Origin: Flagellimonas lutaonensis
Lineage (GTDB): Bacteria; Bacteroidota; Bacteroidia; Flavobacteriales; Flavobacteriaceae
DNA: 64,000 bases
NCBI RefSeq assembly: GCF_000963865.1
Contig: NZ_CP011071.1
Coordinates: 1 to 64,000 of the forward strand
Direction of reading: 5' to 3'
Shown: one piece after another, positions 1 to 64,000 of the stretch
Layout: each line of letters begins with the position of its first letter
How positions within the stretch are numbered: the first letter of the stretch is position 1
The notes under the pieces: generated by a model
Databases searched by the model: none
What the model was told of the DNA's origin: nothing
The model's input: only the letters and a program-made list of their open reading frames with translations
Translations under genes and position numbers: made by a program

Positions 1-167
1 TAGGAAATTGTTAGAGGAACATGCGAAAAAAAAAGTAGAATTTCAATACTGTTCGGATTTTTTTTTTAGGTTTTTTGTTCACATATTTGTCGAGTTCTTT
101 GCGCAGTTTATGCGCCACTTGTTTTAGTCTAAAAACGTTACACTAACCAGCAAACTAAGTAAATTTC
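1..167. other. dnaA upstream region
   Basis: No gene is visible. The stretch is AT-rich with long A and T runs. One degenerate DnaA-box-like site (TTGTTCACA, 75-83) lies upstream of dnaA, but there is no cluster of boxes, so an origin cannot be claimed from this stretch. Confidence 0.4.
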
Positions 168-1592
168 ATGAATGTTACTGCAGACTCCGTTTGGAATAAC
201 TGTTTGGTCTTTATCAAAGATAATATCCAACCGCAGGCATTCAAAACTTGGTTCGAACCCATTAAACCTGTCAGGCTTACAGACAACGCCCTGAGCATAC
301 AGGTTCCCAGCAAGTTTTTTTATGAGTGGCTCGAAGAGCATTATGTCAAATTATTGAAAGTGGCGTTGACCAAAGAATTGGGCCAAAATGCCAAATTGGT
401 CTATGTGATCAAGATGGAAAACAAATATGGCAATAGCGAGCCGTTCACCGAAAAGATACCTAGTTCGAACAGGTCATCGATGGATCCACAAGAATTGAAT
501 GTGCCCATTACCTCAAAAAACCCCCAGCTCAAAAATCCGTTCGTAATACCGGGCATACGCAATATCAAAATTGAGTCACAGCTCAATCCAAATTATAACT
601 TTGAAAATTTCTTGGAGGGCGACTCCAACAGGTTGGCCCGTTCTGCCGGCTTGGCAGTGGCAAACAAGCCTGGTGGCACCTCGTTCAACCCCCTGTTGAT
701 ATTTGGCGGTGTTGGTTTGGGCAAAACCCACTTGGCACATGCCATCGGGGTAGAGATCAAGGACAAGTATCCTGAAAAAACCGTTCTCTATATTTCGGCA
801 GAAAAGTTTACCCAGCAGTATATTGAATCGGTAAAGAAGAACACCCGAAACGATTTTATCCATTTCTACCAATTGATAGATACCCTTATCATTGACGATG
901 TGCAGTTTCTATCGGGCAAATCGGGAACCCAAGATGTGTTCTTCCACATTTTCAACCATTTGCACCAAAACGGCAAACAGGTGATCTTGACCTCTGACAA
1001 AGCACCCGTTGACATGCAAGACATAGAGCAACGTTTGTTGTCACGTTTCAAATGGGGGCTTTCGGCTGAGCTACAAAGCCCCGATTACGAGACCAGGGTA
1101 TCCATCCTTAAAAACAAATTGTACCGCGATGGTGTTGAAATGCCCGAAGAAATCATCGACCATGTCGCCAAAAACATCAAGACGAACATTCGTGAGCTTG
1201 AGGGTGCCATTATTTCGTTGATCGCACAGTCATCGTTCAACAAAAAGGAAGTAACCCTGGAACTGGCCCAACAAGTGGTCGAAAAGTTCGTGAAGAATAC
1301 CAAAAGAGAGGTTTCCATCGACTATATTCAAAAAGTCGTGTCTGACTACTTTGAAATGGATGTGGCAACCTTGCAGTCAAAGACCCGAAAAAGACATATT
1401 GTCCAGGCGAGACAACTGGCCATGTTCTTTGCAAAAAAATATACGAAGGCCTCTCTGGCCAGTATTGGTTCCCAAATCGGGAAACGAGACCATGCCACGG
1501 TTCTGCACGCCTGTAAAACGGTTGACAATCTTGCTGAAACGGATAAGCAGTTCAGAAAATATCTTGAAGACCTGAACAAAAAATTCACTTAA
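168..1592 (+). CDS. dnaA: Chromosomal replication initiator DnaA
   Basis: AAA+ ATPase that binds DnaA boxes at the origin and opens the duplex for helicase loading. The 474-aa length is normal. Domain I (about residues 1-85) carries the W-F-x-P segment typical of the helicase-contact region. A variable linker follows. The ATPase core has Walker A GGVGLGKT at 180-187 and Walker B IDD at 242-244. The C-terminal helix-turn-helix shows the DnaA signature KRDHATVLHACKTV at about 439-452. The ATG at 168 gives the family's usual N-terminus. The phosphatase gene follows after 10 nt on the same strand, so the two are probably co-transcribed. Confidence 0.98.
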   Translation: MNVTADSVWNNCLVFIKDNIQPQAFKTWFEPIKPVRLTDNALSIQVPSKFFYEWLEEHYVKLLKVALTKELGQNAKLVYVIKMENKYGNSEPFTEKIPSSNRSSMDPQELNVPITSKNPQLKNPFVIPGIRNIKIESQLNPNYNFENFLEGDSNRLARSAGLAVANKPGGTSFNPLLIFGGVGLGKTHLAHAIGVEIKDKYPEKTVLYISAEKFTQQYIESVKKNTRNDFIHFYQLIDTLIIDDVQFLSGKSGTQDVFFHIFNHLHQNGKQVILTSDKAPVDMQDIEQRLLSRFKWGLSAELQSPDYETRVSILKNKLYRDGVEMPEEIIDHVAKNIKTNIRELEGAIISLIAQSSFNKKEVTLELAQQVVEKFVKNTKREVSIDYIQKVVSDYFEMDVATLQSKTRKRHIVQARQLAMFFAKKYTKASLASIGSQIGKRDHATVLHACKTVDNLAETDKQFRKYLEDLNKKFT

Positions 1593-1602
1593 CCTTCTGT
1601 AC

Positions 1603-2052
1603 ATGACCAAGATACTGATGGTCTGTCTGGGCAATATCTGCCGATCGCCCCTTGCTGAGGGCATCTTAAAGTCAAAAGTAGACGGTTCAAAGGTATTTGT
1701 GGACTCAGCTGGTACAGGGGGCTTTCATGTAGGCGAGCCACCTGATTCAAGATCTGTTGAAGTTGCGCAAAAGCACGGAATTGATATTACCGATCAACGA
1801 TGCCGTAAATTCACAAAAGAGGATTTTGCCCGATTTGACCATATTTTTGTAATGGACAAGAACAACTATCGCGATATAATGGCCTTGGCCGAGTCAGCAG
1901 AAGACCGAAAAAAAGTTCGGTTGTTGCTCGAGTTTGCCGACCAAGGACCCATGGAGGTGCCTGACCCCTATTATGGCGGGCGCGATGGCTTTCAAAAGGT
2001 TTTTGACATGATCGATGAGACGTGCAAACGCATTGCCGCCCAACTAAATTAA
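1603..2052 (+). CDS. Low-molecular-weight protein tyrosine phosphatase
   Basis: Cytoplasmic phosphatase of the arsenate-reductase-like LMW-PTP family, removing phosphate from phosphotyrosine or small phosphoesters. The 149-aa length is standard. The catalytic C-x5-R loop is C8 to R14 (VCLGNICRSPLAEG), and the general-acid aspartate lies in the DPYYGG motif near residue 120. It sits between dnaA (10 nt upstream) and an RsmI-like methyltransferase (1 nt downstream), suggesting a three-gene unit. No tyrosine kinase or capsule genes are nearby, so the substrate is unknown. Confidence 0.93.
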   Translation: MTKILMVCLGNICRSPLAEGILKSKVDGSKVFVDSAGTGGFHVGEPPDSRSVEVAQKHGIDITDQRCRKFTKEDFARFDHIFVMDKNNYRDIMALAESAEDRKKVRLLLEFADQGPMEVPDPYYGGRDGFQKVFDMIDETCKRIAAQLN

Positions 2053-2053
2053 T

Positions 2054-2785
2054 ATGACCAAAAAAAAAGAACCGATGCCTTTGGGCAAGCTCTACTTGAT
2101 TCCCACGCCCTTGGGCGATGGTGGGCCTTTGGAGGTATTGCCGATATCGGTAAAATGGGCCATTGAGAACATCAACCACTATATTGTTGAGAACGAAAAG
2201 ACGGCCCGTCGTTTCATCAAAAAAATAAGTCCCAAAAAATCGCAGCCAGAACTCAAATTCAACTGGTTGAACAAATTCACAAATCCAGAAGAGATCCCCA
2301 CTTTCTTGGCGCCCTGCCTACAAGGCAGAGATATGGGGCTGATGTCTGAGGCCGGTTGCCCTGGCATTGCTGACCCGGGGGCCCAAATAGTTCGGTTGGC
2401 CCACGAAAAAAACTTACAGGTAATACCGCTGGTGGGGCCCTCGTCCATCTTATTGGCCATGATGTCAAGTGGACTCAATGGCCAAAATTTTGCGTTTAAT
2501 GGCTACCTATCCATTGATAATGCCGAACTGCGGAAACAGATCAAGCAGTTGGAGAAAAAATCAGCGGATACCGGACAGTCACAAATCTTTATTGAAACCC
2601 CCTACAGAAACAACAAGTTGTTGGCAGAACTGTTGAAGTGCCTTAGGCCCAGTACCCTTTTGTGTGTTGCCGCAGACATTAGCCTCTCGACCGAGTTTAT
2701 TAAAACCCTCCCCGTTAAGGCATGGTCGAAAATCGAGATAGACCTCCATAAAAGACCTAGCATCTTTATTATCAAAGCCGAATAA
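2054..2785 (+). CDS. RsmI-like SAM-dependent methyltransferase
   Basis: Tetrapyrrole-methylase-fold protein related to RsmI, the 16S rRNA C1402 2'-O-methyltransferase. It is 243 aa. Family marks are the N-terminal LYLIPTPLGDG strand, the SAM-site segment LMSEAGCPGIADPG, and VGPSSILLAMMSSGLNG. The sequence departs from canonical RsmI (SEAGCPGIADPG where RsmI usually has SDAGTPxISDPG), so it is more likely the flavobacterial paralogue than RsmI itself; that is inference. It starts 1 nt after the phosphatase stop. The opposing lysozyme-like gene ends 19 nt beyond its stop. Confidence 0.85.
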   Translation: MTKKKEPMPLGKLYLIPTPLGDGGPLEVLPISVKWAIENINHYIVENEKTARRFIKKISPKKSQPELKFNWLNKFTNPEEIPTFLAPCLQGRDMGLMSEAGCPGIADPGAQIVRLAHEKNLQVIPLVGPSSILLAMMSSGLNGQNFAFNGYLSIDNAELRKQIKQLEKKSADTGQSQIFIETPYRNNKLLAELLKCLRPSTLLCVAADISLSTEFIKTLPVKAWSKIEIDLHKRPSIFIIKAE

Positions 2786-2803
2786 AGCCCTTAAAAAAGT
2801 AGT

Positions 2804-3442
2804 TTATATTTTTGGATTTCGTTGGGCAGAAATTTGTGAAACATCATAGCCCGCAAACTTACGCATATAATAGGCTATGGTACTGCCATAGGCATCTGAA
2901 AAATCCTCGCGCCCATAAGTCCGAAGGTATTTTTTTACGTTGCCGGCCCCTGCCAAATGGGCGGCGGCCACAATGCCAGATTCTGTAACCGTTACCCCGT
3001 TGATTCGTTTACCGACAAACCGCTTGATGTCTCGTCGTAGGATCCACTTGTTTCGTGCCACATTTAATTGAAAGATCCTTTCTTGCAAAACAGGGTCTTG
3101 CATAAAATCTTCCACATTGTAGACCCCCATCAATTTAAGGGTGTTCGCCCCAAATTGATACTTGCCCAAATAACCCAAGGTATTGACAACACCGTACTTG
3201 CCCTGCGACTCTTTAAAGGCCAGTGCCTCTTTGAATCCAACAAATGAGTTGTTCAAGAAAATCGGGTTGGGGGTTTCTTCGGATACGATTGCGGTCTCTG
3301 AAGGAAAGCACACTTCCACGGGTTCAAGAACCCTCAGACCTGCTGGAACCTTAATCACCTCTTTTTCGGTACTAAAGCTCACAAAACTTGCAAAAATGAC
3401 CATTAAAGCAAGATGACTGATAAAACTTATCCATCTTCTCAT
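2804..3442 (-). CDS. Lysozyme-like (SLT-type) exported protein
   Basis: Predicted periplasmic peptidoglycan-active protein of 212 aa. Residues 7-25 form a hydrophobic signal or anchor. The mature part has a lysozyme-like signature: the candidate catalytic glutamate E78 in FKESQGKYG, then YLGKYQFG at 91-98, a pattern seen in soluble lytic transglycosylases. The family assignment rests on these motifs alone. It is followed on the same strand by nothing close; mltG, another glycan-strand enzyme, lies upstream of it (160 nt gap), consistent with a cell-wall neighbourhood. The substrate is not shown. Confidence 0.6.
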   Translation of the reverse strand: MRRWISFISHLALMVIFASFVSFSTEKEVIKVPAGLRVLEPVEVCFPSETAIVSEETPNPIFLNNSFVGFKEALAFKESQGKYGVVNTLGYLGKYQFGANTLKLMGVYNVEDFMQDPVLQERIFQLNVARNKWILRRDIKRFVGKRINGVTVTESGIVAAAHLAGAGNVKKYLRTYGREDFSDAYGSTIAYYMRKFAGYDVSQISAQRNPKI

Positions 3443-3602
3443 TGTGTTCTAAATTTTGGCCCTGCATCAAAAAATACAGGCTTTCAAATTAGAGCCGGCA
3501 AATATAGTGGGGGAAGTGTTGTTGACAATGCTAAAGTTCATAAGATTTTCATAAACAGCACCCAAAACACGTTAAAATGTATATAAAATCTGACAAAATG
3601 TA

Positions 3603-4646
3603 TCAGCGGTTGATTTTCTGCTCATTCAACCATCTTATGTACTGTACCTTATTTCGGTTGTGTTGTGCCAAAGTCTCGGCGAACTTATGGTAGCCAAAAT
3701 TCGATATGTCGGCCACAAAATAGAGATAGTCATGTCTTTTGGGGTTCAAAACCGCATCTATCGATGAAATATCGGGCATGGCAATGGGGCCGGGTGGTAG
3801 GCCGGCATACTTATAGGTGTTATAGGGCGAGTCTATTTCGAGGTCTCTAAACAGTACCCGCTTGATAATGGTATCGAAATTTTGTGTCTCCTTTTTAATG
3901 GCATAGATGACAGTGGGGTCGGCCTGAAGCGGCATACCACGCTTAAGACGGTTGATATATACCCCGGCAACCGTCGGGCGCTCATCAACCTTGACGGTTT
4001 CTTTCTGAACGATTGAGGCCAAGGCAGCAACCTGTGTTGGTGACAAGCCCAATGCCGCGGCCTTTTTCTTTCTTTCATCATTCCAAAACCGTTGGTATTC
4101 TTGAAACATTCTATCACGAAAACCCTGGGCATCGGTATTCCAAAAAAACTCATAGGTATTGGGAATGTACATGGCCAACTTGGTGTCTTCATCAAACCCA
4201 TTGGTCGCCAAAAAGTCGGGGTCGTTCATGGTGCTGACCAACGAGACACTATCAGCCTCTAACTGCTCGGCTATTCTGCCGGCCAAATGGAAAAGGCTCT
4301 CTTGGTTGTTGAACGAAACGCGCACCGGTAGGTTTTTGCTGCGAAGGGTATTGATGATGTCGTTGTTGCTCATCCCTTTTTTGATGGCATATTTTCCGCC
4401 CTTGATATTGGTGCTGTACCCTTTTCTATCGGCCACCGCCCGAAACGACCCCAAATCTTTCAATAGGGGTTCCAAACTTTGGGCCACCTCATCAATATCT
4501 GCATCGGAGGCAATATATACGTAAGCCTCTTCATTGGCGAAATTGGTATTGGGCGAAAAAATGGCCGAATAAATTTGATAGGCGATAAATCCGCAGACCA
4601 CCAGTCCCAACAACAGAACGCCCCAGATAACTCTTTTTAAGTTCAT
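3603..4646 (-). CDS. mltG: Endolytic murein transglycosylase MltG (YceG-like)
   Basis: Inner-membrane transglycosylase that cleaves nascent glycan strands and sets their length. It is 347 aa with a single N-terminal membrane segment at about residues 7-27. The YceG/MltG domain contains ALASIVQKETVKVDER with the catalytic glutamate at about 215, followed by the family motifs GVYINRLKRGMPLQADPTV and YNTYKYAGLPPGPI. Its start overlaps the stop of the acetyltransferase gene by 4 nt (ATGA type), and that gene overlaps dapF, so dapF-acetyltransferase-mltG is one translationally coupled unit linking diaminopimelate supply and glycan processing. Confidence 0.95.
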   Translation of the reverse strand: MNLKRVIWGVLLLGLVVCGFIAYQIYSAIFSPNTNFANEEAYVYIASDADIDEVAQSLEPLLKDLGSFRAVADRKGYSTNIKGGKYAIKKGMSNNDIINTLRSKNLPVRVSFNNQESLFHLAGRIAEQLEADSVSLVSTMNDPDFLATNGFDEDTKLAMYIPNTYEFFWNTDAQGFRDRMFQEYQRFWNDERKKKAAALGLSPTQVAALASIVQKETVKVDERPTVAGVYINRLKRGMPLQADPTVIYAIKKETQNFDTIIKRVLFRDLEIDSPYNTYKYAGLPPGPIAMPDISSIDAVLNPKRHDYLYFVADISNFGYHKFAETLAQHNRNKVQYIRWLNEQKINR

Positions 4647-5170
4647 GAAGATTTGATTTTTTGGTACAACAATTCATTTTTAAAACCGGTGCCCGACTTG
4701 ATCCAGTCTTTCTTTACACCCACTTTTTTGAAACCCGCTTTTTCAAACAGGCGAATGCTTCCCTTGTTCTCTTCCAAAATGTTCGCGTACAACTGGTGAA
4801 GCCCCAATGCTCCAAAAGCATAGTCAACAAGCAACCCAAGGGCCTTCTGGCCTACTCCCTTATTTCGGTCGTTCGGGTTCAGGATCACGATGCCGACCCC
4901 GGCCCGCTGGTTTTTGGGGTCGAAATCGAATAAATCTATCAGTCCCAATCGTTTGTGTGCTGCATTACAGATACAAAGGCGCAATTGCTTTACTTCATAA
5001 ATATCGCGATGGGCATTTTCAAGATAGGCCCGAAGCACTTTTTTTGAGTACGGGGCCAGTGTTCCGCTGATTTCCCACATGGATGGATTATTCTCCAACT
5101 CATACAAAAAATCAAGGTCATCTGGCTCTAGGGCCCTTAAATAAACATCTTTCAGTTGCAACTTTAACAC
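4643..5170 (-). CDS. GNAT family N-acetyltransferase (RimJ/RimL-like)
   Basis: Acetyl-CoA-dependent acetyltransferase of 175 aa. It begins with the RimJ/SpeG-type strand VYLRALEPDDLDFLYELENN, and the acetyl-CoA pyrophosphate loop is visible as NDRNKGVGQKALGLL. The C-terminal ENKGSIRLFEKAGFKKVG is the usual GNAT ending. The substrate is unknown. It overlaps dapF by 7 nt upstream and mltG by 4 nt downstream, so it is produced together with cell-wall enzymes; whether it acts on a wall precursor is inference only. Confidence 0.85.
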   Translation of the reverse strand: MLKLQLKDVYLRALEPDDLDFLYELENNPSMWEISGTLAPYSKKVLRAYLENAHRDIYEVKQLRLCICNAAHKRLGLIDLFDFDPKNQRAGVGIVILNPNDRNKGVGQKALGLLVDYAFGALGLHQLYANILEENKGSIRLFEKAGFKKVGVKKDWIKSGTGFKNELLYQKIKSS

Positions 5171-5952
5171 GCTATCTCGCCTTTAAATACAAATTCTGCC
5201 GGTCCGGTCAGGGTAACATTGGTATATGTATCCCCTTTCTTTTGAAAAGAGACCGTTAACGGGCCGCCAATGGTTTCAATATGTATCTGTTCTGCGCTTG
5301 TATTACCGTAGTGGTGCATGGCAATTGCCACAGCCGTTACCCCGGTACCGCACGATAAGGTCTCATCTTCGACCCCCCTTTCATAGGTCCGTACCTTGAA
5401 GGTATCGTTGTCAACCTTTTGCACAAAATTAATGTTACTGCCCTCCTGTCCATAAAGTCCGTATCGTAGTTTGGCACCTTCCAATTTTACATCCATACCG
5501 TCAAGCTCTTCCATTAGCTGTACATGATGTGGTGAACCTGTGTTTAAAAAATGGTATTTGGGTTTCGACCGTATTTCATCCACTTCGTTCATATACAGGG
5601 TCACCAACCCATTGGCGATATGGGCGCTGTGCAATCCGTCAACAGCACTGAATTGGGTCGAATCATTAATAATGCCAAGCTTTCTGGCAAAGGCAACTAT
5701 GCATCTACCGCCGTTCCCGCACATGGTACTCTGATGGCCGTCGGCATTGTAGTACACCATCTTAAAGTCTGACATTGTGTCACTTTCAAGTAAAATCAGG
5801 CCATCGGCCCCTATGCCAAACTTTCGGTTACAGAGAAACGCCACCAATTTGGTATTGTTTTTGGGAAAGATTTCAAGACGGTTGTCAATGATGATAAAGT
5901 CATTGCCCGTTCCTTGGTATTTGAAAAAAGATAGTTGCAAACCTAAATCCAT
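5164..5952 (-). CDS. dapF: Diaminopimelate epimerase DapF
   Basis: Interconverts LL- and meso-diaminopimelate, the last step before lysine and the source of the peptidoglycan cross-link residue. It is 262 aa from the ATG at 5952. An in-frame ATG 18 nt upstream would add only MCYLCT and lacks family support. Both catalytic cysteines are present, in MCGNGGRCIVAF and in LSCGTGVTAVA, and the N-terminal FFKYQGTGNDFIIID is diagnostic. It is first in the overlapping operon with the acetyltransferase and mltG. Confidence 0.97.
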   Translation of the reverse strand: MDLGLQLSFFKYQGTGNDFIIIDNRLEIFPKNNTKLVAFLCNRKFGIGADGLILLESDTMSDFKMVYYNADGHQSTMCGNGGRCIVAFARKLGIINDSTQFSAVDGLHSAHIANGLVTLYMNEVDEIRSKPKYHFLNTGSPHHVQLMEELDGMDVKLEGAKLRYGLYGQEGSNINFVQKVDNDTFKVRTYERGVEDETLSCGTGVTAVAIAMHHYGNTSAEQIHIETIGGPLTVSFQKKGDTYTNVTLTGPAEFVFKGEIAC

Positions 5953-6072
5953 CGTGCAAAGATAGCACAATCTTTAAGGATTTTTTTGCAGTTAAAGAGT
6001 CGTTAAACTGGCAGAATCGAGGAACATAACCGTTAATTTTATCAACAAAGAAAGTACGTAAAAAACAGTGAT

Positions 6073-7464
6073 ATGAAGAAAAACGCAAGCCTGTTCATAA
6101 TAGCCCTTTTGTCGGGGGCCATTACGTTGGGAGCCTACAAATTATTATTTGAAAAAGATACCTATAAATTGGTGGGGGCGCAAGAAGCGACTCCGTTTAT
6201 AACAACCAGTTCAATCCCTACTTCAGCAAGGGGCGCGGGCATCAATGAAGTGGACTTTACCATCGCGGCTGAAAAAACGGTCAATTCTGTGGTCCACGTA
6301 AAAAATGTTACAGTGAGCCAAAGTCCAAGCAATTTATTTGATTTTTTCTATGGATATGAAAGGCAACCGCGACTTCAGGTAGGCACCGGTTCTGGTGTTA
6401 TAATTTCCCCAGATGGCTATATTGTTACCAATAATCATGTAATTGCCGAAGCAAGTGCCCTTGAGGTAACCCTAAACAATAACAAAAGTTATGAGGCCCA
6501 AGTTGTAGGGGCAGACGAAAATTCAGATATAGCCCTATTAAAAATCGACGTTGAACAACCTTTGCCCTATCTTGCATTTGGCAATTCGGACAATACCAAA
6601 ATCGGTGAATGGGTATTGGCCATAGGAAACCCTTTCAACTTAACATCAACTGTAACAGCGGGCATTGTAAGCGCAAAAGCACGTTCTTTGGGAAGAAACC
6701 AATCGTTCATACAGACTGATGCCGCGGTAAATCCGGGCAACAGTGGAGGGGCATTGGTCAACACCAATGGTGATTTGATTGGTATAAACACTGCTATCAC
6801 CTCACAGACAGGTTCATATGTAGGCTATTCGTTTGCTGTACCCAGCAATATTGCCAAGAAGGTGGTGGATGACCTTCTCGAATTTGGAAGAGTTCAAAAA
6901 GGGGTGTTGGGCATTAGTGCCCTCAATGCCGATTCTCCCCAAGCGATAGAACAAGGCCTAAATGAAATCGAAGGGGTATATATAGCCGGTATTGAAGAAG
7001 ACTCTGGTGCTGAAGACGCTGAACTAAAAATAGGTGATGTTATCAAAAAAGTAGACAACATCAAGATCCATCGGTTTTCTGAACTCAGCGGTTACCTAAA
7101 CTCAAAACGTCCTGGCGACAAAGTTGAAGTATTGATAGACCGTGACGGCAGGATGGTGACCAAGCTGGTGGCCCTGAAAAAACCACAAAGTGCAGTATTG
7201 CCCGTTACTGGGTTTCAGGTAAAAAACCTGTCCAAAGAAGACAAAAGAAAATTCAATGTCGACAAAGGGGTCAAAATCTTGAATGTACCAGAGGCATATA
7301 AGCCCTATGACCTGGAAAACAAGGTAATCGTGGCGGTTGATGATGAGACGGTCGATGATATTGAAGATGCAAAAATGCTCTTCGCCAATATTTCCCGTTA
7401 TGGTAAAACGAGTTTTACCATGATCAACGAAAAAGGCGAGAGGGAGCGCTTGATTTTGCAATAG
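6073..7464 (+). CDS. HtrA/Deg-family periplasmic serine protease
   Basis: Trypsin-like protease and chaperone of the envelope stress system. It is 463 aa with an N-terminal hydrophobic signal or anchor (residues 5-25). The catalytic triad is visible as H122 (TNNHVIA), D152 (ENSDIALLKID) and S224 (NPGNSGGAL). A PDZ domain occupies roughly residues 275-370 (GVLGISALN onward), and a more divergent second PDZ-like region follows to the end. The gene is monocistronic: it is divergent from dapF with about 120 nt between starts, and a strong terminator follows at 7487. Confidence 0.95.
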   Translation: MKKNASLFIIALLSGAITLGAYKLLFEKDTYKLVGAQEATPFITTSSIPTSARGAGINEVDFTIAAEKTVNSVVHVKNVTVSQSPSNLFDFFYGYERQPRLQVGTGSGVIISPDGYIVTNNHVIAEASALEVTLNNNKSYEAQVVGADENSDIALLKIDVEQPLPYLAFGNSDNTKIGEWVLAIGNPFNLTSTVTAGIVSAKARSLGRNQSFIQTDAAVNPGNSGGALVNTNGDLIGINTAITSQTGSYVGYSFAVPSNIAKKVVDDLLEFGRVQKGVLGISALNADSPQAIEQGLNEIEGVYIAGIEEDSGAEDAELKIGDVIKKVDNIKIHRFSELSGYLNSKRPGDKVEVLIDRDGRMVTKLVALKKPQSAVLPVTGFQVKNLSKEDKRKFNVDKGVKILNVPEAYKPYDLENKVIVAVDDETVDDIEDAKMLFANISRYGKTSFTMINEKGERERLILQ

Positions 7465-7486
7465 ATAAGTAAGGTATCAAATTAAA

Positions 7487-7511
7487 AACGCCCAGGTTTG
7501 GGCGTTTTTTT
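7487..7511 (+). terminator. Rho-independent terminator after the HtrA gene
   Basis: Perfect 7-bp stem AACGCCC / GGGCGTT (7487-7493 and 7500-7506) with a 6-nt loop, followed by a T run to 7511. It lies 22 nt after the protease stop codon. Confidence 0.9.
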
Positions 7512-7586
7512 ATTTGAAAAAGCTTTTACGAAAACGTTTGAAATATCTAATTTTACACCAAATTCTTAATCCTACAACAACCTGAC

Positions 7587-9035
7587 ATGAGCGACATCAA
7601 GTCTTATGAAAAAGAACTGGCCTTTCAGGCCGATAGACGAAAAGCCACCACCGAATTCATTAAAATCATCAGCGATCTTTGGTACGACAAGGCCATAGAG
7701 GTGGTGCTATTCAAAAATCAGATTATCGATAAAAATGTCAGTGACATTATCAACCTGCACGAATATGCCGGTGAATTTGTGCAAAAGCCCATTTCAATTT
7801 TCGACTCTGTTGAAATATTGAGGGCCATAAACGATATTCAGTTGCCCCCGGCAAAATTGGATATTGGCAAATTAACGTACGAATACCACTCCCAAGACAA
7901 CCACCATCACGATGTCAAGGCTTTTGTCATTGACAAGCTCAAAGATGCCCAACTGACAAAAGACATTAAGCCAAAAGATGTAGTGCTATATGGCTTCGGA
8001 AGAATAGGGCGTTTGTTGGCCCGTGAGTTGATGGCCAAAACGGGCAAGGGCAACCAGTTGCGCTTAAGGGCCATCGTAACCAGAGGTGAAATCAAAGAAG
8101 AGGTTCTCGAGAAGAGGGCGGCACTTTTGCGGACCGATTCAGTACACGGACAGTTTAAGGGTACTGTTGATATCGATGCAAAAAACAACGCCTTGATCAT
8201 TAACGGCACTACAGTATTTCTAATCAACGCAGCCAAACCGGAAGAAATCGACTATACCAAATACGGCATCTTCAACGCCTTGATCATCGACAATACGGGC
8301 GCCTATAGAAACAAAGAAGAACTAAGTCGCCACCTGTCGGCCAAAGGTGCCAGCAAGGTATTGTTGACGGCCCCCGGCAAAGATGTTCCCAATATAGTGC
8401 ATGGTGTCAACCATAGTGAGTTTGACCCTGATAAGACCAAAATCTATTCGGCCGCCTCATGTACCACCAATGCCATAACCCCCGTGTTGAAGGTCATCGA
8501 TGACTCTTTGGGTATCAAAAAAGGGCATATAGAGACCATTCATGCCTACACCAACGACCAGAACCTGGTTGACAACATGCACAAAAAGTACCGCCGTGGC
8601 CGTGCCGCGGCACTGAACATGGTCATTACCGAAACCGGTGCCGGGCAAGCCGTGGCAAAGGCGCTACCCGATTTAAAAGGCAAATTGACCTCAAATGCCA
8701 TTAGAGTGCCCGTGCCCAATGGGTCGCTGGCCATTTTGAACATTGAGGTAAAGAACAAAACCTCAAAAGAAGCGGTCAATACCATATTGAAAAAATATGC
8801 TCTTGAGGGTGATTTGGTCGAACAGATCAAATATTCATTAAGCAATGAGTTGGTTTCGTCAGACATTGTCGGTACTTCGGCGCCGGCCATTTACGATAGC
8901 AAGGCCACTTTGGTGTCTGGCGATGGAAAAAATGTAGTGCTCTATATATGGTATGACAATGAATATGGCTACTCGCACCAAGTGATACGGTTGGCAAAAT
9001 ATATAGCCAAAGTAAGAAGGTACACTTACTACTAA
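7587..9035 (+). CDS. gap: Glyceraldehyde-3-phosphate dehydrogenase, N-terminally extended type
   Basis: Oxidises glyceraldehyde-3-phosphate to 1,3-bisphosphoglycerate (or the reverse). At 482 aa it is about 140 residues longer than the classical enzyme. The canonical part starts near residue 131 with the nucleotide-binding loop GFGRIGR at 136-142. The catalytic cysteine is C292 in SAASCTTNAITP, and WYDNEYGYSHQVIRL closes the domain. The extension (KELAFQADRRKATTEF and following) matches no domain I can name. Long forms of this kind are known in Bacteroidota and some gammaproteobacteria. The enzyme may favour the gluconeogenic direction, but the sequence does not decide that. Confidence 0.95.
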   Translation: MSDIKSYEKELAFQADRRKATTEFIKIISDLWYDKAIEVVLFKNQIIDKNVSDIINLHEYAGEFVQKPISIFDSVEILRAINDIQLPPAKLDIGKLTYEYHSQDNHHHDVKAFVIDKLKDAQLTKDIKPKDVVLYGFGRIGRLLARELMAKTGKGNQLRLRAIVTRGEIKEEVLEKRAALLRTDSVHGQFKGTVDIDAKNNALIINGTTVFLINAAKPEEIDYTKYGIFNALIIDNTGAYRNKEELSRHLSAKGASKVLLTAPGKDVPNIVHGVNHSEFDPDKTKIYSAASCTTNAITPVLKVIDDSLGIKKGHIETIHAYTNDQNLVDNMHKKYRRGRAAALNMVITETGAGQAVAKALPDLKGKLTSNAIRVPVPNGSLAILNIEVKNKTSKEAVNTILKKYALEGDLVEQIKYSLSNELVSSDIVGTSAPAIYDSKATLVSGDGKNVVLYIWYDNEYGYSHQVIRLAKYIAKVRRYTYY

Positions 9036-9150
9036 TCCAAAAGGAAGAACGCACCGTATATTAAGTCGATTGCAGTATTTTTTCTAAAGTGGGAATATTG
9101 CCTTAATTTCGTCATGCTCTAATTCTTATAACATTATTACACCCTGTACC

Positions 9151-9762
9151 ATGAAAAGTATAAAATTGCTATTTGTAGCGCTGTTCTTCCTGTTCTTTCA
9201 ATGGCCGACAGTTCAAGCACAAGAATCTCCCTCTTTGGATGAAGGAAGTATAGAAGAACAGTTCGAAAGTCTTGAAAAAAAGTCCGGTAACTACCGCGCC
9301 AATGGCATACGCTACGAAGTAATCAAACTTTTTGAGTTGAACAAACTGAAAAAGAATATTTTCGATTCGCTCGAAACGGCGAACAAGACCATAGCCGACT
9401 TAGAAAAGGCCATAGCGCAGAACAGGAGCGAAATCAATGCCCTGAATGCCAAACTTGAGGAGACCACCAAAAACCTGAACGAAACAAGGGCAGAAAAAGA
9501 TAGCATGTCGTTCTTTGGTGCCATGGTGTCAAAAGGCACCTATAAATTGATAATGGGGATTTTACTTTTTGTACTGCTGCTTTCGCTGTTGTTCTTCATT
9601 TATCGCTTTAGAAAAAGTAATTACCTAACCCAGCAGGCCAAAACGGCCCTCGCCGACCTTGAAGAGGAATATGAACAGCACCGCAGAAGGGCCTTGGAGC
9701 GAGAGCAAAAGATAAGTAGGCAATTGCAAGACGAACTCAACAAGAACAAAAAATCCATTTAA
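9151..9762 (+). CDS. Signal-peptide coiled-coil membrane protein, function unknown
   Basis: 203-aa envelope protein. A cleavable-type signal (residues 1-24, ending VQAQE) is followed by a heptad-rich coiled coil at about 60-120, a transmembrane segment at about 133-152 (GILLFVLLLSLLFFIYRF), and a second charged coiled coil to the end. Homologues next to trmD are often labelled tRNA (guanine-N1)-methyltransferase in annotations; nothing here supports that, because no knot or SAM motif is present and the real trmD lies two genes downstream. The acetyltransferase gene follows after 9 nt. The role is unknown; a scaffold across the inner membrane is a guess. Confidence 0.8.
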   Translation: MKSIKLLFVALFFLFFQWPTVQAQESPSLDEGSIEEQFESLEKKSGNYRANGIRYEVIKLFELNKLKKNIFDSLETANKTIADLEKAIAQNRSEINALNAKLEETTKNLNETRAEKDSMSFFGAMVSKGTYKLIMGILLFVLLLSLLFFIYRFRKSNYLTQQAKTALADLEEEYEQHRRRALEREQKISRQLQDELNKNKKSI

Positions 9763-9771
9763 ACCATTGCG

Positions 9772-10224
9772 ATGGTCACAATAAGCAGGGCAAATGCCGA
9801 CGAGGTGGGCCTTATAGCCCCCCTATTCGATGCTTATCGTGTTTTTTATGGGCAGCCCTCAAATCTTAGGGCTGCCGAATCGTTCTTATCGGAACGTTTC
9901 AACAATGGGGAAAACATTGTTTTTTTGGCTAGGCATAACGGCGAACCAGTAGGTTTCGTACAGCTATACAACACTTTTTCGTCAGTGAGCATGCAACCCT
10001 TTCTAATACTCAACGACCTTTTCGTAAAAGAAGATTTCAGAAAAAGAGGCGTTGGCGAAGCGCTGCTTGAACGGGCCAAGGCCCACTGTACTGAAATGGG
10101 CCTAAAAGGACTTGCCTTGGAAACGGCCACTGGCAACCCTGCACAAAAATTGTACGAACGGCTCGGTTGGAAAAGGAATACGGACTTCTTTCACTATTTT
10201 TGGAGCAACCCCAATTTGGCGTAG
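9772..10224 (+). CDS. GNAT family N-acetyltransferase
   Basis: Small 150-aa acetyltransferase with the acetyl-CoA loop KRGVGEALLERAKAHC after a FVKEDF strand and the typical C-terminal ETATGNPAQKLYERLGWKR. The substrate is unknown. It starts 9 nt after the coiled-coil gene and ends 27 nt before trmD, so it is likely co-transcribed with both. It is complete, with no missing cofactor-loop residues. Confidence 0.88.
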   Translation: MVTISRANADEVGLIAPLFDAYRVFYGQPSNLRAAESFLSERFNNGENIVFLARHNGEPVGFVQLYNTFSSVSMQPFLILNDLFVKEDFRKRGVGEALLERAKAHCTEMGLKGLALETATGNPAQKLYERLGWKRNTDFFHYFWSNPNLA

Positions 10225-10251
10225 CCCAAGGCAACTTTTGATACCCGAGCA

Positions 10252-10929
10252 ATGCGAATCGACATCATTACCCTATTGCCAGAACTATTGCGAAGTCCCT
10301 TTGAAGCGTCCATTTTAAAGAGGGCTATCGACAAGGGTCTGGTAGAGGTGCACCTTCATGATTTAAGGGAGTATGGTCTGGGCAACTATAAACAAGTAGA
10401 TGATTATCAATTTGGTGGCGGTGCGGGCATGGTATTGATGATCGAGCCCATTGACAACTGTATCTCGAAACTGAAAAAGGAAAGGGACTATGACGAGGTT
10501 ATTTATTTAACCCCCGATGGTGAAACCCTTACGCAACCCAAGGCAAACGAACTTTCGTTGAAAAAAAACCTCATATTGCTGTGTGGGCACTACAAGGGTG
10601 TTGACCAAAGGGTAAGAGACCATTTTGTCACCAAAGAAATCTCAATTGGCGATTACGTACTCTCAGGGGGCGAGCTTGCCGCAGCGGTATTGTGCGATGC
10701 TGTCATAAGACTTATCCCAGGGGTTTTGAACAATGAAACCTCGGCGCTGACCGATTCTTTCCAAGACAATTTACTGGCGCCGCCGGTTTATACAAGGCCG
10801 GCCGAATACAAAGGCCTTCAAGTGCCCGACATACTTTTGGGCGGCAACACACCTAAGATTGAATCTTGGCGCGAACAAAAGGCCCTTGAAAACACCCGGA
10901 AAAAACGGCCAGACCTTCTTAAAGACTGA
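10252..10929 (+). CDS. trmD: tRNA (guanine-37-N1)-methyltransferase TrmD
   Basis: SPOUT-class enzyme that methylates G37 of tRNAs that read CNN codons, preventing frameshifts. The 225-aa length is standard. The N-terminal [18 protein letters not shown], the conserved [11 protein letters not shown], and the trefoil-knot segment [19 protein letters not shown] are all present, and the C-terminal [16 protein letters not shown] is the TrmD tail. Its usual partner rplS follows after a 120-nt gap that holds a separate promoter. The rimM and rpsP genes of the classical operon are not adjacent here. Confidence 0.97.
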
Positions 10930-10951
10930 ACAAAAAATTGTTGAAAGCCTC

Positions 10952-10981
10952 TTGCAGATTGTAAATAAAGCACTACTTTTG
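10952..10981 (+). promoter_or_regulatory. Bacteroidota-type promoter for rplS
   Basis: A -33 TTG (10952-10954) and a -7 TACTTTTG (10974-10981), an exact fit to TAnnTTTG, are separated by 19 nt. It lies 69 nt upstream of the rplS start and after the trmD stop, so rplS can be transcribed independently. Confidence 0.65.
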
Positions 10982-11049
10982 CAATCGCAAAATCAACCGC
11001 TGACGAAAATCGTGGATGTTGGTTTTGATTGAACCATAAACCATTTGAC

Positions 11050-11400
11050 ATGGAATCGCTAATTAAGTTTGTAGAAGACGAGTTTGTACCTAAAAAAGAT
11101 TTTCCTGAGTTTTCGGCAGGTGATACCATTACCGTTTATTACGAAATCAAGGAAGGTGAAAAGACCCGTACCCAGTTCTTCAAAGGGGTGGTCATTCAAC
11201 GTAGGGGCAGCGGTGCCACCGAGACTTTTACCATACGCAAGATGTCCGGTACGGTAGGTGTTGAACGTATTTTCCCCATCAACATGCCCGCACTTCAAAA
11301 AATAGAAGTGAACAAAAAGGGTAAAGTTAGAAGGGCACGTATCTTCTACTTCAGGGGCTTGACCGGTAAAAAGGCCCGAATCAAAGAGATTAGAAAATAG
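11050..11400 (+). CDS. rplS: 50S ribosomal protein L19
   Basis: Large-subunit protein at the 30S-50S interface. It is 116 aa from ATG 11050 (MESLIKFVEDEF). An in-frame ATG at 11029 would add seven residues not typical of L19 and is rejected. Characteristic segments are FSAGDTITVYYEIKEGEKTRTQFFKGVVIQRRG, split here as FSAGDTITVYYEIKEG and FKGVVIQRRG, and the C-terminal GKVRRARIFYFRGL. It has its own promoter and terminator, so it is a monocistronic unit behind trmD. Confidence 0.97.
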   Translation: MESLIKFVEDEFVPKKDFPEFSAGDTITVYYEIKEGEKTRTQFFKGVVIQRRGSGATETFTIRKMSGTVGVERIFPINMPALQKIEVNKKGKVRRARIFYFRGLTGKKARIKEIRK

Positions 11401-11420
11401 TCACGACCCATAAGAAAAAT

Positions 11421-11445
11421 GGCGCTCAAAAGAGCGCCTTTTTTT
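11421..11445 (+). terminator. Rho-independent terminator after rplS
   Basis: Perfect 7-bp stem GGCGCTC / GAGCGCC (11421-11427, 11432-11438) with a 4-nt A loop and a seven-T tail. It lies 20 nt after the rplS stop. Confidence 0.93.
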
Positions 11446-11503
11446 ATGAACAATTGTTAATAACCTTGGTTTATATCTTGTTGATTTTAAATTACTTGTA
11501 AAA

Positions 11504-11534
11504 TTTGCAAAAGATAGATTTTATACTACCTTTA
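11504..11534 (+). promoter_or_regulatory. Bacteroidota-type promoter of an unassigned transcript
   Basis: TTTG (11504-11507), a 19-nt spacer and TACCTTTA (11527-11534), one base from TAnnTTTG. Transcription would start near 11540. No recognised gene lies between here and the terminator at 11883-11924. Confidence 0.6.
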
Positions 11535-11540
11535 TCGAAC

Positions 11541-14182
<2,642 letters not shown>

Positions 14183-14205
14183 GAAAGGGACTCCATAAGA
14201 AACCT

Positions 14206-14246
14206 AAAGCCTTTCATTTGTTAAATATATATGAAAGGCTTTTTCT
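14206..14246 (+). terminator. Rho-independent terminator after icd
   Basis: 12-bp perfect stem AAAGCCTTTCAT / ATGAAAGGCTTT (14206-14217, 14231-14242) followed by Ts, 23 nt after the icd stop. Confidence 0.9.
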
Positions 14247-14285
14247 ATTTGGGCATTCTCAATACATTTAAAGAAACTAAACTTT

Positions 14286-16694
14286 ATGCCCTTTGCCGAT
14301 CGGTACACTGTTATTCTTTCGCTATGCTCAGTCTTCTTTTTCACTATTTGTTTCGGTCAACAGAAATACACCCTAAGCGGCACGGTCTACGAAGCCGCCA
14401 GCAACGAAACCCTGATTGGGGTCACCATTTCCATACCAGAACTGCGAACGGGCACCACCACCAATGAATATGGTTTTTATTCCATTACCCTGCCCGAAGG
14501 TGAATATGAGGTTGTGGTCAGTTATCTGGGGTATCAAAGTATTCGACAGGCGATTTCGCTGAACACCGACAGAAAGAGGAACTTCAATTTGATTGAAGAG
14601 CCCGAAGAACTTGAAGAAGTAGTGGTTACAGACAAGGCCAACCGCACCGAAATAAAAAAGCCGCAAATGAGTGTGAACACGCTTCCAGTGGCCACCATCA
14701 AGCAGATACCGGTGGTATTGGGCGAGGCCGATGTTATCAAATCACTTATTTTATTACCAGGGGTGACCAACGCCGGCGAGGCTTCCTCTGGTTTCAACGT
14801 GCGTGGTGGCGCCGCTGACCAAAACCTGATTTTGCTAGACGAGGCAACCATCTTCAACTCCTCCCACCTATTCGGTTTCTTTTCGGTCTTCAATCCAGAT
14901 GCGATTAAGGATATCAAACTGTTCAAAGGGGGCATCCCGGCAAGATACGGCGGTCGTGTTTCCTCTGTTTTGGAGATTTTTCAAAAAGAGGGAAACAGTA
15001 AAGAGCTGAAGGTCAGTGGCGGAATCGGGGCGGTGGCGAGCAGATTGTTGATAGAAGGACCGGTTATCAAAGACAGAACAGCATTTTTGGCAGGTGGTCG
15101 GGCTTCGTACGCCCATCTGTTCTTACCACTTTTCGATATTGAAAACAAGGCATACTTCTATGACCTGAACACCAAAATAAACCACCGGATCAACGAAAGA
15201 AACAACATTTATCTTTCAGGATATTTCGGACGGGACCTGTTCAGTATCGGCGACCGATTTGTAAATACCTATGGCAATGCCGTGGGCAACTTTCGATGGA
15301 ACCATTTGTTCTCAGACAAATTGTTCTCGAACCTCTCGCTCATATATTCTGATTATTTCTATGGCCTAGAGTTGGATTTTGTTGGATTTGAATGGGATTC
15401 GGGCATTCAAAACTTCAATGTCAAATACGATTTAAAACATTATATCAGTGATAAGCTGCAAATCAATTACGGGCTGAACAATATCTACTACGTTTTTAAT
15501 CCAGGTAATATCAAACCCAACCGGCCGAGCTCGGGCATTGTCGAAGATCAACTGACCAAAAAATATGCCAACGAAAACGCTGTCTACGTGGGTGTTGAAC
15601 AAGAAATCACCGATGAACTGCGAATCAATTATGGTTTTCGGGCAAGCCAGTTCAACAGGTTGGGGCAAGATGAATTCTTTGTCTATGAAAATGGCAATCC
15701 TGTCATTTTTGACCCTTTTACCTTGACCTACCAAGAGGCCACCCCGATCGACACCATTAATCCTGGCAGGGGAGGTACCCTAAAAAAGTTCTTTAATTTA
15801 GAACCGCGGGTTTCGGCCTCGTATGTTTTTAACGAAAATTCCTCTATCAAAGCAAGTTACACCCGGTTGGCCCAATACCTTCATTTGCTCTCGAATACAA
15901 GCTCCCCTACCCCGCTGGATGTATGGACCCCCAGTGGTCCCTTTGTAGAACCCCAACTTTTGGACCAGTACGCACTCGGTTTTTTCAAGAACCTGAAAGA
16001 AGGCGACTATTCATTGGAAATTGAAACCTTTTACAAAGACATACAGAACCGTATCGATTATATAGATGGCGCAAACCTCATTGCCAACAACGCCATTGAG
16101 CGTGTTATTTTGAACGGCGAGGCAAGGGCCTACGGCCTTGAGCTATTGGTTCGTAAAAATGAGGGCAGTCTGACCGGCTGGTTGGCCTACACCCTGTCAA
16201 GATCGGAACAGCGCACGCCTGGCCGTATACCTGCTGTTGACAATGGCCGCTCGAATCTAGAGACCGGCATCAACAATGGGGAATGGTACAGCACCCCTTA
16301 CGACAAAACACATGATCTGGCCCTTTATGGAAATTTCAAGTTGAACGAAAAATGGAGCTTCAATTCAAACTTTATCTATCAGACCGGCCAACCTACCAAT
16401 TTTCCGGTCGGTCAGTTCGAGTTTGAAGAATTGGTGGTACCGGTGTATGGTCTTAGAAACCAACAGCGATTGCCCGATTACCATCGGTTGGACATCGGTG
16501 CGACCCTGACCCCAAAAAAGAACAAAAACCGTAATTGGCAGGCCGAGTGGGTCTTTAGTATCTATAATGTGTACAACCGAATGAATGCGGCTTCCATTAA
16601 TTTCAGACAAAATCAAGATACGGGAAGAAACGAGGCCATACGGACCTCTATTTTTGGCATCGTACCGGCCATTACCTATAATTTCAAGTTTTAA
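14286..16694 (+). CDS. TonB-dependent receptor with carboxypeptidase-regulatory domain
   Basis: Outer-membrane active transporter of 802 aa. A signal peptide (residues 1-24, ending FGQQ) is followed by a CarboxypepD_reg-like beta domain (about 25-110, YTLSGTVYEAASNETLIGV), a plug (about 120-230, with LLPGVTNAGEASSGFNVRGG and NLILLDEATIFN) and a beta-barrel ending YNFKF. No STN domain is present, so direct control through a FecR-type anti-sigma factor is not indicated. The DUF4249 lipoprotein gene follows after 3 nt, the usual partner of this subtype. The substrate is unknown. Confidence 0.92.
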   Translation: MPFADRYTVILSLCSVFFFTICFGQQKYTLSGTVYEAASNETLIGVTISIPELRTGTTTNEYGFYSITLPEGEYEVVVSYLGYQSIRQAISLNTDRKRNFNLIEEPEELEEVVVTDKANRTEIKKPQMSVNTLPVATIKQIPVVLGEADVIKSLILLPGVTNAGEASSGFNVRGGAADQNLILLDEATIFNSSHLFGFFSVFNPDAIKDIKLFKGGIPARYGGRVSSVLEIFQKEGNSKELKVSGGIGAVASRLLIEGPVIKDRTAFLAGGRASYAHLFLPLFDIENKAYFYDLNTKINHRINERNNIYLSGYFGRDLFSIGDRFVNTYGNAVGNFRWNHLFSDKLFSNLSLIYSDYFYGLELDFVGFEWDSGIQNFNVKYDLKHYISDKLQINYGLNNIYYVFNPGNIKPNRPSSGIVEDQLTKKYANENAVYVGVEQEITDELRINYGFRASQFNRLGQDEFFVYENGNPVIFDPFTLTYQEATPIDTINPGRGGTLKKFFNLEPRVSASYVFNENSSIKASYTRLAQYLHLLSNTSSPTPLDVWTPSGPFVEPQLLDQYALGFFKNLKEGDYSLEIETFYKDIQNRIDYIDGANLIANNAIERVILNGEARAYGLELLVRKNEGSLTGWLAYTLSRSEQRTPGRIPAVDNGRSNLETGINNGEWYSTPYDKTHDLALYGNFKLNEKWSFNSNFIYQTGQPTNFPVGQFEFEELVVPVYGLRNQQRLPDYHRLDIGATLTPKKNKNRNWQAEWVFSIYNVYNRMNAASINFRQNQDTGRNEAIRTSIFGIVPAITYNFKF

Positions 16695-16697
16695 GAA

Positions 16698-17603
16698 ATG
16701 AGACTGTTTTTGGTATTTATTTTAGTGTTTGTCACATTTGTTTCGTGTGAAGAGGTGGTTGATGTCGATTTGCAGCCGGAAGAGCCACGGTTGATCATAA
16801 ATGGACTTGTGCGGGTAGATAAGAGCCAAGAGTTTATCGATGTACGGATAAAGGTAACCGAGAGCAGTAATTTTTTTGATGAAAATCCCGTGACACAATT
16901 AGAGAGCGCATCCATTATTTACGGTAAAACAAATCCCGATATTCCAGAACAATTAGACAGTATTGCGGTATCGGTTTTAGAAGAAGAGGCCCCGGGAACG
17001 GGAATATATATACCAAGCTACATACCCGGCACCGATACTGACGACCGCATACGAACCTCCAGTGCAACCCCAAACACGGGTTTTATACTGGTGGTGGAGC
17101 ATAAGGGCAGGCGCTACGCGGCCAGAACACCCTACTCACCCACAGTGCCCATAGACAATCTACAAATAGGAGACGATACACTCTTTGATGAAGATGAAAC
17201 GGAGGTCAAGGTAACCATAACCGATGTTGAAGACAGGGATGATTTTTATGTGTTCGATTTTGGCTTTGGAAACTTTTTAGCTGTGGAAGACCAGTTCTTT
17301 GACGGGCAGCAGTTTGAATTCTCTTATTTCTACGACCAGGAGTTTGCACCGGGAACGGAGTTGGAAATCTCGGTTTTAGGGGCAGACCGGGAGTTTTACA
17401 ACTACATGGACCTTCTGATCGAACAGACCGAAGACACCGGTGGGGTCTTTCAAACACCTGCGGCCATCATCAGGGGGAATGTATTTGATGTTACGGGCCT
17501 TGACAATATAACCGTATTCGACAATGTCAATCGCCCAGATGGATTCGGATTGGGATATTTTGCCGTGGTACAGGAATATAAGCAGACCATAACGGTAGAA
17601 TGA
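16698..17603 (+). CDS. DUF4249 family outer-membrane lipoprotein
   Basis: 301-aa lipoprotein. The signal ends in the lipobox FVSC with the acylated cysteine at about residue 15, followed by EEVVDVDL, the hallmark start of DUF4249 proteins. The rest is predicted beta-rich and acidic. It starts 3 nt after the TonB receptor stop, so the two are translated together and probably form a receptor/surface-lipoprotein pair, analogous in layout to SusC/SusD but of unrelated sequence. The ligand is unknown. The opposing GntP gene ends 3 nt beyond its stop. Confidence 0.87.
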   Translation: MRLFLVFILVFVTFVSCEEVVDVDLQPEEPRLIINGLVRVDKSQEFIDVRIKVTESSNFFDENPVTQLESASIIYGKTNPDIPEQLDSIAVSVLEEEAPGTGIYIPSYIPGTDTDDRIRTSSATPNTGFILVVEHKGRRYAARTPYSPTVPIDNLQIGDDTLFDEDETEVKVTITDVEDRDDFYVFDFGFGNFLAVEDQFFDGQQFEFSYFYDQEFAPGTELEISVLGADREFYNYMDLLIEQTEDTGGVFQTPAAIIRGNVFDVTGLDNITVFDNVNRPDGFGLGYFAVVQEYKQTITVE

Positions 17604-17606
17604 TCA

Positions 17607-18935
17607 TCACCCACCCATAATCAGATAGAGCACGATAATAAGCGCAATGCCCACCAAGCCCTGAAAAAGGGTGGCCAAACTATGGCCCTTAAGAGCGTTT
17701 TTTACGTCTAAATCTGAAAATTGCGACACCACCCAGAAGTAACTATCGTTGATGTGTGAAACAGTCATGGCACCTGCACCTATGGCCAAAACGCCAAGGG
17801 CTTTTTCAGCCACCGATACCAACCCAAAAGTAGAGAGCAAAGGTGCCGCAATGGCGGCAGTGGTGATAATCGATACGGTCGATGAGCCTTGGGCGGTTTT
17901 TAGTGCCGCGGCAATACCAAAACAAATCAAAAGTCCGCCGACCCCAGAGGTAGTGCTCAAATCTAAAATAGCGGCAAAGTCGACCGTTCTCAGAATAGCT
18001 CCGAAAGCCCCACCTGCCCCTGTTATGAGCACGATAAGCCCTGCTTGTTTCAATGCTTCCACAATCCATTCATTTCGTTCTTTGGATGGATGTTTTCTAC
18101 CCAAAGAAAAGGCCAAGAAAACCCCGAAGAGCAATGCTACGATCGGGTTGCCTACAAAATCGGTGAATTGGAACAGAATTCCCTCCCCAACTGGTTTGGT
18201 AGGATAATTGGCCACAGACTTTAGCGCAATCAAGACCAATGGCACCACCAAGGGCAAAAAGGCCTGTAAGGCCGTAGGTCTGGCAGTAGCCTCTTCAATC
18301 GTCAGTATCTTATCATCCCCCGGGTTGGTGGTCTTGATATACCCCGAAACAAAACGCGCCCAAAAATAACCTGTCAAACTTACGGGAATAGCCACCAAGA
18401 GGCCCAAAATCAATACAGTGCCCAAATCAGCCTCTAAAATTGCTGCGGCCGCCAGCGGTCCGGGAGTCGGAGGCACAAATACATGGGCCGCATACAGGCC
18501 ACTCGCCAATGCGATGGCAAAAAACAGCACGGGCAAGCCCGATTTTTTGCTCAATGTCTTGTTGAGTGACGAAAGGATGATAAATCCAGAATCACAGAAC
18601 ACAGGAATCGATACCACGAAACCAGCCAAATTAATGGCTAGGGGCGAACGCTTGAACCCTACCCATTTTAAGATGGTATCGGTAAGCACCTTTGTACTGC
18701 CTGTCTTTTCCAAAAAAATACCGATTACACTGCCAAAGGCAATGACCAACCCGATACCGGACAAAGTTTTTCCAAAACCCTCCCCTATTTGCACCATCAT
18801 CTGTTGGGGCGTCAAACCCAATAAGAAGCCTGAGATTAGGGCCGCCAAGATTAGCGAAAACACAGGGTTCAACTTAAACTTCACCGTGGCGATGATAATG
18901 AACAACACAACCAATAGTATGGTCAACAACTCCAT
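17607..18935 (-). CDS. GntP-family permease, probable D-glycerate or gluconate importer
   Basis: 442-aa inner-membrane proton symporter with about 12-14 hydrophobic segments. GntP marks include NPVFSLILAALISGFLLGL, FVPPTPGPLAAAAILEADLG and the C-terminal AIGAGAMTVSHINDSYFW. Its start overlaps the end of the glycerate kinase gene by 13 nt, so the two are made together. This coupling points to uptake of D-glycerate rather than gluconate; that is inference from context, supported by GntP-glycerate kinase pairs in other bacteria. No gluconate kinase is nearby. Confidence 0.93.
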   Translation of the reverse strand: MELLTILLVVLFIIIATVKFKLNPVFSLILAALISGFLLGLTPQQMMVQIGEGFGKTLSGIGLVIAFGSVIGIFLEKTGSTKVLTDTILKWVGFKRSPLAINLAGFVVSIPVFCDSGFIILSSLNKTLSKKSGLPVLFFAIALASGLYAAHVFVPPTPGPLAAAAILEADLGTVLILGLLVAIPVSLTGYFWARFVSGYIKTTNPGDDKILTIEEATARPTALQAFLPLVVPLVLIALKSVANYPTKPVGEGILFQFTDFVGNPIVALLFGVFLAFSLGRKHPSKERNEWIVEALKQAGLIVLITGAGGAFGAILRTVDFAAILDLSTTSGVGGLLICFGIAAALKTAQGSSTVSIITTAAIAAPLLSTFGLVSVAEKALGVLAIGAGAMTVSHINDSYFWVVSQFSDLDVKNALKGHSLATLFQGLVGIALIIVLYLIMGG

Positions 18936-20059
18936 TTACGTACTGTTTTAAAATAGTTTTTGACGGCCTTCTGCAACAGCATGGCCGCATGCTGCATATT
19001 GTAGTCCAAAGGTTTTTCGCGGTCAGCGATTTCGATGGTGGCCTGTAGGCCCAATGTCCTAGCTTCTTTGGCCGAAAGCTCTTTAATACCACAAAAGGCA
19101 ATCACAGGAAGGCCGTATTTTTGCCCCAATCGCACTACGCCACTGATCAACTTGCCCTGCAGGGTTTGGTTGTCAATGGCACCCTCTCCGGTAATGATGG
19201 CATCAATATGCCCTGCATCCAATAACCCGTTGACTTTTGAAAGGTCCAATAGAAAATCAATTCCCGAAATAAAATTAGCATTGAAAAATGTCATAAGTCC
19301 GTAGCCCGTTCCCCCGGCCGATCCAGCGCCGGGAATATTCGCATTCTGTACACCCAAATCGCTGGCCACTACCCTGTCAAGCTTTCGAAGACCAGCATCA
19401 AGGCGTTCAACATCGTGGGCATTTGCGCCTTTTTGGACCGCATAGACATGGGCAGCACCTTGAATGCCATACAATGGGTTATTTACATCGTTGATGGCAA
19501 AAAAAGAAACACCATCCAGCTTGCCCTCTTTTTTTATGGAAGCTATTCTATCCAGATGCTTCCCAATGGTTTTCAGGTTATTGCCGTTCGTATCAAGGAA
19601 ACGGTAACCAAGTGCCTTTGCAATACCTGTACCACCATCATTGGTGGCACTGCCACCGATGCCCAACAAAACCCGTTTGGCACCAAGTTCCAATGCTTTC
19701 TTTATTTGCAGTCCCGTACCGTAGGTCGATGTTTGCAGCGGATTTCTTTCTTCTTCTTTCAACAGTACCAGCCCAGAAGCCCTGGCCAATTCGATATAGG
19801 CCGTCGAGGTTTTCGTATCATATCCGAAGGGAGCCTTCATGGGCCTCCCGATGGGGTCCACGGTGTCTGTCCAAATCCTTTGCAAATCAATATATCTTGC
19901 CACGGCATCTAAAAATCCGTCCCCCCCGTCGGAAGCAAGTATACCAGTGATGTTGGCGTCTGGAAGCACACTTTTTATGCCAACAGAAATATTTTCGATT
20001 ACTTCTTCCGCAATGAGCGAACCTTTGAATTTATCTGGAATGACCAAAAAACGTTTCAT
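18923..20059 (-). CDS. Glycerate kinase (type II, GarK/GlxK family)
   Basis: Phosphorylates D-glycerate to 2- or 3-phosphoglycerate with ATP. It is 378 aa from ATG 20059 (MKRFLVIPDKFKGSLIAEEV); a start 15 nt upstream adds MVSHG and is less likely. Family motifs are PDKFKGSL at the N-terminus, ILASDGGDGFLDAV, VLLGIGGSATNDGGTG in the middle, and ITGEGAIDNQTLQGK near the C-terminus. It is upstream of and overlaps the GntP permease gene by 13 nt. Together they form a compact import-and-phosphorylation unit feeding lower glycolysis. Confidence 0.94.
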   Translation of the reverse strand: MKRFLVIPDKFKGSLIAEEVIENISVGIKSVLPDANITGILASDGGDGFLDAVARYIDLQRIWTDTVDPIGRPMKAPFGYDTKTSTAYIELARASGLVLLKEEERNPLQTSTYGTGLQIKKALELGAKRVLLGIGGSATNDGGTGIAKALGYRFLDTNGNNLKTIGKHLDRIASIKKEGKLDGVSFFAINDVNNPLYGIQGAAHVYAVQKGANAHDVERLDAGLRKLDRVVASDLGVQNANIPGAGSAGGTGYGLMTFFNANFISGIDFLLDLSKVNGLLDAGHIDAIITGEGAIDNQTLQGKLISGVVRLGQKYGLPVIAFCGIKELSAKEARTLGLQATIEIADREKPLDYNMQHAAMLLQKAVKNYFKTVRKWSC

Positions 20060-20126
20060 ACCGTGCGACACCAAAATCTTATGAGGGTGGCTAAATATAA
20101 AGTATTCTTGCTACTTTCGTAGTTGT

Positions 20127-20354
20127 ATGAGAACGGATAAGGCCTTACTGGTAAAGGGAATCAAATATCTGGCCATTACGGCATTGACCATGTTCTTGGC
20201 ACCTGTGGTCATTTACCAAGCTTTCAAAAACCAAGACCACCCATGGTATTTGCCGGTACTGGTCATCGGATTGATTTTGGCAGTTGTGGCGATTGCCCTA
20301 GGTTTTTATGGCATCAAACTAATGGTCGATTCCCTTTTCGGGAAGAAAAAATAA
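20127..20354 (+). CDS. Small two-helix membrane protein (DUF6095-like)
   Basis: 75-aa protein with two predicted transmembrane segments (about residues 14-32 and 43-65) and a basic C-terminus (FGKKK). The order and length match the flavobacterial DUF6095 family as I recall it; function is unknown. It is divergent from the glycerate kinase gene (67 nt between starts) and ends 1 nt before the opposing DUF4294 gene. Confidence 0.75.
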   Translation: MRTDKALLVKGIKYLAITALTMFLAPVVIYQAFKNQDHPWYLPVLVIGLILAVVAIALGFYGIKLMVDSLFGKKK

Positions 20355-20355
20355 A

Positions 20356-21054
20356 TCAGTTTTCTTTTTGGGGTGTATCGTCGGAGGAATCGGACTTCCA
20401 TTTATTGCTCAACATGGCATAATCATAGTCAAGTACCGATTTTTGGCGTTTAAGCCGATTGGATGCAAAGGCGCGCTGAAGGATATCCTCGATCAAATAA
20501 TCTTCGTGTACTTCAGTCGGGCGAAACTCCTCTTTGATATTGATCTTGAACATTTTGGCAGTGGTTTGGTACCAAAAGGCCCGCCAACCGTTCCGCAGCT
20601 CCTTGACCAGGTCAAAGGCCGTAGAACCAGTCTGTCTATGGATCAACTTCACCAAAATCTGGCCCTCTGTGCGGGTCAGTTTTTTCAGTTCGTCTGAAAA
20701 CTCGCCCTCAATGTACTTTTGCATTTGCCGTGTATATTTTCTTCTGTGGCGCTTTTTCTTGATTTTGGCAAGACTATCGTTCAACTCAACCAGGCGCTCA
20801 GCAGCAAGTTTGGCATACGGGTACACCTTAAGTGTCTTTCTTCTTAAAATATAGTAGCGAAGTTTTTCCTGTTTGTCGGCAAACTCCAGTTTTCCAAAGA
20901 TATATACCTCATCAAGGGGAATGGACTCCAACAACACCGAGTCGCCCTGCATACGAACATAATATTCAGCAATGGAATCCAGATGCTGCTCTTCTTGTGC
21001 GCCTACAAAGAAGAAAAAGGAACAAAAAGATAATTTGACAACTGTGCGAAACAT
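20356..21054 (-). CDS. DUF4294 family exported protein
   Basis: 232 aa from ATG 21054 (MFRTVVKLSFCSFFFFVGAQ), which begins a proper signal peptide. The longer frame to 21153 would precede it with 33 residues read from the intergenic region and is rejected. The mature part is helical and basic: LRYYILRRKTLKVYPYAKLA, then a KKKRHRRKYTRQMQKYIEGE segment and GWRAFWYQTTAKMF. These are the features of DUF4294, a Bacteroidota family of unknown function. It is divergent from the M42 peptidase gene. Confidence 0.83.
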   Translation of the reverse strand: MFRTVVKLSFCSFFFFVGAQEEQHLDSIAEYYVRMQGDSVLLESIPLDEVYIFGKLEFADKQEKLRYYILRRKTLKVYPYAKLAAERLVELNDSLAKIKKKRHRRKYTRQMQKYIEGEFSDELKKLTRTEGQILVKLIHRQTGSTAFDLVKELRNGWRAFWYQTTAKMFKINIKEEFRPTEVHEDYLIEDILQRAFASNRLKRQKSVLDYDYAMLSNKWKSDSSDDTPQKEN

Positions 21055-21131
21055 GCAAAAAGTACTACAAAAAGCTCTCCAAAAGTAACGATAATCCCAT
21101 ATCCTTATTATTAAATAAAAGTGAATATTGC

Positions 21132-21139
21132 TAAGTTTG
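21132..21139 (+). promoter_or_regulatory. -7 element upstream of the M42 peptidase
   Basis: TAAGTTTG fits TAnnTTTG exactly and lies 18 nt before the ATG. No TTTG is visible at -33 spacing, so this is a partial promoter call. Confidence 0.4.
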
Positions 21140-21156
21140 TAAGCTAAACGCAATAT

Positions 21157-22245
21157 ATGGCAGCATCTAAGATCCTTACCAAAAAATCACTTGAATTTTT
21201 CGAGAAATACTTGAACAACGCTTCACCAACCGGTTATGAATGGGAGGGGCAAAAAATTTGGATGGACTATCTGAAGCCTTACGTGGACGATTTCATTACC
21301 GACACTTATGGCACAGCGGTTGCGGTCATCAATCCCGATGCGAAGTACAAGGTGGTGATCGAGGGGCATTCTGACGAAATTTCTTGGTATGTCAACTACA
21401 TCACCGACAACGGATTGCTATATGTGATCCGCAATGGTGGTAGTGATCACCAGATAGCGCCTTCCAAATGGGTTAACATCCATACCAAGAACGGTGTGGT
21501 CAAAGGGGTGTTTGGCTGGCCGGCCATCCATACCCGGGACAAATCAAAAGAGCAGCCACCAAAAATTGAGAATATTTTTATCGATATTGGGGCCAAAGAC
21601 AAAGAAGAAGTTGAAAAGATGGGGGTTCACGTGGGTTGTGTCATCACCTACCCCGATACGTTTCAGATCTTGAACAACGATAAGTTTGTATGCCGTGCCA
21701 TCGACAACCGTGCAGGAGGCTTTATGGTCGCAGAAGTGGCCCGTTTGTTGCATGAGAACAAGAAAAAACTCCCTTTTGGGCTTTACATCACCAATTCGGT
21801 GCAGGAAGAAATCGGGCTTCGGGGCGCGCAAATGATTACCGAGACCATTAAACCGAATGTGGCCATTGTGACCGACGTGACCCATGATACCACTACCCCG
21901 ATGATCGACAAAAAGAAAGAAGGAGAAACCTCGATCGGTAAGGGCCCTGTTATCTCTTATGCCCCAGCGGTTCAACAAAAACTGCGCGAGCGCATCATTG
22001 AAACGGCCGAGGCCAAAAAAATTCCGTTTCAGCGACAGGCCTCATCGCGATCTACGGGCACCGACACCGATGCCTTTGCCTATAGCAATGGCGGTGTGGC
22101 ATCGGCCCTGATTTCATTGCCCTTGCGCTATATGCACACCACCGTTGAAATGGTGCACCGTGATGATGTCGAAAACGTGATTCGTCTGATTTACGAAACG
22201 CTGTTGACCATTAAAGAGGGCGAGACATTCAGTTATTTTGAATGA
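21157..22245 (+). CDS. M42 family metallo-aminopeptidase
   Basis: Cytosolic zinc or cobalt aminopeptidase of the PepA/FrvX/tetrahedral aminopeptidase family, 362 aa. Metal and catalytic residues are visible in EGHSDEISWYV (His, Asp), CRAIDNRAGG (bridging Asp), SVQEEIGLRGA (Glu-Glu) and the C-terminal MHTTVEMVHRDD (His). Such enzymes trim short peptides as large oligomers. The stop codon is at 22243-22245 and an intergenic repeat follows. The start at 21157 is the first ATG after the -7 element. Confidence 0.95.
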   Translation: MAASKILTKKSLEFFEKYLNNASPTGYEWEGQKIWMDYLKPYVDDFITDTYGTAVAVINPDAKYKVVIEGHSDEISWYVNYITDNGLLYVIRNGGSDHQIAPSKWVNIHTKNGVVKGVFGWPAIHTRDKSKEQPPKIENIFIDIGAKDKEEVEKMGVHVGCVITYPDTFQILNNDKFVCRAIDNRAGGFMVAEVARLLHENKKKLPFGLYITNSVQEEIGLRGAQMITETIKPNVAIVTDVTHDTTTPMIDKKKEGETSIGKGPVISYAPAVQQKLRERIIETAEAKKIPFQRQASSRSTGTDTDAFAYSNGGVASALISLPLRYMHTTVEMVHRDDVENVIRLIYETLLTIKEGETFSYFE

Positions 22246-22300
22246 CCCCTCCGTCGATCTACGGCGAACACCTCCCCTTGGCTAAGGGCGGATTTGGGAG
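22246..22300. repeat. Intergenic GC-rich palindromic repeat
   Basis: CCCCTCC at the left and GGGAG at the right enclose two inner hairpins, CGTCG-ATCTA-CGGCG and CTCCCCTTGG / CTAAGGGCGG (imperfect). It resembles the CCTCC...GGAGG-type element dispersed in Flavobacteriaceae intergenic regions, and it shares the CTCC/GGAG theme with the element at 35482-35551. It separates the M42 and Nudix genes. Confidence 0.55.
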
Positions 22301-22301
22301 T

Positions 22302-22871
22302 ATGACCCTTAAAAAGTTTTCTTTGGATGAGCTTGTCGACATATTGGATGAATCTGGAAACCGCACCGGCAACTCCATAATGAAATCGGAAGCCCATCGA
22401 AAAGGGTTGTTTCACCCCACCGTCCATGTTTGGTTTTACACCGCGGATGGAAAAATATTGCTGCAACAAAGAGGAAGTGCAAAAAAATCATTTCCGCTGC
22501 TATGGGATGTATCCGTGGCTGGCCATATTGGTGCCGGAGAAGATATTGAAACCAGTGCACTCCGCGAAATCAAGGAAGAGATTGGTTTGGATGTGAGCAA
22601 AGGCGACTTGGAAAAAATCGGAATCTTTAGATCCGTTCAAAAACACCATAAGGATTTTGTGGATGCCGAATTTCACCATACCTATCTCTGCAAGCTGACC
22701 GCTCCCTTTAAAAACTTAAAAAAGCAAGAAAGCGAGGTCAAGGCCTTGGCGCTTGTGCCCTTGCCGACATTTGCCGAAGAAACCTGGGGGCTGGCAAATA
22801 CGGGCAAATACGTGCCCCATGGAGCGGAGTACTACAAAACCATCATCAAAGAAATCAAACAAAGACTGTAA
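22302..22871 (+). CDS. Nudix hydrolase, isopentenyl-diphosphate isomerase-like subgroup
   Basis: 189-aa Nudix enzyme acting on a nucleoside diphosphate linked to another moiety. The Nudix box is complete: GHIGAGEDIETSALREIKEE with the GX5EX7REUXEEXG spacing. The N-terminal LVDILDESGNRTG and VHVWFYTADGKILLQQRG place it in the IDI-like group. I chose ATG 22302 because the in-frame ATG at 22242 would translate the palindromic repeat as a 20-residue prefix (TPPSIYGEHLPLAKGG). It ends directly against the opposing hisS (stop to stop, 0 nt). Confidence 0.88.
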   Translation: MTLKKFSLDELVDILDESGNRTGNSIMKSEAHRKGLFHPTVHVWFYTADGKILLQQRGSAKKSFPLLWDVSVAGHIGAGEDIETSALREIKEEIGLDVSKGDLEKIGIFRSVQKHHKDFVDAEFHHTYLCKLTAPFKNLKKQESEVKALALVPLPTFAEETWGLANTGKYVPHGAEYYKTIIKEIKQRL

Positions 22872-24254
22872 CTAGCCTTTTACTTCATTCACAAAGTTAT
22901 CAGGCTGGCTCAAATCATAGGTAGTCTGCTCGCCCGTATGCATGTTTTTAACCACAAAATGACCTTCTGATAGCTCTTTCTCGCCCAACAGAACCACATA
23001 AGGGACCTTGCGTTTATCAGCATACTTGAACTGTTTGGGCAACTTGGTGCTGGTTGGATACAAATCGGCACGCAACCCTGCACGGCGCAATGTACTGACC
23101 AATTTCAAGGCGGTCAGTGCCTCTTTATCCCCAAAGTTCAGGCATAGAACATCCAAAGAGGTTACCAGGCTGTCGGGAAACAGTCCGAGTTCTTCCAAAA
23201 CCAAATAAATTCGATCAAGACCAAATGAAATACCCACACCGCTCACATCTTTGAGGCCAAAAATTCCCGTCAGATCATCGTAACGGCCCCCACCACCAAT
23301 GGAGCCCATTTGAACCCCTTCAGGGGCAGCCACCTCAAAAATAGCTCCCGTGTAGTAGTTTAGCCCACGTGCCAGAGTAACATCCAATTGAATATTGGAA
23401 GCTTTCAGCTGTAAGTCAGCGACTGCGTTCAAAATAAATTCTAGTTCCCCGACACCTTGAACGCCCACCTCAGAATCCCTTAAAAAATCCTTGAGTACGT
23501 CAAGTCGTTCGGTATTTTTGCCAGAAAGCGAAAACAAGGGTGCTGCCTTTTGGATGGCCTCTTCTGAAATACCTTTTGCTAGCATCTCTTTTTTGACTCC
23601 TTCTTCACCTATTTTATCAAGTTTGTCCAACGCCACAGTAAAATCTACCAAAAACTGTTGTGCCCCAATCACTTCGGCTATTGCTGAAAGAAGCTTTCGG
23701 TTGTTTAGTTTGATGGTCACCCCATGCAGTCCCAAGGCATCAAAAACGGTATCGTACAATTGTACCAATTCTACTTCCTGCAAGAGCGAGTAAGCCCCCA
23801 CTACGTCGGCATCACATTGATAAAACTCACGAAAACGCCCCTTTTGCGGACGATCGGCCCGCCATACGGGTTGTATCTGGTAGCGCTTGAACGGAAAGTC
23901 GATTTCATTCTGGTGCATGACAACGTAACGGGCAAAGGGCACGGTCAGATCATAGCGCAGTGCTTTCTCAGTAATCTTTGGGGCCAGCGTACTAGAGTTT
24001 TTTGAACTGTAGGTTACATCGTCCACCTTTGAAATAAAGTCGCCCGAATTCAAGATCTTAAAAATCAGACGGTCGCCCTCGTCCCCATATTTGCCCAAAA
24101 GGGTTTCAGAATTCTCAAAACTGGGTGTTTCAATGGGTTGAAAACCAAAGGTTTCAAAAAGTCTTTTAATGGTGTCGATGATATAGTTGCGCTTTGACAC
24201 CTCGGTAGGTGAAAAATCGCGGGTTCCCTTGGGTATGGATGGTTTTTGTGGCAT
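22872..24254 (-). CDS. hisS: Histidyl-tRNA synthetase
   Basis: Class II synthetase that charges tRNA-His, 460 aa. Motif 1 region is FQPIETPSFENSETL; motif 2 is around QIQPVWRADRPQKGRFREFYQCDAD; the HisRS-specific LARGLNYYTGAIFEV and the motif 3 region VGISFGLDRIYLVLEEL are both present. The C-terminal anticodon-binding domain covers about residues 365-450. The gene is complete and isolated: it is convergent with the Nudix gene and separated from the upstream gene by a palindromic repeat. Confidence 0.97.
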   Translation of the reverse strand: MPQKPSIPKGTRDFSPTEVSKRNYIIDTIKRLFETFGFQPIETPSFENSETLLGKYGDEGDRLIFKILNSGDFISKVDDVTYSSKNSSTLAPKITEKALRYDLTVPFARYVVMHQNEIDFPFKRYQIQPVWRADRPQKGRFREFYQCDADVVGAYSLLQEVELVQLYDTVFDALGLHGVTIKLNNRKLLSAIAEVIGAQQFLVDFTVALDKLDKIGEEGVKKEMLAKGISEEAIQKAAPLFSLSGKNTERLDVLKDFLRDSEVGVQGVGELEFILNAVADLQLKASNIQLDVTLARGLNYYTGAIFEVAAPEGVQMGSIGGGGRYDDLTGIFGLKDVSGVGISFGLDRIYLVLEELGLFPDSLVTSLDVLCLNFGDKEALTALKLVSTLRRAGLRADLYPTSTKLPKQFKYADKRKVPYVVLLGEKELSEGHFVVKNMHTGEQTTYDLSQPDNFVNEVKG

Positions 24255-24284
24255 TGTTTGAATTATCGCTTAAAGATATAAAGA

Positions 24285-24323
24285 GATTCCCTCCTCCCGA
24301 TAGCTATCGGAAGCTGGAATGAC
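24285..24323. repeat. ATTCC...GGAATGAC-type palindromic repeat
   Basis: GATTCC (24285-24290) and GGAATGAC (24316-24323) flank an inner 14-nt perfect palindrome CCGATAGCTATCGG (24297-24310). It belongs to the same loose family as 45319-45343 and 43942-44004. It lies between hisS and the DUF6495-like gene. Confidence 0.6.
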
Positions 24324-24327
24324 AAAA

Positions 24328-24798
24328 CTAATTCATAATTTCATCAAACCATTGGTAAAGCTCGCCTTTGGTGATAACGGCACCTTGTTCGATCAGGGCA
24401 AACTTGTCTTTGTTCTTGTCTATACCGTATGCCTTTGAAGCAGTCAGGTACTCCACAAAGTCAGATTGAAAGTTGCGCTTGAACCATGCGAAACCTTCTT
24501 CGGTACGCAAATCGATTTCAGGATTCATAACCTTGATGGACAACAGCTTCATTTCTTTATCGGTCAGTTCGAACAGGTGCATATGCCGCTCAGAAATGTT
24601 CTCAAGGTACCTTACATTCGAAAGTACCCCTTCCCAAATCAAATCACTGAAAACATCAAGCTCTTGCTCAACAACTTCGGGTTTTTCCTTTTTAAGCATT
24701 TCCCATTCATCGGCGGTAATAGACTGGGTTGCTAGAAAGTTAATGAACTCTTGGTGTAGTTCTTCGAACTGTTCTTTGGTCAATCGTTTATATTTCAT
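24328..24798 (-). CDS. Conserved hypothetical protein (DUF6495-like)
   Basis: 156-aa soluble acidic protein starting MKYKRLTKEQFEELHQEF at 24798. The 17 extra codons upstream in frame are read from the terminator of the TonB receptor and are rejected. It contains ITADEWEMLKKEKPEVVEQE and YLENISERHMHLFEL, with no catalytic motif or membrane segment. It matches, by memory, the flavobacterial DUF6495 family; function is unknown. The gene starts only about 12 nt after the terminator hairpin of its upstream neighbour, leaving little room for a separate promoter. Confidence 0.72.
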   Translation of the reverse strand: MKYKRLTKEQFEELHQEFINFLATQSITADEWEMLKKEKPEVVEQELDVFSDLIWEGVLSNVRYLENISERHMHLFELTDKEMKLLSIKVMNPEIDLRTEEGFAWFKRNFQSDFVEYLTASKAYGIDKNKDKFALIEQGAVITKGELYQWFDEIMN

Positions 24799-24802
24799 AA
24801 CG

Positions 24803-24835
24803 CAAAAATAAAGCCCTGACAAAAAATCAGGGCTT
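24803..24835 (-). terminator. Rho-independent terminator of the Oar-like receptor gene
   Basis: 9-bp stem AAGCCCTGA / TCAGGGCTT (24811-24819, 24827-24835); on the minus strand it is followed by a T-rich run (A run at 24803-24812). It lies 24 nt past the receptor stop. Confidence 0.85.
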
Positions 24836-24858
24836 CTATGTACAAACAAAATTTGTTT

Positions 24859-27800
24859 TTAATCAAGAATGTAGCGTACACCCAATTGCGCCCTCCATCT
24901 GGATAGTGCACTGGTGTTTGCTGTGAACGTGCTGGTTAAATTGGGGTCAAATGTGTAGGTTGGATTGTTGTTGTCGTCAACCGTAACGCCCAAAATCTGA
25001 TTAAAGGCTGGTTGCTCTACCACACCCCACTCTGAGTTGATAAGGTTGCCAATGTTCAATACATCCAAACTCAACTGCAATCTGTTCTTTTCGTTGATCT
25101 TAATGTCTTGCAGTACTTTGACGTCCCATCTGCCTCTCCACGGAGCAAGGGCCCCATAGCGCTCTGCATAGCTACCCCTGTTTTCGCTCAGATAATCATC
25201 TTGTTGGATAAAGGCCTCAAAAGCCTCCGCTTGGCCTGCACCACTGAAATTCATCTGAGTCAACTCACTGGTTGTTGGAATGTAGATCAAATCGTTGATG
25301 CTAGAACCATCGTTATTGATGTCACCACCATAGATATAGTTGAACCTGCCACCTTGTGCATACTCAAAGAAGGCAGAAACAGTGGTGCCAGTTGAAAAGG
25401 CTTTTGATACCACACCGATAAACCTATGTGTATCACCATATTTTGAAAAGGCCAATACGTCATTGTTGGCATTGCCAACCACTGCATTTCCTGCAAACGC
25501 ATCCCCTGTTATTTCGGCCTCAATTGAATTGACCTCTTTCGAGTTAAGGTAGTTGTAGGCAAGCATGGCATAGACACCGTTCTCCCAATTCTTTTGGGCC
25601 TTGAACGAGGCATTGAAAATTCTGCCCTGGTCAGAGTTGGTAAATACGTAAGCGTTGTTAGGGCCAAACAACTGCGCTTTGTCATCATTTGTATATACGG
25701 GCCTGTTGTCAACACCGGCCAGTGTCGCAGAGGGGGTGTTCAAGCCCCAGTTCTGAACGTGTGCCGCGTTGATATCTTTGGTGTAGGAAATATCAGTGGT
25801 CAAGACCAAGCCATTATCAAATGCCTTGTCAAGCCCGATATTGGTTCTCCAAACCTGTGGGAACTTAAAATCGGGGTCGACCACTTGGTAAAAGAAGAAG
25901 TCGGTACCCTGTACTTGGTTGCCCAACCATACGAAGGGGAAACGGCCTGTGAAAATTCCTGAACCGCCCCTGATCTGGAGGGTGTTGTCACTGTTCACAT
26001 CCCAATTGAAACCAACCCTTGGCGATACCAAAAAGTCGTTGTTAGGCAATTTCTCTGAATCTAAAAAGGTTTCTTCGCCTGTTTCTGGATCAAAGTATAC
26101 GATATCGGGTGCGTACGTGCCTCCTTCTGCCAAAGTGCCTCCTTTTCTTTCTATATTGTCACGTACCTTATTTCCAGTATCAAAGAACAACGGTTTATCA
26201 AAACGGACCCCATAGGTCAGTTTAAAGTTATCGGTAACGTTCCACTCATCCTGCAAATAAAATGCCAGTTGACCAACATTGGTCTCGGCCAAGGCCCACC
26301 CACCGGGGTTGCCAACACCATTTTCAGACAATGACCTATTGGCCGCAATGGCCGCATCAAAGGCTGCCTGTAACTGGCCCGAATCGGCAAAGTTCTGGAA
26401 ATCGGTTATGGTTGTGGTCGGAAAGAATACACCTTGCGCACCATAAGCGCCCAAATTGAAACTATTGTCGAATTGGAACTTCTCAAACGAAAAACCTACC
26501 GTGTAGGTGTGGTCTCCCTTAAAGAAATTCAAGTTATCGGTAATCTGGAAAACCCGCTGGTCTAGGGTATTGTTAATAGAAAACGGTTCATGGCCCGCAA
26601 TGATATAGTTAGAGCTTCCGGTGGCATCTAGAATGGTGATTGTGGGTGCAGGACTGGATAGCGGATTTCTAAAGTCATCAAAACGGGTATATCCCATCTG
26701 TAATTTGTTGACCGCTTGGTCGCCAATAGTACTGTTCAACTCAAGTTGGAACGACTGAATGTTGTTGTTGATTTCGTAACCCGTATTCTCAAATTGCAAG
26801 GTGGCGGCATTTGGGCCCCTAAAGCCAAGGGCAGAGGGGTGTGCCGGTTTCTCTTTGGCCGCATTCAAAAAGTTGTAGATCAGGGCCAAACGGTTCTTGT
26901 CGTTGATATTCCAATCCAACTTAATGATTCCTTTAGTTGATTCTTGGTCAAAATTAAAATCTTCAAACCGACCAGGATTGTAGAATATGTCATTGCCCTG
27001 GGCATCTTGCCCTATCACAACCTGGCTCAACAGATCACTTACCAATTGAAAATCTGAGGCAAGTACCCTAGATTCATTTATGGCACCGGTACCGCGATTG
27101 GGTATAAATCCGGCTGTACCGAGCTCTGTCAAATCGTCTTTTTCAAAATTGGCGAAGAAAAATAGTTTGTTCTTGATGATCGGCCCTCCAACACTAATAC
27201 CATATTGAAGTTGCTCCAACCCGGTTTTGAATACATCGTCACCGTTGATCTTGCCGCCGGTCAAATCATCATTTCTGAAAAACCCATAGGCTGTGGCGTA
27301 GAATTCGTTGGTTCCACTCTTGGTGACCGCATTTACGGTAGCTCCGGTAAATCCTGATTGGGTAACGTCATATGGTGCCAACGAAACCTGTATCTGATCA
27401 ATGGCGTCCAAAGAAATGGGCTGTGCACTGGTCTGACCACCTGGGGTAGGCGCATCCAATCCAAAAGGATTGGCAAAAAATGAGCCGTCAAGTGAAAAGT
27501 TGTTGAACTGATCGTTTCGGCCACCAAATGAAAGCCCTCCGTCTTGGCCGGGCGAACTTGCGCTTGGTTCTAAACGTGTAAAGTCTTCAGCCGACCTTGA
27601 TATGGTCGGCAACCTCGTAAGCTCACGTCGGCCTACGTTTGTCTCCGATCCTGTTCTATCGCTGCCAAAGGTGCCCGTTTGGTCTGACACTACCACTACT
27701 TCTTCAAGTTGTTGGCTATCTGTAACCAACATAATATCAAGATTATAGGTCTTACCCAGTGACAGAAATATGTCTTTTTCTACCTGAGTTTTGAAGCCAA

Positions 27801-28047
27801 CAAAAGAAATGGTTACCTCGTAGGGGCCACCGACCCTGAGGTTCAATAGGTTAAACCGCCCATCTTCGTTGGTAATGGCTCCGTACTGTGTCCCCGTTGG
27901 GGTATGTACGGCCAAAACATTGGCCCCCAACAAAGGGGCGCCTTGATCATCTACCACCTTGCCCCTGATATTCGAAGTGGTCACTTGCGAGAACCCGAAA
28001 ACAGAGACCAAAACGGCCAGTAATGTGAGTACTAGTGCTTTTTTCAT
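24859..28047 (-). CDS. Oar-like TonB-dependent receptor
   Basis: Large 1062-aa outer-membrane receptor. A signal peptide (1-20, VFGFSQ) is followed by a carboxypeptidase-regulatory beta domain (about 22-110, SNIRGKVVDDQGAPLLGANV). Next comes a plug with the Oar hallmark LDAIDQIQVSLAPYDVTQSG and GFTGATVNAVTKSGTNEFYA, then a long barrel rich in Asn and Asp. Oar-type receptors in Bacteroidota and myxobacteria are linked to outer-membrane adhesion or protein-ligand uptake, but the ligand here is unknown. No lipoprotein partner is adjacent, and the gene has its own terminator, so it stands alone. Confidence 0.92.
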   Translation of the reverse strand: MKKALVLTLLAVLVSVFGFSQVTTSNIRGKVVDDQGAPLLGANVLAVHTPTGTQYGAITNEDGRFNLLNLRVGGPYEVTISFVGFKTQVEKDIFLSLGKTYNLDIMLVTDSQQLEEVVVVSDQTGTFGSDRTGSETNVGRRELTRLPTISRSAEDFTRLEPSASSPGQDGGLSFGGRNDQFNNFSLDGSFFANPFGLDAPTPGGQTSAQPISLDAIDQIQVSLAPYDVTQSGFTGATVNAVTKSGTNEFYATAYGFFRNDDLTGGKINGDDVFKTGLEQLQYGISVGGPIIKNKLFFFANFEKDDLTELGTAGFIPNRGTGAINESRVLASDFQLVSDLLSQVVIGQDAQGNDIFYNPGRFEDFNFDQESTKGIIKLDWNINDKNRLALIYNFLNAAKEKPAHPSALGFRGPNAATLQFENTGYEINNNIQSFQLELNSTIGDQAVNKLQMGYTRFDDFRNPLSSPAPTITILDATGSSNYIIAGHEPFSINNTLDQRVFQITDNLNFFKGDHTYTVGFSFEKFQFDNSFNLGAYGAQGVFFPTTTITDFQNFADSGQLQAAFDAAIAANRSLSENGVGNPGGWALAETNVGQLAFYLQDEWNVTDNFKLTYGVRFDKPLFFDTGNKVRDNIERKGGTLAEGGTYAPDIVYFDPETGEETFLDSEKLPNNDFLVSPRVGFNWDVNSDNTLQIRGGSGIFTGRFPFVWLGNQVQGTDFFFYQVVDPDFKFPQVWRTNIGLDKAFDNGLVLTTDISYTKDINAAHVQNWGLNTPSATLAGVDNRPVYTNDDKAQLFGPNNAYVFTNSDQGRIFNASFKAQKNWENGVYAMLAYNYLNSKEVNSIEAEITGDAFAGNAVVGNANNDVLAFSKYGDTHRFIGVVSKAFSTGTTVSAFFEYAQGGRFNYIYGGDINNDGSSINDLIYIPTTSELTQMNFSGAGQAEAFEAFIQQDDYLSENRGSYAERYGALAPWRGRWDVKVLQDIKINEKNRLQLSLDVLNIGNLINSEWGVVEQPAFNQILGVTVDDNNNPTYTFDPNLTSTFTANTSALSRWRAQLGVRYILD

Positions 28048-28087
28048 AGGTCTGAGTTAAATTGGTTTTAAGTTAGTGCAAACTTAA

Positions 28088-28121
28088 ACAAAAAAAAGAG
28101 CTATGCATGCATAGCTCTTTT
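28088..28121 (-). terminator. Palindromic terminator after rplI
   Basis: 28-nt perfect palindrome centred on TGCATGCA (28094-28121, arms AAAAGAGCTATGCA). On the minus strand it is followed by T residues (A run 28088-28097). It ends the rpsF-rpsR-rplI operon about 25 nt after the rplI stop. Confidence 0.88.
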
Positions 28122-28145
28122 AAGTTATTAACGTACTTTTCCTGA

Positions 28146-28598
28146 TTATTTTGCCTCTGCGATGACCTCAAATGGAAAATCGACCACCACCTCTCTGTGC
28201 AAACGAATCTGGGCGTTGTAGGGCCCGGTTCTTTTAATGGTTCCACCCTGAATATTGATATACTTTCTTTCTATTTCATGGCCAGCTTTCTCCAAGGCCG
28301 CTGCCAAATCAATATTGCTTACAGACCCAAATAGCTTGTCTGCCGTACCCACCTTTGCAGGTATCTTAATCTCTAGCTCTTTAAGTGCCTCAGCCGTTTT
28401 TTGGGCTTCTTTGATGATCTTTTCTTCTTTATGGGCCCTTTGCTTTAGGGTTTCTGCCAATACCTTTTTCGCAGATGGCGTGGCCAAAGTTGCCAAACCT
28501 TGTGGAATAAGATAATTTCGCCCATAGCCGTTTTTCACGGTCACTATATCATCTTTAAATCCTAAGTTCTGTACGTCTTCTTTTAAAATAAGTTCCAT
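28146..28598 (-). CDS. rplI: 50S ribosomal protein L9
   Basis: Two-domain L9, 150 aa. The N-terminal 23S rRNA-binding domain shows MELILKEDVQNLGFKDDIV and VKNGYGRNYLIPQGLA. A long connecting helix (about 45-75) leads to the C-terminal domain with VGTADKLFGSVSNIDLAAAL. It is the last gene of rpsF-rpsR-rplI; the gap to rpsR is 13 nt. The strong palindromic terminator follows. Confidence 0.97.
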   Translation of the reverse strand: MELILKEDVQNLGFKDDIVTVKNGYGRNYLIPQGLATLATPSAKKVLAETLKQRAHKEEKIIKEAQKTAEALKELEIKIPAKVGTADKLFGSVSNIDLAAALEKAGHEIERKYINIQGGTIKRTGPYNAQIRLHREVVVDFPFEVIAEAK

Positions 28599-28611
28599 TC
28601 TTCCAATTTTT

Positions 28612-28908
28612 TTATTTCAACATATCTCCAACGTACGGCATCAAGGCTAGGTGGCGGGCCCTTTTAACAGCTTGTGCCACTTTTCTTTGATACTTCAATG
28701 AAGTGCCCGTGATTCTTCTGGGTAGCAGTTTGCCCTGCTCGTTTACCAATTTCATCAAAAAATCTGGGTCTTTGTAGTCAATATACTTGATACCAGACTT
28801 TTTGAACCTGCAGTATTTCTTCTGCTTTGTGGTTTCTATGTTCAGGGGGGTCAGGTACCTGATTTCCCCATCTTTCTTCGATTTTGCTTGTTGTTCAAGT
28901 GTTGCCAT
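28612..28908 (-). CDS. rpsR: 30S ribosomal protein S18
   Basis: Small-subunit protein of 98 aa that binds 16S rRNA as a heterodimer with S6. The conserved S18 core is [20 protein letters not shown] followed by [20 protein letters not shown] and the C-terminal [12 protein letters not shown]. It has an N-terminal extension of about 25 charged residues. Only one zinc-type cysteine (C33) is present, which is the C-minus form common in Bacteroidota. It sits 4 nt after rpsF and 13 nt before rplI. Confidence 0.97.
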
Positions 28909-28912
28909 TTCC

Positions 28913-29251
28913 CTAAGCTTTTGCCTTTAGTTTGTTTCTTCTTTTCTCTGCCCACGCAATGGCGTGCTTGTCTAATTTTACGGTCAAAAAGCGCATGATA
29001 CGCTCATCTCTGATCAATTCTACCTCATAAGGGGCAATTACCTCGCCCGGTGCGGTGAATTCAAATAAGTGGTAAAAACCACTTTTCTTGTGCTGAATGG
29101 GATAGGCCAACTTTTTAAGGCCCCAATTTTCTTTTGCGACCATTTTGGCACCATTCTTAATTAAGAAATCTTCAAATTTCTTAACTGTTTCCTCTATCTG
29201 GGTATCAGATAGAACGGGATTCAAAATGAAAACAGTTTCGTAATGGTTCAT
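28913..29251 (-). CDS. rpsF: 30S ribosomal protein S6
   Basis: 112-aa S6 with the ferredoxin-like start [20 protein letters not shown] and the middle [20 protein letters not shown]. It pairs with S18, encoded 4 nt downstream. It is first in the rpsF-rpsR-rplI operon, with a consensus promoter about 25 nt upstream of the ATG. No extended S6:S18-binding leader is visible in the short 5' untranslated region. Confidence 0.97.
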
Positions 29252-29275
29252 AAATATTTATTTTAAAAATGAGCG

Positions 29276-29306
29276 CAAAAGTAATAATTCTCCTGTCCAT
29301 TCACAA
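29276..29306 (-). promoter_or_regulatory. Bacteroidota-type promoter of rpsF-rpsR-rplI
   Basis: Read on the minus strand: TTG (29306-29304), a 20-nt spacer, then TACTTTTG (29283-29276), an exact TAnnTTTG. The leader before the rpsF ATG would be about 18-20 nt. Confidence 0.68.
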
Positions 29307-29489
29307 GAAATTGAAGAAAACTTCGTTTTTCATTTTAAGAGTTATTAACAAAAACCATTTGAACCTAACCTACGTTACATCTGAGGCCATTTACACAACA
29401 GAATAGGCAATGTTTACATCTTTTGTTGTACTTGACCGTGTTTTTTATGTAATTTGCCGATGATTTAACCCCACAAATCACCCCAATCT

Positions 29490-30182
29490 ATGAAATTAAA
29501 AAGTATAATCGTAGACGACTCGTCAATGCAGCGTATGGCCGTTGCCAAATTGGTGAACAACCACCCACATTTAGCCTTGGTGGCAGAGTACAGCAACGCC
29601 ATAGAAGCTAAGAACGGTCTAAAAAACCATGAGGTAGACCTTATCTTTCTAGATGTTGAGATGCCCATTATCAACGGCTTTGACCTTTTAGAGGCCCTTG
29701 AAAACCCGCCACAGGTCATCTTGATTACCGGTAAGCCCGATTATGCCCTCAAGGCCTTTGATTATGACGTGACCGACTACCTGCACAAACCCATTACCCT
29801 TGCACGGTTTGAGGCCTCTGTAAAAAGGGCCGTCACCAAATATGAGCAAATAAATAGGGTTGATGAGGATGAAGAGCACATTTTTGTGAAGAGTAACCTT
29901 AAAAAACGTAAGGTTATCCTCAACGATATTAAGTGGATCGAAGCTTTGGGCGACTACATCAAACTGGTGACCGATGAGGCCAACATTGTTATTCTTTCAA
30001 CAATGAAATCGTTCGAAAAGCAGTTGCCATCTGAAAAGTTCTTGCGCATACACAAATCATATATAGTGAACCTCGAAAAAATTGAAAAGTTCAACAGTAA
30101 GAATGTAGAGGTTGACGGCAGGCAAATTCCATTAAGTAGAAATAAAAAGACCGAGTTGGCAGAAGCACTGTCAAACGTGTAG
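29490..30182 (+). CDS. LytTR-family response regulator
   Basis: Two-domain transcription regulator of 230 aa. The receiver domain (about 1-115) has the acidic pair VDDSS near residue 8-10, the phospho-acceptor aspartate in LIFLDVEMPI (about residue 54) and the conserved lysine in HKPI. The C-terminal LytTR DNA-binding domain (about 130-230) has KKRKVILNDIKWIEALGDYI and FLRIHKSYIVNLEKI. No histidine kinase gene is adjacent, so it is an orphan in this window. A TAATTTG-like -7 lies about 30 nt upstream. The gene ends exactly where the opposing priA ends. Confidence 0.95.
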   Translation: MKLKSIIVDDSSMQRMAVAKLVNNHPHLALVAEYSNAIEAKNGLKNHEVDLIFLDVEMPIINGFDLLEALENPPQVILITGKPDYALKAFDYDVTDYLHKPITLARFEASVKRAVTKYEQINRVDEDEEHIFVKSNLKKRKVILNDIKWIEALGDYIKLVTDEANIVILSTMKSFEKQLPSEKFLRIHKSYIVNLEKIEKFNSKNVEVDGRQIPLSRNKKTELAEALSNV

Positions 30183-32642
30183 TTATATGTGGTCAACGTT
30201 GTAGACCAGTCTGACACTTTTATACTGGGAAATGGCATTAAAGGATTTTTCTATTCTTTTAATGCCATTTTTTATTTTGGAGGGTGAATGCCCCAAGTCT
30301 ATTTTTATAAGTATGTTCTTCAGGTAATAGCGTCTGATTCGCGACACGGGTGGGTATTCGGGCCCCAGAACCCTTTCATGTGGCAATAGGTTGCGCAAAG
30401 CCCCTGCAAACCATTCGGAAGCTTCGTTCAACTTGTTGAAATCCTTGTCCTTCAAGGTCACTTTTATAATCCGCACCACGGGAGGGTATTTGAAGTGTTC
30501 ACGCTCATAAAGCTGGTTCTCAAACATCTCAGCATAATCATTGGTCGATACCTGCTGTAATATGCGATGATACGGATTGTACGTCTGAACAAGAACCTTG
30601 CCCCTTTTCTTGGTACGGCCGGCACGGCCCGCCACCTGCGTCAACAGCTGAAAGCTACGCTCATGTGCCCGATAGTCAGGAAAATTGAGCAAACTATCGG
30701 CATTCATGATGCCCACCAAGCTCACATTTCTGAAATCAAGCCCCTTGGTCACCATTTGGGTACCCACCAACACATCAAACTCTTGTTGCTCAAAGGCTGT
30801 GATAATTTTCTCGTAGGCATGTTTTCCCCGTGTGGTATCGAGGTCCATACGGCCTACTTTGGCATCAGGAAACAGCTCTGCCAGCTCTTCTTGAACCTGT
30901 TCGGTGCCAAAGCCCTTTTTATCCAAGGTAAAGCTACCACAGGCCAAACAGTCATTTTGCAGCACCATATGGTACCCACAATAATGGCAGCGAAGCTGGT
31001 TCTTATGTCGGTGATAGGTAAGGCTAACGTCACAATTGGGGCATTGGGGCGAATGCCCACAGGTTGTGCATTCAACAATCGGTGCAAACCCACGTCGATT
31101 CTGGAAAAGGATTACCTGCTCGCCATTTTCAAGTGCCTCGCCCACCTGTAATCGCAGCCGGTCAGAGAAATGTCCCGTCATCTGTTTTTTCTTGGTAGCT
31201 TCCTTTAAATCGACCAACTCTATTTCTGGCTGCATTACTTTGCCATAACGCTCTGTTATCCGGGCATAGCCATATTTGCCTTTTTTGGCGTTGTTCATGC
31301 TTTCAATACTTGGCGTGGCCGAACCCAAAAGGCAGGGGCTGCCATGGTACTGGGCCAGTACAATGGCAGCATCTCGGGCATGGTACCTTGGGGCAGGGTC
31401 AAATTGTTTAAACGATTGTTCATGCTCTTCATCAACCACGATCAGCCCCAAGTTTGAAAAAGGCAAAAAAAGCGCAGAACGGGCGCCAATTACAATCTGG
31501 GCCTTTTCTTTTTGCTGTAATACGTTGTTCCATACCTCTACCCTTTCGTTCAAGCTGTATTTTGAATGGTAGACCGATACCTTATTGCCGAACACCTTAA
31601 GAAGCCTGTTGATCAGCTGTGAGGTAAGGGCTATTTCTGGTAACAGGTACAAAGCTTGTTTCCCTTCTTGCAATGTTCTTTGAAGCAATTTCATGTAGAC
31701 CTCCGTTTTGCCTGATGAAGTGACACCGTGCAACAATGCTACTTTTCGTCCTCTTCCAAAACTAACTAACAAATGATCAAAGGCCTTCTCCTGTTCTTCG
31801 TTCAGCTCAATCGAAACGTTCAAAGGCGCGTCGGTGAACTCCACACGATCTCGTTGCAGGTAGTAGTCTTCAAGTATGCCTTTTTCTATCAATGACTTGA
31901 TGACCCCTTTCGATACCTTGGCATTGTTTTCAAGGTTGGTAAGTTTTATGGGGTTCTTGGTCCGGGCCTGCAGCTGAAACAAACTCAAGACGGCCTGTAA
32001 CTGTTTTGGTGCCCGTTTCAGGCTTTCCAGCAACCCTTGCAGTTTTTCTTCCGTTTCATACGCTTCCGATAATCTGACGAAACGTACCTTTTTTGGTTTG
32101 TACTGCTCGTACAGTGCTTCTTTTTGCAGCACCACTTGTTTTTCAAGCAAGCGGTTCACCACGGGCAGGGCATTTTTTCTGTCAATGATCTGGCAGATAT
32201 CGTTGACCTTCAAAGACTCTTGATGCTGTAACGCCTCAAACACCAAAAATTCGTCATCTTTCAAGAGGGACTCATCTATTTCTTGATTTTTGTTGAGGAG
32301 GATGAATGTCTCGCTCTCTAACAAAAAAGCGCTGGGCAACGCACTTCTGACGACCTCGCCCAAAGTACACATATAATAATCGGCGATCCACTGCCAATGC
32401 TGGAGTTGAAGTTGGTTGACCAAGGGAATCTCGTCTAAAATCTGGTGGATTTCCTTTGCTTCATAGGCCTCGGGCGGATTTTGGTGTACGCGGTGGCACA
32501 GCGCAGTGTAGATTTTTGACTTGCCAAACGGAACGGCAATACGCATACCCGGTTCTAAAAAATCGGCCTCTTTGGGTGAAATCTTGTAAGTGAAGAACCG
32601 CTCTAGGGGTATCGGCAAAACGACATCGACAAAACACTGCAT
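30183..32642 (-). CDS. priA: Primosomal protein N' (replication restart helicase PriA)
   Basis: 3'-to-5' DNA helicase that reloads the replisome at stalled forks. It is 819 aa. The N-terminal DNA-binding part is followed by the helicase core with Walker A GVTSSGKTEVY (about 305-315) and VVDEEHEQSFK. The PriA zinc-binding insertion (CTTCGHSPQCPNC, then CHYCGYH and CLACG) has all eight cysteines. The late motifs TQMVTKGLDF and QVAGRAGRTKKRG are intact. It is the last gene of nadC-brkB-DUF2147-priA, 1 nt after DUF2147. Its stop abuts the LytTR regulator stop with no intergenic space. Confidence 0.97.
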   Translation of the reverse strand: MQCFVDVVLPIPLERFFTYKISPKEADFLEPGMRIAVPFGKSKIYTALCHRVHQNPPEAYEAKEIHQILDEIPLVNQLQLQHWQWIADYYMCTLGEVVRSALPSAFLLESETFILLNKNQEIDESLLKDDEFLVFEALQHQESLKVNDICQIIDRKNALPVVNRLLEKQVVLQKEALYEQYKPKKVRFVRLSEAYETEEKLQGLLESLKRAPKQLQAVLSLFQLQARTKNPIKLTNLENNAKVSKGVIKSLIEKGILEDYYLQRDRVEFTDAPLNVSIELNEEQEKAFDHLLVSFGRGRKVALLHGVTSSGKTEVYMKLLQRTLQEGKQALYLLPEIALTSQLINRLLKVFGNKVSVYHSKYSLNERVEVWNNVLQQKEKAQIVIGARSALFLPFSNLGLIVVDEEHEQSFKQFDPAPRYHARDAAIVLAQYHGSPCLLGSATPSIESMNNAKKGKYGYARITERYGKVMQPEIELVDLKEATKKKQMTGHFSDRLRLQVGEALENGEQVILFQNRRGFAPIVECTTCGHSPQCPNCDVSLTYHRHKNQLRCHYCGYHMVLQNDCLACGSFTLDKKGFGTEQVQEELAELFPDAKVGRMDLDTTRGKHAYEKIITAFEQQEFDVLVGTQMVTKGLDFRNVSLVGIMNADSLLNFPDYRAHERSFQLLTQVAGRAGRTKKRGKVLVQTYNPYHRILQQVSTNDYAEMFENQLYEREHFKYPPVVRIIKVTLKDKDFNKLNEASEWFAGALRNLLPHERVLGPEYPPVSRIRRYYLKNILIKIDLGHSPSKIKNGIKRIEKSFNAISQYKSVRLVYNVDHI

Positions 32643-32643
32643 A

Positions 32644-33078
32644 TCATTCGTCTTTTACCCGTTGCCATGTTTGGGTGCGGTACAAAAAGGCCAAGTATCC
32701 CCGAACCTTTAATTTATCCGGGTCTTCGGGGTGCAGCCATATCTTGCCCCTTACCTCTACTCCATACTCGGGGTCGAACAAACGGCCATGTTTGTATTGC
32801 CCATCTTCTTCTTTCAACGCCTTTATGACATTCATGCCCACAATAGGCTTGTTCTTTTGGTCTCCCTTACATTTTTCGCAAATGGCATCCTGCCTACCCT
32901 CTTCTAATATTCTTAAAATCTTTCCGTAGACCAGTCCACCCTTTTTATAGATCTCAACAATGGCCTTGGGCTTTCCTGATTTGTCGTCTATCGTCTTCCA
33001 TTTTCCAAAGACATCCTGCGCCCCAACTATTTGGGCCATGCACAGAAACCATAAAAACATAAGCCCCCTAAGCGTCAT
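32644..33078 (-). CDS. DUF2147 domain exported protein
   Basis: 144-aa periplasmic protein with a signal peptide (residues 1-20, MFLWFLCMAQIVGAQ) and the DUF2147 pattern GKWKTIDDKSGKPKAIVEIY, then a small CEKCKGDQKNKPIVGMNVIK segment and the C-terminal LKVRGYLAFLYRTQTWQRV. DUF2147 proteins are beta-barrel-like small exported proteins of unknown function. It overlaps brkB by 11 nt and ends 1 nt before priA, so it is tightly embedded in that operon. Confidence 0.88.
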   Translation of the reverse strand: MTLRGLMFLWFLCMAQIVGAQDVFGKWKTIDDKSGKPKAIVEIYKKGGLVYGKILRILEEGRQDAICEKCKGDQKNKPIVGMNVIKALKEEDGQYKHGRLFDPEYGVEVRGKIWLHPEDPDKLKVRGYLAFLYRTQTWQRVKDE

Positions 33079-34045
33079 CCAACCTGTTTTTGTGCCTTTT
33101 CTTTAAGACATTCAATGTTGCGTTCAACTCAAAACCAAGCAGTAAGATGCTTGAATTCAGCCATATGAACACCATTAAAATAAGTAAGCCACCCAGCGCA
33201 CCGTACAATTCGTTATAGCGTGCTATCTTTTCAACATATACCCCGAACAGGTAGGATGTGAACAAAAACAATAGGGTGGTCATCAATGCCCCGGCCGAAA
33301 AGAAACGCGCCTGGCGGCCCTCGGCCGTTCCGAAGTAGTAGAGAATAGCGGTAATCAAATAGGTCAACAGCCCAAAGAACAGTACCTTGGCCAATTGCAC
33401 CAAAAAACTATCGCCCTGCTGTACTTCAAACCCAATGGCCTTACTGAAAAAGGCATCGGTATTTTCTAAAAACAGCTCAAAATACACAAAGGCCACCGCC
33501 CCGACGATAACCAAGATCGACAAAATAAGGCCCACCATCAGCGCATAGGCATACTGCTTGAAAAAATTACGTGTCAATTCCACATGGTACGAATATTCAA
33601 AACCTGCAAAAATTGAATTCACCCCATTGGCCACTAAAAAAATGGATATCAAAAAGGCTGAAGATAGAAGCCCTCCCCTTTTCTGGTCTTTTATTTGCTG
33701 ATATATCTCTCCAAAATAATCACTGGTGGCCGAAGGCAAAAACGACTCCAAGAACAACAGAAACTGGGCGTCAAAATTCTCGGTGCCCACACTGATGTAA
33801 GGAATCAGGAATGGAATAAGGGTCACAAAAAAGATCAGTAGTGGAAAAATGGCCATAAAAACGCTGAAGGCAATTGAACTGGCACGGGTAGAAAGGGCGC
33901 CCTCTACAATGCCGACCACGTACATTTCTATTAAATCGTACAAAGAAAGCCCCTCGAAAGCCTTCAGCTTGATCTTCTTCAAAAGCGCCACCAGCCAATT
34001 GACCACGGGGATTTTTTTTAATCGCTCTTCTATCGGTCTAGACAT
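33068..34045 (-). CDS. YihY/BrkB-family inner-membrane protein
   Basis: 325-aa polytopic protein with about six transmembrane segments. Family marks include LSTRASSIAFSVFMAIFPLL near residue 55 (here ALSTRASSIAFSVFMAIFPL), FLVANGVNSIFAGFEYSYHV and the C-terminal GALGGLLILMVFIWLNSSIL. It was once annotated as ribonuclease BN, which is incorrect for this family; its true role is unknown. The start overlaps the nadC stop by 1 nt (TAATG) and its end overlaps DUF2147 by 11 nt. Confidence 0.9.
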   Translation of the reverse strand: MSRPIEERLKKIPVVNWLVALLKKIKLKAFEGLSLYDLIEMYVVGIVEGALSTRASSIAFSVFMAIFPLLIFFVTLIPFLIPYISVGTENFDAQFLLFLESFLPSATSDYFGEIYQQIKDQKRGGLLSSAFLISIFLVANGVNSIFAGFEYSYHVELTRNFFKQYAYALMVGLILSILVIVGAVAFVYFELFLENTDAFFSKAIGFEVQQGDSFLVQLAKVLFFGLLTYLITAILYYFGTAEGRQARFFSAGALMTTLLFLFTSYLFGVYVEKIARYNELYGALGGLLILMVFIWLNSSILLLGFELNATLNVLKKRHKNRLDDA

Positions 34046-34902
34046 TATACTGCCTTTAAGCTTAAATCCATATTATGAACCGAATGGGTAAGAGCGCCTG
34101 AAGATATAAAGTCGACTCCACATTCTGCATACTTTCTGAGCGTTTGCTCATTGATACCCCCTGATGATTCTGTCAAACACTTGCCCCCTATCAGTGCAAC
34201 GGCCTTTTTGGTTTCTTCGTAATCAAAATTATCCAATAAAATACGGTACACCCCATCAGATTGCAAAATCTGCCTTACCTCATCCAAATTTCTGGCCTCC
34301 ACAATAATTTTCAGGTTCTTCTTGTTTTGGCGAAGATACTCTTGGGTCTTTTCAATCGCTGTGGAAATACCTCCCGCAAAATCGATGTGGTTGTCTTTGA
34401 GCATGACCATATCATAGAGTGCAAACCGATGGTTTTCGCCCCCACCTATCTTTACCGCCCACTTTTCAAAGGCGCGAATACCGGGGGTAGTTTTACGGGT
34501 ATCGAGAATTTTAGTGCCGGTTCCCTCCAAAATATCCACGAACGACTTGGTCTTGGTAGCAATGGCGCTCATTCGCTGCATGGCGTTGAGTACCAATCGT
34601 TCGGCCTTTAAAATCGATTGGGAACGACCTTCCACATAAAAAACGACATCGCCATATTTCACGTGGCTGCCATCGTTCAACAGGGTTTCTACGGTCAAAT
34701 CGGCATCGACATAGGCAAAAACCTGTTTGGCGAATTCCACTCCGGCGATGATGCCTTCTTCTTTGACCAGCAATTTTGCCTTGCCCTTGGCCTCTTTGGG
34801 AATGCATGCCAACGAACTATGGTCGCCATCACCTACATCTTCCCTAATGGCGTTGGCAATAATCAAATCCAATTCTTTTTGAAACTGGGTTTCGGATATC
34901 AT
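34045..34902 (-). CDS. nadC: Nicotinate-nucleotide pyrophosphorylase (carboxylating)
   Basis: Converts quinolinate and PRPP to nicotinate mononucleotide in NAD synthesis. It is 285 aa from ATG 34902 (MISETQFQKELDLII); an ATG 30 nt upstream would add ten residues and is possible but less typical. Motifs: EDVGDGDHSSLACIP, RLVLNAMQRMSAIATKTK, the catalytic TRKTTPGIRAFEKWAVKIGG, and MLKDNHIDFAGG. It is the first gene of an overlapping operon with brkB, DUF2147 and priA, and is divergent from rlmH. Confidence 0.96.
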   Translation of the reverse strand: MISETQFQKELDLIIANAIREDVGDGDHSSLACIPKEAKGKAKLLVKEEGIIAGVEFAKQVFAYVDADLTVETLLNDGSHVKYGDVVFYVEGRSQSILKAERLVLNAMQRMSAIATKTKSFVDILEGTGTKILDTRKTTPGIRAFEKWAVKIGGGENHRFALYDMVMLKDNHIDFAGGISTAIEKTQEYLRQNKKNLKIIVEARNLDEVRQILQSDGVYRILLDNFDYEETKKAVALIGGKCLTESSGGINEQTLRKYAECGVDFISSGALTHSVHNMDLSLKAV

Positions 34903-34999
34903 GGGTGGAATGGTTTGCTGCGAAATTACCAAAATAGCATCAGTAAGAAAAAAGACCGTTCGATTGGTTGGCCAATTAATTTGATGTTATTTTTGGAGC

Positions 35000-35473
35000 A
35001 TGACTATTACCTTGCTCACCATCGGGAAAACAGATAGCAGCGCACTCCAAAACCTAATCGAGAACTATACCGCACGGTTGAAACATTATGTTCGGTTCGA
35101 GATGGTGGTCATTCCCGATATCAAGAAAACCAAAAACATTTCAGAAAACCAACAAAAGGAAAAAGAGGGCGAAGTCCTGTTGAAACAACTTCAACCTGCA
35201 GATTTTTTTGTGCTGTTTGATGAAAAGGGGAAGCAATTTACCTCTGTGGGATTCGCCGATCTGCTACAAAAACACATGAACAGCGGACTCAAAAATTTGG
35301 TCTTTGCCATTGGTGGGCCGTATGGATTCAGTGCTGCCGTTCAAAAAAGGGCCAATGCCAAAATCAGCCTTTCGAAAATGACGTTTTCACATCAAATGGT
35401 ACGATTGTTCGTGGTTGAGCAACTTTACCGAGGGTTCACCATTCTGCGAAACGAACCATATCATCATGAGTAG
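35000..35473 (+). CDS. rlmH: 23S rRNA (pseudouridine-1915-N3)-methyltransferase RlmH
   Basis: SPOUT methyltransferase modifying helix 69 of 23S rRNA. The 157-aa length is standard. Marks are the N-terminal MTITLLTIGKTDS, FVLFDEKGKQFTSVGFADLL, the SAM-knot FAIGGPYGFS and the invariant C-terminal LYRGFTILRNEPYHHE. It is divergent from nadC and followed by a palindromic repeat, which lies between it and the convergent serine-biosynthesis fusion gene. Confidence 0.97.
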   Translation: MTITLLTIGKTDSSALQNLIENYTARLKHYVRFEMVVIPDIKKTKNISENQQKEKEGEVLLKQLQPADFFVLFDEKGKQFTSVGFADLLQKHMNSGLKNLVFAIGGPYGFSAAVQKRANAKISLSKMTFSHQMVRLFVVEQLYRGFTILRNEPYHHE

Positions 35474-35481
35474 GCCTCCCC

Positions 35482-35551
35482 TAGCCCCTCCAAAGGAGGG
35501 GAATTGTGGCACAGCCATATTCTCCCCCTATGGGGGAGTCAGAGGGGGCTA
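35482..35551. repeat. Compound palindromic repeat between rlmH and serBA
   Basis: Outer arms TAGCCCCTC (35482-35490) and GAGGGGGCTA (35542-35551) enclose two perfect inner hairpins, CCCCTCC-AAA-GGAGGGG (35485-35501) and CTCCCCCTATGGGGGAG (35522-35538). The minus-strand stop codon of the serBA gene (35549-35551) is part of the right arm. This looks like a flavobacterial dispersed REP/MITE-like element that could also serve as a bidirectional terminator. Confidence 0.7.
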
Positions 35552-37441
35552 ATACAACACCCTAAACTTGATGGTATGTTCGACATTGCGAAGTGCTTTC
35601 ATCACCTCTTTGTCATAGTCTTTGTCAATGTCGGTGATCACATAACCCACATCGGAATCTGTTGAAAGATACTGCCCTGTGATGTTCATGTCGTACTTGG
35701 CAAGTACCTCATTGATATGGGCCATAATACCTGGTACGTTTTTATGAATGTGCAAGAACCTGTGGGCATTTTGCTGTTTCGGCAAACGAATGTTGGGGAA
35801 GTTCACCGCATCGACCGTGTTACCCGAGTTGATATAATTCATGATCTTATTGGGCACAAAACTCGCAATGTCTTTTTGTGCCTCTTGGGTACTACCACCG
35901 ATATGTGGTGTCAAAATTACGTTGGGAAGCCCTTGAAGCTCTGTTTCAAAGGCGCCGTTGATCCTGGGCTCCGTAGGATACACGTCAATGGCCGCACCCC
36001 CTATCTTACCCGATTTAAGGGCGTCCACCAAAGCGGGTATATCGACCACAAAGCCTCTCGACAGGTTTATCAGATGTGCCCCATCACGCATTTGGTTGAT
36101 CTCACGCTCGCCGATAAAATTCTTGTTGGCCTTGTTGTCATCGATATGTAGGCTCACAACATCGGAAACCGACAATAAATCTTCCAATGTATCACACTTT
36201 CTGGCATTGCCGAGTGCAAGTTTGTCCTCAATGTCATAATAATACACCTTCATGCCCAGGGCCTCGGCAAGCACCGACAATTGCTTGCCAATGTTGCCAT
36301 ACCCCACAATCCCCAAATTCTTACCACGCACCTCATGGGCATTGGCAGCGGTCTTGTTCCACTGGCCTTGGTGCAATTCTGTGCTGCGGGTAAAAATGTT
36401 GCGCATCAACATAATGATTTGGCCTATGGCCATTTCTACCACCGAACGCGTATTGCTGTAAGGCGCATTGAATACCACTACACCGCGCTTTTTGGCATAT
36501 TCCAAATCGATTTGCTTGGTTCCGATGCAAAAGGCACCGACCACTAATAACTTATCGGCCGCATCGAGCACTTTCGGGGTTACCTGTGTTTTGGACCGGA
36601 TACCCAACACATGAATGCCCTTGACCTTCTCTACCAGTTCTTCTTCGGTAAGACTATGCTTGACCAGTTCAACAGAAAAACCGTCCTCAGAAAGATTTTC
36701 AAAGGCATCATGGTGCACATTTTCGAGCAACAATATCTTGATCCTGTTCTTGGGATAAGATATGTTTCTGGGCAAATCGTTCACAAACAAAAATTCATCT
36801 AAATTGGGCGCCACATGATCGGCATTGTTCGCCGCCTTCTCACGGTGCACGTTTTCGGTGTAGGCAAAGAACTTGTCGGCGATGCCTGCCTCGCGCATCA
36901 CATAGTCGCTGTAGCCATCGCCTATAACCTGTACCTCGCCATCAAGGTCCAATCTTTTTAGGCACTCTATTTTGCCGTTGTGCGTCGCCAACACATTGGT
37001 TTCATCAAAACCTACAATGTTGCCGTCTTCATCGAATTTGAAAGTATTGGCGTACACGCGATCCGGGGGAATATTGTACTCGGCCACAATCGGATCTATA
37101 AATTCTTTGAACCCACACGAAATTACGTATATGTCATCAGAAAACTTATCAAAAAACTCCTTGTTGGCGGCAATTGACTTTGATATCTTCTTACGTAGTT
37201 CTGTAACCAGCCTGTCGAGGTCATCACGGTGCGCATCGAGCAGTTTAATGCGTTTTTCAAGCGATTCGGTGAACGATATTTCGCCATCAATGCCCAAATT
37301 GGTTATGTGTTGGATTTCTGCTACGACCTCATCTTTGTTCGATTTTCCCTGTAAGGTCATTTCAGCCAAAACATCCAATGCCTCCACTTGGGTCAGGGTA
37401 CTGTCAAAATCGAATACATACTTTCGTGCCACCTCTACCAT
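35549..37441 (-). CDS. serA: Fused phosphoserine phosphatase-phosphoglycerate dehydrogenase (SerB-SerA-ACT)
   Basis: 630-aa fusion of two non-consecutive serine-pathway enzymes. Residues 1-220 form a HAD-IB phosphoserine phosphatase with D11/D13 in VFDFDSTLTQ and the metal motif GDGYSDYVM near 173. Residues about 235-550 form D-3-phosphoglycerate dehydrogenase with the NAD loop VGYGNIGKQL near 380, NLSRGFVVD and the catalytic HIGGSTQEA. The last 75 residues are an ACT regulatory domain. The start at ATG 37441 (MVEVARKYVFDFDST) was preferred to one eight codons upstream. The stop codon lies in the palindromic repeat. SerC is not nearby. Confidence 0.93.
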   Translation of the reverse strand: MVEVARKYVFDFDSTLTQVEALDVLAEMTLQGKSNKDEVVAEIQHITNLGIDGEISFTESLEKRIKLLDAHRDDLDRLVTELRKKISKSIAANKEFFDKFSDDIYVISCGFKEFIDPIVAEYNIPPDRVYANTFKFDEDGNIVGFDETNVLATHNGKIECLKRLDLDGEVQVIGDGYSDYVMREAGIADKFFAYTENVHREKAANNADHVAPNLDEFLFVNDLPRNISYPKNRIKILLLENVHHDAFENLSEDGFSVELVKHSLTEEELVEKVKGIHVLGIRSKTQVTPKVLDAADKLLVVGAFCIGTKQIDLEYAKKRGVVVFNAPYSNTRSVVEMAIGQIIMLMRNIFTRSTELHQGQWNKTAANAHEVRGKNLGIVGYGNIGKQLSVLAEALGMKVYYYDIEDKLALGNARKCDTLEDLLSVSDVVSLHIDDNKANKNFIGEREINQMRDGAHLINLSRGFVVDIPALVDALKSGKIGGAAIDVYPTEPRINGAFETELQGLPNVILTPHIGGSTQEAQKDIASFVPNKIMNYINSGNTVDAVNFPNIRLPKQQNAHRFLHIHKNVPGIMAHINEVLAKYDMNITGQYLSTDSDVGYVITDIDKDYDKEVMKALRNVEHTIKFRVLY

Positions 37442-37587
37442 ATGATTTGAAAAATTAAGCTCCAAAAGTAAAAATTAATCCTGTGCATGGTAAATGTCGT
37501 CACCAAAAAAGAAAAGTGTTGCACCATATGGGCTTCTTGGCTAAGGATTTGATTTTAAAGCCGTACAAAAATTATCAAATCGACAAT

Positions 37588-38040
37588 TCAGAACCAGCGA
37601 CGAACAGCTTTACAGTATAATTTGTAGTCGCGCCCGAATTTTTTCAACAGGGCCTCTTCTTCATACCTGATCTGAAATTGGTTCATGTAATAAACGAACA
37701 AGGCTGCCAAAAGGGTGTTGAAGGCATTTCCCAACTTAAGACCATAGGCGAGCAGCAACAACAGCATTCCCAAATACATTGGGTTGCGTGAATACATGAA
37801 TATGCCCCTGGTTACCAATACTTTTGCCTTCTCGGGATGAAGCGGGTTTGTCGTGGTCTTTGCCCGGTAGAACTGGTACAGCGCCAAGGTAAAAACAATA
37901 AGGGCGAGAACGGTCAGGCCAACCGCCATTTCCTTTCTTCCAAAAAAATCGAATTCACCGAAAGGCAGCAACCTGTCGAGCAAATACATCAGACCCGCAA
38001 AGATGACCATGACCAAGGGCGGAAGTATCTTGATTTTCAT
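37588..38040 (-). CDS. Isoprenylcysteine carboxylmethyltransferase-like membrane methyltransferase
   Basis: 150-aa integral membrane protein of the ICMT/PEMT superfamily with about four membrane segments and the SAM-site pattern GIFMYSRNPMYLGM plus the C-terminal RYEEEALLKKFGRDYKLYC. The substrate (isoprenoid or lipid) is unknown. The start is ATG 38040 (MKIKILPPLVMVIF); the longer frame to 38244 is antisense to rdgB and is rejected. It is divergent from rdgB with 43 nt between starts. Confidence 0.85.
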   Translation of the reverse strand: MKIKILPPLVMVIFAGLMYLLDRLLPFGEFDFFGRKEMAVGLTVLALIVFTLALYQFYRAKTTTNPLHPEKAKVLVTRGIFMYSRNPMYLGMLLLLLAYGLKLGNAFNTLLAALFVYYMNQFQIRYEEEALLKKFGRDYKLYCKAVRRWF

Positions 38041-38083
38041 ACCTGCGAAAATACTACTTTTGAACGCTACGAAAAATCGTGAT

Positions 38084-38671
38084 ATGAAGCTCGTATTTGC
38101 CACCCATAACCAACACAAATATGAAGAGGTCAAGCTGCTGATGCCAAAAGGGATTGAATTGCTTGATCTTAGCTCGATAAACTGCCATGAAGAAATTACC
38201 GAAACTGGCGAAACCCTGCAAGAAAACGCCAAAATCAAGGCCAACTACATCACTGAAAATTATGGGCTCAACTGTTTTGCCGACGATACCGGGCTTTTGA
38301 TAGAAGCCCTAAATGGCGAACCTGGTGTGTATTCAGCACGGTATGCGGGCAATCAAAAGAATAGCCTTGACAATATGCAGAAGGTTTTGCGCAAACTCAT
38401 GAACCACCAGAACAGAAAGGCCTATTTTGAAACCGTTATTGTACTGAACATCAATGGGGAACAATTCTCATTTTCAGGAAAGGCGTACGGCGAAATCATT
38501 CAAAGGCCGGTTGGGGAAAAAGGCTTTGGGTATGACCCTATTTTTCGCCCGGAAGGATATGACAAGACCTTTGCCGAACTGCCCGTGGAGGTAAAAAATC
38601 GCATCAGCCATCGGGGCAAGGCCATAGGGCTTTTGGTGCAGTTTCTAAAAAAATATCCCCATACTGAATAA
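38084..38671 (+). CDS. rdgB: Non-canonical purine NTP pyrophosphatase (RdgB/HAM1)
   Basis: Hydrolyses dITP, XTP and related nucleotides to monophosphates, keeping them out of DNA and RNA. It is 195 aa from ATG 38084 (MKLVFATHNQHKYEEVK). Motifs are FATHNQHKYEE, the catalytic DDTGLLIEALNGEPGVYSAR and GFGYDPIFRPEGYDKTFAEL. The longer in-frame start at 38003 reads through the divergent methyltransferase gene and is rejected. Confidence 0.96.
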   Translation: MKLVFATHNQHKYEEVKLLMPKGIELLDLSSINCHEEITETGETLQENAKIKANYITENYGLNCFADDTGLLIEALNGEPGVYSARYAGNQKNSLDNMQKVLRKLMNHQNRKAYFETVIVLNINGEQFSFSGKAYGEIIQRPVGEKGFGYDPIFRPEGYDKTFAELPVEVKNRISHRGKAIGLLVQFLKKYPHTE

Positions 38672-38793
38672 ATAACACTACCTTTGCCGCTTTATTAACG
38701 CCGCCGGTATGGGCAAAGTGTTGCGATGGGCTTAAGTAGAAATAGAAAATCGCTCGGTGCAACACACATATTTGCGATATTTAATTTCTATTT
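38672..38793 (+). promoter_or_regulatory. Helicase leader region with -7 element
   Basis: TACCTTTG (38679-38686) fits TAnnTTTG, giving a leader of about 100 nt before the helicase ATG. CTTTGCC (38682-38688) and GGCAAAG (38712-38718) form an inverted repeat, and a second ATCGC/GCGAT pair lies further on. DEAD-box helicase mRNAs are often autoregulated through leader structure; that is inference here. Confidence 0.4.
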
Positions 38794-40524
38794 ATGACAC
38801 CATTTGAAACATTGGGGTTAGACAAACCCTTATTGAATGCCATTTCCGATCTCGGATTTAAAACCCCCTCAGAAGTACAGGAAAAAGCAATCCCGGTCTT
38901 ATTGTCCGATGAAACCGATTTAGTGGCCCTGGCCCAAACCGGTACGGGAAAGACCGCTGCCTTTGGCTTTCCGCTTATCCAAAAATTACAAGCCGATAGT
39001 CGAACGACCCAAGGTCTGATATTATCGCCCACCCGTGAGTTGTGCCTGCAGATAACCAATGAAATGCAGCAGTATGCCAAATACATAAAAGGCCTCAATA
39101 TCGTGGCCATTTATGGGGGTGCCAGCATTACCGAGCAGGCCAAGCAGGTACGTAGGGGCGCCCAAATTGTGGTCGCCACCCCCGGACGTATGAAAGATAT
39201 GATCCAACGAGGCATTGTTGATATATCAAAAATTGACTATTGTATACTCGATGAGGCCGACGAAATGTTGAATATGGGATTTTACGAGGATATAAAAGAT
39301 ATTCTCTCGAACACCCCAAAAGAAAAATCAACTTGGTTGTTTTCGGCTACCATGCCCAAAGAAGTGGCAACCATTGCCAAAAAATTTATGCACCAGCCCG
39401 TGGAAATCACGGTCGGAGAGAGAAATGTGGGTGCCACCACGGTGCAGCACGAATACTATTTGGTGGGCGGTCGTGACCGCTACGCCGCATTGAAACGTTT
39501 GGCCGATGCCAACCCCGGAATTTTCTCGGTGGTCTTCTGCCGTACCAAGCGCGACACACAAAAAGTGGCCGAAAAGCTGATAGAAGATGGCTACAATGCC
39601 GGTGCCCTGCATGGCGACCTCAGCCAAAACCAACGCGATTTGGTTATGAACGCCTTTCGTAAAAACCAAATACAAATGTTGGTTGCCACAGATGTGGCCG
39701 CAAGGGGCATCGATGTTGACGACATTACGCACGTGATCAACTATCAGCTTCCCGATGAGATAGAAACCTATACACACCGTAGTGGAAGAACTGGAAGGGC
39801 CGGTAAATCCGGTATTTCAATGGTCATCGTTACCAGAAGCGAGCTTCGCAAGATCAAATCCATTGAAAAGAAAATCAAACAACAGTTCATAGAAAAGAAA
39901 ATTCCAACAGGGATCGAGATCTGCGAAATACAGTTGTACCATCTGGCAAATAATATCAAGAATACGGCCATAAACCCCGAAATTGAGGCCTATCTGCCTG
40001 CCATTAACGATGTGTTACAGGGCATAGACCGAGACGAACTTATCCGAAAAGTGGTTTCGGTGGAGTTCAGCCGTTTCTACAATTATTACAGTAAGACCCG
40101 CGATTTGAACAGTGGGGTCGGTTCCTCTGAAGGAAACCGACGCGAGGGCAAATCTGCCGAGGGTACCGTTCGCTACTTCATAAACATCGGTGAACGTGAT
40201 GGATATGATTGGATGTCGTTGAAAGATTTTCTTCGTGATACCCTGGGGCTTGACAAAGATGATGTTTACCGTGTCGACACCAAAGACAGCTTTTCGTTCT
40301 TCAACACTGACGACACCATGACCCCTTTGGTCTTGGAAACCTTCAAAGATTTTCAGGTCAATGGCCGCTACATCAATGTAGAGGTTTCAAAGAGCCCCGG
40401 CCGTGGCTCGGGGCGCAAAAAAGACAAGAACAGGGGGCGTAGAAACGACAAGCGGTCCTCTTTCAAAGAAGGAAGGGGCAAATCGCGAAATCGCAAAAAC
40501 AAGAAAAAGCAAGGCTTCTTTTAG
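38794..40524 (+). CDS. DEAD-box ATP-dependent RNA helicase (DeaD/CsdA-like)
   Basis: 576-aa RNA helicase. Q motif and Walker A AQTGTGKTAAFGF lie at about 47-59, DEAD at about 153-156 (LDEADEMLNMGF), SAT in LFSATMPKE, and the C-terminal helicase motifs VATDVAARGIDV and HRSGRTGRAGKSG are intact. Residues about 455-530 form a DbpA-type RNA-binding domain (GTVRYFINIGERDGYDWMSL). The last about 45 residues are a strongly basic Arg/Lys/Gly tail for non-specific RNA binding. The arrangement fits ribosome assembly or cold adaptation helicases. A roughly 100-nt leader precedes it. Confidence 0.95.
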   Translation: MTPFETLGLDKPLLNAISDLGFKTPSEVQEKAIPVLLSDETDLVALAQTGTGKTAAFGFPLIQKLQADSRTTQGLILSPTRELCLQITNEMQQYAKYIKGLNIVAIYGGASITEQAKQVRRGAQIVVATPGRMKDMIQRGIVDISKIDYCILDEADEMLNMGFYEDIKDILSNTPKEKSTWLFSATMPKEVATIAKKFMHQPVEITVGERNVGATTVQHEYYLVGGRDRYAALKRLADANPGIFSVVFCRTKRDTQKVAEKLIEDGYNAGALHGDLSQNQRDLVMNAFRKNQIQMLVATDVAARGIDVDDITHVINYQLPDEIETYTHRSGRTGRAGKSGISMVIVTRSELRKIKSIEKKIKQQFIEKKIPTGIEICEIQLYHLANNIKNTAINPEIEAYLPAINDVLQGIDRDELIRKVVSVEFSRFYNYYSKTRDLNSGVGSSEGNRREGKSAEGTVRYFINIGERDGYDWMSLKDFLRDTLGLDKDDVYRVDTKDSFSFFNTDDTMTPLVLETFKDFQVNGRYINVEVSKSPGRGSGRKKDKNRGRRNDKRSSFKEGRGKSRNRKNKKKQGFF

Positions 40525-40600
40525 TTAAGGGTTTATTAATTTCAATGGCCCGACCCGGTTTTTTTTCTTTGTTTCGTACTTTTAGGTCGAAAATTGCTGC

Positions 40601-41377
40601 ATGAAGAAGTTCCTGACACTGGTATCATTACTGGTTTTTTCAATAGGATTTTGTCAAGAGGATGATAGCGATACAGCCGTACAAGAGTTGACGGCAACAG
40701 TTGTCAGTGCACAAAACGATCTGCCTCTTGAAAGCGTGCACATCATCAACCTGAATCAGGTAGTGGGTGCCATTACTGACCCAAAGGGCAGGTTTACCAT
40801 TCCTGCCGCGGTCAACGATACGCTGTACCTGACCTATTTGGGCTATAAACCCCAAAAAATAAGGGTCACCAACGATATGTTCCGCTTTGGCGAAACAAAG
40901 ATTGCCCTTACCGAACTGGCCTATGCGCTCGAAGAGGTAGTGGTGCGGCCCTACCAACTGACAGGGTATCTTGAAATCGATGTGAAAAACCTGCCCATCA
41001 ACAACTCGTACCAATACAGTATATCGGGCCTCAACAGAAGTTACGAGGCTGGTAGCAAAAGCCCGAGCGCGGTAACAAAGGTATTGGGGGCCATACTGAA
41101 TCCGGCCGATATGTTGCGAAACCTCTTTGGCAAAAGACCGGCACAGATGCGAAAACTTCGCAAAATGAAGCAGGATGATGAGATAAGAAATCTGTTGGCA
41201 TCAAAATTTGACCGTGAGACCCTAACCCAATTATTGCAACTTGAAAAAGTGGACATCGAGGACATTCTCAACAACTGCAATTATTCGAAGTCGTTTATAA
41301 TGACTGCCAATGACTTACAGATACTCGATGCCATCAGCAGTTGTTACGAGGAGTATAAGGTGTTGAACAGAAACTGA
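40601..41377 (+). CDS. Exported protein with carboxypeptidase-regulatory-like domain
   Basis: 258 aa with a cleavable signal (MKKFLTLVSLLVFSIGFCQ) and a CarboxypepD_reg-like domain at about 28-110 (LTATVVSAQNDLPLESVHII, TLYLTYLGYKPQKIRV, then LEEVVVRPYQLTGYL). The following about 150 residues are not a TonB receptor plug or barrel; they are helical and basic and I do not recognise them. So it carries the domain found at the front of TonB receptors but without a receptor. Function is unknown. It is followed by the amylase after 65 nt. Confidence 0.82.
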   Translation: MKKFLTLVSLLVFSIGFCQEDDSDTAVQELTATVVSAQNDLPLESVHIINLNQVVGAITDPKGRFTIPAAVNDTLYLTYLGYKPQKIRVTNDMFRFGETKIALTELAYALEEVVVRPYQLTGYLEIDVKNLPINNSYQYSISGLNRSYEAGSKSPSAVTKVLGAILNPADMLRNLFGKRPAQMRKLRKMKQDDEIRNLLASKFDRETLTQLLQLEKVDIEDILNNCNYSKSFIMTANDLQILDAISSCYEEYKVLNRN

Positions 41378-41442
41378 GCCCGCCTCCAAATAAATTTTAT
41401 AATTACCAACGCATTTTTTAGCTTTAGGCAAAATCCCTAAAG

Positions 41443-43137
41443 ATGCGAAATCTACTTATCGCCATGTCGATACTGTCATTTCTATTTGGTTGCAAACAAA
41501 AAACCGAGCAGCAAAAGACACCTCAGGAAAAAAAGCTTCCCGAGATCTCTGAAACCAAACAACAAACGCCTTTTGTCTGGGAAGGTGCCAATATCTACTT
41601 TCTTTTGACCGATAGGTTCAACAACGGCAATCCTGATAACGACCTCAATTTCAGTCGTACCGACAGTACCGGAGTCTTACGCGGCTTCATGGGTGGCGAT
41701 ATTGCCGGCATCACCCAAAAGATTGAGGAAGGTTATTTTACAGATCTGGGCATCAACGCCATATGGTTTACCCCAGTGGTAGAGCAAATTCACGGTTCTA
41801 CCAATGAGGGCACGGGAAGTACCTACGGGTACCATGGATACTGGACAAAGGATTGGACAGCCCTTGACCCCAATTTCGGAACCAAAAAAGATTTGGAAAA
41901 ACTGGTTAAAACGGCCCACGCCAAAGGCATACGTATTTTGCTCGATGTGGTTTTGAACCATACCGGCCCCGTGACCGAGAAAGACCCCGTTTGGCCCGAC
42001 AGCTGGGTGCGTACCGATCCCACCTGTACATTCGATAGCTACGAGAACACCACTGCCTGCACACTGGTAGATAACCTGCCCGATATTTTGACCGAGTCAG
42101 ATGAACCGGTGACCCTGCCCGATGCTCTGCTGGCAAAATGGAAAGAAGAAGGTCGCTTGAGCCAAGAACTCGACGAACTGCAACTGTTCTTTGAGCGCAC
42201 AGGCTACCCCCGTGCCCCTAGGTTTTACATTATAAAATGGCTTACCGACTACATCCACGAATTTGGGGTGGATGGCTTTCGTGTAGATACCGTAAAACAC
42301 GTCAACGAAAATGCATGGGCCGAACTTAAGAAGGAAGCAGACCATGCCTTTCAACTGTGGAAACAGAAACATCCTGATGAAGTCTTGGACGACAATGAAT
42401 TTTACATGGTCGGCGAGGTGTACAATTACGGTATTTCTTCAGGAAGGTTGTTCGATTTTGGTGACAAAAAGGTCGATTATTTCGATCATGGTTTCAAAAG
42501 CCTTATCAATTTCGAGCTGAAGTACGATGCGCAAAATTCGTACGAGAAAACCTTCAAGAAGTACAACACCCTTCTGCATGGCAAACTAAAAGGAAAGAGC
42601 GTACTCAACTACCTGACCTCACATGACGACGGCAATCCGTTCGACAAAGAGCGCACAAAACCCTACAAGACAGCAAACGTTTTATTGCTCACCCCCGGTG
42701 CTTCTCAGGTATATTATGGTGATGAAACATCACGACCTTTGGTAATTGAGGGCACACAAGGTGATGCCACCCTTCGCTCGTTTATGAACTGGGAAGACCT
42801 CGACACCGTTCCCCAGATAAAAGAGATACACCGGCACTGGCAAAAATTGGGGCAATTCAGAAGAGACCACCCCGCAGTGGGTGCGGGCAAGCACAAGCGA
42901 TTGGCCTCAAAACCCTATGTGTTCGCACGAACGTATATGAGTGGCGACTTCAAGGATAAGATCGTCATCGGGCTTGATCTTCCCAAAGGCAAAAAATCAT
43001 TATGGGTCAAAGGGTTCTTTGGGGATGGAACAAGGCTCCGCGACACCTATTCAGACACAGAAGTCGTCGTAAAAAATGGGAAGGTCATCCTAGAAAACGA
43101 ATATGATACCGCTCTTTTGGAGTTGGTGGAACAATAA
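41443..43137 (+). CDS. Alpha-amylase family (GH13) lipoprotein
   Basis: Glycoside hydrolase, 564 aa, acting on alpha-glucans or cyclic and short maltodextrins. The signal ends in the lipobox LFGC (cysteine about 17), so it is a membrane-anchored lipoprotein. The GH13 triad is visible: nucleophile Asp in GFRVDTVKHV (about 282), acid/base Glu in MVGEVYNYG (about 325) and the transition-state Asp in TSHDDGNPF (about 395-396). The C-terminal about 75 residues are a small beta domain. No other polysaccharide-utilisation genes are adjacent. The metal-binding lipoprotein gene follows after 11 nt. Confidence 0.93.
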   Translation: MRNLLIAMSILSFLFGCKQKTEQQKTPQEKKLPEISETKQQTPFVWEGANIYFLLTDRFNNGNPDNDLNFSRTDSTGVLRGFMGGDIAGITQKIEEGYFTDLGINAIWFTPVVEQIHGSTNEGTGSTYGYHGYWTKDWTALDPNFGTKKDLEKLVKTAHAKGIRILLDVVLNHTGPVTEKDPVWPDSWVRTDPTCTFDSYENTTACTLVDNLPDILTESDEPVTLPDALLAKWKEEGRLSQELDELQLFFERTGYPRAPRFYIIKWLTDYIHEFGVDGFRVDTVKHVNENAWAELKKEADHAFQLWKQKHPDEVLDDNEFYMVGEVYNYGISSGRLFDFGDKKVDYFDHGFKSLINFELKYDAQNSYEKTFKKYNTLLHGKLKGKSVLNYLTSHDDGNPFDKERTKPYKTANVLLLTPGASQVYYGDETSRPLVIEGTQGDATLRSFMNWEDLDTVPQIKEIHRHWQKLGQFRRDHPAVGAGKHKRLASKPYVFARTYMSGDFKDKIVIGLDLPKGKKSLWVKGFFGDGTRLRDTYSDTEVVVKNGKVILENEYDTALLELVEQ

Positions 43138-43148
43138 ACTAAACAAGC

Positions 43149-43541
43149 ATGGCTATTAAACGTATTTTTCTGCACCTACTACTGTTATTGGTCTTTGTCA
43201 TTTCATGCCAAGACAAGAAGAAGGAAAACACAGAAGAAAGTACAACCGACACTGAACTCGTCGCAAGAGTTGAGTATCAGTGCCCGATGGACTGTGAAGA
43301 CGGCAAAACCTATCACAAAGAAGGTAGCTGCCCGGTCTGCAAGATGGCGCTCAAACCTTTAGAGCATAGTGCAAATTGCAAGTGTACGGATGCTGGCGAA
43401 TGCAAGTGCGAAAAAGGTGCTTGTTCTTGCAAAGACTGTCAAGAACATGGTAAAAAAATTACTTGCAACCTGCACGAAGAAGGAAATTGCGATTGCGATG
43501 AAGGGGCCTGCAACTGTGACAGCTGTCCCGTTCACAGCTAA
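43149..43541 (+). CDS. Heavy-metal-binding lipoprotein with metallothionein-like tail
   Basis: 130-aa lipoprotein; the lipobox is VISC with acylated C20. Residues 41-68 match the heavy-metal-binding domain (VEYQCPMDCEDGKTYHKEGS, with C45, C49, C61, C64), as found next to metal efflux proteins. Residues 77-126 add 13 cysteines in five CxC pairs, arranged as a tandem repeat: GECKCEKGACSCKDC and GNCDCDEGACNCDSC. This resembles a small metallothionein exposed in the periplasm. No efflux pump or metal regulator is adjacent. It probably binds Cu, Zn or Cd; the metal is not determined. It starts 11 nt after the amylase stop. Confidence 0.85.
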   Translation: MAIKRIFLHLLLLLVFVISCQDKKKENTEESTTDTELVARVEYQCPMDCEDGKTYHKEGSCPVCKMALKPLEHSANCKCTDAGECKCEKGACSCKDCQEHGKKITCNLHEEGNCDCDEGACNCDSCPVHS

Positions 43542-43544
43542 GCA

Positions 43545-43925
43545 TTATTCTCTAGAGTGCAGCGCGATACGGTTGTCTTCCGAATCATGAAAAAGTCCCA
43601 TATACCCAATCTCATCGCTGATTTTGGTCTTGGGCTTTAGAATTCGCCCCCCAGCGGCTACTACCCTACTGAGTTCGTTTTCAACATCTTCGCTCGAAAA
43701 ATATATCAGTACTCCTTCTTTTCTGTTGGGTATGTACCATTCGGGCTGTAAGATCAAGGATCCTGAACAGCCGGGCTTGCCCTCTGCCCACGGAAACCAG
43801 CCCATCAACGTACCAGAGAAATCCTGTACCTGAATTTCGATCTGAAATACCTCTTCATAAAATTTTTTGGCCCGGTCCATGTCCACCACGGGAATCTCGA
43901 ACCAGCCTACCATGTTGTGTTCCAT
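43545..43925 (-). CDS. VOC family protein (glyoxalase/dioxygenase fold)
   Basis: 126-aa single-copy vicinal-oxygen-chelate protein starting MEHNMVGWFEIPVVDMDRAK and ending GYMGLFHDSEDNRIALHSRE, the usual VOC C-terminal metal-side strand. The substrate is unknown. It is convergent with the metal-binding lipoprotein gene (3 nt between stops). A degenerate palindromic repeat lies upstream. Confidence 0.88.
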   Translation of the reverse strand: MEHNMVGWFEIPVVDMDRAKKFYEEVFQIEIQVQDFSGTLMGWFPWAEGKPGCSGSLILQPEWYIPNRKEGVLIYFSSEDVENELSRVVAAGGRILKPKTKISDEIGYMGLFHDSEDNRIALHSRE

Positions 43926-43941
43926 ATTTCTCTAAATAATC

Positions 43942-44004
43942 TGTCATTCACATGAATACTGGGATCCATAAGATCATTGGATTCCTGCTTTCGCATAAAT
44001 GACA
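43942..44004. repeat. Degenerate TGTCATT...AATGACA repeat
   Basis: TGTCATT (43942-43948) and AATGACA (43998-44004) flank a decayed palindrome containing GGATTCCTGCTTTCGCATAA. It appears to be a mutated copy of the GGATTCCCGCC...GCGGGAATGAC family seen intact at 45319-45343. Confidence 0.5.
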
Positions 44005-44017
44005 GTAAATAAATTGA

Positions 44018-44545
44018 TTACCCCTCCAATTTTGCCTTGAGATTGGCCAATCCTTCTTCAAAATCCTTTCCTATCATTTTATCCATGCTCATAAAAAGCA
44101 TCATGATGCTCATAGGAAACTTATTGTTGCCCGAAAAACCCCATGTGACCCGGGTACTTCCGTTGCCAGCATCTTCGGTGACCATATAAGCATCTGAAGT
44201 CGATTTCCAAGGTTTTAAAAAGCGAAGCTCTGATTCTACACGTTCCCCTTCAACAATCTTTGTGATTTCTTGTTCGCCCTCGCCAACATCTTTGTTGCCG
44301 TTCCAATAGCTCACGGCACCTACCTCACCGTCAGTGCCCCGAAACTCTTTTTGCATATCGGGGTCTTTTTTGTTCCACGGTGACCACTCGTCCTGCTTTT
44401 TCAAGAATCGTAGATACTCAAAAACTTCGCTCTTAGGTTTGTTGATCACAATCGAGCGTGAAACGTCGTAGGTCTTTGGGGCGACCAAAGCCAGCAAAAT
44501 CAACAGCAGAACGATACCTCCTAAAATGTAGAGTAATGTTGTCAT
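44018..44545 (-). CDS. SRPBCC family (polyketide cyclase-like) membrane-anchored protein
   Basis: 175-aa protein from ATG 44545. One N-terminal membrane segment (MTTLLYILGGIVLLLILLAL) is followed by a START/SRPBCC ligand-pocket domain: SRSIVINKPKSEVFEYLRFL, KKQDEWSPWNKKDP and VTWGFSGNNKFPMSIMMLF. It binds a small hydrophobic ligand by family analogy; ligand and role are unknown. The longer frame to 44713 reads into the trmH gene region and is rejected. It follows trmH on the same strand. Confidence 0.85.
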   Translation of the reverse strand: MTTLLYILGGIVLLLILLALVAPKTYDVSRSIVINKPKSEVFEYLRFLKKQDEWSPWNKKDPDMQKEFRGTDGEVGAVSYWNGNKDVGEGEQEITKIVEGERVESELRFLKPWKSTSDAYMVTEDAGNGSTRVTWGFSGNNKFPMSIMMLFMSMDKMIGKDFEEGLANLKAKLEG

Positions 44546-44621
44546 TTGTCGTATGAATTGGTTAGGTCTACAATGTACAAAAAAAGCGCTGTGTTTTGTG
44601 GGGCGCCCACATACAAGTACC

Positions 44622-45281
44622 CTATTTAGGGCCGGGCGCAAACCTTTCGATGATCTTCTCAACGTTCTTGATCGACTTTTTTGTCCAATCCAACCGTTTC
44701 TGCAATATCTCATCTGCTGTCAGTTGCCATCGTAGGTCGCTCTTTCTGAGTCTATGGGTGAGTTCTTGCAGTACAATGGCCGCTGACACAGAGATGTTCA
44801 GGCTTTCAGAAAACCCCACCATTGGAATCTTTAAATGGGCATCTGCCTGTTCTATGACCGTTTCGCTGAGCCCTTCCTTTTCAGTTCCAAAAAAAAGGGC
44901 GGTCTTTTTATCCAACGAAAAATCTTCCAAGAGACAAGAATCTGTATGTGGTGTAGTGGCAACGATCTGGTAGCCCTCATTGCGCAACCGGGCCATGCAT
45001 TCGGCACTCGAAGGGTATCTACTGACATCGACCCATTGCTCGGCGCCCACGGCAATGTTCTTGTCCAATCGCTGGCCAAAACGGTCTTCCACCACATGAA
45101 GGGTCTGTACCCCAAAGGCATCACAGCTACGGAGCACCGCACTGGTATTGTGCAGTTGGTACACATCTTCAATGGCCACGGTCAGAAACTTCGTTCTGTG
45201 CTGTAGCACTTCCTCAAAACGTTGTCGGCGTTGTGCGGAGACAAATCCTTCTAAATACTTGAGCAAATCATGATCAAACAT
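44622..45281 (-). CDS. trmH: tRNA/rRNA 2'-O-ribose methyltransferase TrmH
   Basis: SPOUT methyltransferase of the TrmH (tRNA Gm18) type, 219 aa from ATG 45281 (MFDHDLLKYLEGFVS). Motif 1 is YQLHNTSAVLRSCDAFGVQ, motif 2 ALFFGTEKEGLS and motif 3 IPMVGFSESLNISVSAAIVL; a TrmH-type C-terminal helix extension follows. An upstream in-frame ATG at 45353 would add a prefix containing HSRVGGNP, which is translated palindromic repeat DNA, so it is rejected. It is divergent from the sirtuin gene. Confidence 0.93.
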   Translation of the reverse strand: MFDHDLLKYLEGFVSAQRRQRFEEVLQHRTKFLTVAIEDVYQLHNTSAVLRSCDAFGVQTLHVVEDRFGQRLDKNIAVGAEQWVDVSRYPSSAECMARLRNEGYQIVATTPHTDSCLLEDFSLDKKTALFFGTEKEGLSETVIEQADAHLKIPMVGFSESLNISVSAAIVLQELTHRLRKSDLRWQLTADEILQKRLDWTKKSIKNVEKIIERFAPGPK

Positions 45282-45318
45282 AGACACCAATATAAAAATT
45301 CTTGAAAATGGTATTTTT

Positions 45319-45343
45319 GGATTCCCGCCTACGCGGGAATGAC
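45319..45343. repeat. GGATTCCCGCCTACGCGGGAATGAC repeat (intact copy)
   Basis: Perfect 8-bp stem ATTCCCGC / GCGGGAAT (45321-45328, 45333-45340) with a 4-nt loop. It lies between the divergent trmH and sirtuin starts. Translated in the two strands it yields the peptides SRVGGNP and DSRLRGND, known artefacts in protein databases. Confidence 0.85.
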
Positions 45344-45355
45344 AAAATAACAATA

Positions 45356-46048
45356 ATGAGAAGAATAGTCGTGTTGACCGGTGCAGGCATGAGCGCAGAG
45401 AGCGGACTCAAGACCTTTCGCGATGCCGACGGACTGTGGGAGGGCCATGATGTGATGCAAGTGGCCTCGCCCCAAGGTTTCGCGACCGACCCAGAACTGG
45501 TACTTGAATTTTACAACCAGCGTAGAAGACAGCTTTTAGAAGTTGAACCCAACGCCGGCCACACCGCATTGGTAAAATTGGAGGAAAAATTTGATGTGCA
45601 AATCATTACCCAGAACATTGACAACCTTCATGAAAAAGCGGGAAGCACCAACGTGTTGCACCTACATGGCGAATTATTGAAAGTGCGAAGCACGGTCAAC
45701 CATGATTTGGTGATGGACTGGACAAAAGACCTCCATTTAGGTGATGTGGGCGATGATGGGCACCAACTGCGCCCGCACATTGTTTGGTTCGGCGAAATGG
45801 TACCTATGCTTGAACCTGCCATTGAGATTACCCAAACTGCCGATATTTTGATAATCATCGGAACCTCTATGCAGGTCTACCCAGCGGCAAGCCTAATCAA
45901 TTACGCCGCAAACTCGGTGCCCATCTACTTTATCGACCCCAGGCCAACTATTGGTCGCTCAGATTATAGCAATCTGACCGTTATGGCCGATACGGCGGCC
46001 AAAGGGGTGCCAAAATTGGTTAATCGGCTGATTGATAGCGCGCCCTAG
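45356..46048 (+). CDS. cobB: NAD-dependent protein deacylase (sirtuin, class III type)
   Basis: 230-aa sirtuin from ATG 45356 (MRRIVVLTGAGMSAESGL). The NAD site GAGMSAESGL, the catalytic histidine in LHLHGEL and the NID motif in TQNIDNLHEKAG are present. FYNQRRR carries the Tyr and Arg that bind acidic acyl groups in CobB and SIRT5, pointing to desuccinylase/demalonylase activity. The segment between LHGEL and RPHIVWFGE has no cysteine at all, so the usual structural zinc cannot bind. The longer start at 45302 reads through the palindromic repeat. The gene overlaps the convergent haem-binding gene by 29 nt. Confidence 0.92.
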   Translation: MRRIVVLTGAGMSAESGLKTFRDADGLWEGHDVMQVASPQGFATDPELVLEFYNQRRRQLLEVEPNAGHTALVKLEEKFDVQIITQNIDNLHEKAGSTNVLHLHGELLKVRSTVNHDLVMDWTKDLHLGDVGDDGHQLRPHIVWFGEMVPMLEPAIEITQTADILIIIGTSMQVYPAASLINYAANSVPIYFIDPRPTIGRSDYSNLTVMADTAAKGVPKLVNRLIDSAP

Positions 46049-46487
46049 CGGCCTGGGCCCAAGTGGTGATCATCTCACGCTGCTCTTTCGTGAGGCGCGC
46101 CTCACTGTGGGTCCAAGTATATTCCTTAAGCGGCATTTCGCCTTCTTTCACCTCTTCGACGATTTCCTCGAGTTTGTGGTCTTTCTTTTCGGCATCGTAG
46201 TTCTGCCAATCTGAAAAATCGAGATGGCCCTTGCCATGGTCTATGTGGTCTGCCAACCAGTACGATACCGGGGCAATGTTATTGTACCAAGGGTACTCAG
46301 TGTGATCACTGTGGCAATCATAACAGCTTTGCTTCAAAATTTTCTTCACTTCTTCTGAAGGGCTGGTCTCGGCTTCAAAAACGGCCACATAATCGGGGTT
46401 GTCGGTCTGGTTCTTGTCGGGCCTGATAAATTGCATGACCACCAGAACCACCAACAAGGCTACCGCTATTTTTTTTGCTATTTTCAT
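46020..46487 (-). CDS. Membrane-anchored haem-binding domain protein
   Basis: 155-aa protein with an N-terminal membrane anchor (about residues 5-22) and a periplasmic haem-binding domain containing one c-type motif CYDCH (about 54-58) followed by SDHTEYPWYNNIAPVSYWLA. Family members are small single-haem cytochrome-like proteins of unknown electron partners. The rest is acidic with KLEEIVEEVKEGEMPLKEYT. It overlaps the end of the sirtuin gene by 29 nt on the opposite strand, so the two transcripts share an antisense 3' region. Confidence 0.88.
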   Translation of the reverse strand: MKIAKKIAVALLVVLVVMQFIRPDKNQTDNPDYVAVFEAETSPSEEVKKILKQSCYDCHSDHTEYPWYNNIAPVSYWLADHIDHGKGHLDFSDWQNYDAEKKDHKLEEIVEEVKEGEMPLKEYTWTHSEARLTKEQREMITTWAQAARARYQSAD

Positions 46488-46519
46488 CGAATGGTTTGTT
46501 TCGGCAAAAATAAGATTTT

Positions 46520-47092
46520 GTGACCAAAGAGCAACTTATCACAGAACTTAGCACACGGCGGATTTCAAAAAACGAGGTCGACCGATTGGCATCCTCGATC
46601 GTGAACGACCCTTCTTTGGTGCCAACCGTTTTGAAGCGGGTTTTTGAAGAAGATGGCACCGATTATTTCAATGCCGCCTGGGTTTTTGACAATGCCATGC
46701 GAAGAAATCTTCGGCTGTTGCTTCCCCATGTCGATATGTTTATCAGTGGTCTGCCAAGTCTAAGGTCCGAGTCTACCATACGACCCATGGCCCATGTTTG
46801 CGAGTTGTTGACCGTTGCCTATTTCAAAAAGAAGGATGCACTTTTTAAAAAAAGCCTATCCGACAAAGACCTGGAACAACTGGTAACCGTCTGTTTTGAC
46901 TGGCTGATCGGCAAGCACAAGGTAGCAGCCAAGGTTTTTGCCATGACCAGTCTCTTTTATCTGGGGGAAAAATTTGATTGGGTACATGCCGAACTCAAAT
47001 TGGTTTTAGAACAGACGATGGCCAACGGAACCACCGGATACAAGAATCGTGCCCAAAAAACATTGCATAAGCTAAGGGCACTGGAAAATTAA
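46520..47092 (+). CDS. HEAT/ARM-like conserved protein upstream of purB
   Basis: 190-aa soluble protein with a GTG start at 46520 (MTKEQLITELSTRRISKNEV), helical throughout, in repeated helix pairs that resemble HEAT/ARM folds (for example RMAHVCELLTVAYFKKKD-like and KVAAKVFAMTSLFYLGEK). It is commonly mislabelled as adenylosuccinate lyase because it precedes purB; it lacks any lyase motif. Function is unknown. It is divergent from the haem-binding gene (32 nt between starts) and purB begins 43 nt after its stop with a separate -7 element. Confidence 0.75.
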   Translation: MTKEQLITELSTRRISKNEVDRLASSIVNDPSLVPTVLKRVFEEDGTDYFNAAWVFDNAMRRNLRLLLPHVDMFISGLPSLRSESTIRPMAHVCELLTVAYFKKKDALFKKSLSDKDLEQLVTVCFDWLIGKHKVAAKVFAMTSLFYLGEKFDWVHAELKLVLEQTMANGTTGYKNRAQKTLHKLRALEN

Positions 47093-47107
47093 ACCAAGTG
47101 GTTTAAG

Positions 47108-47115
47108 TATCTTTG
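47108..47115 (+). promoter_or_regulatory. -7 element of the purB promoter
   Basis: TATCTTTG fits TAnnTTTG and is 20 nt before the purB ATG. No clear TTTG is seen at -33 spacing. Confidence 0.4.
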
Positions 47116-47135
47116 CCCTTTCAAAATCTTATAAG

Positions 47136-48479
47136 ATGTCATTGAGTCCGCTGAACGCTATTTCTCCTATTGATGGCCGTTACCGAAACAAAACACGATC
47201 GCTTGCCGACTACTTCTCAGAAGAAGCATTGATCAAATACCGAATACAGGTCGAGATTGAATATTTTATAGCCCTTTGTGAGCTGCCACTACCACAGTTG
47301 AAGGACTTTGACACCGCAAAATTAGGGGCATTGCAAAAAATCTATACGGATTTTTCTTCGGAAGATGCCCTTGCCGTCAAAGACATAGAAAAGGTCACCA
47401 ACCACGACGTGAAGGCCGTTGAATACTTTATCAAGAGAAAGTTTGATGCACTCGGGCTTGAAAAGTACAAAGAGTTCATCCACTTTGGATTGACCTCACA
47501 GGATATCAACAATACGGCCATTCCCCTTTCGATTAAAGCGGCGATGAACGATGTGTACGTACCCTTGTATTTCGAGGTATTTGAAAAATTGAAGGAATTG
47601 GCCGCGGAATGGCAAGGCGTGCCCATGTTGGCCCGCACCCATGGCCAGCCGGCCTCCCCTACCCGTTTGGGAAAAGAAATAGCGGTGTTCGTAGAGCGGC
47701 TTAAACAACAGTTCGATTTACTGAACGATATTCCTTCTGCGGCCAAATTCGGCGGGGCTACGGGAAATTATAATGCCCACAAAGTGGCCTATCCCGATAT
47801 CGACTGGAAGGCCTTCGGAAAACAATTTGTACAAGAAAAATTGGGGCTGCACCATTCATTTCCGACCACGCAGATCGAGCATTACGACCATATGGCGGCT
47901 CTTTTTGATTGCCTGAAGCGCATCAACACCATTCTCATCGACTTTGACCGCGATGTTTGGGCTTACATTTCAATGGATTATTTCAAACAAAAAATCAAGA
48001 AAGGTGAAGTAGGGTCATCTGCCATGCCACACAAGGTGAACCCCATTGATTTCGAAAATTCAGAGGGCAACCTTGGCATCGCCAATGCCCTTTTTGAACA
48101 TCTGTCGGCAAAACTGCCCATTTCAAGGCTACAGCGCGATCTTACCGACAGCACGGCACTAAGAAATGTGGGCGTGCCGTTTGCCCATACAATAATTGCC
48201 TTTCAGGCCACCCTAAAGGGACTCGGCAAGTTGGTGCTGAACAAAGAAAGGTTTGAACAAGACCTTGAAGACAACTGGGCCGTGGTTGCAGAGGCCATAC
48301 AGACCATTTTGAGACGCGAGGGCTACGCGAACCCCTATGAAGCGCTGAAAGGCCTGACACGTACCAATGAAAAAATAACCCGGCAATCAATAGCCGACTT
48401 TATTGAGACCTTGGATGTTTCTTCAAATATCAGGGAAGAACTCAAAAAAATAACCCCGGCCAATTATACCGGGGTTTAA
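47136..48479 (+). CDS. purB: Adenylosuccinate lyase
   Basis: Acts twice in purine synthesis, splitting SAICAR and adenylosuccinate with release of fumarate. It is 447 aa. The fumarase/aspartase signature is GEVGSSAMPHKVNPIDFEN, with the catalytic loop serines GSSAMPHK; ARTHGQPASPTRLGKEIAV and LTSQDINNTA are also diagnostic. The last codons form part of a GC-rich stem, AACCCCGG / CCGGGGTT, so termination may begin inside the coding end. A HEAT-like gene lies upstream; the mscS gene is convergent. Confidence 0.97.
   Translation: MSLSPLNAISPIDGRYRNKTRSLADYFSEEALIKYRIQVEIEYFIALCELPLPQLKDFDTAKLGALQKIYTDFSSEDALAVKDIEKVTNHDVKAVEYFIKRKFDALGLEKYKEFIHFGLTSQDINNTAIPLSIKAAMNDVYVPLYFEVFEKLKELAAEWQGVPMLARTHGQPASPTRLGKEIAVFVERLKQQFDLLNDIPSAAKFGGATGNYNAHKVAYPDIDWKAFGKQFVQEKLGLHHSFPTTQIEHYDHMAALFDCLKRINTILIDFDRDVWAYISMDYFKQKIKKGEVGSSAMPHKVNPIDFENSEGNLGIANALFEHLSAKLPISRLQRDLTDSTALRNVGVPFAHTIIAFQATLKGLGKLVLNKERFEQDLEDNWAVVAEAIQTILRREGYANPYEALKGLTRTNEKITRQSIADFIETLDVSSNIREELKKITPANYTGV
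48452..48476 (+). terminator. Hairpin overlapping the purB 3' end
   Basis: Perfect 8-bp stem AACCCCGG / CCGGGGTT (48452-48459, 48469-48476) with a 9-nt loop. The stop codon TAA follows at once (48477-48479). The T run is weak, so termination strength is uncertain. Confidence 0.45.
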
Positions 48480-48535
48480 ATAGGTTTCAAATTCAAAATC
48501 ATGCCCCTTTTTAGATGGGGTTCAACATATTGCAA

Positions 48536-49351
48536 TTAGGCATCTTTGTGGATCTCGACACTGTGCGGGTAGGGTATTTCGATTCCTGCCATATCCAAAG
48601 CAATCTTTGAATTTTCATAGGTGGCGAAATACACATCCCAATAATCCTCAGGTTTACAGAAAGGCCGTACGGCAAAGTTTACCGAACTGTCTGCCAATTC
48701 CATGACATTTACAGAGGGTGCGGGGTCTTTCAATACCTTTGGGTTCGAGGTCAAGACTTCCATCAAAACCTCTTTCGTTTTTTTGATGTCTTCATCATAA
48801 CCGACCCCGACAACGGTGTCTACCCGTATCTTTCCTTCCTCTGTATAATTGATAATGTTGCCATTTGCCATGGCTCCGTTTGGCACGATGGCCAATTTGT
48901 TTTCAGGTGTTACCATTTTCGTTGTGAAAATCTCGATTTCTTTCACGACGCCCAACACCCCTTGCGCCTCGATCAAATCGCCAATACGGTATGGTTTAAA
49001 AATCATGATGAGTACACCCCCGGCAAAGTTTGAGAGCGACCCCTGAAGGGCAAGGCCAACGGCCAGACCGGCTGCGGCGATAACGGCGGCAAAAGTAGTG
49101 ACATCGACACCAAGGGTTGAGACTACGACCAGCACAAGAATTACTTTCAGTGCCCAAGAAATCAAATTCAGTAAAAAACGTTGCAGTGATTCGTCGTACT
49201 TACTTTTTGACATCCCCTTTCGCAGAACCCCCATTATTTTTTTGATGACCCAAGAGCCGATAAGGAGTATTAGAACTGCCCCCAGTACCTTGGGGCCGTA
49301 TTCTACAATAAATTCAATAGTCTTGTCTATCCAGACCTGCGCGTTTTCCAT
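48536..49351 (-). CDS. MscS-family mechanosensitive ion channel
   Basis: 271-aa inner-membrane channel that opens under membrane tension during osmotic downshock. Three predicted transmembrane segments (about 16-38, 62-84 and 87-115) precede the cytoplasmic beta/alpha domain. The pore helix carries the MscS Gly/Ala pattern AVIAAAGLAVGLALQGSLSN. The soluble part has FKPYRIGDLIEAQG and PNGAMANGNIINYT. It is close to minimal MscS length. It is convergent with purB. Confidence 0.95.
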   Translation of the reverse strand: MENAQVWIDKTIEFIVEYGPKVLGAVLILLIGSWVIKKIMGVLRKGMSKSKYDESLQRFLLNLISWALKVILVLVVVSTLGVDVTTFAAVIAAAGLAVGLALQGSLSNFAGGVLIMIFKPYRIGDLIEAQGVLGVVKEIEIFTTKMVTPENKLAIVPNGAMANGNIINYTEEGKIRVDTVVGVGYDEDIKKTKEVLMEVLTSNPKVLKDPAPSVNVMELADSSVNFAVRPFCKPEDYWDVYFATYENSKIALDMAGIEIPYPHSVEIHKDA

Positions 49352-49442
49352 AATTTGTTGGTTTTCGTTAGTGTTCTTTTATAGTGAGACACCACGATAA
49401 GAAGAAAGGTCACATGTAATTGGGAGCCATGGGGTTAAAAAC

Positions 49443-49476
49443 AAAAAAATCCCGGACGTTTCCATCGTCCGGGATT
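49443..49476 (-). terminator. Terminator of the sigma/DUF4252 operon
   Basis: Perfect 11-bp stem AATCCCGGACG / CGTCCGGGATT (49448-49458, 49466-49476) with a 7-nt loop. On the minus strand it is followed by a T run (A run 49443-49449), 24 nt after the second DUF4252 stop. Confidence 0.92.
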
Positions 49477-49499
49477 CTTGAGGTCAGTTGGTCTGCTGG

Positions 49500-50039
49500 C
49501 TATCCTTTTAAGAATTTTCCAATATCACCAAGCCCTTCTCCCTTGTATTCAGACTTTTGGATGGCCTGCATCAGTTGCACGATATGGGCGGGGTTCATAT
49601 CATCGCCCAACACCCTGATAAGGGCAAAGCCCTTGTCTTCGCTATCGCCATAGATAATGACCTCATCAATGGCATCCTCATCGCCCAGATACTTGATGAC
49701 ACCCTTTCCGTATTCAGAATTGATCTTCATCAATTCAACAAACTCATCGTCTTTCAGGATTTCTTTTACCTTGGCTTTTTCAACTTTGTACGCTGCGGTG
49801 TTATCTGCCGTCTTCTTAAAGGCCAATAGGTTGAATTTTTTAAGGGACTCCACGGCTTCACGCTGCACTTCGGTCAGTTCAACCTCGTCCATCTTCAAGA
49901 TACTCGCAGGAATGTCCAACGAAATAAAATTCGGGTTCTCTTTGTTATCGACATAGTATTCTTGCAAACTCTGCTGTGAAGAACAGGAGGCCAAAACAAC
50001 AGCGACAGCCAATATCAATGGTTTAATTATAGTTTTCAT
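49500..50039 (-). CDS. DUF4252 lipoprotein
   Basis: 179 aa with a lipoprotein signal (lipobox LASC, cysteine about 19). The mature part is acidic and helical with SLDIPASILKMDEVELTEVQ and the C-terminal DEVIIYGDSEDKGFALIRVL and GDDMNPAHIVQLMQAI. It shares the DUF4252 layout with the neighbouring gene (50116-50658), of which it is probably an ancient duplicate. It is the last gene of an ECF sigma-anti-sigma operon and is followed by a strong terminator. Function is unknown; it is likely tethered to the inner or outer membrane on the periplasmic side. Confidence 0.83.
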   Translation of the reverse strand: MKTIIKPLILAVAVVLASCSSQQSLQEYYVDNKENPNFISLDIPASILKMDEVELTEVQREAVESLKKFNLLAFKKTADNTAAYKVEKAKVKEILKDDEFVELMKINSEYGKGVIKYLGDEDAIDEVIIYGDSEDKGFALIRVLGDDMNPAHIVQLMQAIQKSEYKGEGLGDIGKFLKG

Positions 50040-50115
50040 GCTTGTACTTTTAAATTATTGTGAACGTTTCAGTGGGAAGTGTCATTACCGACCGCTGCCC
50101 ACTGTCACTTCAATG

Positions 50116-50658
50116 TTATTCACCCTTCTTGCCAGCCTTGTTCAGCTCTTCTGGCAAGTTCATCTTTTTGGTCAGCGAATTGATCTTGTTCAGGTCAATA
50201 TCACCGGTAAGCGAAAGTAGTACCGTTTCGTACTTTTTGCCATTCGCCTCTACGTTCTTCATTCCTGTCACCAACATCAATAGCTCGCTGACATGGTCGC
50301 TATCTTTGCCCTCTTTGATGTAGAACTTCACGTTGGCATCTTTATCCTTGACCCGCATCAACTCGGTCAAGCGGGCTGACTTCAGATATTTATCCACTGA
50401 CGATTTCATGTCTTCCCCGATTGATTTATCATCGGTGGTAAAGACCTTTAGGCTTTTGATACTCTTGGCGATGTCCATAAACTCTTGGGCCTCGGGATCG
50501 TCGGTCTCGACATCTATCTTGGCCAACAGGTTGAACATGCTTTGGTTGACAATGACCGAGGTCACCTCATCCAACTCTTCATATTTATCAAAAAGTGACT
50601 GTGAAATACCTGTTACGGGCAACAGGCCCACTAAAAGAATCAACATATACTTTTTCAT
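50116..50658 (-). CDS. DUF4252 exported protein
   Basis: 180 aa with a cleavable signal (MKKYMLILLVGLLPVTGISQ) but no lipobox, so it is periplasmic and not lipidated, unlike its neighbour. DUF4252 features: LFDKYEELDEVTSVIVNQSM, LLAKIDVETDDPEAQEFMDI, FYIKEGKDSDHVSELLMLV and a basic C-terminus. It sits between the putative anti-sigma gene (12 nt upstream) and the lipoprotein paralogue (76 nt downstream, containing an inverted repeat without a T run). Role unknown. Confidence 0.83.
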   Translation of the reverse strand: MKKYMLILLVGLLPVTGISQSLFDKYEELDEVTSVIVNQSMFNLLAKIDVETDDPEAQEFMDIAKSIKSLKVFTTDDKSIGEDMKSSVDKYLKSARLTELMRVKDKDANVKFYIKEGKDSDHVSELLMLVTGMKNVEANGKKYETVLLSLTGDIDLNKINSLTKKMNLPEELNKAGKKGE

Positions 50659-50670
50659 CGTTTTCTGTTT

Positions 50671-51108
50671 TTAATTTTCGTTATAAATCTTTTGTTTCGC
50701 GGCTTCGAACTCTTGCAGATAGGCCACTTTTTCGGTGCCCTTGCCAAAATTCTCTGCCAACAGGTTCAATGCCTTCTTGGTTTCTTGATATGCATATTCT
50801 GCCTGTTTTCTTTCTTGGTAATCTTGATATTGCTCATTACCAAAATAGATGCCAAAAGCCAAAACTGCCACCGCTGCAACGGAAATCCATCTGTAATTGA
50901 TTTTCTTTCTAGGGGTTAATGGAACCTGCTTGGTGTACCGTTCTTTTTTGGCGTTGGAAAAGTAGTTGAACATTGGGCGGTATTGTTCGAGATGGGGGGC
51001 TACCCCTTCTTCGGCAAAATAGGCCCTTAAGGTCTCTTCTTCGGCAACCGTGGTGGTGGCCTCGAAATACTTTTCCAATAATTTTTCTATGTTCTTATCC
51101 AATTCCAT
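50671..51108 (-). CDS. Putative anti-sigma factor (single-span membrane protein)
   Basis: 145 aa. The N-terminal about 70 residues are cytoplasmic and helical (MELDKNIEKLLEKYFEATTT), then one membrane segment at about 73-90 (RWISVAAVAVLAFGIYFG), then a periplasmic helical tail with coiled-coil character. This is the topology of a membrane anti-sigma factor, but there is no zinc-finger HxxxCxxC motif. The call rests on topology and on the 14-nt overlap with the upstream sigma-factor gene, not on sequence family. Confidence 0.7.
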   Translation of the reverse strand: MELDKNIEKLLEKYFEATTTVAEEETLRAYFAEEGVAPHLEQYRPMFNYFSNAKKERYTKQVPLTPRKKINYRWISVAAVAVLAFGIYFGNEQYQDYQERKQAEYAYQETKKALNLLAENFGKGTEKVAYLQEFEAAKQKIYNEN

Positions 51109-51604
51109 AGCTATGTTTTTCCAATAATTTTTCTCTAACTGTTTTTCTGGCCCTTGAGAGCGCGACCCTTACGGCCGTTGGTTTCATGTCCATCATCTCA
51201 CATATCTCCTCAAAATCGTACTCCTCGACATCTCTCAACTGTAGCACCATTTTTTGCTGTTCAGGCAACTCTTCCATGATTCGCTCGACCCAGCTGACAC
51301 TGTCTTGTGCCTCCAATTGTTTTTGCAACGAGGTCTTTTCGTCCCTGTAGTTGCTATGTACCAACTTTAGGTTGGTTGCCTGTTTCGACTTTAACCGGTC
51401 TAGACAGAAATTTTTGGTCATGGTCATGGCAAAGGCCTCCACACTTCGCATCTGCCCCATTTCGTCTTGCTTGGCCCAGAGTTTCATCAAAATCTCTTGC
51501 GTGGCATCTTCGGCTTCCTCCCTAGAGACCAGCAAACGCTTTGCCAATCTGTAGAGCTTGTCCTTAAAGGGCATGACCACATTAATAAATTCAGTCTGTC
51601 TCAT
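51095..51604 (-). CDS. ECF RNA polymerase sigma factor
   Basis: 169-aa extracytoplasmic-function sigma factor. Region 2 (about 20-90) includes REEAEDATQEILMKLWAKQD and FAMTMTKNFCLDRLKSKQAT; region 4 (about 110-165) includes LPEQQKMVLQLRDVEEYDFE and EICEMMDMKPTAVRVALSRA for -35 recognition. Its end overlaps the putative anti-sigma gene by 14 nt, and two DUF4252 genes follow, so it probably controls this operon and other envelope genes. The divergent S41 protease gene starts 194 nt away. Confidence 0.95.
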   Translation of the reverse strand: MRQTEFINVVMPFKDKLYRLAKRLLVSREEAEDATQEILMKLWAKQDEMGQMRSVEAFAMTMTKNFCLDRLKSKQATNLKLVHSNYRDEKTSLQKQLEAQDSVSWVERIMEELPEQQKMVLQLRDVEEYDFEEICEMMDMKPTAVRVALSRARKTVREKLLEKHSYGIG

Positions 51605-51798
51605 CGGTTGTTTAGTCGTTGTAAGCCTTTTTATGTTTGCTTACACCTTGATGACGAAGTATATCGAAAATTGTTACAAAAAATTTTTATTTCTTTTCAA
51701 TGTAAGTATTTTAGGGTTTTGTCAACTTAAATTGTTGTAGTAAAAGAAATCGTTTCTTTTTTGGTACGTCTTTTGCTATTTATTCTGAAAATTTTGCT

Positions 51799-53235
51799 AT
51801 GAAAAAATATCTTTCCCTGTTATTTTTTGTTTCTATACTTTTTGTTGCCTGTAACAAAGATGATGACGAAATTGAGGTGCCGGTCGATATCGTTGTTCAG
51901 AATTTCATGTGGAAAGCCATGAACCTCTGGTATTTTTGGCAGGCTGAGGTGCTTGATCTGGCCGATGACCGCTTTTCTACCCAAGACGAATACGAGTCAT
52001 ATTTGGCAGCCACCGCCGACCCAGAGGATTTTTACGAGCAAATACAGTTTAGTGAAGATCGTTTCAGTTTTTTGAACAGTGACTACAAAGAATTGGTCAA
52101 TAACCTTTCGGGCATTTCAAAGAGCAATGGAATGGAGTTTGGGTTGGTGCGGTTCGCAGACAGTGAGGATATTTTTGGCTATGTACGCTACATCATTCCT
52201 GGTTCAGACGCAGCTACTAAAGACATTCAACGTGGCGATTTGTTTACTGGTGTGGATGGCCAAACCCTAAACCTTGACAATTATGTCGAATTGCTGTTTG
52301 GAGACAACGATACCTATACCCTGAACATGGCCACCGCCAACGGCAACACTATTGAACCCAATGGTGAAGAGGTAACCCTCACTAAAATGGAAGGATTGGT
52401 CGAAAACCCAATCCATGTTGCCACTACTTTGGATATCAACGGACAAAAAATCGGCTACTTGATGTACAACGGGTTTACCCGTGATTTCGATAATGAGCTG
52501 AACCAAGTATTTGGACAGTTTCTGGCCGATGGGGTTACCGATTTGGTTTTAGACCTGCGTTATAACCCAGGGGGATCGGTGAATTCTTCACGCCTTTTGG
52601 CCAGCATGATCTACGGCACCAATACCAACGACCTATATATCAGGCAACGTTGGAACGATAAAATTCAATCTCAATTGAGTTCGGAACAACTCGAAGATTA
52701 CTTTGCCAGCCAAGTTAATGGAAACCCTTTGAACACCTTAAACTTAAATCGTGTGTTCGTTTTGGCCACAGGTAGTTCGGCCTCTGCCAGCGAATTGGTC
52801 ATGAACGGTTTGGACCCCTATTTGGATGTCATCCACATTGGGGAAACCACAAGGGGCAAAAATGAGTTCTCTATTACCATGGTCGATGACCCCGGTAACG
52901 ACTACATATACAGTTCATCACGTGAAAACCGTATCAACCCAGAAAATAGCTGGGCCATTCAACCACTGGTAGGTAGAAACGAGAATGCCAACGGTTTTTC
53001 TGACTACACCGATGGGTTGGCTCCAGATATCGTTTTCGAAGAAGATCTTACCAATTTGGGAGTCTTGGGCGATGAGAATGAACCTATGCTAGCGAGGGCT
53101 TTGCAAGAAATTACCGGGGCTTCTAGCAAGCAACGTTTTGATGTGGTGCTACCGGCCAAGGCCATCACCAACTCCAAAATGTTTACCCCGCTAAAGGACA
53201 ATATGTACATTGACAAGCCCATGGGCTTTCAATAA
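51799..53235 (+). CDS. S41-family (C-terminal processing) protease lipoprotein
   Basis: 478-aa lipoprotein; the lipobox is VAC with cysteine about 18. It has a tricorn/CTP arrangement: a helical N-terminal region with NFMWKAMNLWYFWQAEVLD, a PDZ domain (about 110-195, containing RGDLFTGVDGQTLNLDNYVE) and the S41 core with DLRYNPGGSVNSSRLLASMI. The nucleophile serine is in TGSSASASELVMNGL (about 330) and the lysine general base is in TRGKNEF. Substrate unknown. It is divergent from the ECF sigma gene, which may regulate it, and convergent with btuB across a repeat-terminator. Confidence 0.93.
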   Translation: MKKYLSLLFFVSILFVACNKDDDEIEVPVDIVVQNFMWKAMNLWYFWQAEVLDLADDRFSTQDEYESYLAATADPEDFYEQIQFSEDRFSFLNSDYKELVNNLSGISKSNGMEFGLVRFADSEDIFGYVRYIIPGSDAATKDIQRGDLFTGVDGQTLNLDNYVELLFGDNDTYTLNMATANGNTIEPNGEEVTLTKMEGLVENPIHVATTLDINGQKIGYLMYNGFTRDFDNELNQVFGQFLADGVTDLVLDLRYNPGGSVNSSRLLASMIYGTNTNDLYIRQRWNDKIQSQLSSEQLEDYFASQVNGNPLNTLNLNRVFVLATGSSASASELVMNGLDPYLDVIHIGETTRGKNEFSITMVDDPGNDYIYSSSRENRINPENSWAIQPLVGRNENANGFSDYTDGLAPDIVFEEDLTNLGVLGDENEPMLARALQEITGASSKQRFDVVLPAKAITNSKMFTPLKDNMYIDKPMGFQ

Positions 53236-53282
53236 AAAACGCCTCACTTCGACTACGCCCGGTGACCAAGCCGCTTTTTTTA
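53234..53282. terminator. Bidirectional terminator built from a dispersed repeat
   Basis: The core TCACTTCGACTACGCCCGGTGA (about 53244-53264, imperfect) resembles the flavobacterial CACTTCGACTACGCTCAGTGACC element. It is bounded by AAAAAACGC on the left and GCTTTTTTT on the right, so each transcript ends in a hairpin plus T run. It lies between the convergent S41 protease and btuB genes. Confidence 0.65.
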
Positions 53283-55151
53283 TAGGGTCAAATTCATACC
53301 AACCTTAATATTTCTTCCCCTTGTTGAAAAGCCGATGACCTCAACATAGTCTTCATTGAATATATTCGAGATGTTTAGAAATACCTTCAGCTTATTGGCC
53401 ATTACATCATGGGAAAAATAGGCATCCAGTAACGAAAAGGGTTCTAGTTCCACATCTGAAAAAGTGGCAAAATCGGTATCAATGCGCTGCCCCGTGTACC
53501 GATAGTTCAAAGAGGTAAAGGTTCGTTCGTTCCATCGATATCCCAAAAGTGCATTTATTTTGTGCTTGGGTATACGAATTGCATTGTCGCCCTTTCTTTC
53601 AGCAAAGGTATAATTTATGTCTAGGGAAAGGTCGCGCAACAAACGCCAATGCAGTTCTGCCTCTGCCCCTTGAGCTTCAATTTCAGTGCCTGCGTTAAAA
53701 TATTGAAAAGCAACATTGTCAAAGATGACCGCGTTCTTTTCATTCCTGTTAAAATAGAGCAGGTTGGCCCTCAACGTACTGCCAAGGGCATACTCTACCC
53801 CGGTTTCAACGGTTCGGTTGTCCTCAGCTTCCAAATCGGCATTGGCACCAAAAGCACCGAAAAGTTGGGTCAACGAGGGGGTAATATACGAAGTGGCATA
53901 CGAGGCCATGACCTTAAGATATGCCTTTTTCGAGGTTCTTATTCGGTACGACGGGTTCACGTTGTACACAAACTTGCTGCCATATTCAGAATGGATGTTC
54001 AAACGAACACCTGTATTCAGATTGAATCCCGAATCTGAGATATACACCACGTTGGCATAGGGATCTATGATCCTAAAGCTTCGATTTTCTTCCAATTGGG
54101 CCTCATCTTTTATGTAATTAAGGCCGACGATGGTATGGAGCTTCATGCCAAAGGTGTAGCGATTGTAGAGGTCCACCGTCCAATTCTGCCCCACGAAGGT
54201 ACTCGGAAATGCGCTGATGTTCTCAGAATCGTAGCTGGCAAAGGCCCCGTTCAAATGGAGCGAACCTTGGCCGTACTCAAAACTGGACGTGACCCCTGTG
54301 CGCTTTTGTTCACTGATGAAACGATAAGGGGCATCGACCAACCCGAACGATTCATCATAATCGGTCTTTAGGTTGGTGTTGTTGGCAAATATTATAAAGT
54401 CCAGCTTTTTTATCGGGCGATAGCCTACTTTTACATCTAGCGTGGTTCGTGATGTCACATCTTCCTCCTCGGTACCGATCAACGATGACATATTGCTGGC
54501 ATGGCTATTGGCAAAACCCACCAGATACGTCACATCGCCCAAGGTGCCGTTGATGTTCACACTATTTGAAAAATCGCCCAAGGCATCATACGCTTGGTTT
54601 CTTTGATTTTGGTTAGTGCCCAGGCTAGACTGAAAATTACCAGTTATTTTTTGGCCGCTTGCCTTTTTTGTGGTGATGTTGATGACTGCAGTCGCTGCAT
54701 TGGGCCCGTACAGCGTACTGGCGGCCCCTTTGGTTATTTCGATGGATTCGATGTTGGCAGCCGACAAAAGTCGTAAATCATACTCTTGTGAAAAGGATGA
54801 TGGATCGGTAACCCGCACCCCATCGATAATGATAAGCACCTGACGGCCCCTTCCACCACGGGCAAAGACTCCCAAGACCTCTCCTTGGCGACCGCGGCTA
54901 CCGGTAATCTCCATTCCACTTTTTGAGTTAATGATCTCAGCTACCGTTTTACCTTGGTTGCGCTGCAATTCTTCTTGGGTAATCTTGATAACCGTTTTAC
55001 CCGAATTTTCACGCTTTAGTTCAAAGCGTGAATCACTGACAATCACCTCATCCAACTGCTGTACTTGGGGAGGGTTTGGTTGCACTTGCTGTGCACAAAG
55101 GCCTGTACATGCCACAAAGGCTGCCAGAGGCCCAAAGCATTTTTTGTTCAT
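53280..55151 (-). CDS. btuB: TonB-dependent corrinoid receptor (BtuB-like)
   Basis: 623-aa outer-membrane receptor. A signal peptide (1-21, CTGLCAQQ) is followed directly by the plug: LDEVIVSDSRFELKRENSGK, IIDGVRVTDPSSFSQEYDLR and STLYGPNAATAVINITTKKA. The barrel ends with the aromatic-hydrophobic terminus GRNIKVGMNLTL. It has no carboxypeptidase-regulatory or STN domain. The assignment to cobalamin rests on the cobalamin riboswitch in its own leader and the divergent btuFCD transporter, more than on sequence. The leader from the riboswitch to the ATG is about 100 nt. Confidence 0.9.
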   Translation of the reverse strand: MNKKCFGPLAAFVACTGLCAQQVQPNPPQVQQLDEVIVSDSRFELKRENSGKTVIKITQEELQRNQGKTVAEIINSKSGMEITGSRGRQGEVLGVFARGGRGRQVLIIIDGVRVTDPSSFSQEYDLRLLSAANIESIEITKGAASTLYGPNAATAVINITTKKASGQKITGNFQSSLGTNQNQRNQAYDALGDFSNSVNINGTLGDVTYLVGFANSHASNMSSLIGTEEEDVTSRTTLDVKVGYRPIKKLDFIIFANNTNLKTDYDESFGLVDAPYRFISEQKRTGVTSSFEYGQGSLHLNGAFASYDSENISAFPSTFVGQNWTVDLYNRYTFGMKLHTIVGLNYIKDEAQLEENRSFRIIDPYANVVYISDSGFNLNTGVRLNIHSEYGSKFVYNVNPSYRIRTSKKAYLKVMASYATSYITPSLTQLFGAFGANADLEAEDNRTVETGVEYALGSTLRANLLYFNRNEKNAVIFDNVAFQYFNAGTEIEAQGAEAELHWRLLRDLSLDINYTFAERKGDNAIRIPKHKINALLGYRWNERTFTSLNYRYTGQRIDTDFATFSDVELEPFSLLDAYFSHDVMANKLKVFLNISNIFNEDYVEVIGFSTRGRNIKVGMNLTL

Positions 55152-55190
55152 TTTGGTTTAGTTGCTCGGTAAAGCCATATGCATCGCACA

Positions 55191-55215
55191 TGTAAACTTT
55201 TGTCCCGAAAGTTTA
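55191..55215 (-). promoter_or_regulatory. Expression-platform candidate of the btuB riboswitch
   Basis: On the minus-strand RNA, AAACTTT and AAAGTTT (about 55215-55194) form a local hairpin about 45 nt upstream of the btuB start. The same right arm, GGGACAAAAGTTTACA (55206-55191), is also complementary to the riboswitch-core segment TGTAAACTTTGTCC (55361-55348), 14 bp with one bulged A. The two pairings are mutually exclusive. Confidence 0.5.
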
Positions 55216-55229
55216 ACATTCAGTGTTTG

Positions 55230-55244
55230 TCCGCCAAAGGCGGA
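55230..55244. repeat. TCCGCCAAAGGCGGA palindrome, copy 1
   Basis: 6-bp perfect stem with a 3-nt loop, just downstream of the riboswitch core on the btuB transcript. It is paired with an inverted-flank copy at 55336-55350. This is a REP-like palindrome common in Flavobacteriaceae intergenic DNA. Confidence 0.7.
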
Positions 55245-55335
55245 TGAAAATTTTGGCAGGTCTCCTGGCTCACGTCTTGCAAACCACCTTCCCGTCCCAT
55301 AGTGAAGAACAGTGGTCTTGAAGTTGTTGCAAGCA

Positions 55336-55350
55336 TCCGCCAAAGGCGGA
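55336..55350. repeat. TCCGCCAAAGGCGGA palindrome, copy 2
   Basis: Identical 15-nt core to copy 1, located in the riboswitch variable arm. Flanks are inverted relative to copy 1 (GCATCC...GGACAAA against TTTGTCC...GGATG), so the two copies can also pair with each other over about 18 bases. Confidence 0.7.
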
Positions 55351-55385
55351 CAAAGTTTACAGTTGCGGGAACAGCTCCGGAATTA

Positions 55386-55468
55386 TTGAGGTACGATTTT
55401 AGAGGTACAAAATACGAGTCGCAACAATTTTACAATTCGTAATTCTAAATTCGTAATGGGTACTTCAA
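55386..55468 (-). other. Hairpin insert in the cobalamin riboswitch arm
   Basis: Arms TTGAGGTAC (55386-55394) and GTACTTCAA (55460-55468) are complementary at 8 of 9 positions and frame a 65-nt AT-rich loop holding two near-direct ATTACGAATT repeats (minus strand). In standard cobalamin riboswitches the loop at this point is only a few nucleotides. Likely an inserted dispersed element tolerated by the aptamer. Confidence 0.65.
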
Positions 55469-55554
55469 CTCACCGGATTCCCTTTTCATTCCATGGCGCA
55501 AAATCCATGAAAACCAAAATTCGCAGCGAATGTAACCAATTTATATTTATGGGC

Positions 55555-55562
55555 TACTTTTG
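55555..55562 (+). promoter_or_regulatory. -7 element of the btuFCD promoter
   Basis: TACTTTTG fits TAnnTTTG exactly and ends 5 nt before the btuF ATG, so the mRNA would be leaderless or nearly so. No TTTG at good -33 spacing. It overlaps the presumed promoter region of the divergent riboswitch transcript. Confidence 0.45.
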
Positions 55563-55567
55563 AACCC

Positions 55568-56734
55568 ATGAAAAAAGTCCGATCAAATCCTTTTGCCATC
55601 CTATTGTTCTGTTGTCTTGCCATCGGGTGCCGCAGGCAACAAAAACCATCTGATGCCCTAAAGAGCCCAGCGGAAACAGGGGAAATGGTCACTGTAAGAT
55701 ATGCCCAGGGATTTTCGTTGGAACAAAACACCGATTACACCCTTTTAAAGGTCATGGCCCCGTGGCCCGGAGCGGACAAAGAGTTCAAATATGCGCTGGT
55801 TCCAAGGGCGAAATTACCTTCCCTTACCCTGCCCAAAGGGGTCTATGATGCCATTGTACCGGTGCCGGTGCAGACAGTGGTCGTAACCTCGACCACCCAT
55901 ATTCCAGCTTTGGAGTCTTTGGGCGTATTGGACAAGCTGATAGGTTTTCCCGACACCCAATATGTCTCTTCCCCAGCAGCACGGAAATTGATTTCCGAAG
56001 AAAAAATCCAAGAACTGGGAAGCAATGAGAGCATCAACACAGAAATGGCCCTGGCGCTCAGACCCGAAGTGCTGGTGGGGTTTGCCATCAACAATCAAAA
56101 TACGGCCTACCATACCATCGAGAATGCCGGCATACTAGTATTGTACAATGGTGACTGGACCGAGCAATCGCCTTTGGGCAAAGCTGAATGGATAAAGTTT
56201 TTTGGCGCCCTGTTCGACAAACAAACCACAGCAGACCGTATTTTCAACGAGATTGAGGCATCGTACCAAAAAGTCAAGTCAATGGCCGCCAAGGCCCATG
56301 AGTCGCCCACTGTTTTGAGCGGGGCCCTTTATAAAGACGTGTGGTATATGCCCGGAGGGCAAAGTTGGGCCGCAAGGTTCATCGCCGATGCCAATGCCAC
56401 GTATCTTTGGAAAGACAGTAAGGGCACGGGAAGCCTTGCCCTGAGCCTCGAAACGGTGCTGGAAAAGGGGCAACAGGCCGATTATTGGATATCGCCTTCC
56501 CAATTCACCACATATGAACAGCTGCAATCTGCCAACGACCATTACAAGCGCTTCAAGGCCTTTAAGGAGCGAAACGTTTATACGTTTGCAGCGACCAAGG
56601 GCGAAACCGGCGGACTGTTATACTACGAGCTGGCCCCCCAACGACCTGATTTGGTGTTGAAAGATTTGGTACATATCTTTCATCCCATGTTATTGCCCGA
56701 CCACGAACTGTTCTTTTTCAAACCCATGCAATAA
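55568..56734 (+). CDS. btuF: ABC transporter substrate-binding lipoprotein (BtuF-like)
   Basis: 388-aa periplasmic-binding lipoprotein (lipobox AIGC, cysteine about 21). The TroA/BtuF fold shows VVVTSTTHIPALESLGVLDK, LIGFPDTQYVSS, LRPEVLVGFAIN and GNWTEQ-type NGDWTEQSPLGKAEWIKFFG. Ligand is inferred to be a corrinoid from the divergent riboswitch-controlled btuB; a siderophore or haem cannot be excluded by sequence. The permease starts at the next base after its stop (56735), and the ATPase overlaps the permease, so btuFCD is one operon. Confidence 0.87.
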   Translation: MKKVRSNPFAILLFCCLAIGCRRQQKPSDALKSPAETGEMVTVRYAQGFSLEQNTDYTLLKVMAPWPGADKEFKYALVPRAKLPSLTLPKGVYDAIVPVPVQTVVVTSTTHIPALESLGVLDKLIGFPDTQYVSSPAARKLISEEKIQELGSNESINTEMALALRPEVLVGFAINNQNTAYHTIENAGILVLYNGDWTEQSPLGKAEWIKFFGALFDKQTTADRIFNEIEASYQKVKSMAAKAHESPTVLSGALYKDVWYMPGGQSWAARFIADANATYLWKDSKGTGSLALSLETVLEKGQQADYWISPSQFTTYEQLQSANDHYKRFKAFKERNVYTFAATKGETGGLLYYELAPQRPDLVLKDLVHIFHPMLLPDHELFFFKPMQ

Positions 56735-57766
56735 ATGTCGGATCAAAAGACCTATAAGGCTCCCTTTCTTTTTCTCTTCTTGGCCTTTTTGGTGGCAGGC
56801 CTGCTCAATATAGGATTGGGGTCGGTTTCAATTCCCCTTGGGGCCATGCTAAAAAGCCTCGTAGGACTCCATATCGAAAATGAATCATGGCATTATATTA
56901 TACACTCCTATCGCTTGCCGAAGGCCGTGACAGCCATTATGGTGGGGGGCGGACTAGCAGTAAGCGGACTGCTCATGCAGACCCTTTTCCGCAATCCCGT
57001 GGCCGGCCCTTTTGTGCTGGGCATCAGTTCAGGAGCAAGTTTGGGTGCCGCATTATTGTTGATGGGGGCATCGCTGCTCAGCGGCTATGTTTCCTTTTCA
57101 ATGGCGAACGATGTTTCATTGGCCGTTGCGGCCAGCGTGGGCAGTTTTTTGGTGCTTCTGGTCATTATGTTGGTGGCCAATAGGGTTCGTGATACCATGG
57201 CGCTGCTCATCATCGGGCTTATGTTCGGAAGCATCAGTGCCGCCATCGTAAGCGTTCTGGCTTACTTCTCGCCTGCTGAAAATCTTCAGCGCTTCATTTT
57301 TTGGTCTTACGGCAGTGTTGGCAATCTTTCTTGGTCGCAAGTGGGGATACTTTCGTTGGTTGTTTTTTTCGGATTGGTACTGAGCATTTTTTCCATCAAG
57401 GGATTGAACGCCTTTCTTCTAGGGGAAAACTATGCCAAAAGCTTGGGGATATCGTTGAAAAAAGCGCGTTACGTCATTATAATCGCCACGGGATTACTGG
57501 CCGGAAGCGTTACGGCCTTTGCGGGCCCCATCGCCTTTGTGGGGCTGGCCGTGCCCCATTTGACGCGACAGATCTTCAGCACCATGGAACATAGAATATT
57601 ACTGCCCGCCGTGTTTCTTTATGGTGCCATATTGATGCTGCTCTGTGACACGCTGGCGCAATTGCCCAGTTCGGCCAATGTGTTGCCCATCAATGCCATA
57701 ACCTCCATAGTTGGGGCCCCGGTGGTGATTTGGCTGTTGACCAAAAAACGAAAAATGATATTCTGA
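56735..57766 (+). CDS. btuC: FecCD/BtuC-family ABC transporter permease
   Basis: 343-aa inner-membrane permease of type II importers with about ten transmembrane segments. Family marks are HSYRLPKAVTAIMVGGGLAV, LFRNPVAGPFVLGISSGASL and the EAA-like coupling region AGPIAFVGLAVPHLTRQIFS. It directly follows btuF and its stop overlaps the ATPase start by 1 nt (TGATG). It transports the BtuF ligand across the inner membrane with two BtuD subunits. Confidence 0.95.
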   Translation: MSDQKTYKAPFLFLFLAFLVAGLLNIGLGSVSIPLGAMLKSLVGLHIENESWHYIIHSYRLPKAVTAIMVGGGLAVSGLLMQTLFRNPVAGPFVLGISSGASLGAALLLMGASLLSGYVSFSMANDVSLAVAASVGSFLVLLVIMLVANRVRDTMALLIIGLMFGSISAAIVSVLAYFSPAENLQRFIFWSYGSVGNLSWSQVGILSLVVFFGLVLSIFSIKGLNAFLLGENYAKSLGISLKKARYVIIIATGLLAGSVTAFAGPIAFVGLAVPHLTRQIFSTMEHRILLPAVFLYGAILMLLCDTLAQLPSSANVLPINAITSIVGAPVVIWLLTKKRKMIF

Positions 57767-58542
57767 TGGCGGAGAAAAAAAACAGTATATCGGTAGAGGG
57801 CCTTTCAATCGGGTTCGGTTCACAGCCCTTGGTCAACAGGCTCCGTTTTCAACTGAACGCTGGAGAGCTTTGCGCCATTGTCGGGGCAAACGGCATTGGC
57901 AAGTCGACGCTTTTGAGAACATTGGCCAAGCTTCAGCCCAAGTTGGCGGGTGAAATTTATCTTCATGAAAAAAAAATGCATTCACTAACGCCCAACGACC
58001 TGGCCAAAACGTTGAGCGTGGTGCTTACCGAGCCCATCGCCTCAAAAAACCTCACTGTTCAAGAACTCATAGCCCTGGGCAGGCAACCCTATACCAATTG
58101 GCTGGGCAATATTTCAAGGAACGACAAAGATGTAATCTTGCAAAGTCTGCATACGTTTGAACTTCATGACATACGCCATAAAAAATGCCACGAACTAAGC
58201 GACGGCCAGTTGCAACGGGTGCTCATCGCAAGGGCCATGGCCCAAGACACCTCGATTATTTTATTGGACGAGCCCACCACACACCTAGACCTGCACCATA
58301 AGGTGTACATCTTAAAACTGTTGCAACAACTCGCCCATGAATACCAAAAGACCATTCTCTTTACCACTCATGAAATCGGGCTGGCCATTCAACTCTGCGA
58401 TAAGATGTTGGTGCTTGATGGAAAGGAAAACCCCTTCAACGATCCCTGCCAACTAATCGAAGAGGGGCATTTTGAACGATTGTTTCCCAAAGAAATGGTA
58501 CAATTTGATCCCAAAACGGGGGGGTTCAAAATAAATAAATGA
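57766..58542 (+). CDS. btuD: ABC transporter ATP-binding protein (BtuD-like)
   Basis: 258-aa ATPase from ATG 57766 (MAEKKNSISVEGLSIGFG), which overlaps the btuC stop; an upstream in-frame start at 57730 lies inside btuC and is rejected. Walker A is GANGIGKSTLL, the signature ELSDGQLQRVLIARAMAQD (LSDGQ in place of LSGGQ), and Walker B ILLDEPTTHLDL with the H-loop in FTTHEIG. It completes the btuFCD importer. The LSDGQ variant is uncommon but expected to be functional. Confidence 0.95.
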   Translation: MAEKKNSISVEGLSIGFGSQPLVNRLRFQLNAGELCAIVGANGIGKSTLLRTLAKLQPKLAGEIYLHEKKMHSLTPNDLAKTLSVVLTEPIASKNLTVQELIALGRQPYTNWLGNISRNDKDVILQSLHTFELHDIRHKKCHELSDGQLQRVLIARAMAQDTSIILLDEPTTHLDLHHKVYILKLLQQLAHEYQKTILFTTHEIGLAIQLCDKMLVLDGKENPFNDPCQLIEEGHFERLFPKEMVQFDPKTGGFKINK

Positions 58543-58659
58543 TGCTTTTTCATTTCAGACTGACCGTGAAGGGATCTCTTAACATCTCTTTTTAGATTCC
58601 CCCGCGCTTGGTTCTGTTAGAATCACATTAATAGTATCTTTACCTAAAGAATTGACACT

Positions 58660-60003
58660 ATGGATTCAGAACTGCTTTTGATACTCGTGGTATTGGTTTC
58701 AGTGGCCATTGGGGCTTTTTTGGGAATGTATGTCCAAAAATTGAAGACCAAGTCGAACGAGGGCGTTTGGCGCGAACGCGAACAGCAACTGAACAATGCC
58801 CTCAACAACCTCAATGATAAAATATTGGCCGAGAACGAGGAAAAAAGACAGCTACAATCTGAAAAAGAGCAGTTGGGCAATCAAATTGTCCGTTATCAGG
58901 CAGACCTGGAGAACCTGCAGCGGATCAATACCGAACAAAAAGAAGAGGTTGAAAAGCTTCAGGAAAAATTCACCAAGGAGTTTGAAAACCTCGCCAACAA
59001 GATTTTGGACGAAAAGTCAAAAAAATTCACCGAGAAGAACGAAGAAAACATCAAGGGCATCCTTACCCCGTTGGAAAAGAAAATAAAAGAGTTCGAAGAA
59101 AAGGTAGAGAAATCACAAAAAGAAAATATCAGCATCCACTCTGCCCTGAGAGAGCAACTGCTCAACCTGCAGAGCCAGAACCTAAAGATCACGCAAGAAG
59201 CCGAGAACCTCACCAAAGCCCTGAAAGGCGATAGCAAGATGCAGGGCAACTGGGGCGAACTGGTGTTGGAGCGGGTACTTGAGAAGTCCGGACTTGAAAA
59301 AGACCGTGAATATAGCGTTCAACAAAGCTTTAAACGTGAAGATGGCAGCCGTGTGATGCCCGATGTGATCATTAATCTACCAGATGGCAAAAAGATGGTG
59401 GTCGACTCAAAGGTATCGCTCACCGATTATGAACGCTATGTCAATGCCGATGAAGATGACAAGCCCCGCTTTTTGAAAGACCACCTCACCTCAATCCGCA
59501 AACACATCGAACAGCTATCGGCCAAAAAGTATGAGGATCTCTATGAAATGGAGAGTCCTGATTTTGTGTTGATGTTCGTTCCCATAGAACCGGCATTCGC
59601 CATCGCCATAAACGAAGATAACTCACTGTATAACAAGGCATTTGAACAAAACATCGTAATCGTTACTCCAGCTACGCTGCTGGCCACATTGCGAACCATC
59701 GACACCATGTGGAGCAACGAAAAGCAGCAGCGCAACGCCATTGAGATAGCCCGCCAGGCAGGGGCACTCTATGACAAGTTTGAGGGCTTTGTGACCGACC
59801 TCACAAAAGTGGGCAAAAAGATGGATGAGGCCAAGAACGAATACCGCGGGGCCATGAACAAACTGGTCGAAGGCCGTGGCAATATTATCACCAGTATCGA
59901 AAAACTGAAGAAGATGGGCGCCAAGGCCAAAAAATCGATTCCCGAACCCATTTTAAATCGTGCTCAGGAAGATGACTTCGAACAATCCAAATTAGAGATG
60001 TAG
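58660..60003 (+). CDS. rmuC: DNA recombination protein RmuC
   Basis: 447-aa protein that limits inverted-repeat rearrangements. An N-terminal membrane segment (about 3-23) is followed by a long coiled coil (about 35-175), then the RmuC nuclease-like domain (PD-(D/E)XK type): WGELVLERVLEKSGLEKDRE, MPDVIINLPDGKKMVVDSKV with the DSKVSLTDY active-site region, and FVPIEPAFAIAINEDN. The gene is monocistronic between btuD and the convergent pgl. Functional role is known by genetics only in a few species. Confidence 0.94.
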   Translation: MDSELLLILVVLVSVAIGAFLGMYVQKLKTKSNEGVWREREQQLNNALNNLNDKILAENEEKRQLQSEKEQLGNQIVRYQADLENLQRINTEQKEEVEKLQEKFTKEFENLANKILDEKSKKFTEKNEENIKGILTPLEKKIKEFEEKVEKSQKENISIHSALREQLLNLQSQNLKITQEAENLTKALKGDSKMQGNWGELVLERVLEKSGLEKDREYSVQQSFKREDGSRVMPDVIINLPDGKKMVVDSKVSLTDYERYVNADEDDKPRFLKDHLTSIRKHIEQLSAKKYEDLYEMESPDFVLMFVPIEPAFAIAINEDNSLYNKAFEQNIVIVTPATLLATLRTIDTMWSNEKQQRNAIEIARQAGALYDKFEGFVTDLTKVGKKMDEAKNEYRGAMNKLVEGRGNIITSIEKLKKMGAKAKKSIPEPILNRAQEDDFEQSKLEM

Positions 60004-60017
60004 ATTTCTCCTTTACC

Positions 60018-60731
60018 TTAGTTTAAGTTTTGAGCAGCGGCTTCATCCAAAAACCAGTACAACTTTCCTGACTTTGGGTTTACCAACGACGCCGGATATT
60101 TTTCATGACCTTCCTCTTTGTTCAAGATTTCACCCACCTTTTCGGCCTTACCGGGCCCTGTGACCAAAAAAACCACCTCTTTGGCCGTGTTGATAACCTT
60201 TCCGTTGATCGAAACCCGTTTTTGGCCCGATATGGGGTGGGTGGCCACCACACAATGGTCATTGGCATTCCACAGTTCGATTTCATGCGGAAAGATACTG
60301 GCCGTATGCCCGTCATCACCCATGCCCAAGATCACAAGGTCAAATTGGGGAATGTCAGCTACCCTATCAAGATTGATTTCAAGTAAATTTGCATAGCGCA
60401 TGGCTTCCCTTTTTGGTTCGCTTTCGCCCAAGATTCTATGTATGTTCTCTTTGGGCACCTCAATTTTGGAAAAAAGGTGTTCAAACGTCATTTTGAAATT
60501 GCTTTCATCATCGGTGGGCGGTACGCAGCGCTCATCTCCCCAATAAAACTGGATTTTAGACCAATCGATTTGATCTCCATATTCCTTTGCGAGCACATTA
60601 AAAACAGTTTTGGGGGTACTGCCCCCCGAAAGGGCCACGTGAAAACTATCCTTACCCTTTACCAAATTGGCAAAGTATTCTGCGAACGCCTTGGCGACCT
60701 CCTGTTTGTCCTTATAGATTTTGGTTTCCAT
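60018..60731 (-). CDS. pgl: 6-phosphogluconolactonase
   Basis: Hydrolyses 6-phosphogluconolactone in the oxidative pentose-phosphate pathway. It is 237 aa from ATG 60731 (METKIYKDKQEVAKAFAEYF). The longer frame to 60809 adds 26 residues read from the spacer and includes a translated palindrome, so it is rejected. Marks are VALSGGSTPKTVFNVL, FYWGDERCVPPTDDESN and LGMGDDGHTASIFPH. It lies 164 nt after zwf on the same strand, so co-transcription with zwf is likely. It is convergent with rmuC. Confidence 0.95.
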   Translation of the reverse strand: METKIYKDKQEVAKAFAEYFANLVKGKDSFHVALSGGSTPKTVFNVLAKEYGDQIDWSKIQFYWGDERCVPPTDDESNFKMTFEHLFSKIEVPKENIHRILGESEPKREAMRYANLLEINLDRVADIPQFDLVILGMGDDGHTASIFPHEIELWNANDHCVVATHPISGQKRVSINGKVINTAKEVVFLVTGPGKAEKVGEILNKEEGHEKYPASLVNPKSGKLYWFLDEAAAQNLN

Positions 60732-60895
60732 AGCCACTAATTGTGAACGTAACGAAGCAATTGCTTCAAAATTAAGACATCTACCAATAACATCGTTTTT
60801 GTAATTCATAGACCCGCCCCGACCTAGGCGCTAGAATTGGTTCGACCAAACATTTTATCTGCTCTACCTATGGCAGATTGATGAAGTGAGTCTCA

Positions 60896-62431
60896 CTAAC
60901 AAATAACGCAATACCCCGGGTCATCGGCCAAATTCTCCCCTGGATTTCGCCAATTACCAGGTCCCTCGATAAGGTCATCGGCATTCTCTGGCCCCCAAAC
61001 CCCCGCGGCATAGCCGTACATACGAACATTTTTTCCGTTTTGCCAGTAGTCGAGAATGGGGTCTACAAACTCCCAGGCAGCCTCTACCTCATCGGCTCGG
61101 GCATAGAGCGTGGCATCACCCTGCATGGCATCGAGCAACAGGCGTTCATAGGCCTGCATCACCCTGGTCTCGGCCAAACAGGAATAATAAAAATCTAGAT
61201 TGGCCCGCTCAACTTTAAAGCCCTGACCGGGTACCTTGACCCCAAATTTTATCAATATACCCTCATCGGGCTGTATTCTAATGATCAATTTATTGTCTTT
61301 ACCGCGAATACCTGAGTCTTTGAAAATCTGGTGAGGGGGTGTGTTAAAATGGATGACCACCTCGGTCACCTTGGTGGGCATACGTTTGGCGGTACGCACA
61401 TAAAACGGTACCCCGTGCCAACGCCAATTATCGACAAAGAACTTAACGGCGGCATAGGTTTCAGTGGTCGAATTTGGAGCTACCCCCTCTTCTTCCCGAT
61501 ATCCCTTTATTTTCTTTCCATCTATTTCAGAAGCCACATATTGGGCACGTATGGTGTTGTTTTTTAAAGTTTCCTCATCCCGCATAATACGCAACGACTT
61601 GAGGGCCTTGACCTTTTCATTCCGTATTTCTTCAGGGGCATCGCCAATGGGCGGCTCCATGACCACCAACGAAACAATTTGCAGCAAATGGTTTTGGAAC
61701 ATATCGCGTAGTGCCCCCGATTTATCATAGTACCCGCCGCGCTTTTCAACACCAACACTTTCGGCATTGGTAATTTCAATATGGTGAATATAGATTCGGT
61801 TCCATAAAGGTTCAAAAATACTGTTGGCAAAGCGGGTCACCAATAGGTTTTGTACCGTCTCTTTGCCCAAGTAATGGTCAATACGGTATATCTGCGATTC
61901 ATCGAAAAACCTTTGTAGGCCCCTGTTCAGCTCTTTGGCGGTTTTAAGACTATAGCCGAAGGGTTTCTCCACAATAATATGTTTCCAACCATTGTTTTGT
62001 GTATTTAGGTCGGCATTGGCCAAATTTTTAACGATGGTTTCGTACAAAGTGGGCGGGGTAGAGAGATAATAGATGATATTACCCCCGGTATTGAACATAT
62101 CGTTCAAATCTTCGATACGGTTTCTCAGTTGTTGGTAATCCGAATCATAAGAGCTGCCCACATCCTCATAAAAAAACCTTTTTGCAAACCCCTTGATCTG
62201 TTCATCAGATGCACCGTTGTCATTTTCATCGCTCAAATGGGGGCTGTCCAACACCACTCGTTTTCGAAAGGCCCCGTCTGTCAAATCGCTTCTGCTGACC
62301 CCCAATACCACAAAATTTTGGGGAAGCTCGCCAGCACGGTACAACTTAAAAAGTGCCGGCACCAATTTACGGGCGGTCAGGTCGCCTGACGCACCAAAAA
62401 TTACCAGCATCTGGTCAGCGGTGGTTTTCAT
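60896..62431 (-). CDS. zwf: Glucose-6-phosphate 1-dehydrogenase
   Basis: First step of the oxidative pentose-phosphate pathway, glucose-6-phosphate to 6-phosphogluconolactone with NADP reduction. It is 511 aa. The cofactor loop is IFGASGDLTARKLVPALF, the active site is RIDHYLGKETVQNL (about 183-196), and IEITNAESVGVEKRGGYYDK is conserved. It is upstream of pgl on the minus strand and divergent from gnd, with about 126 nt between starts, so one intergenic region governs the whole branch. Confidence 0.97.
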   Translation of the reverse strand: MKTTADQMLVIFGASGDLTARKLVPALFKLYRAGELPQNFVVLGVSRSDLTDGAFRKRVVLDSPHLSDENDNGASDEQIKGFAKRFFYEDVGSSYDSDYQQLRNRIEDLNDMFNTGGNIIYYLSTPPTLYETIVKNLANADLNTQNNGWKHIIVEKPFGYSLKTAKELNRGLQRFFDESQIYRIDHYLGKETVQNLLVTRFANSIFEPLWNRIYIHHIEITNAESVGVEKRGGYYDKSGALRDMFQNHLLQIVSLVVMEPPIGDAPEEIRNEKVKALKSLRIMRDEETLKNNTIRAQYVASEIDGKKIKGYREEEGVAPNSTTETYAAVKFFVDNWRWHGVPFYVRTAKRMPTKVTEVVIHFNTPPHQIFKDSGIRGKDNKLIIRIQPDEGILIKFGVKVPGQGFKVERANLDFYYSCLAETRVMQAYERLLLDAMQGDATLYARADEVEAAWEFVDPILDYWQNGKNVRMYGYAAGVWGPENADDLIEGPGNWRNPGENLADDPGYCVIC

Positions 62432-62496
62432 ACGAAAAAAACGATTGAGATGTGAACCCCATTAAATTTTGAGGTTCACGAATATAAGGTTTATTT

Positions 62497-62504
62497 TAGG
62501 TTTG
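62497..62504 (+). promoter_or_regulatory. -7 element of the gnd promoter
   Basis: TAGGTTTG fits TAnnTTTG. A TTTTG lies at 62467-62471, giving a 25-nt spacer, slightly longer than the usual 17-23. The leader before the gnd ATG is about 45-50 nt. It lies in the zwf/gnd divergent region. Confidence 0.5.
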
Positions 62505-62557
62505 CCTTAGCCCGTTGGGCATGCAAAAGGAGGATTAACTTGTAGAAAAAAATAAGA

Positions 62558-63976
62558 ATGGCAGTAGCGAACTATGATTTCGGATTGGTAGGATTGGGTG
62601 TTATGGGAAGAAATTTCATCCTCAACGTGGCCGACAATGGCTTTACGGCCTTTGGCAATGATTTGGATGCCAAAAAGGTGAAGGCATTGATCAAAGAAGG
62701 CGGCAATACTGAAAAAGTGAACGCCTCTACCGATGCAAAAACCTTTGTCGATTCGCTAAAGCTGCCCAGAAAGATCATGCTCTTGGTGCCCGCGGGAAAA
62801 ATTGTGGATACCGTGATCGAAAACCTATTGCCCTTGTTGAAAGAGGGCGATATCATTATCGATGGGGGAAATTCCTTTTTTACCGATACAGATCGCCGGG
62901 AGGCCTATTTGAAAAAGAAGGGCATCCACTTTTTTGGGGCGGGCATTTCAGGCGGGGCCAAAGGTGCCCGGTTGGGCCCCAGTATCATGCCCGGTGGCTC
63001 TCGGGAAGCCTACCAACATGTAAAACCTATTTTCGAGGCTGTGGCCGCCAAATACAAGGGAGAGCCGTGTGTGGCTTATCTCGGTCCCAAATCAGCAGGA
63101 AATTATGTAAAAATGGTGCACAACGGCATTGAGTACGGCCTCATGCAATTGACATTGGAGATTTACGATTTTTTGAAAAAAGCGGCCAAACTCTCCAATG
63201 CAGAACTGCACCAGACCTTTAAAAAGTGGAATGAAGGTCGCCTGCAGTCGTTTCTGGTCGAGATCACATCAAAGATCTTGGCACAAAAGGATGACTTGAC
63301 CGACAACCATCTGGTCGATATGATTCTGGACAAGGCCAAACAAAAGGGCACCGGCAAATGGACCTCGCAGAACGCCATGGACTTGGGGATACCCGTGCCC
63401 ACTATAGATATAGCCGTGAGCATGCGTGAGATCTCGGCCCTCAAGGCCGAGCGCACCAAAGCCGATGAATTGTACGATAGGCCTATGGTAAAGCCGTTGG
63501 ACAAGAAAGATGCCATTGAAAAAGCCGAGAAGGCCCTCTATTTTGCCTTTATCATGGCCTATGCCCAGGGCATGCACCAATTGGCCGATGCCTCAGAAGA
63601 ATACGGCTATGAATTGGATCTGGGCGAAATCGCCAAAATTTGGCGCGCAGGTTGCATTATCCGCGCGGCCTTGTTGGCAGATATTACCGAAGCGTACCGG
63701 TCTGAACCACGACTGCAGAACCTATTGCTCTCTAAATCGTTTGCCGAAAAGATACGGTCCACGGTCGATGCCGCCCGCGAATTGGTTTCTTATGGGGCCA
63801 CCAATGGCATACCGCTGCCCGGACTCTCCAATTCTTTGACCTATTTTGATGCCTATACCTCTGAACGTTTGCCGCTGAATTTGATACAGGCACAGCGCGA
63901 TTACTTTGGTTCGCATACCTATGAGCGTGTTGATAGGGAAGGTATTTTTCATACAAACTGGCACGACAATGTTTAG
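62558..63976 (+). CDS. gnd: 6-phosphogluconate dehydrogenase (decarboxylating)
   Basis: Third enzyme of the oxidative pentose-phosphate branch, 6-phosphogluconate to ribulose-5-phosphate plus CO2 and NADPH. It is 472 aa. The N-terminal Rossmann loop is GLGVMGRNFILNVADNG, then GISGGAKGARLGPSIMPGG and the catalytic-lysine segment NYVKMVHNGIEYG; the C-terminal SNSLTYFDAYTSERLPLNL and SHTYERVDREGIFHTNWH complete the family pattern. The full gene is in the window and stops 24 nt before its end, where a TACTTTTG (63983-63990) may start the next unit. Confidence 0.97.
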   Translation: MAVANYDFGLVGLGVMGRNFILNVADNGFTAFGNDLDAKKVKALIKEGGNTEKVNASTDAKTFVDSLKLPRKIMLLVPAGKIVDTVIENLLPLLKEGDIIIDGGNSFFTDTDRREAYLKKKGIHFFGAGISGGAKGARLGPSIMPGGSREAYQHVKPIFEAVAAKYKGEPCVAYLGPKSAGNYVKMVHNGIEYGLMQLTLEIYDFLKKAAKLSNAELHQTFKKWNEGRLQSFLVEITSKILAQKDDLTDNHLVDMILDKAKQKGTGKWTSQNAMDLGIPVPTIDIAVSMREISALKAERTKADELYDRPMVKPLDKKDAIEKAEKALYFAFIMAYAQGMHQLADASEEYGYELDLGEIAKIWRAGCIIRAALLADITEAYRSEPRLQNLLLSKSFAEKIRSTVDAARELVSYGATNGIPLPGLSNSLTYFDAYTSERLPLNLIQAQRDYFGSHTYERVDREGIFHTNWHDNV

Positions 63977-64000
63977 GCTTTATACTTTTGAACAAAAAGT

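Follow-up and report, generated by a model that had tools for sequence, protein, structure and literature searches.

The window, that is, the whole 64,000-nucleotide stretch of Flagellimonas lutaonensis DNA that was analysed, carries on its minus strand a cobalamin riboswitch aptamer and, 86 nt downstream of it, the gene of a TonB-dependent receptor:

55238-55533, minus strand: cobalamin riboswitch aptamer RF00174 (cmscan, 93.1 bits, model positions 1-189)
53280-55151, minus strand: btuB-like TonB-dependent receptor gene, 623 aa (PF07715 Plug domain, 1.1e-19)

Regarding the aptamer, the match covers the full length of the model, with a score to be set against a gathering score of 31.5, and it is the only RF00174 match that cmscan returned for the 3.27-Mb genome; this bears out the first-pass annotation, which had read the leader of this btuB-like gene as a B12 riboswitch from its letters. 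The aptamer has a long insert, at about 55426-55456 of the window, that includes TTACGAATTTAGAATTACGAATT, and a second genomic copy of this stretch lies at G000:C1:2877095-2877124. Elsewhere in the window, an L19-Flavobacteria ribosomal protein leader (RF03130, 41.7 bits) was found at 10994-11021 on the plus strand.

As for the target, TonB-B12 is the NCBIfam model that scores highest with the receptor (169.8 bits, against a cut-off of 599.7), and BtuC the one that does so with the divergent neighbour gene (208.9 bits, against a cut-off of 334), both scores being below the cut-off; by their domain matches, the genes adjoining the receptor encode a BtuC-like permease (FecCD domain), an ABC protein and a binding protein. 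From these two sub-cut-off top models and the binding-protein and ABC neighbours, the target gene is probably btuB, for B12 uptake. The closest named relatives found for the receptor belong to Flagellimonas and Allomuricauda (57-60% identity).

The regulatory hairpin and its partner loop

Three further features of the minus strand are needed to describe the leader:

55366-55371, minus strand: loop L5, UUCCCG, with UCCCG (55370-55366) as the L13 partner (sequence and RF00174 alignment)
55193-55215, minus strand: P13 hairpin, UAAACUUU-CGGGACA-AAAGUUUA, with loop L13 at 55207-55201 (sequence; P13 located by the same criterion in 142/143 leaders)
55176-55192, minus strand: P14 hairpin, CAUGUGC-GAU-GCAUAUG, 7 bp, immediately after P13 (fold)

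L5 is the known partner of the P13 loop L13 in cobalamin riboswitches, as described in the consulted parts of PMC9600662, PMC10653944 and PMC10907184, and the two loops of the window are complementary at 5/5 positions. The comparison used 143 distinct leaders from the order, with P13 located in 142, and 17 leaders added from named genomes; the hold-out comprised 78 leaders from additional genomes in the same family, with genera partly shared with the discovery set (80 fetched, 2 of them duplicates), and an outgroup sample held 29 loci from other orders of the class. P13 was located by at least 4/5 L13-L5 pairs, so that its frequency is no test, the pairing itself being the location criterion; the tests were permutations of matched pairs, start codons were called mechanically, and the counts are inflated by relatedness among the leaders.

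The P13 arms fit each other far better when matched than when permuted (-5.92 versus -3.48, with 0/5000 permutations as good), and L5 fits its own L13 better than that of other leaders (-7.07 versus -6.79, P=0.0004, n=142); CGCG-type L13 loops, for example, accompany CGCG-type L5 loops. Since both the arms and the two loops coevolve, the local hairpin corresponds, by sequence comparison, to P13/L13, the standard regulatory hairpin of the class. In long leaders with a spacer of 36-56 nt, P14 mostly lies directly after P13; over 78 distinct regions, its region scored 11.2 versus 6.0±0.44 for shuffled sequences, with a score of at least 10 in 60/78.

Three leaders with CGCG-type L5 and L13 (L079, L094 and L117) precede open reading frames that begin with an NLGYPRIG-like sequence, which we take to be the N-terminus found in metE.

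Long-range complementarity in the leader

Two inverted pairs connect the aptamer with the region downstream of it:

55348-55361, minus strand: aptamer segment UGUAAACUUUGUCC, the end of the conserved ACUGUAA and the start of the P6 hairpin (sequence, inverted-repeat search)
55191-55206, minus strand: downstream segment GGGACAAAAGUUUACA, most of L13 and the 3' arm of P13 (sequence, inverted-repeat search)
55336-55350, minus strand: palindrome 1, UCCGCCUUUGGCGGA, within the P6 hairpin (inverted-repeat search)
55230-55244, minus strand: palindrome 2, UCCGCCUUUGGCGGA, between P1 and P13 (inverted-repeat search)

The first pair is the one that the first-pass annotation had noticed: an inverted-repeat search recovered the complementarity of 55361-55348 with 55206-55191, 14 bp with one bulged A, and the local pairing also claimed for the downstream segment is the hairpin at 55215-55193. 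The duplex of the two segments has an energy of -17.5 kcal/mol, and the local hairpin alone -2.9. Among dinucleotide-shuffled aptamers, 17/2000 reached -17.5 with the same P13 segment; this is an unusual value for a single pre-chosen segment, but the annotation had selected its pair from many possible ones.

From this complementarity, a switch had been proposed in which, without B12, the entire 14-bp helix between the aptamer and the 3' side of P13 forms. In its favour, the helix of the window ranks 3/142 among the leaders and 5/234 in the larger set, and alternative structures that involve bases of the aptamer are proposed for other corrinoid riboswitches in the consulted part of PMC10653944. 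Against it, the two segments are neither conserved nor covarying, one half of the outcome that the annotation itself had named as contrary to its claim: matched segments gave -7.39 versus -7.33±0.14 for permuted ones (P=0.34, n=142), and matched pairs had no advantage either among the long-spacer type B leaders (P=0.52, n=57) or among the 78 hold-out leaders (P=0.47). With a fixed register over 200 leaders, 8.92/14 pairs formed in matched and 8.95 in permuted combinations (P=0.74), and pairing was complete (14/14) in 3 leaders. Within the genus, three relatives have UGUAAGCAU where the window has UGUAAACUU, and their helices reach -9.5, -5.1 and -9.7 kcal/mol versus -17.5 for the window. Covariation is blind to a pairing maintained without variation; a second partner for the 3' arm would nevertheless predict greater conservation of that arm, and it is the less conserved of the two (0.67 and 0.49 bits, in 83 distinct long-spacer sequences), which speaks against such a partner. 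Formation of the full helix as a switch is therefore very unlikely in our estimate. What stands of the earlier proposal is that the downstream regulatory hairpin has mutually exclusive partners; the 14-bp aptamer helix is not supported as a conserved one.

The aptamer strand UGUAAG and the 3' arm of P13 give 8.9/14 pairs in any combination; both strands are conserved and complementary by coincidence, which is why such helices turn up occasionally. The long-range helix thus appears to be for the most part a side effect of two strands that are conserved separately and of a species-specific P6 hairpin. The locus is an ordinary cobalamin riboswitch, and its long complementarity is real but lineage-specific. 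Pairing of the P13 segment at any site in the aptamer was also considered and discarded (P=0.04 in 142 leaders, 0.67 in 57 type B leaders; 0.35 for the 5' arm).

The second inverted pair, 55350-55336 with 55244-55230, is larger than the first and had escaped the first-pass annotation. RNAfold, applied to the 412-nt leader, pairs palindrome 1 with palindrome 2 at a probability of about 1; of the long-range helix, it forms the seven pairs nearest the ACUGU end (probability 0.64-0.80), the remaining seven staying at about 0. Minimum free energies were -121.7 with the palindromes paired, -120.9 with P13 forced and -115.3 with the long-range helix forced, and -114.2 when each palindrome folds locally and P13 is present. 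Sampling 2000 structures gave the palindrome pair in 1998, the ACUGU-side half of the helix in 1557 and both together in 1555; P13 occurred in 89, and at least 12/14 pairs of the helix in 0, which argues further against the full helix. Pseudoknots, ligand and tertiary contacts lie outside the folding model, whose results therefore apply at most to the unbound RNA of this one species.

Taken at face value, these folds would describe an unbound state peculiar to this species, in which the palindromes pair across the aptamer together with the half-helix UGUAAAC/GUUUACA, B12 then favouring the aptamer with local hairpins plus P13. The sampling and the difference between -121.7 and -114.2 point to such a state, but local folding of each palindrome can come first as the RNA is transcribed, the model leaves out what the ligand, pseudoknots and tertiary contacts contribute, and palindrome 2 is not present in the leaders of the three genus relatives (G001-G003), so that the state would be at most a recent local addition. 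We regard it as improbable; the long-range helix may nonetheless have a role in this one species, as the half present in the folds suggests.

Of the palindrome sequence, TCCGCCTTTGGCGGA has two genomic copies with that loop, their flanks swapped, both inside the leader. A high-copy repeat was rejected as an explanation: there are 2 copies in this genome, and any copy at all in just 21/299 genomes. At the position matching the palindrome insert, the leader of Flagellimonas flava (L156) carries ATCCGCC..GGGCAAAC, a degenerate insert; the contig of this leader (NZ_FQWL01000001.1) and that of L003 (G001:C2) do not agree position by position over the corresponding stretches.

An L5-like element before the start codon

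The leader of the window is of the long-spacer kind, with its AUG 41 nt beyond P13, and between the two lies one more feature:

55167-55171, minus strand: degenerate L5-like element UACCG, 4/5 pairs to L13, 20 nt before the start codon (sequence)

Many long leaders have UCUCG, UCCCG or UUCCG at this place, which amounts to a duplicate of L5 that complements L13; L003, L068 and L235 carry UUCCG, with 5/5 pairs to L13. The complementarity, the position, the enrichment and a limited covariation of the element were computed directly. In the discovery set, it occurred anywhere in the spacer of 63/96 long-spacer leaders, versus a mean of 8.5 and a maximum of 19 in 1000 shuffles, and within 50 nt after P13 in 59/96 long-spacer versus 1/44 short-spacer leaders. 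It mostly lies 19-24 nt before the AUG, independently of the length of the spacer. The range -18 to -26 was fixed from this set, and in the hold-out 23/35 long-spacer leaders have the element there (shuffle mean 0.64, maximum 5); within 50 nt after P13, it is present in 19/35 long-spacer versus 1/28 short-spacer leaders. Pooling both sets, it is found at -18 to -26 in 82/135 long-spacer leaders, and the other 53/135 have no element with 5/5 pairs in that range. In the other orders it is sporadic: of 29 loci, 26 of them with a called start, four have it (L257, L259, L276 and L283).

Concerning energies, pairing between the P13 segment and the element region reaches -8.55 in long-spacer leaders (-6.55 when shuffled) and -4.27 in short-spacer ones (-4.33 when shuffled). 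Matched and permuted energies of the element region and the P13 segment did not differ significantly (P=0.23), a result attributed to the almost invariant L13. The spacer is 30-200 nt long in 159 distinct leaders, and L13 deviates from CGGGA in 36 of them; of these 36, 6 have an element at -18 to -26 that fits their own L13, versus 2.1 when permuted (P=0.006), and CGGGA would fit 2. With the range -15 to -30, which was chosen later, there are 8 fits versus 2.6 (P=0.0004). Examples are CGGAG with CUCCG (L257), CGGGU with AUCCG (L259) and CGCGU with AUGCG (L276). Permuting all 159 leaders gave 78 fits versus 59.9, a difference confounded by clade.

The pairing is confined to the pentamer, a flank test finding none beyond the five bases of L13 and the element. 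An extended antisequestor, with the 3' arm of P13 and L13 both pairing downstream, was rejected, the real flanks of the element pairing worse than shuffled ones. A swap of partners, the aptamer helix replacing a lost downstream element, was likewise discarded: leaders missing the element have no stronger helix (P=0.98), which counts also against the full-helix switch discussed above.

In many leaders, the element overlaps a hairpin that runs from it to the AUG, here called P15, which scored 8.96 versus 6.00±0.52 for shuffled sequences (0/500; 66 distinct strings). Some P15 hairpins take in the AUG itself (CGUUUUAAU...AUUAAAAUG), and 15/66 distinct element-to-AUG strings have no P15, the genus relative L003 among them. 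The overlap with P15 opens another explanation, namely that UUCCG, UCUCG or UCCCG is bound by the ribosome or a protein, or serves just as the 5' strand of the hairpin at the AUG, the match to L13 being secondary. The rather fixed distance between element and AUG is compatible with this, as is the dependence of the covariation on few variant loops. Such a site, however, would not account for the rarity of the element elsewhere (3/179 mechanical control ORFs; 0/54 ORFs of the window), for its presence after P13 in only 1/28 short-spacer leaders, for the first place of the CGGGA complement among 20 permuted pentamers (62, with 32 for the runner-up, in the discovery set) or for the way the element follows variant L13 loops. 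We judge this explanation rather unlikely, though it weighs more than the species-specific state.

A candidate relay from the aptamer to the start codon

Bacteroidota are mostly without Shine-Dalgarno sequences, and how a riboswitch could control translation there is not obvious. Masking of such a sequence by P13 was not found in the window, as CGAGCAACUAAACCAAAAUG has no GGAGG-like site by eye and 41 nt separate the end of P13 from the AUG; in this and related leaders, the distance from P13 to the start codon is about 40 nt or more, too far for P13 to cover the AUG directly. In Flavobacterium johnsoniae, of the same Shine-Dalgarno-less phylum, start regions are little structured from -20 to +20, according to the consulted part of PMC6847099, and this makes structure in the start region a plausible regulatory target.

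In the arrangement that we favour, with modest confidence that it is the actual one, the leader is a cobalamin riboswitch whose P13 docks on L5 and whose L13 relays the state of the aptamer to the L5-like element. When B12 is bound, L13 (CGGGA) would dock onto L5 (UCCCG) of the aptamer; P13 alone is a weak A-U hairpin, and docking would stabilise it and lower btuB expression, as is expected from the class. When B12 is absent, the free L13 would pair with the L5-like element 18-26 nt before the AUG, and the start region would stay open. Docking of L13 on L5 would thus free the element, which in many relatives could join the AUG hairpin P15; without B12, L13 would compete with P15 and hold the start open. 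That L13 pairs with the element, when it does so and to what effect, we infer from the leader sequences. Two findings in the window run against the relay: its own element has only 4/5 pairs to L13, and ligand-free folding gives P13 in 89/2000 samples, with another state dominating. Across the relatives, the relay is weakened by the non-significant energy test, by pairing that stops at the pentamer, by the strings that have no P15, by the 53/135 long-spacer leaders with no 5/5 element at -18 to -26 and by the scarcity of the element in other orders.

The wider claim is more tentative and falls somewhat short of probable: many flavobacterial cobalamin riboswitches would carry a decoy of L5 about 20 nt before the AUG, and the choice of L13 between the two would carry the signal of B12 binding across 40-100 nt to a start region that has no Shine-Dalgarno sequence, in many cases by freeing a strand that covers the AUG. 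What deserves pursuit is the L5-like element that many relatives carry ahead of the AUG, and a common second partner of L13 near the AUG is a testable answer for a widespread regulator of B12 uptake. The striking complementarity of a single sequence may be lineage-specific while the candidate switch shared by the family sits elsewhere.

Control could instead be exerted on transcription, by an intrinsic or Rho-type terminator. Premature termination is proposed for Bacteroides thetaiotaomicron (PMC12751083, consulted part), and cobalamin riboswitches were transcriptionally active in 10/15 Gram-negative taxa (PMC12121620, consulted part), but a simple consensus scan for the intrinsic type gave 0 terminator-like sites in 55050-55700, and we consider this form of control distinctly improbable at the locus.

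In the literature searched, which was mostly open-access, no description of an L5-like element near the start codon was found. The cobalamin riboswitch before a TonB-dependent transporter of Flavobacterium psychrophilum, of the same family, shares the class of regulator and the kind of target; no expression platform was found described for it in the consulted part of PMC9723704. In the corrinoid riboswitch of Priestia megaterium metE, the P13 region likewise has an alternative downstream partner without corrinoid (PMC10653944, consulted part); there, the 3' side of P13 pairs with a terminator strand, whereas in the window no terminator-like site was found and the L13 loop alone matches, near the AUG. 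Finally, the RF00174 riboswitches with an L5-L13 kissing loop, for example E. coli btuB and env8 (consulted parts of PMC9600662, PMC10653944 and PMC10907184), resemble the window in the aptamer, in the UCCCG of L5 and in a P13 loop that can dock on L5; unlike them, the window shows no Shine-Dalgarno-like sequence before the start codon of this gene, and it has its AUG 41 nt past P13, an extra P14 and the L5-like element before the AUG.
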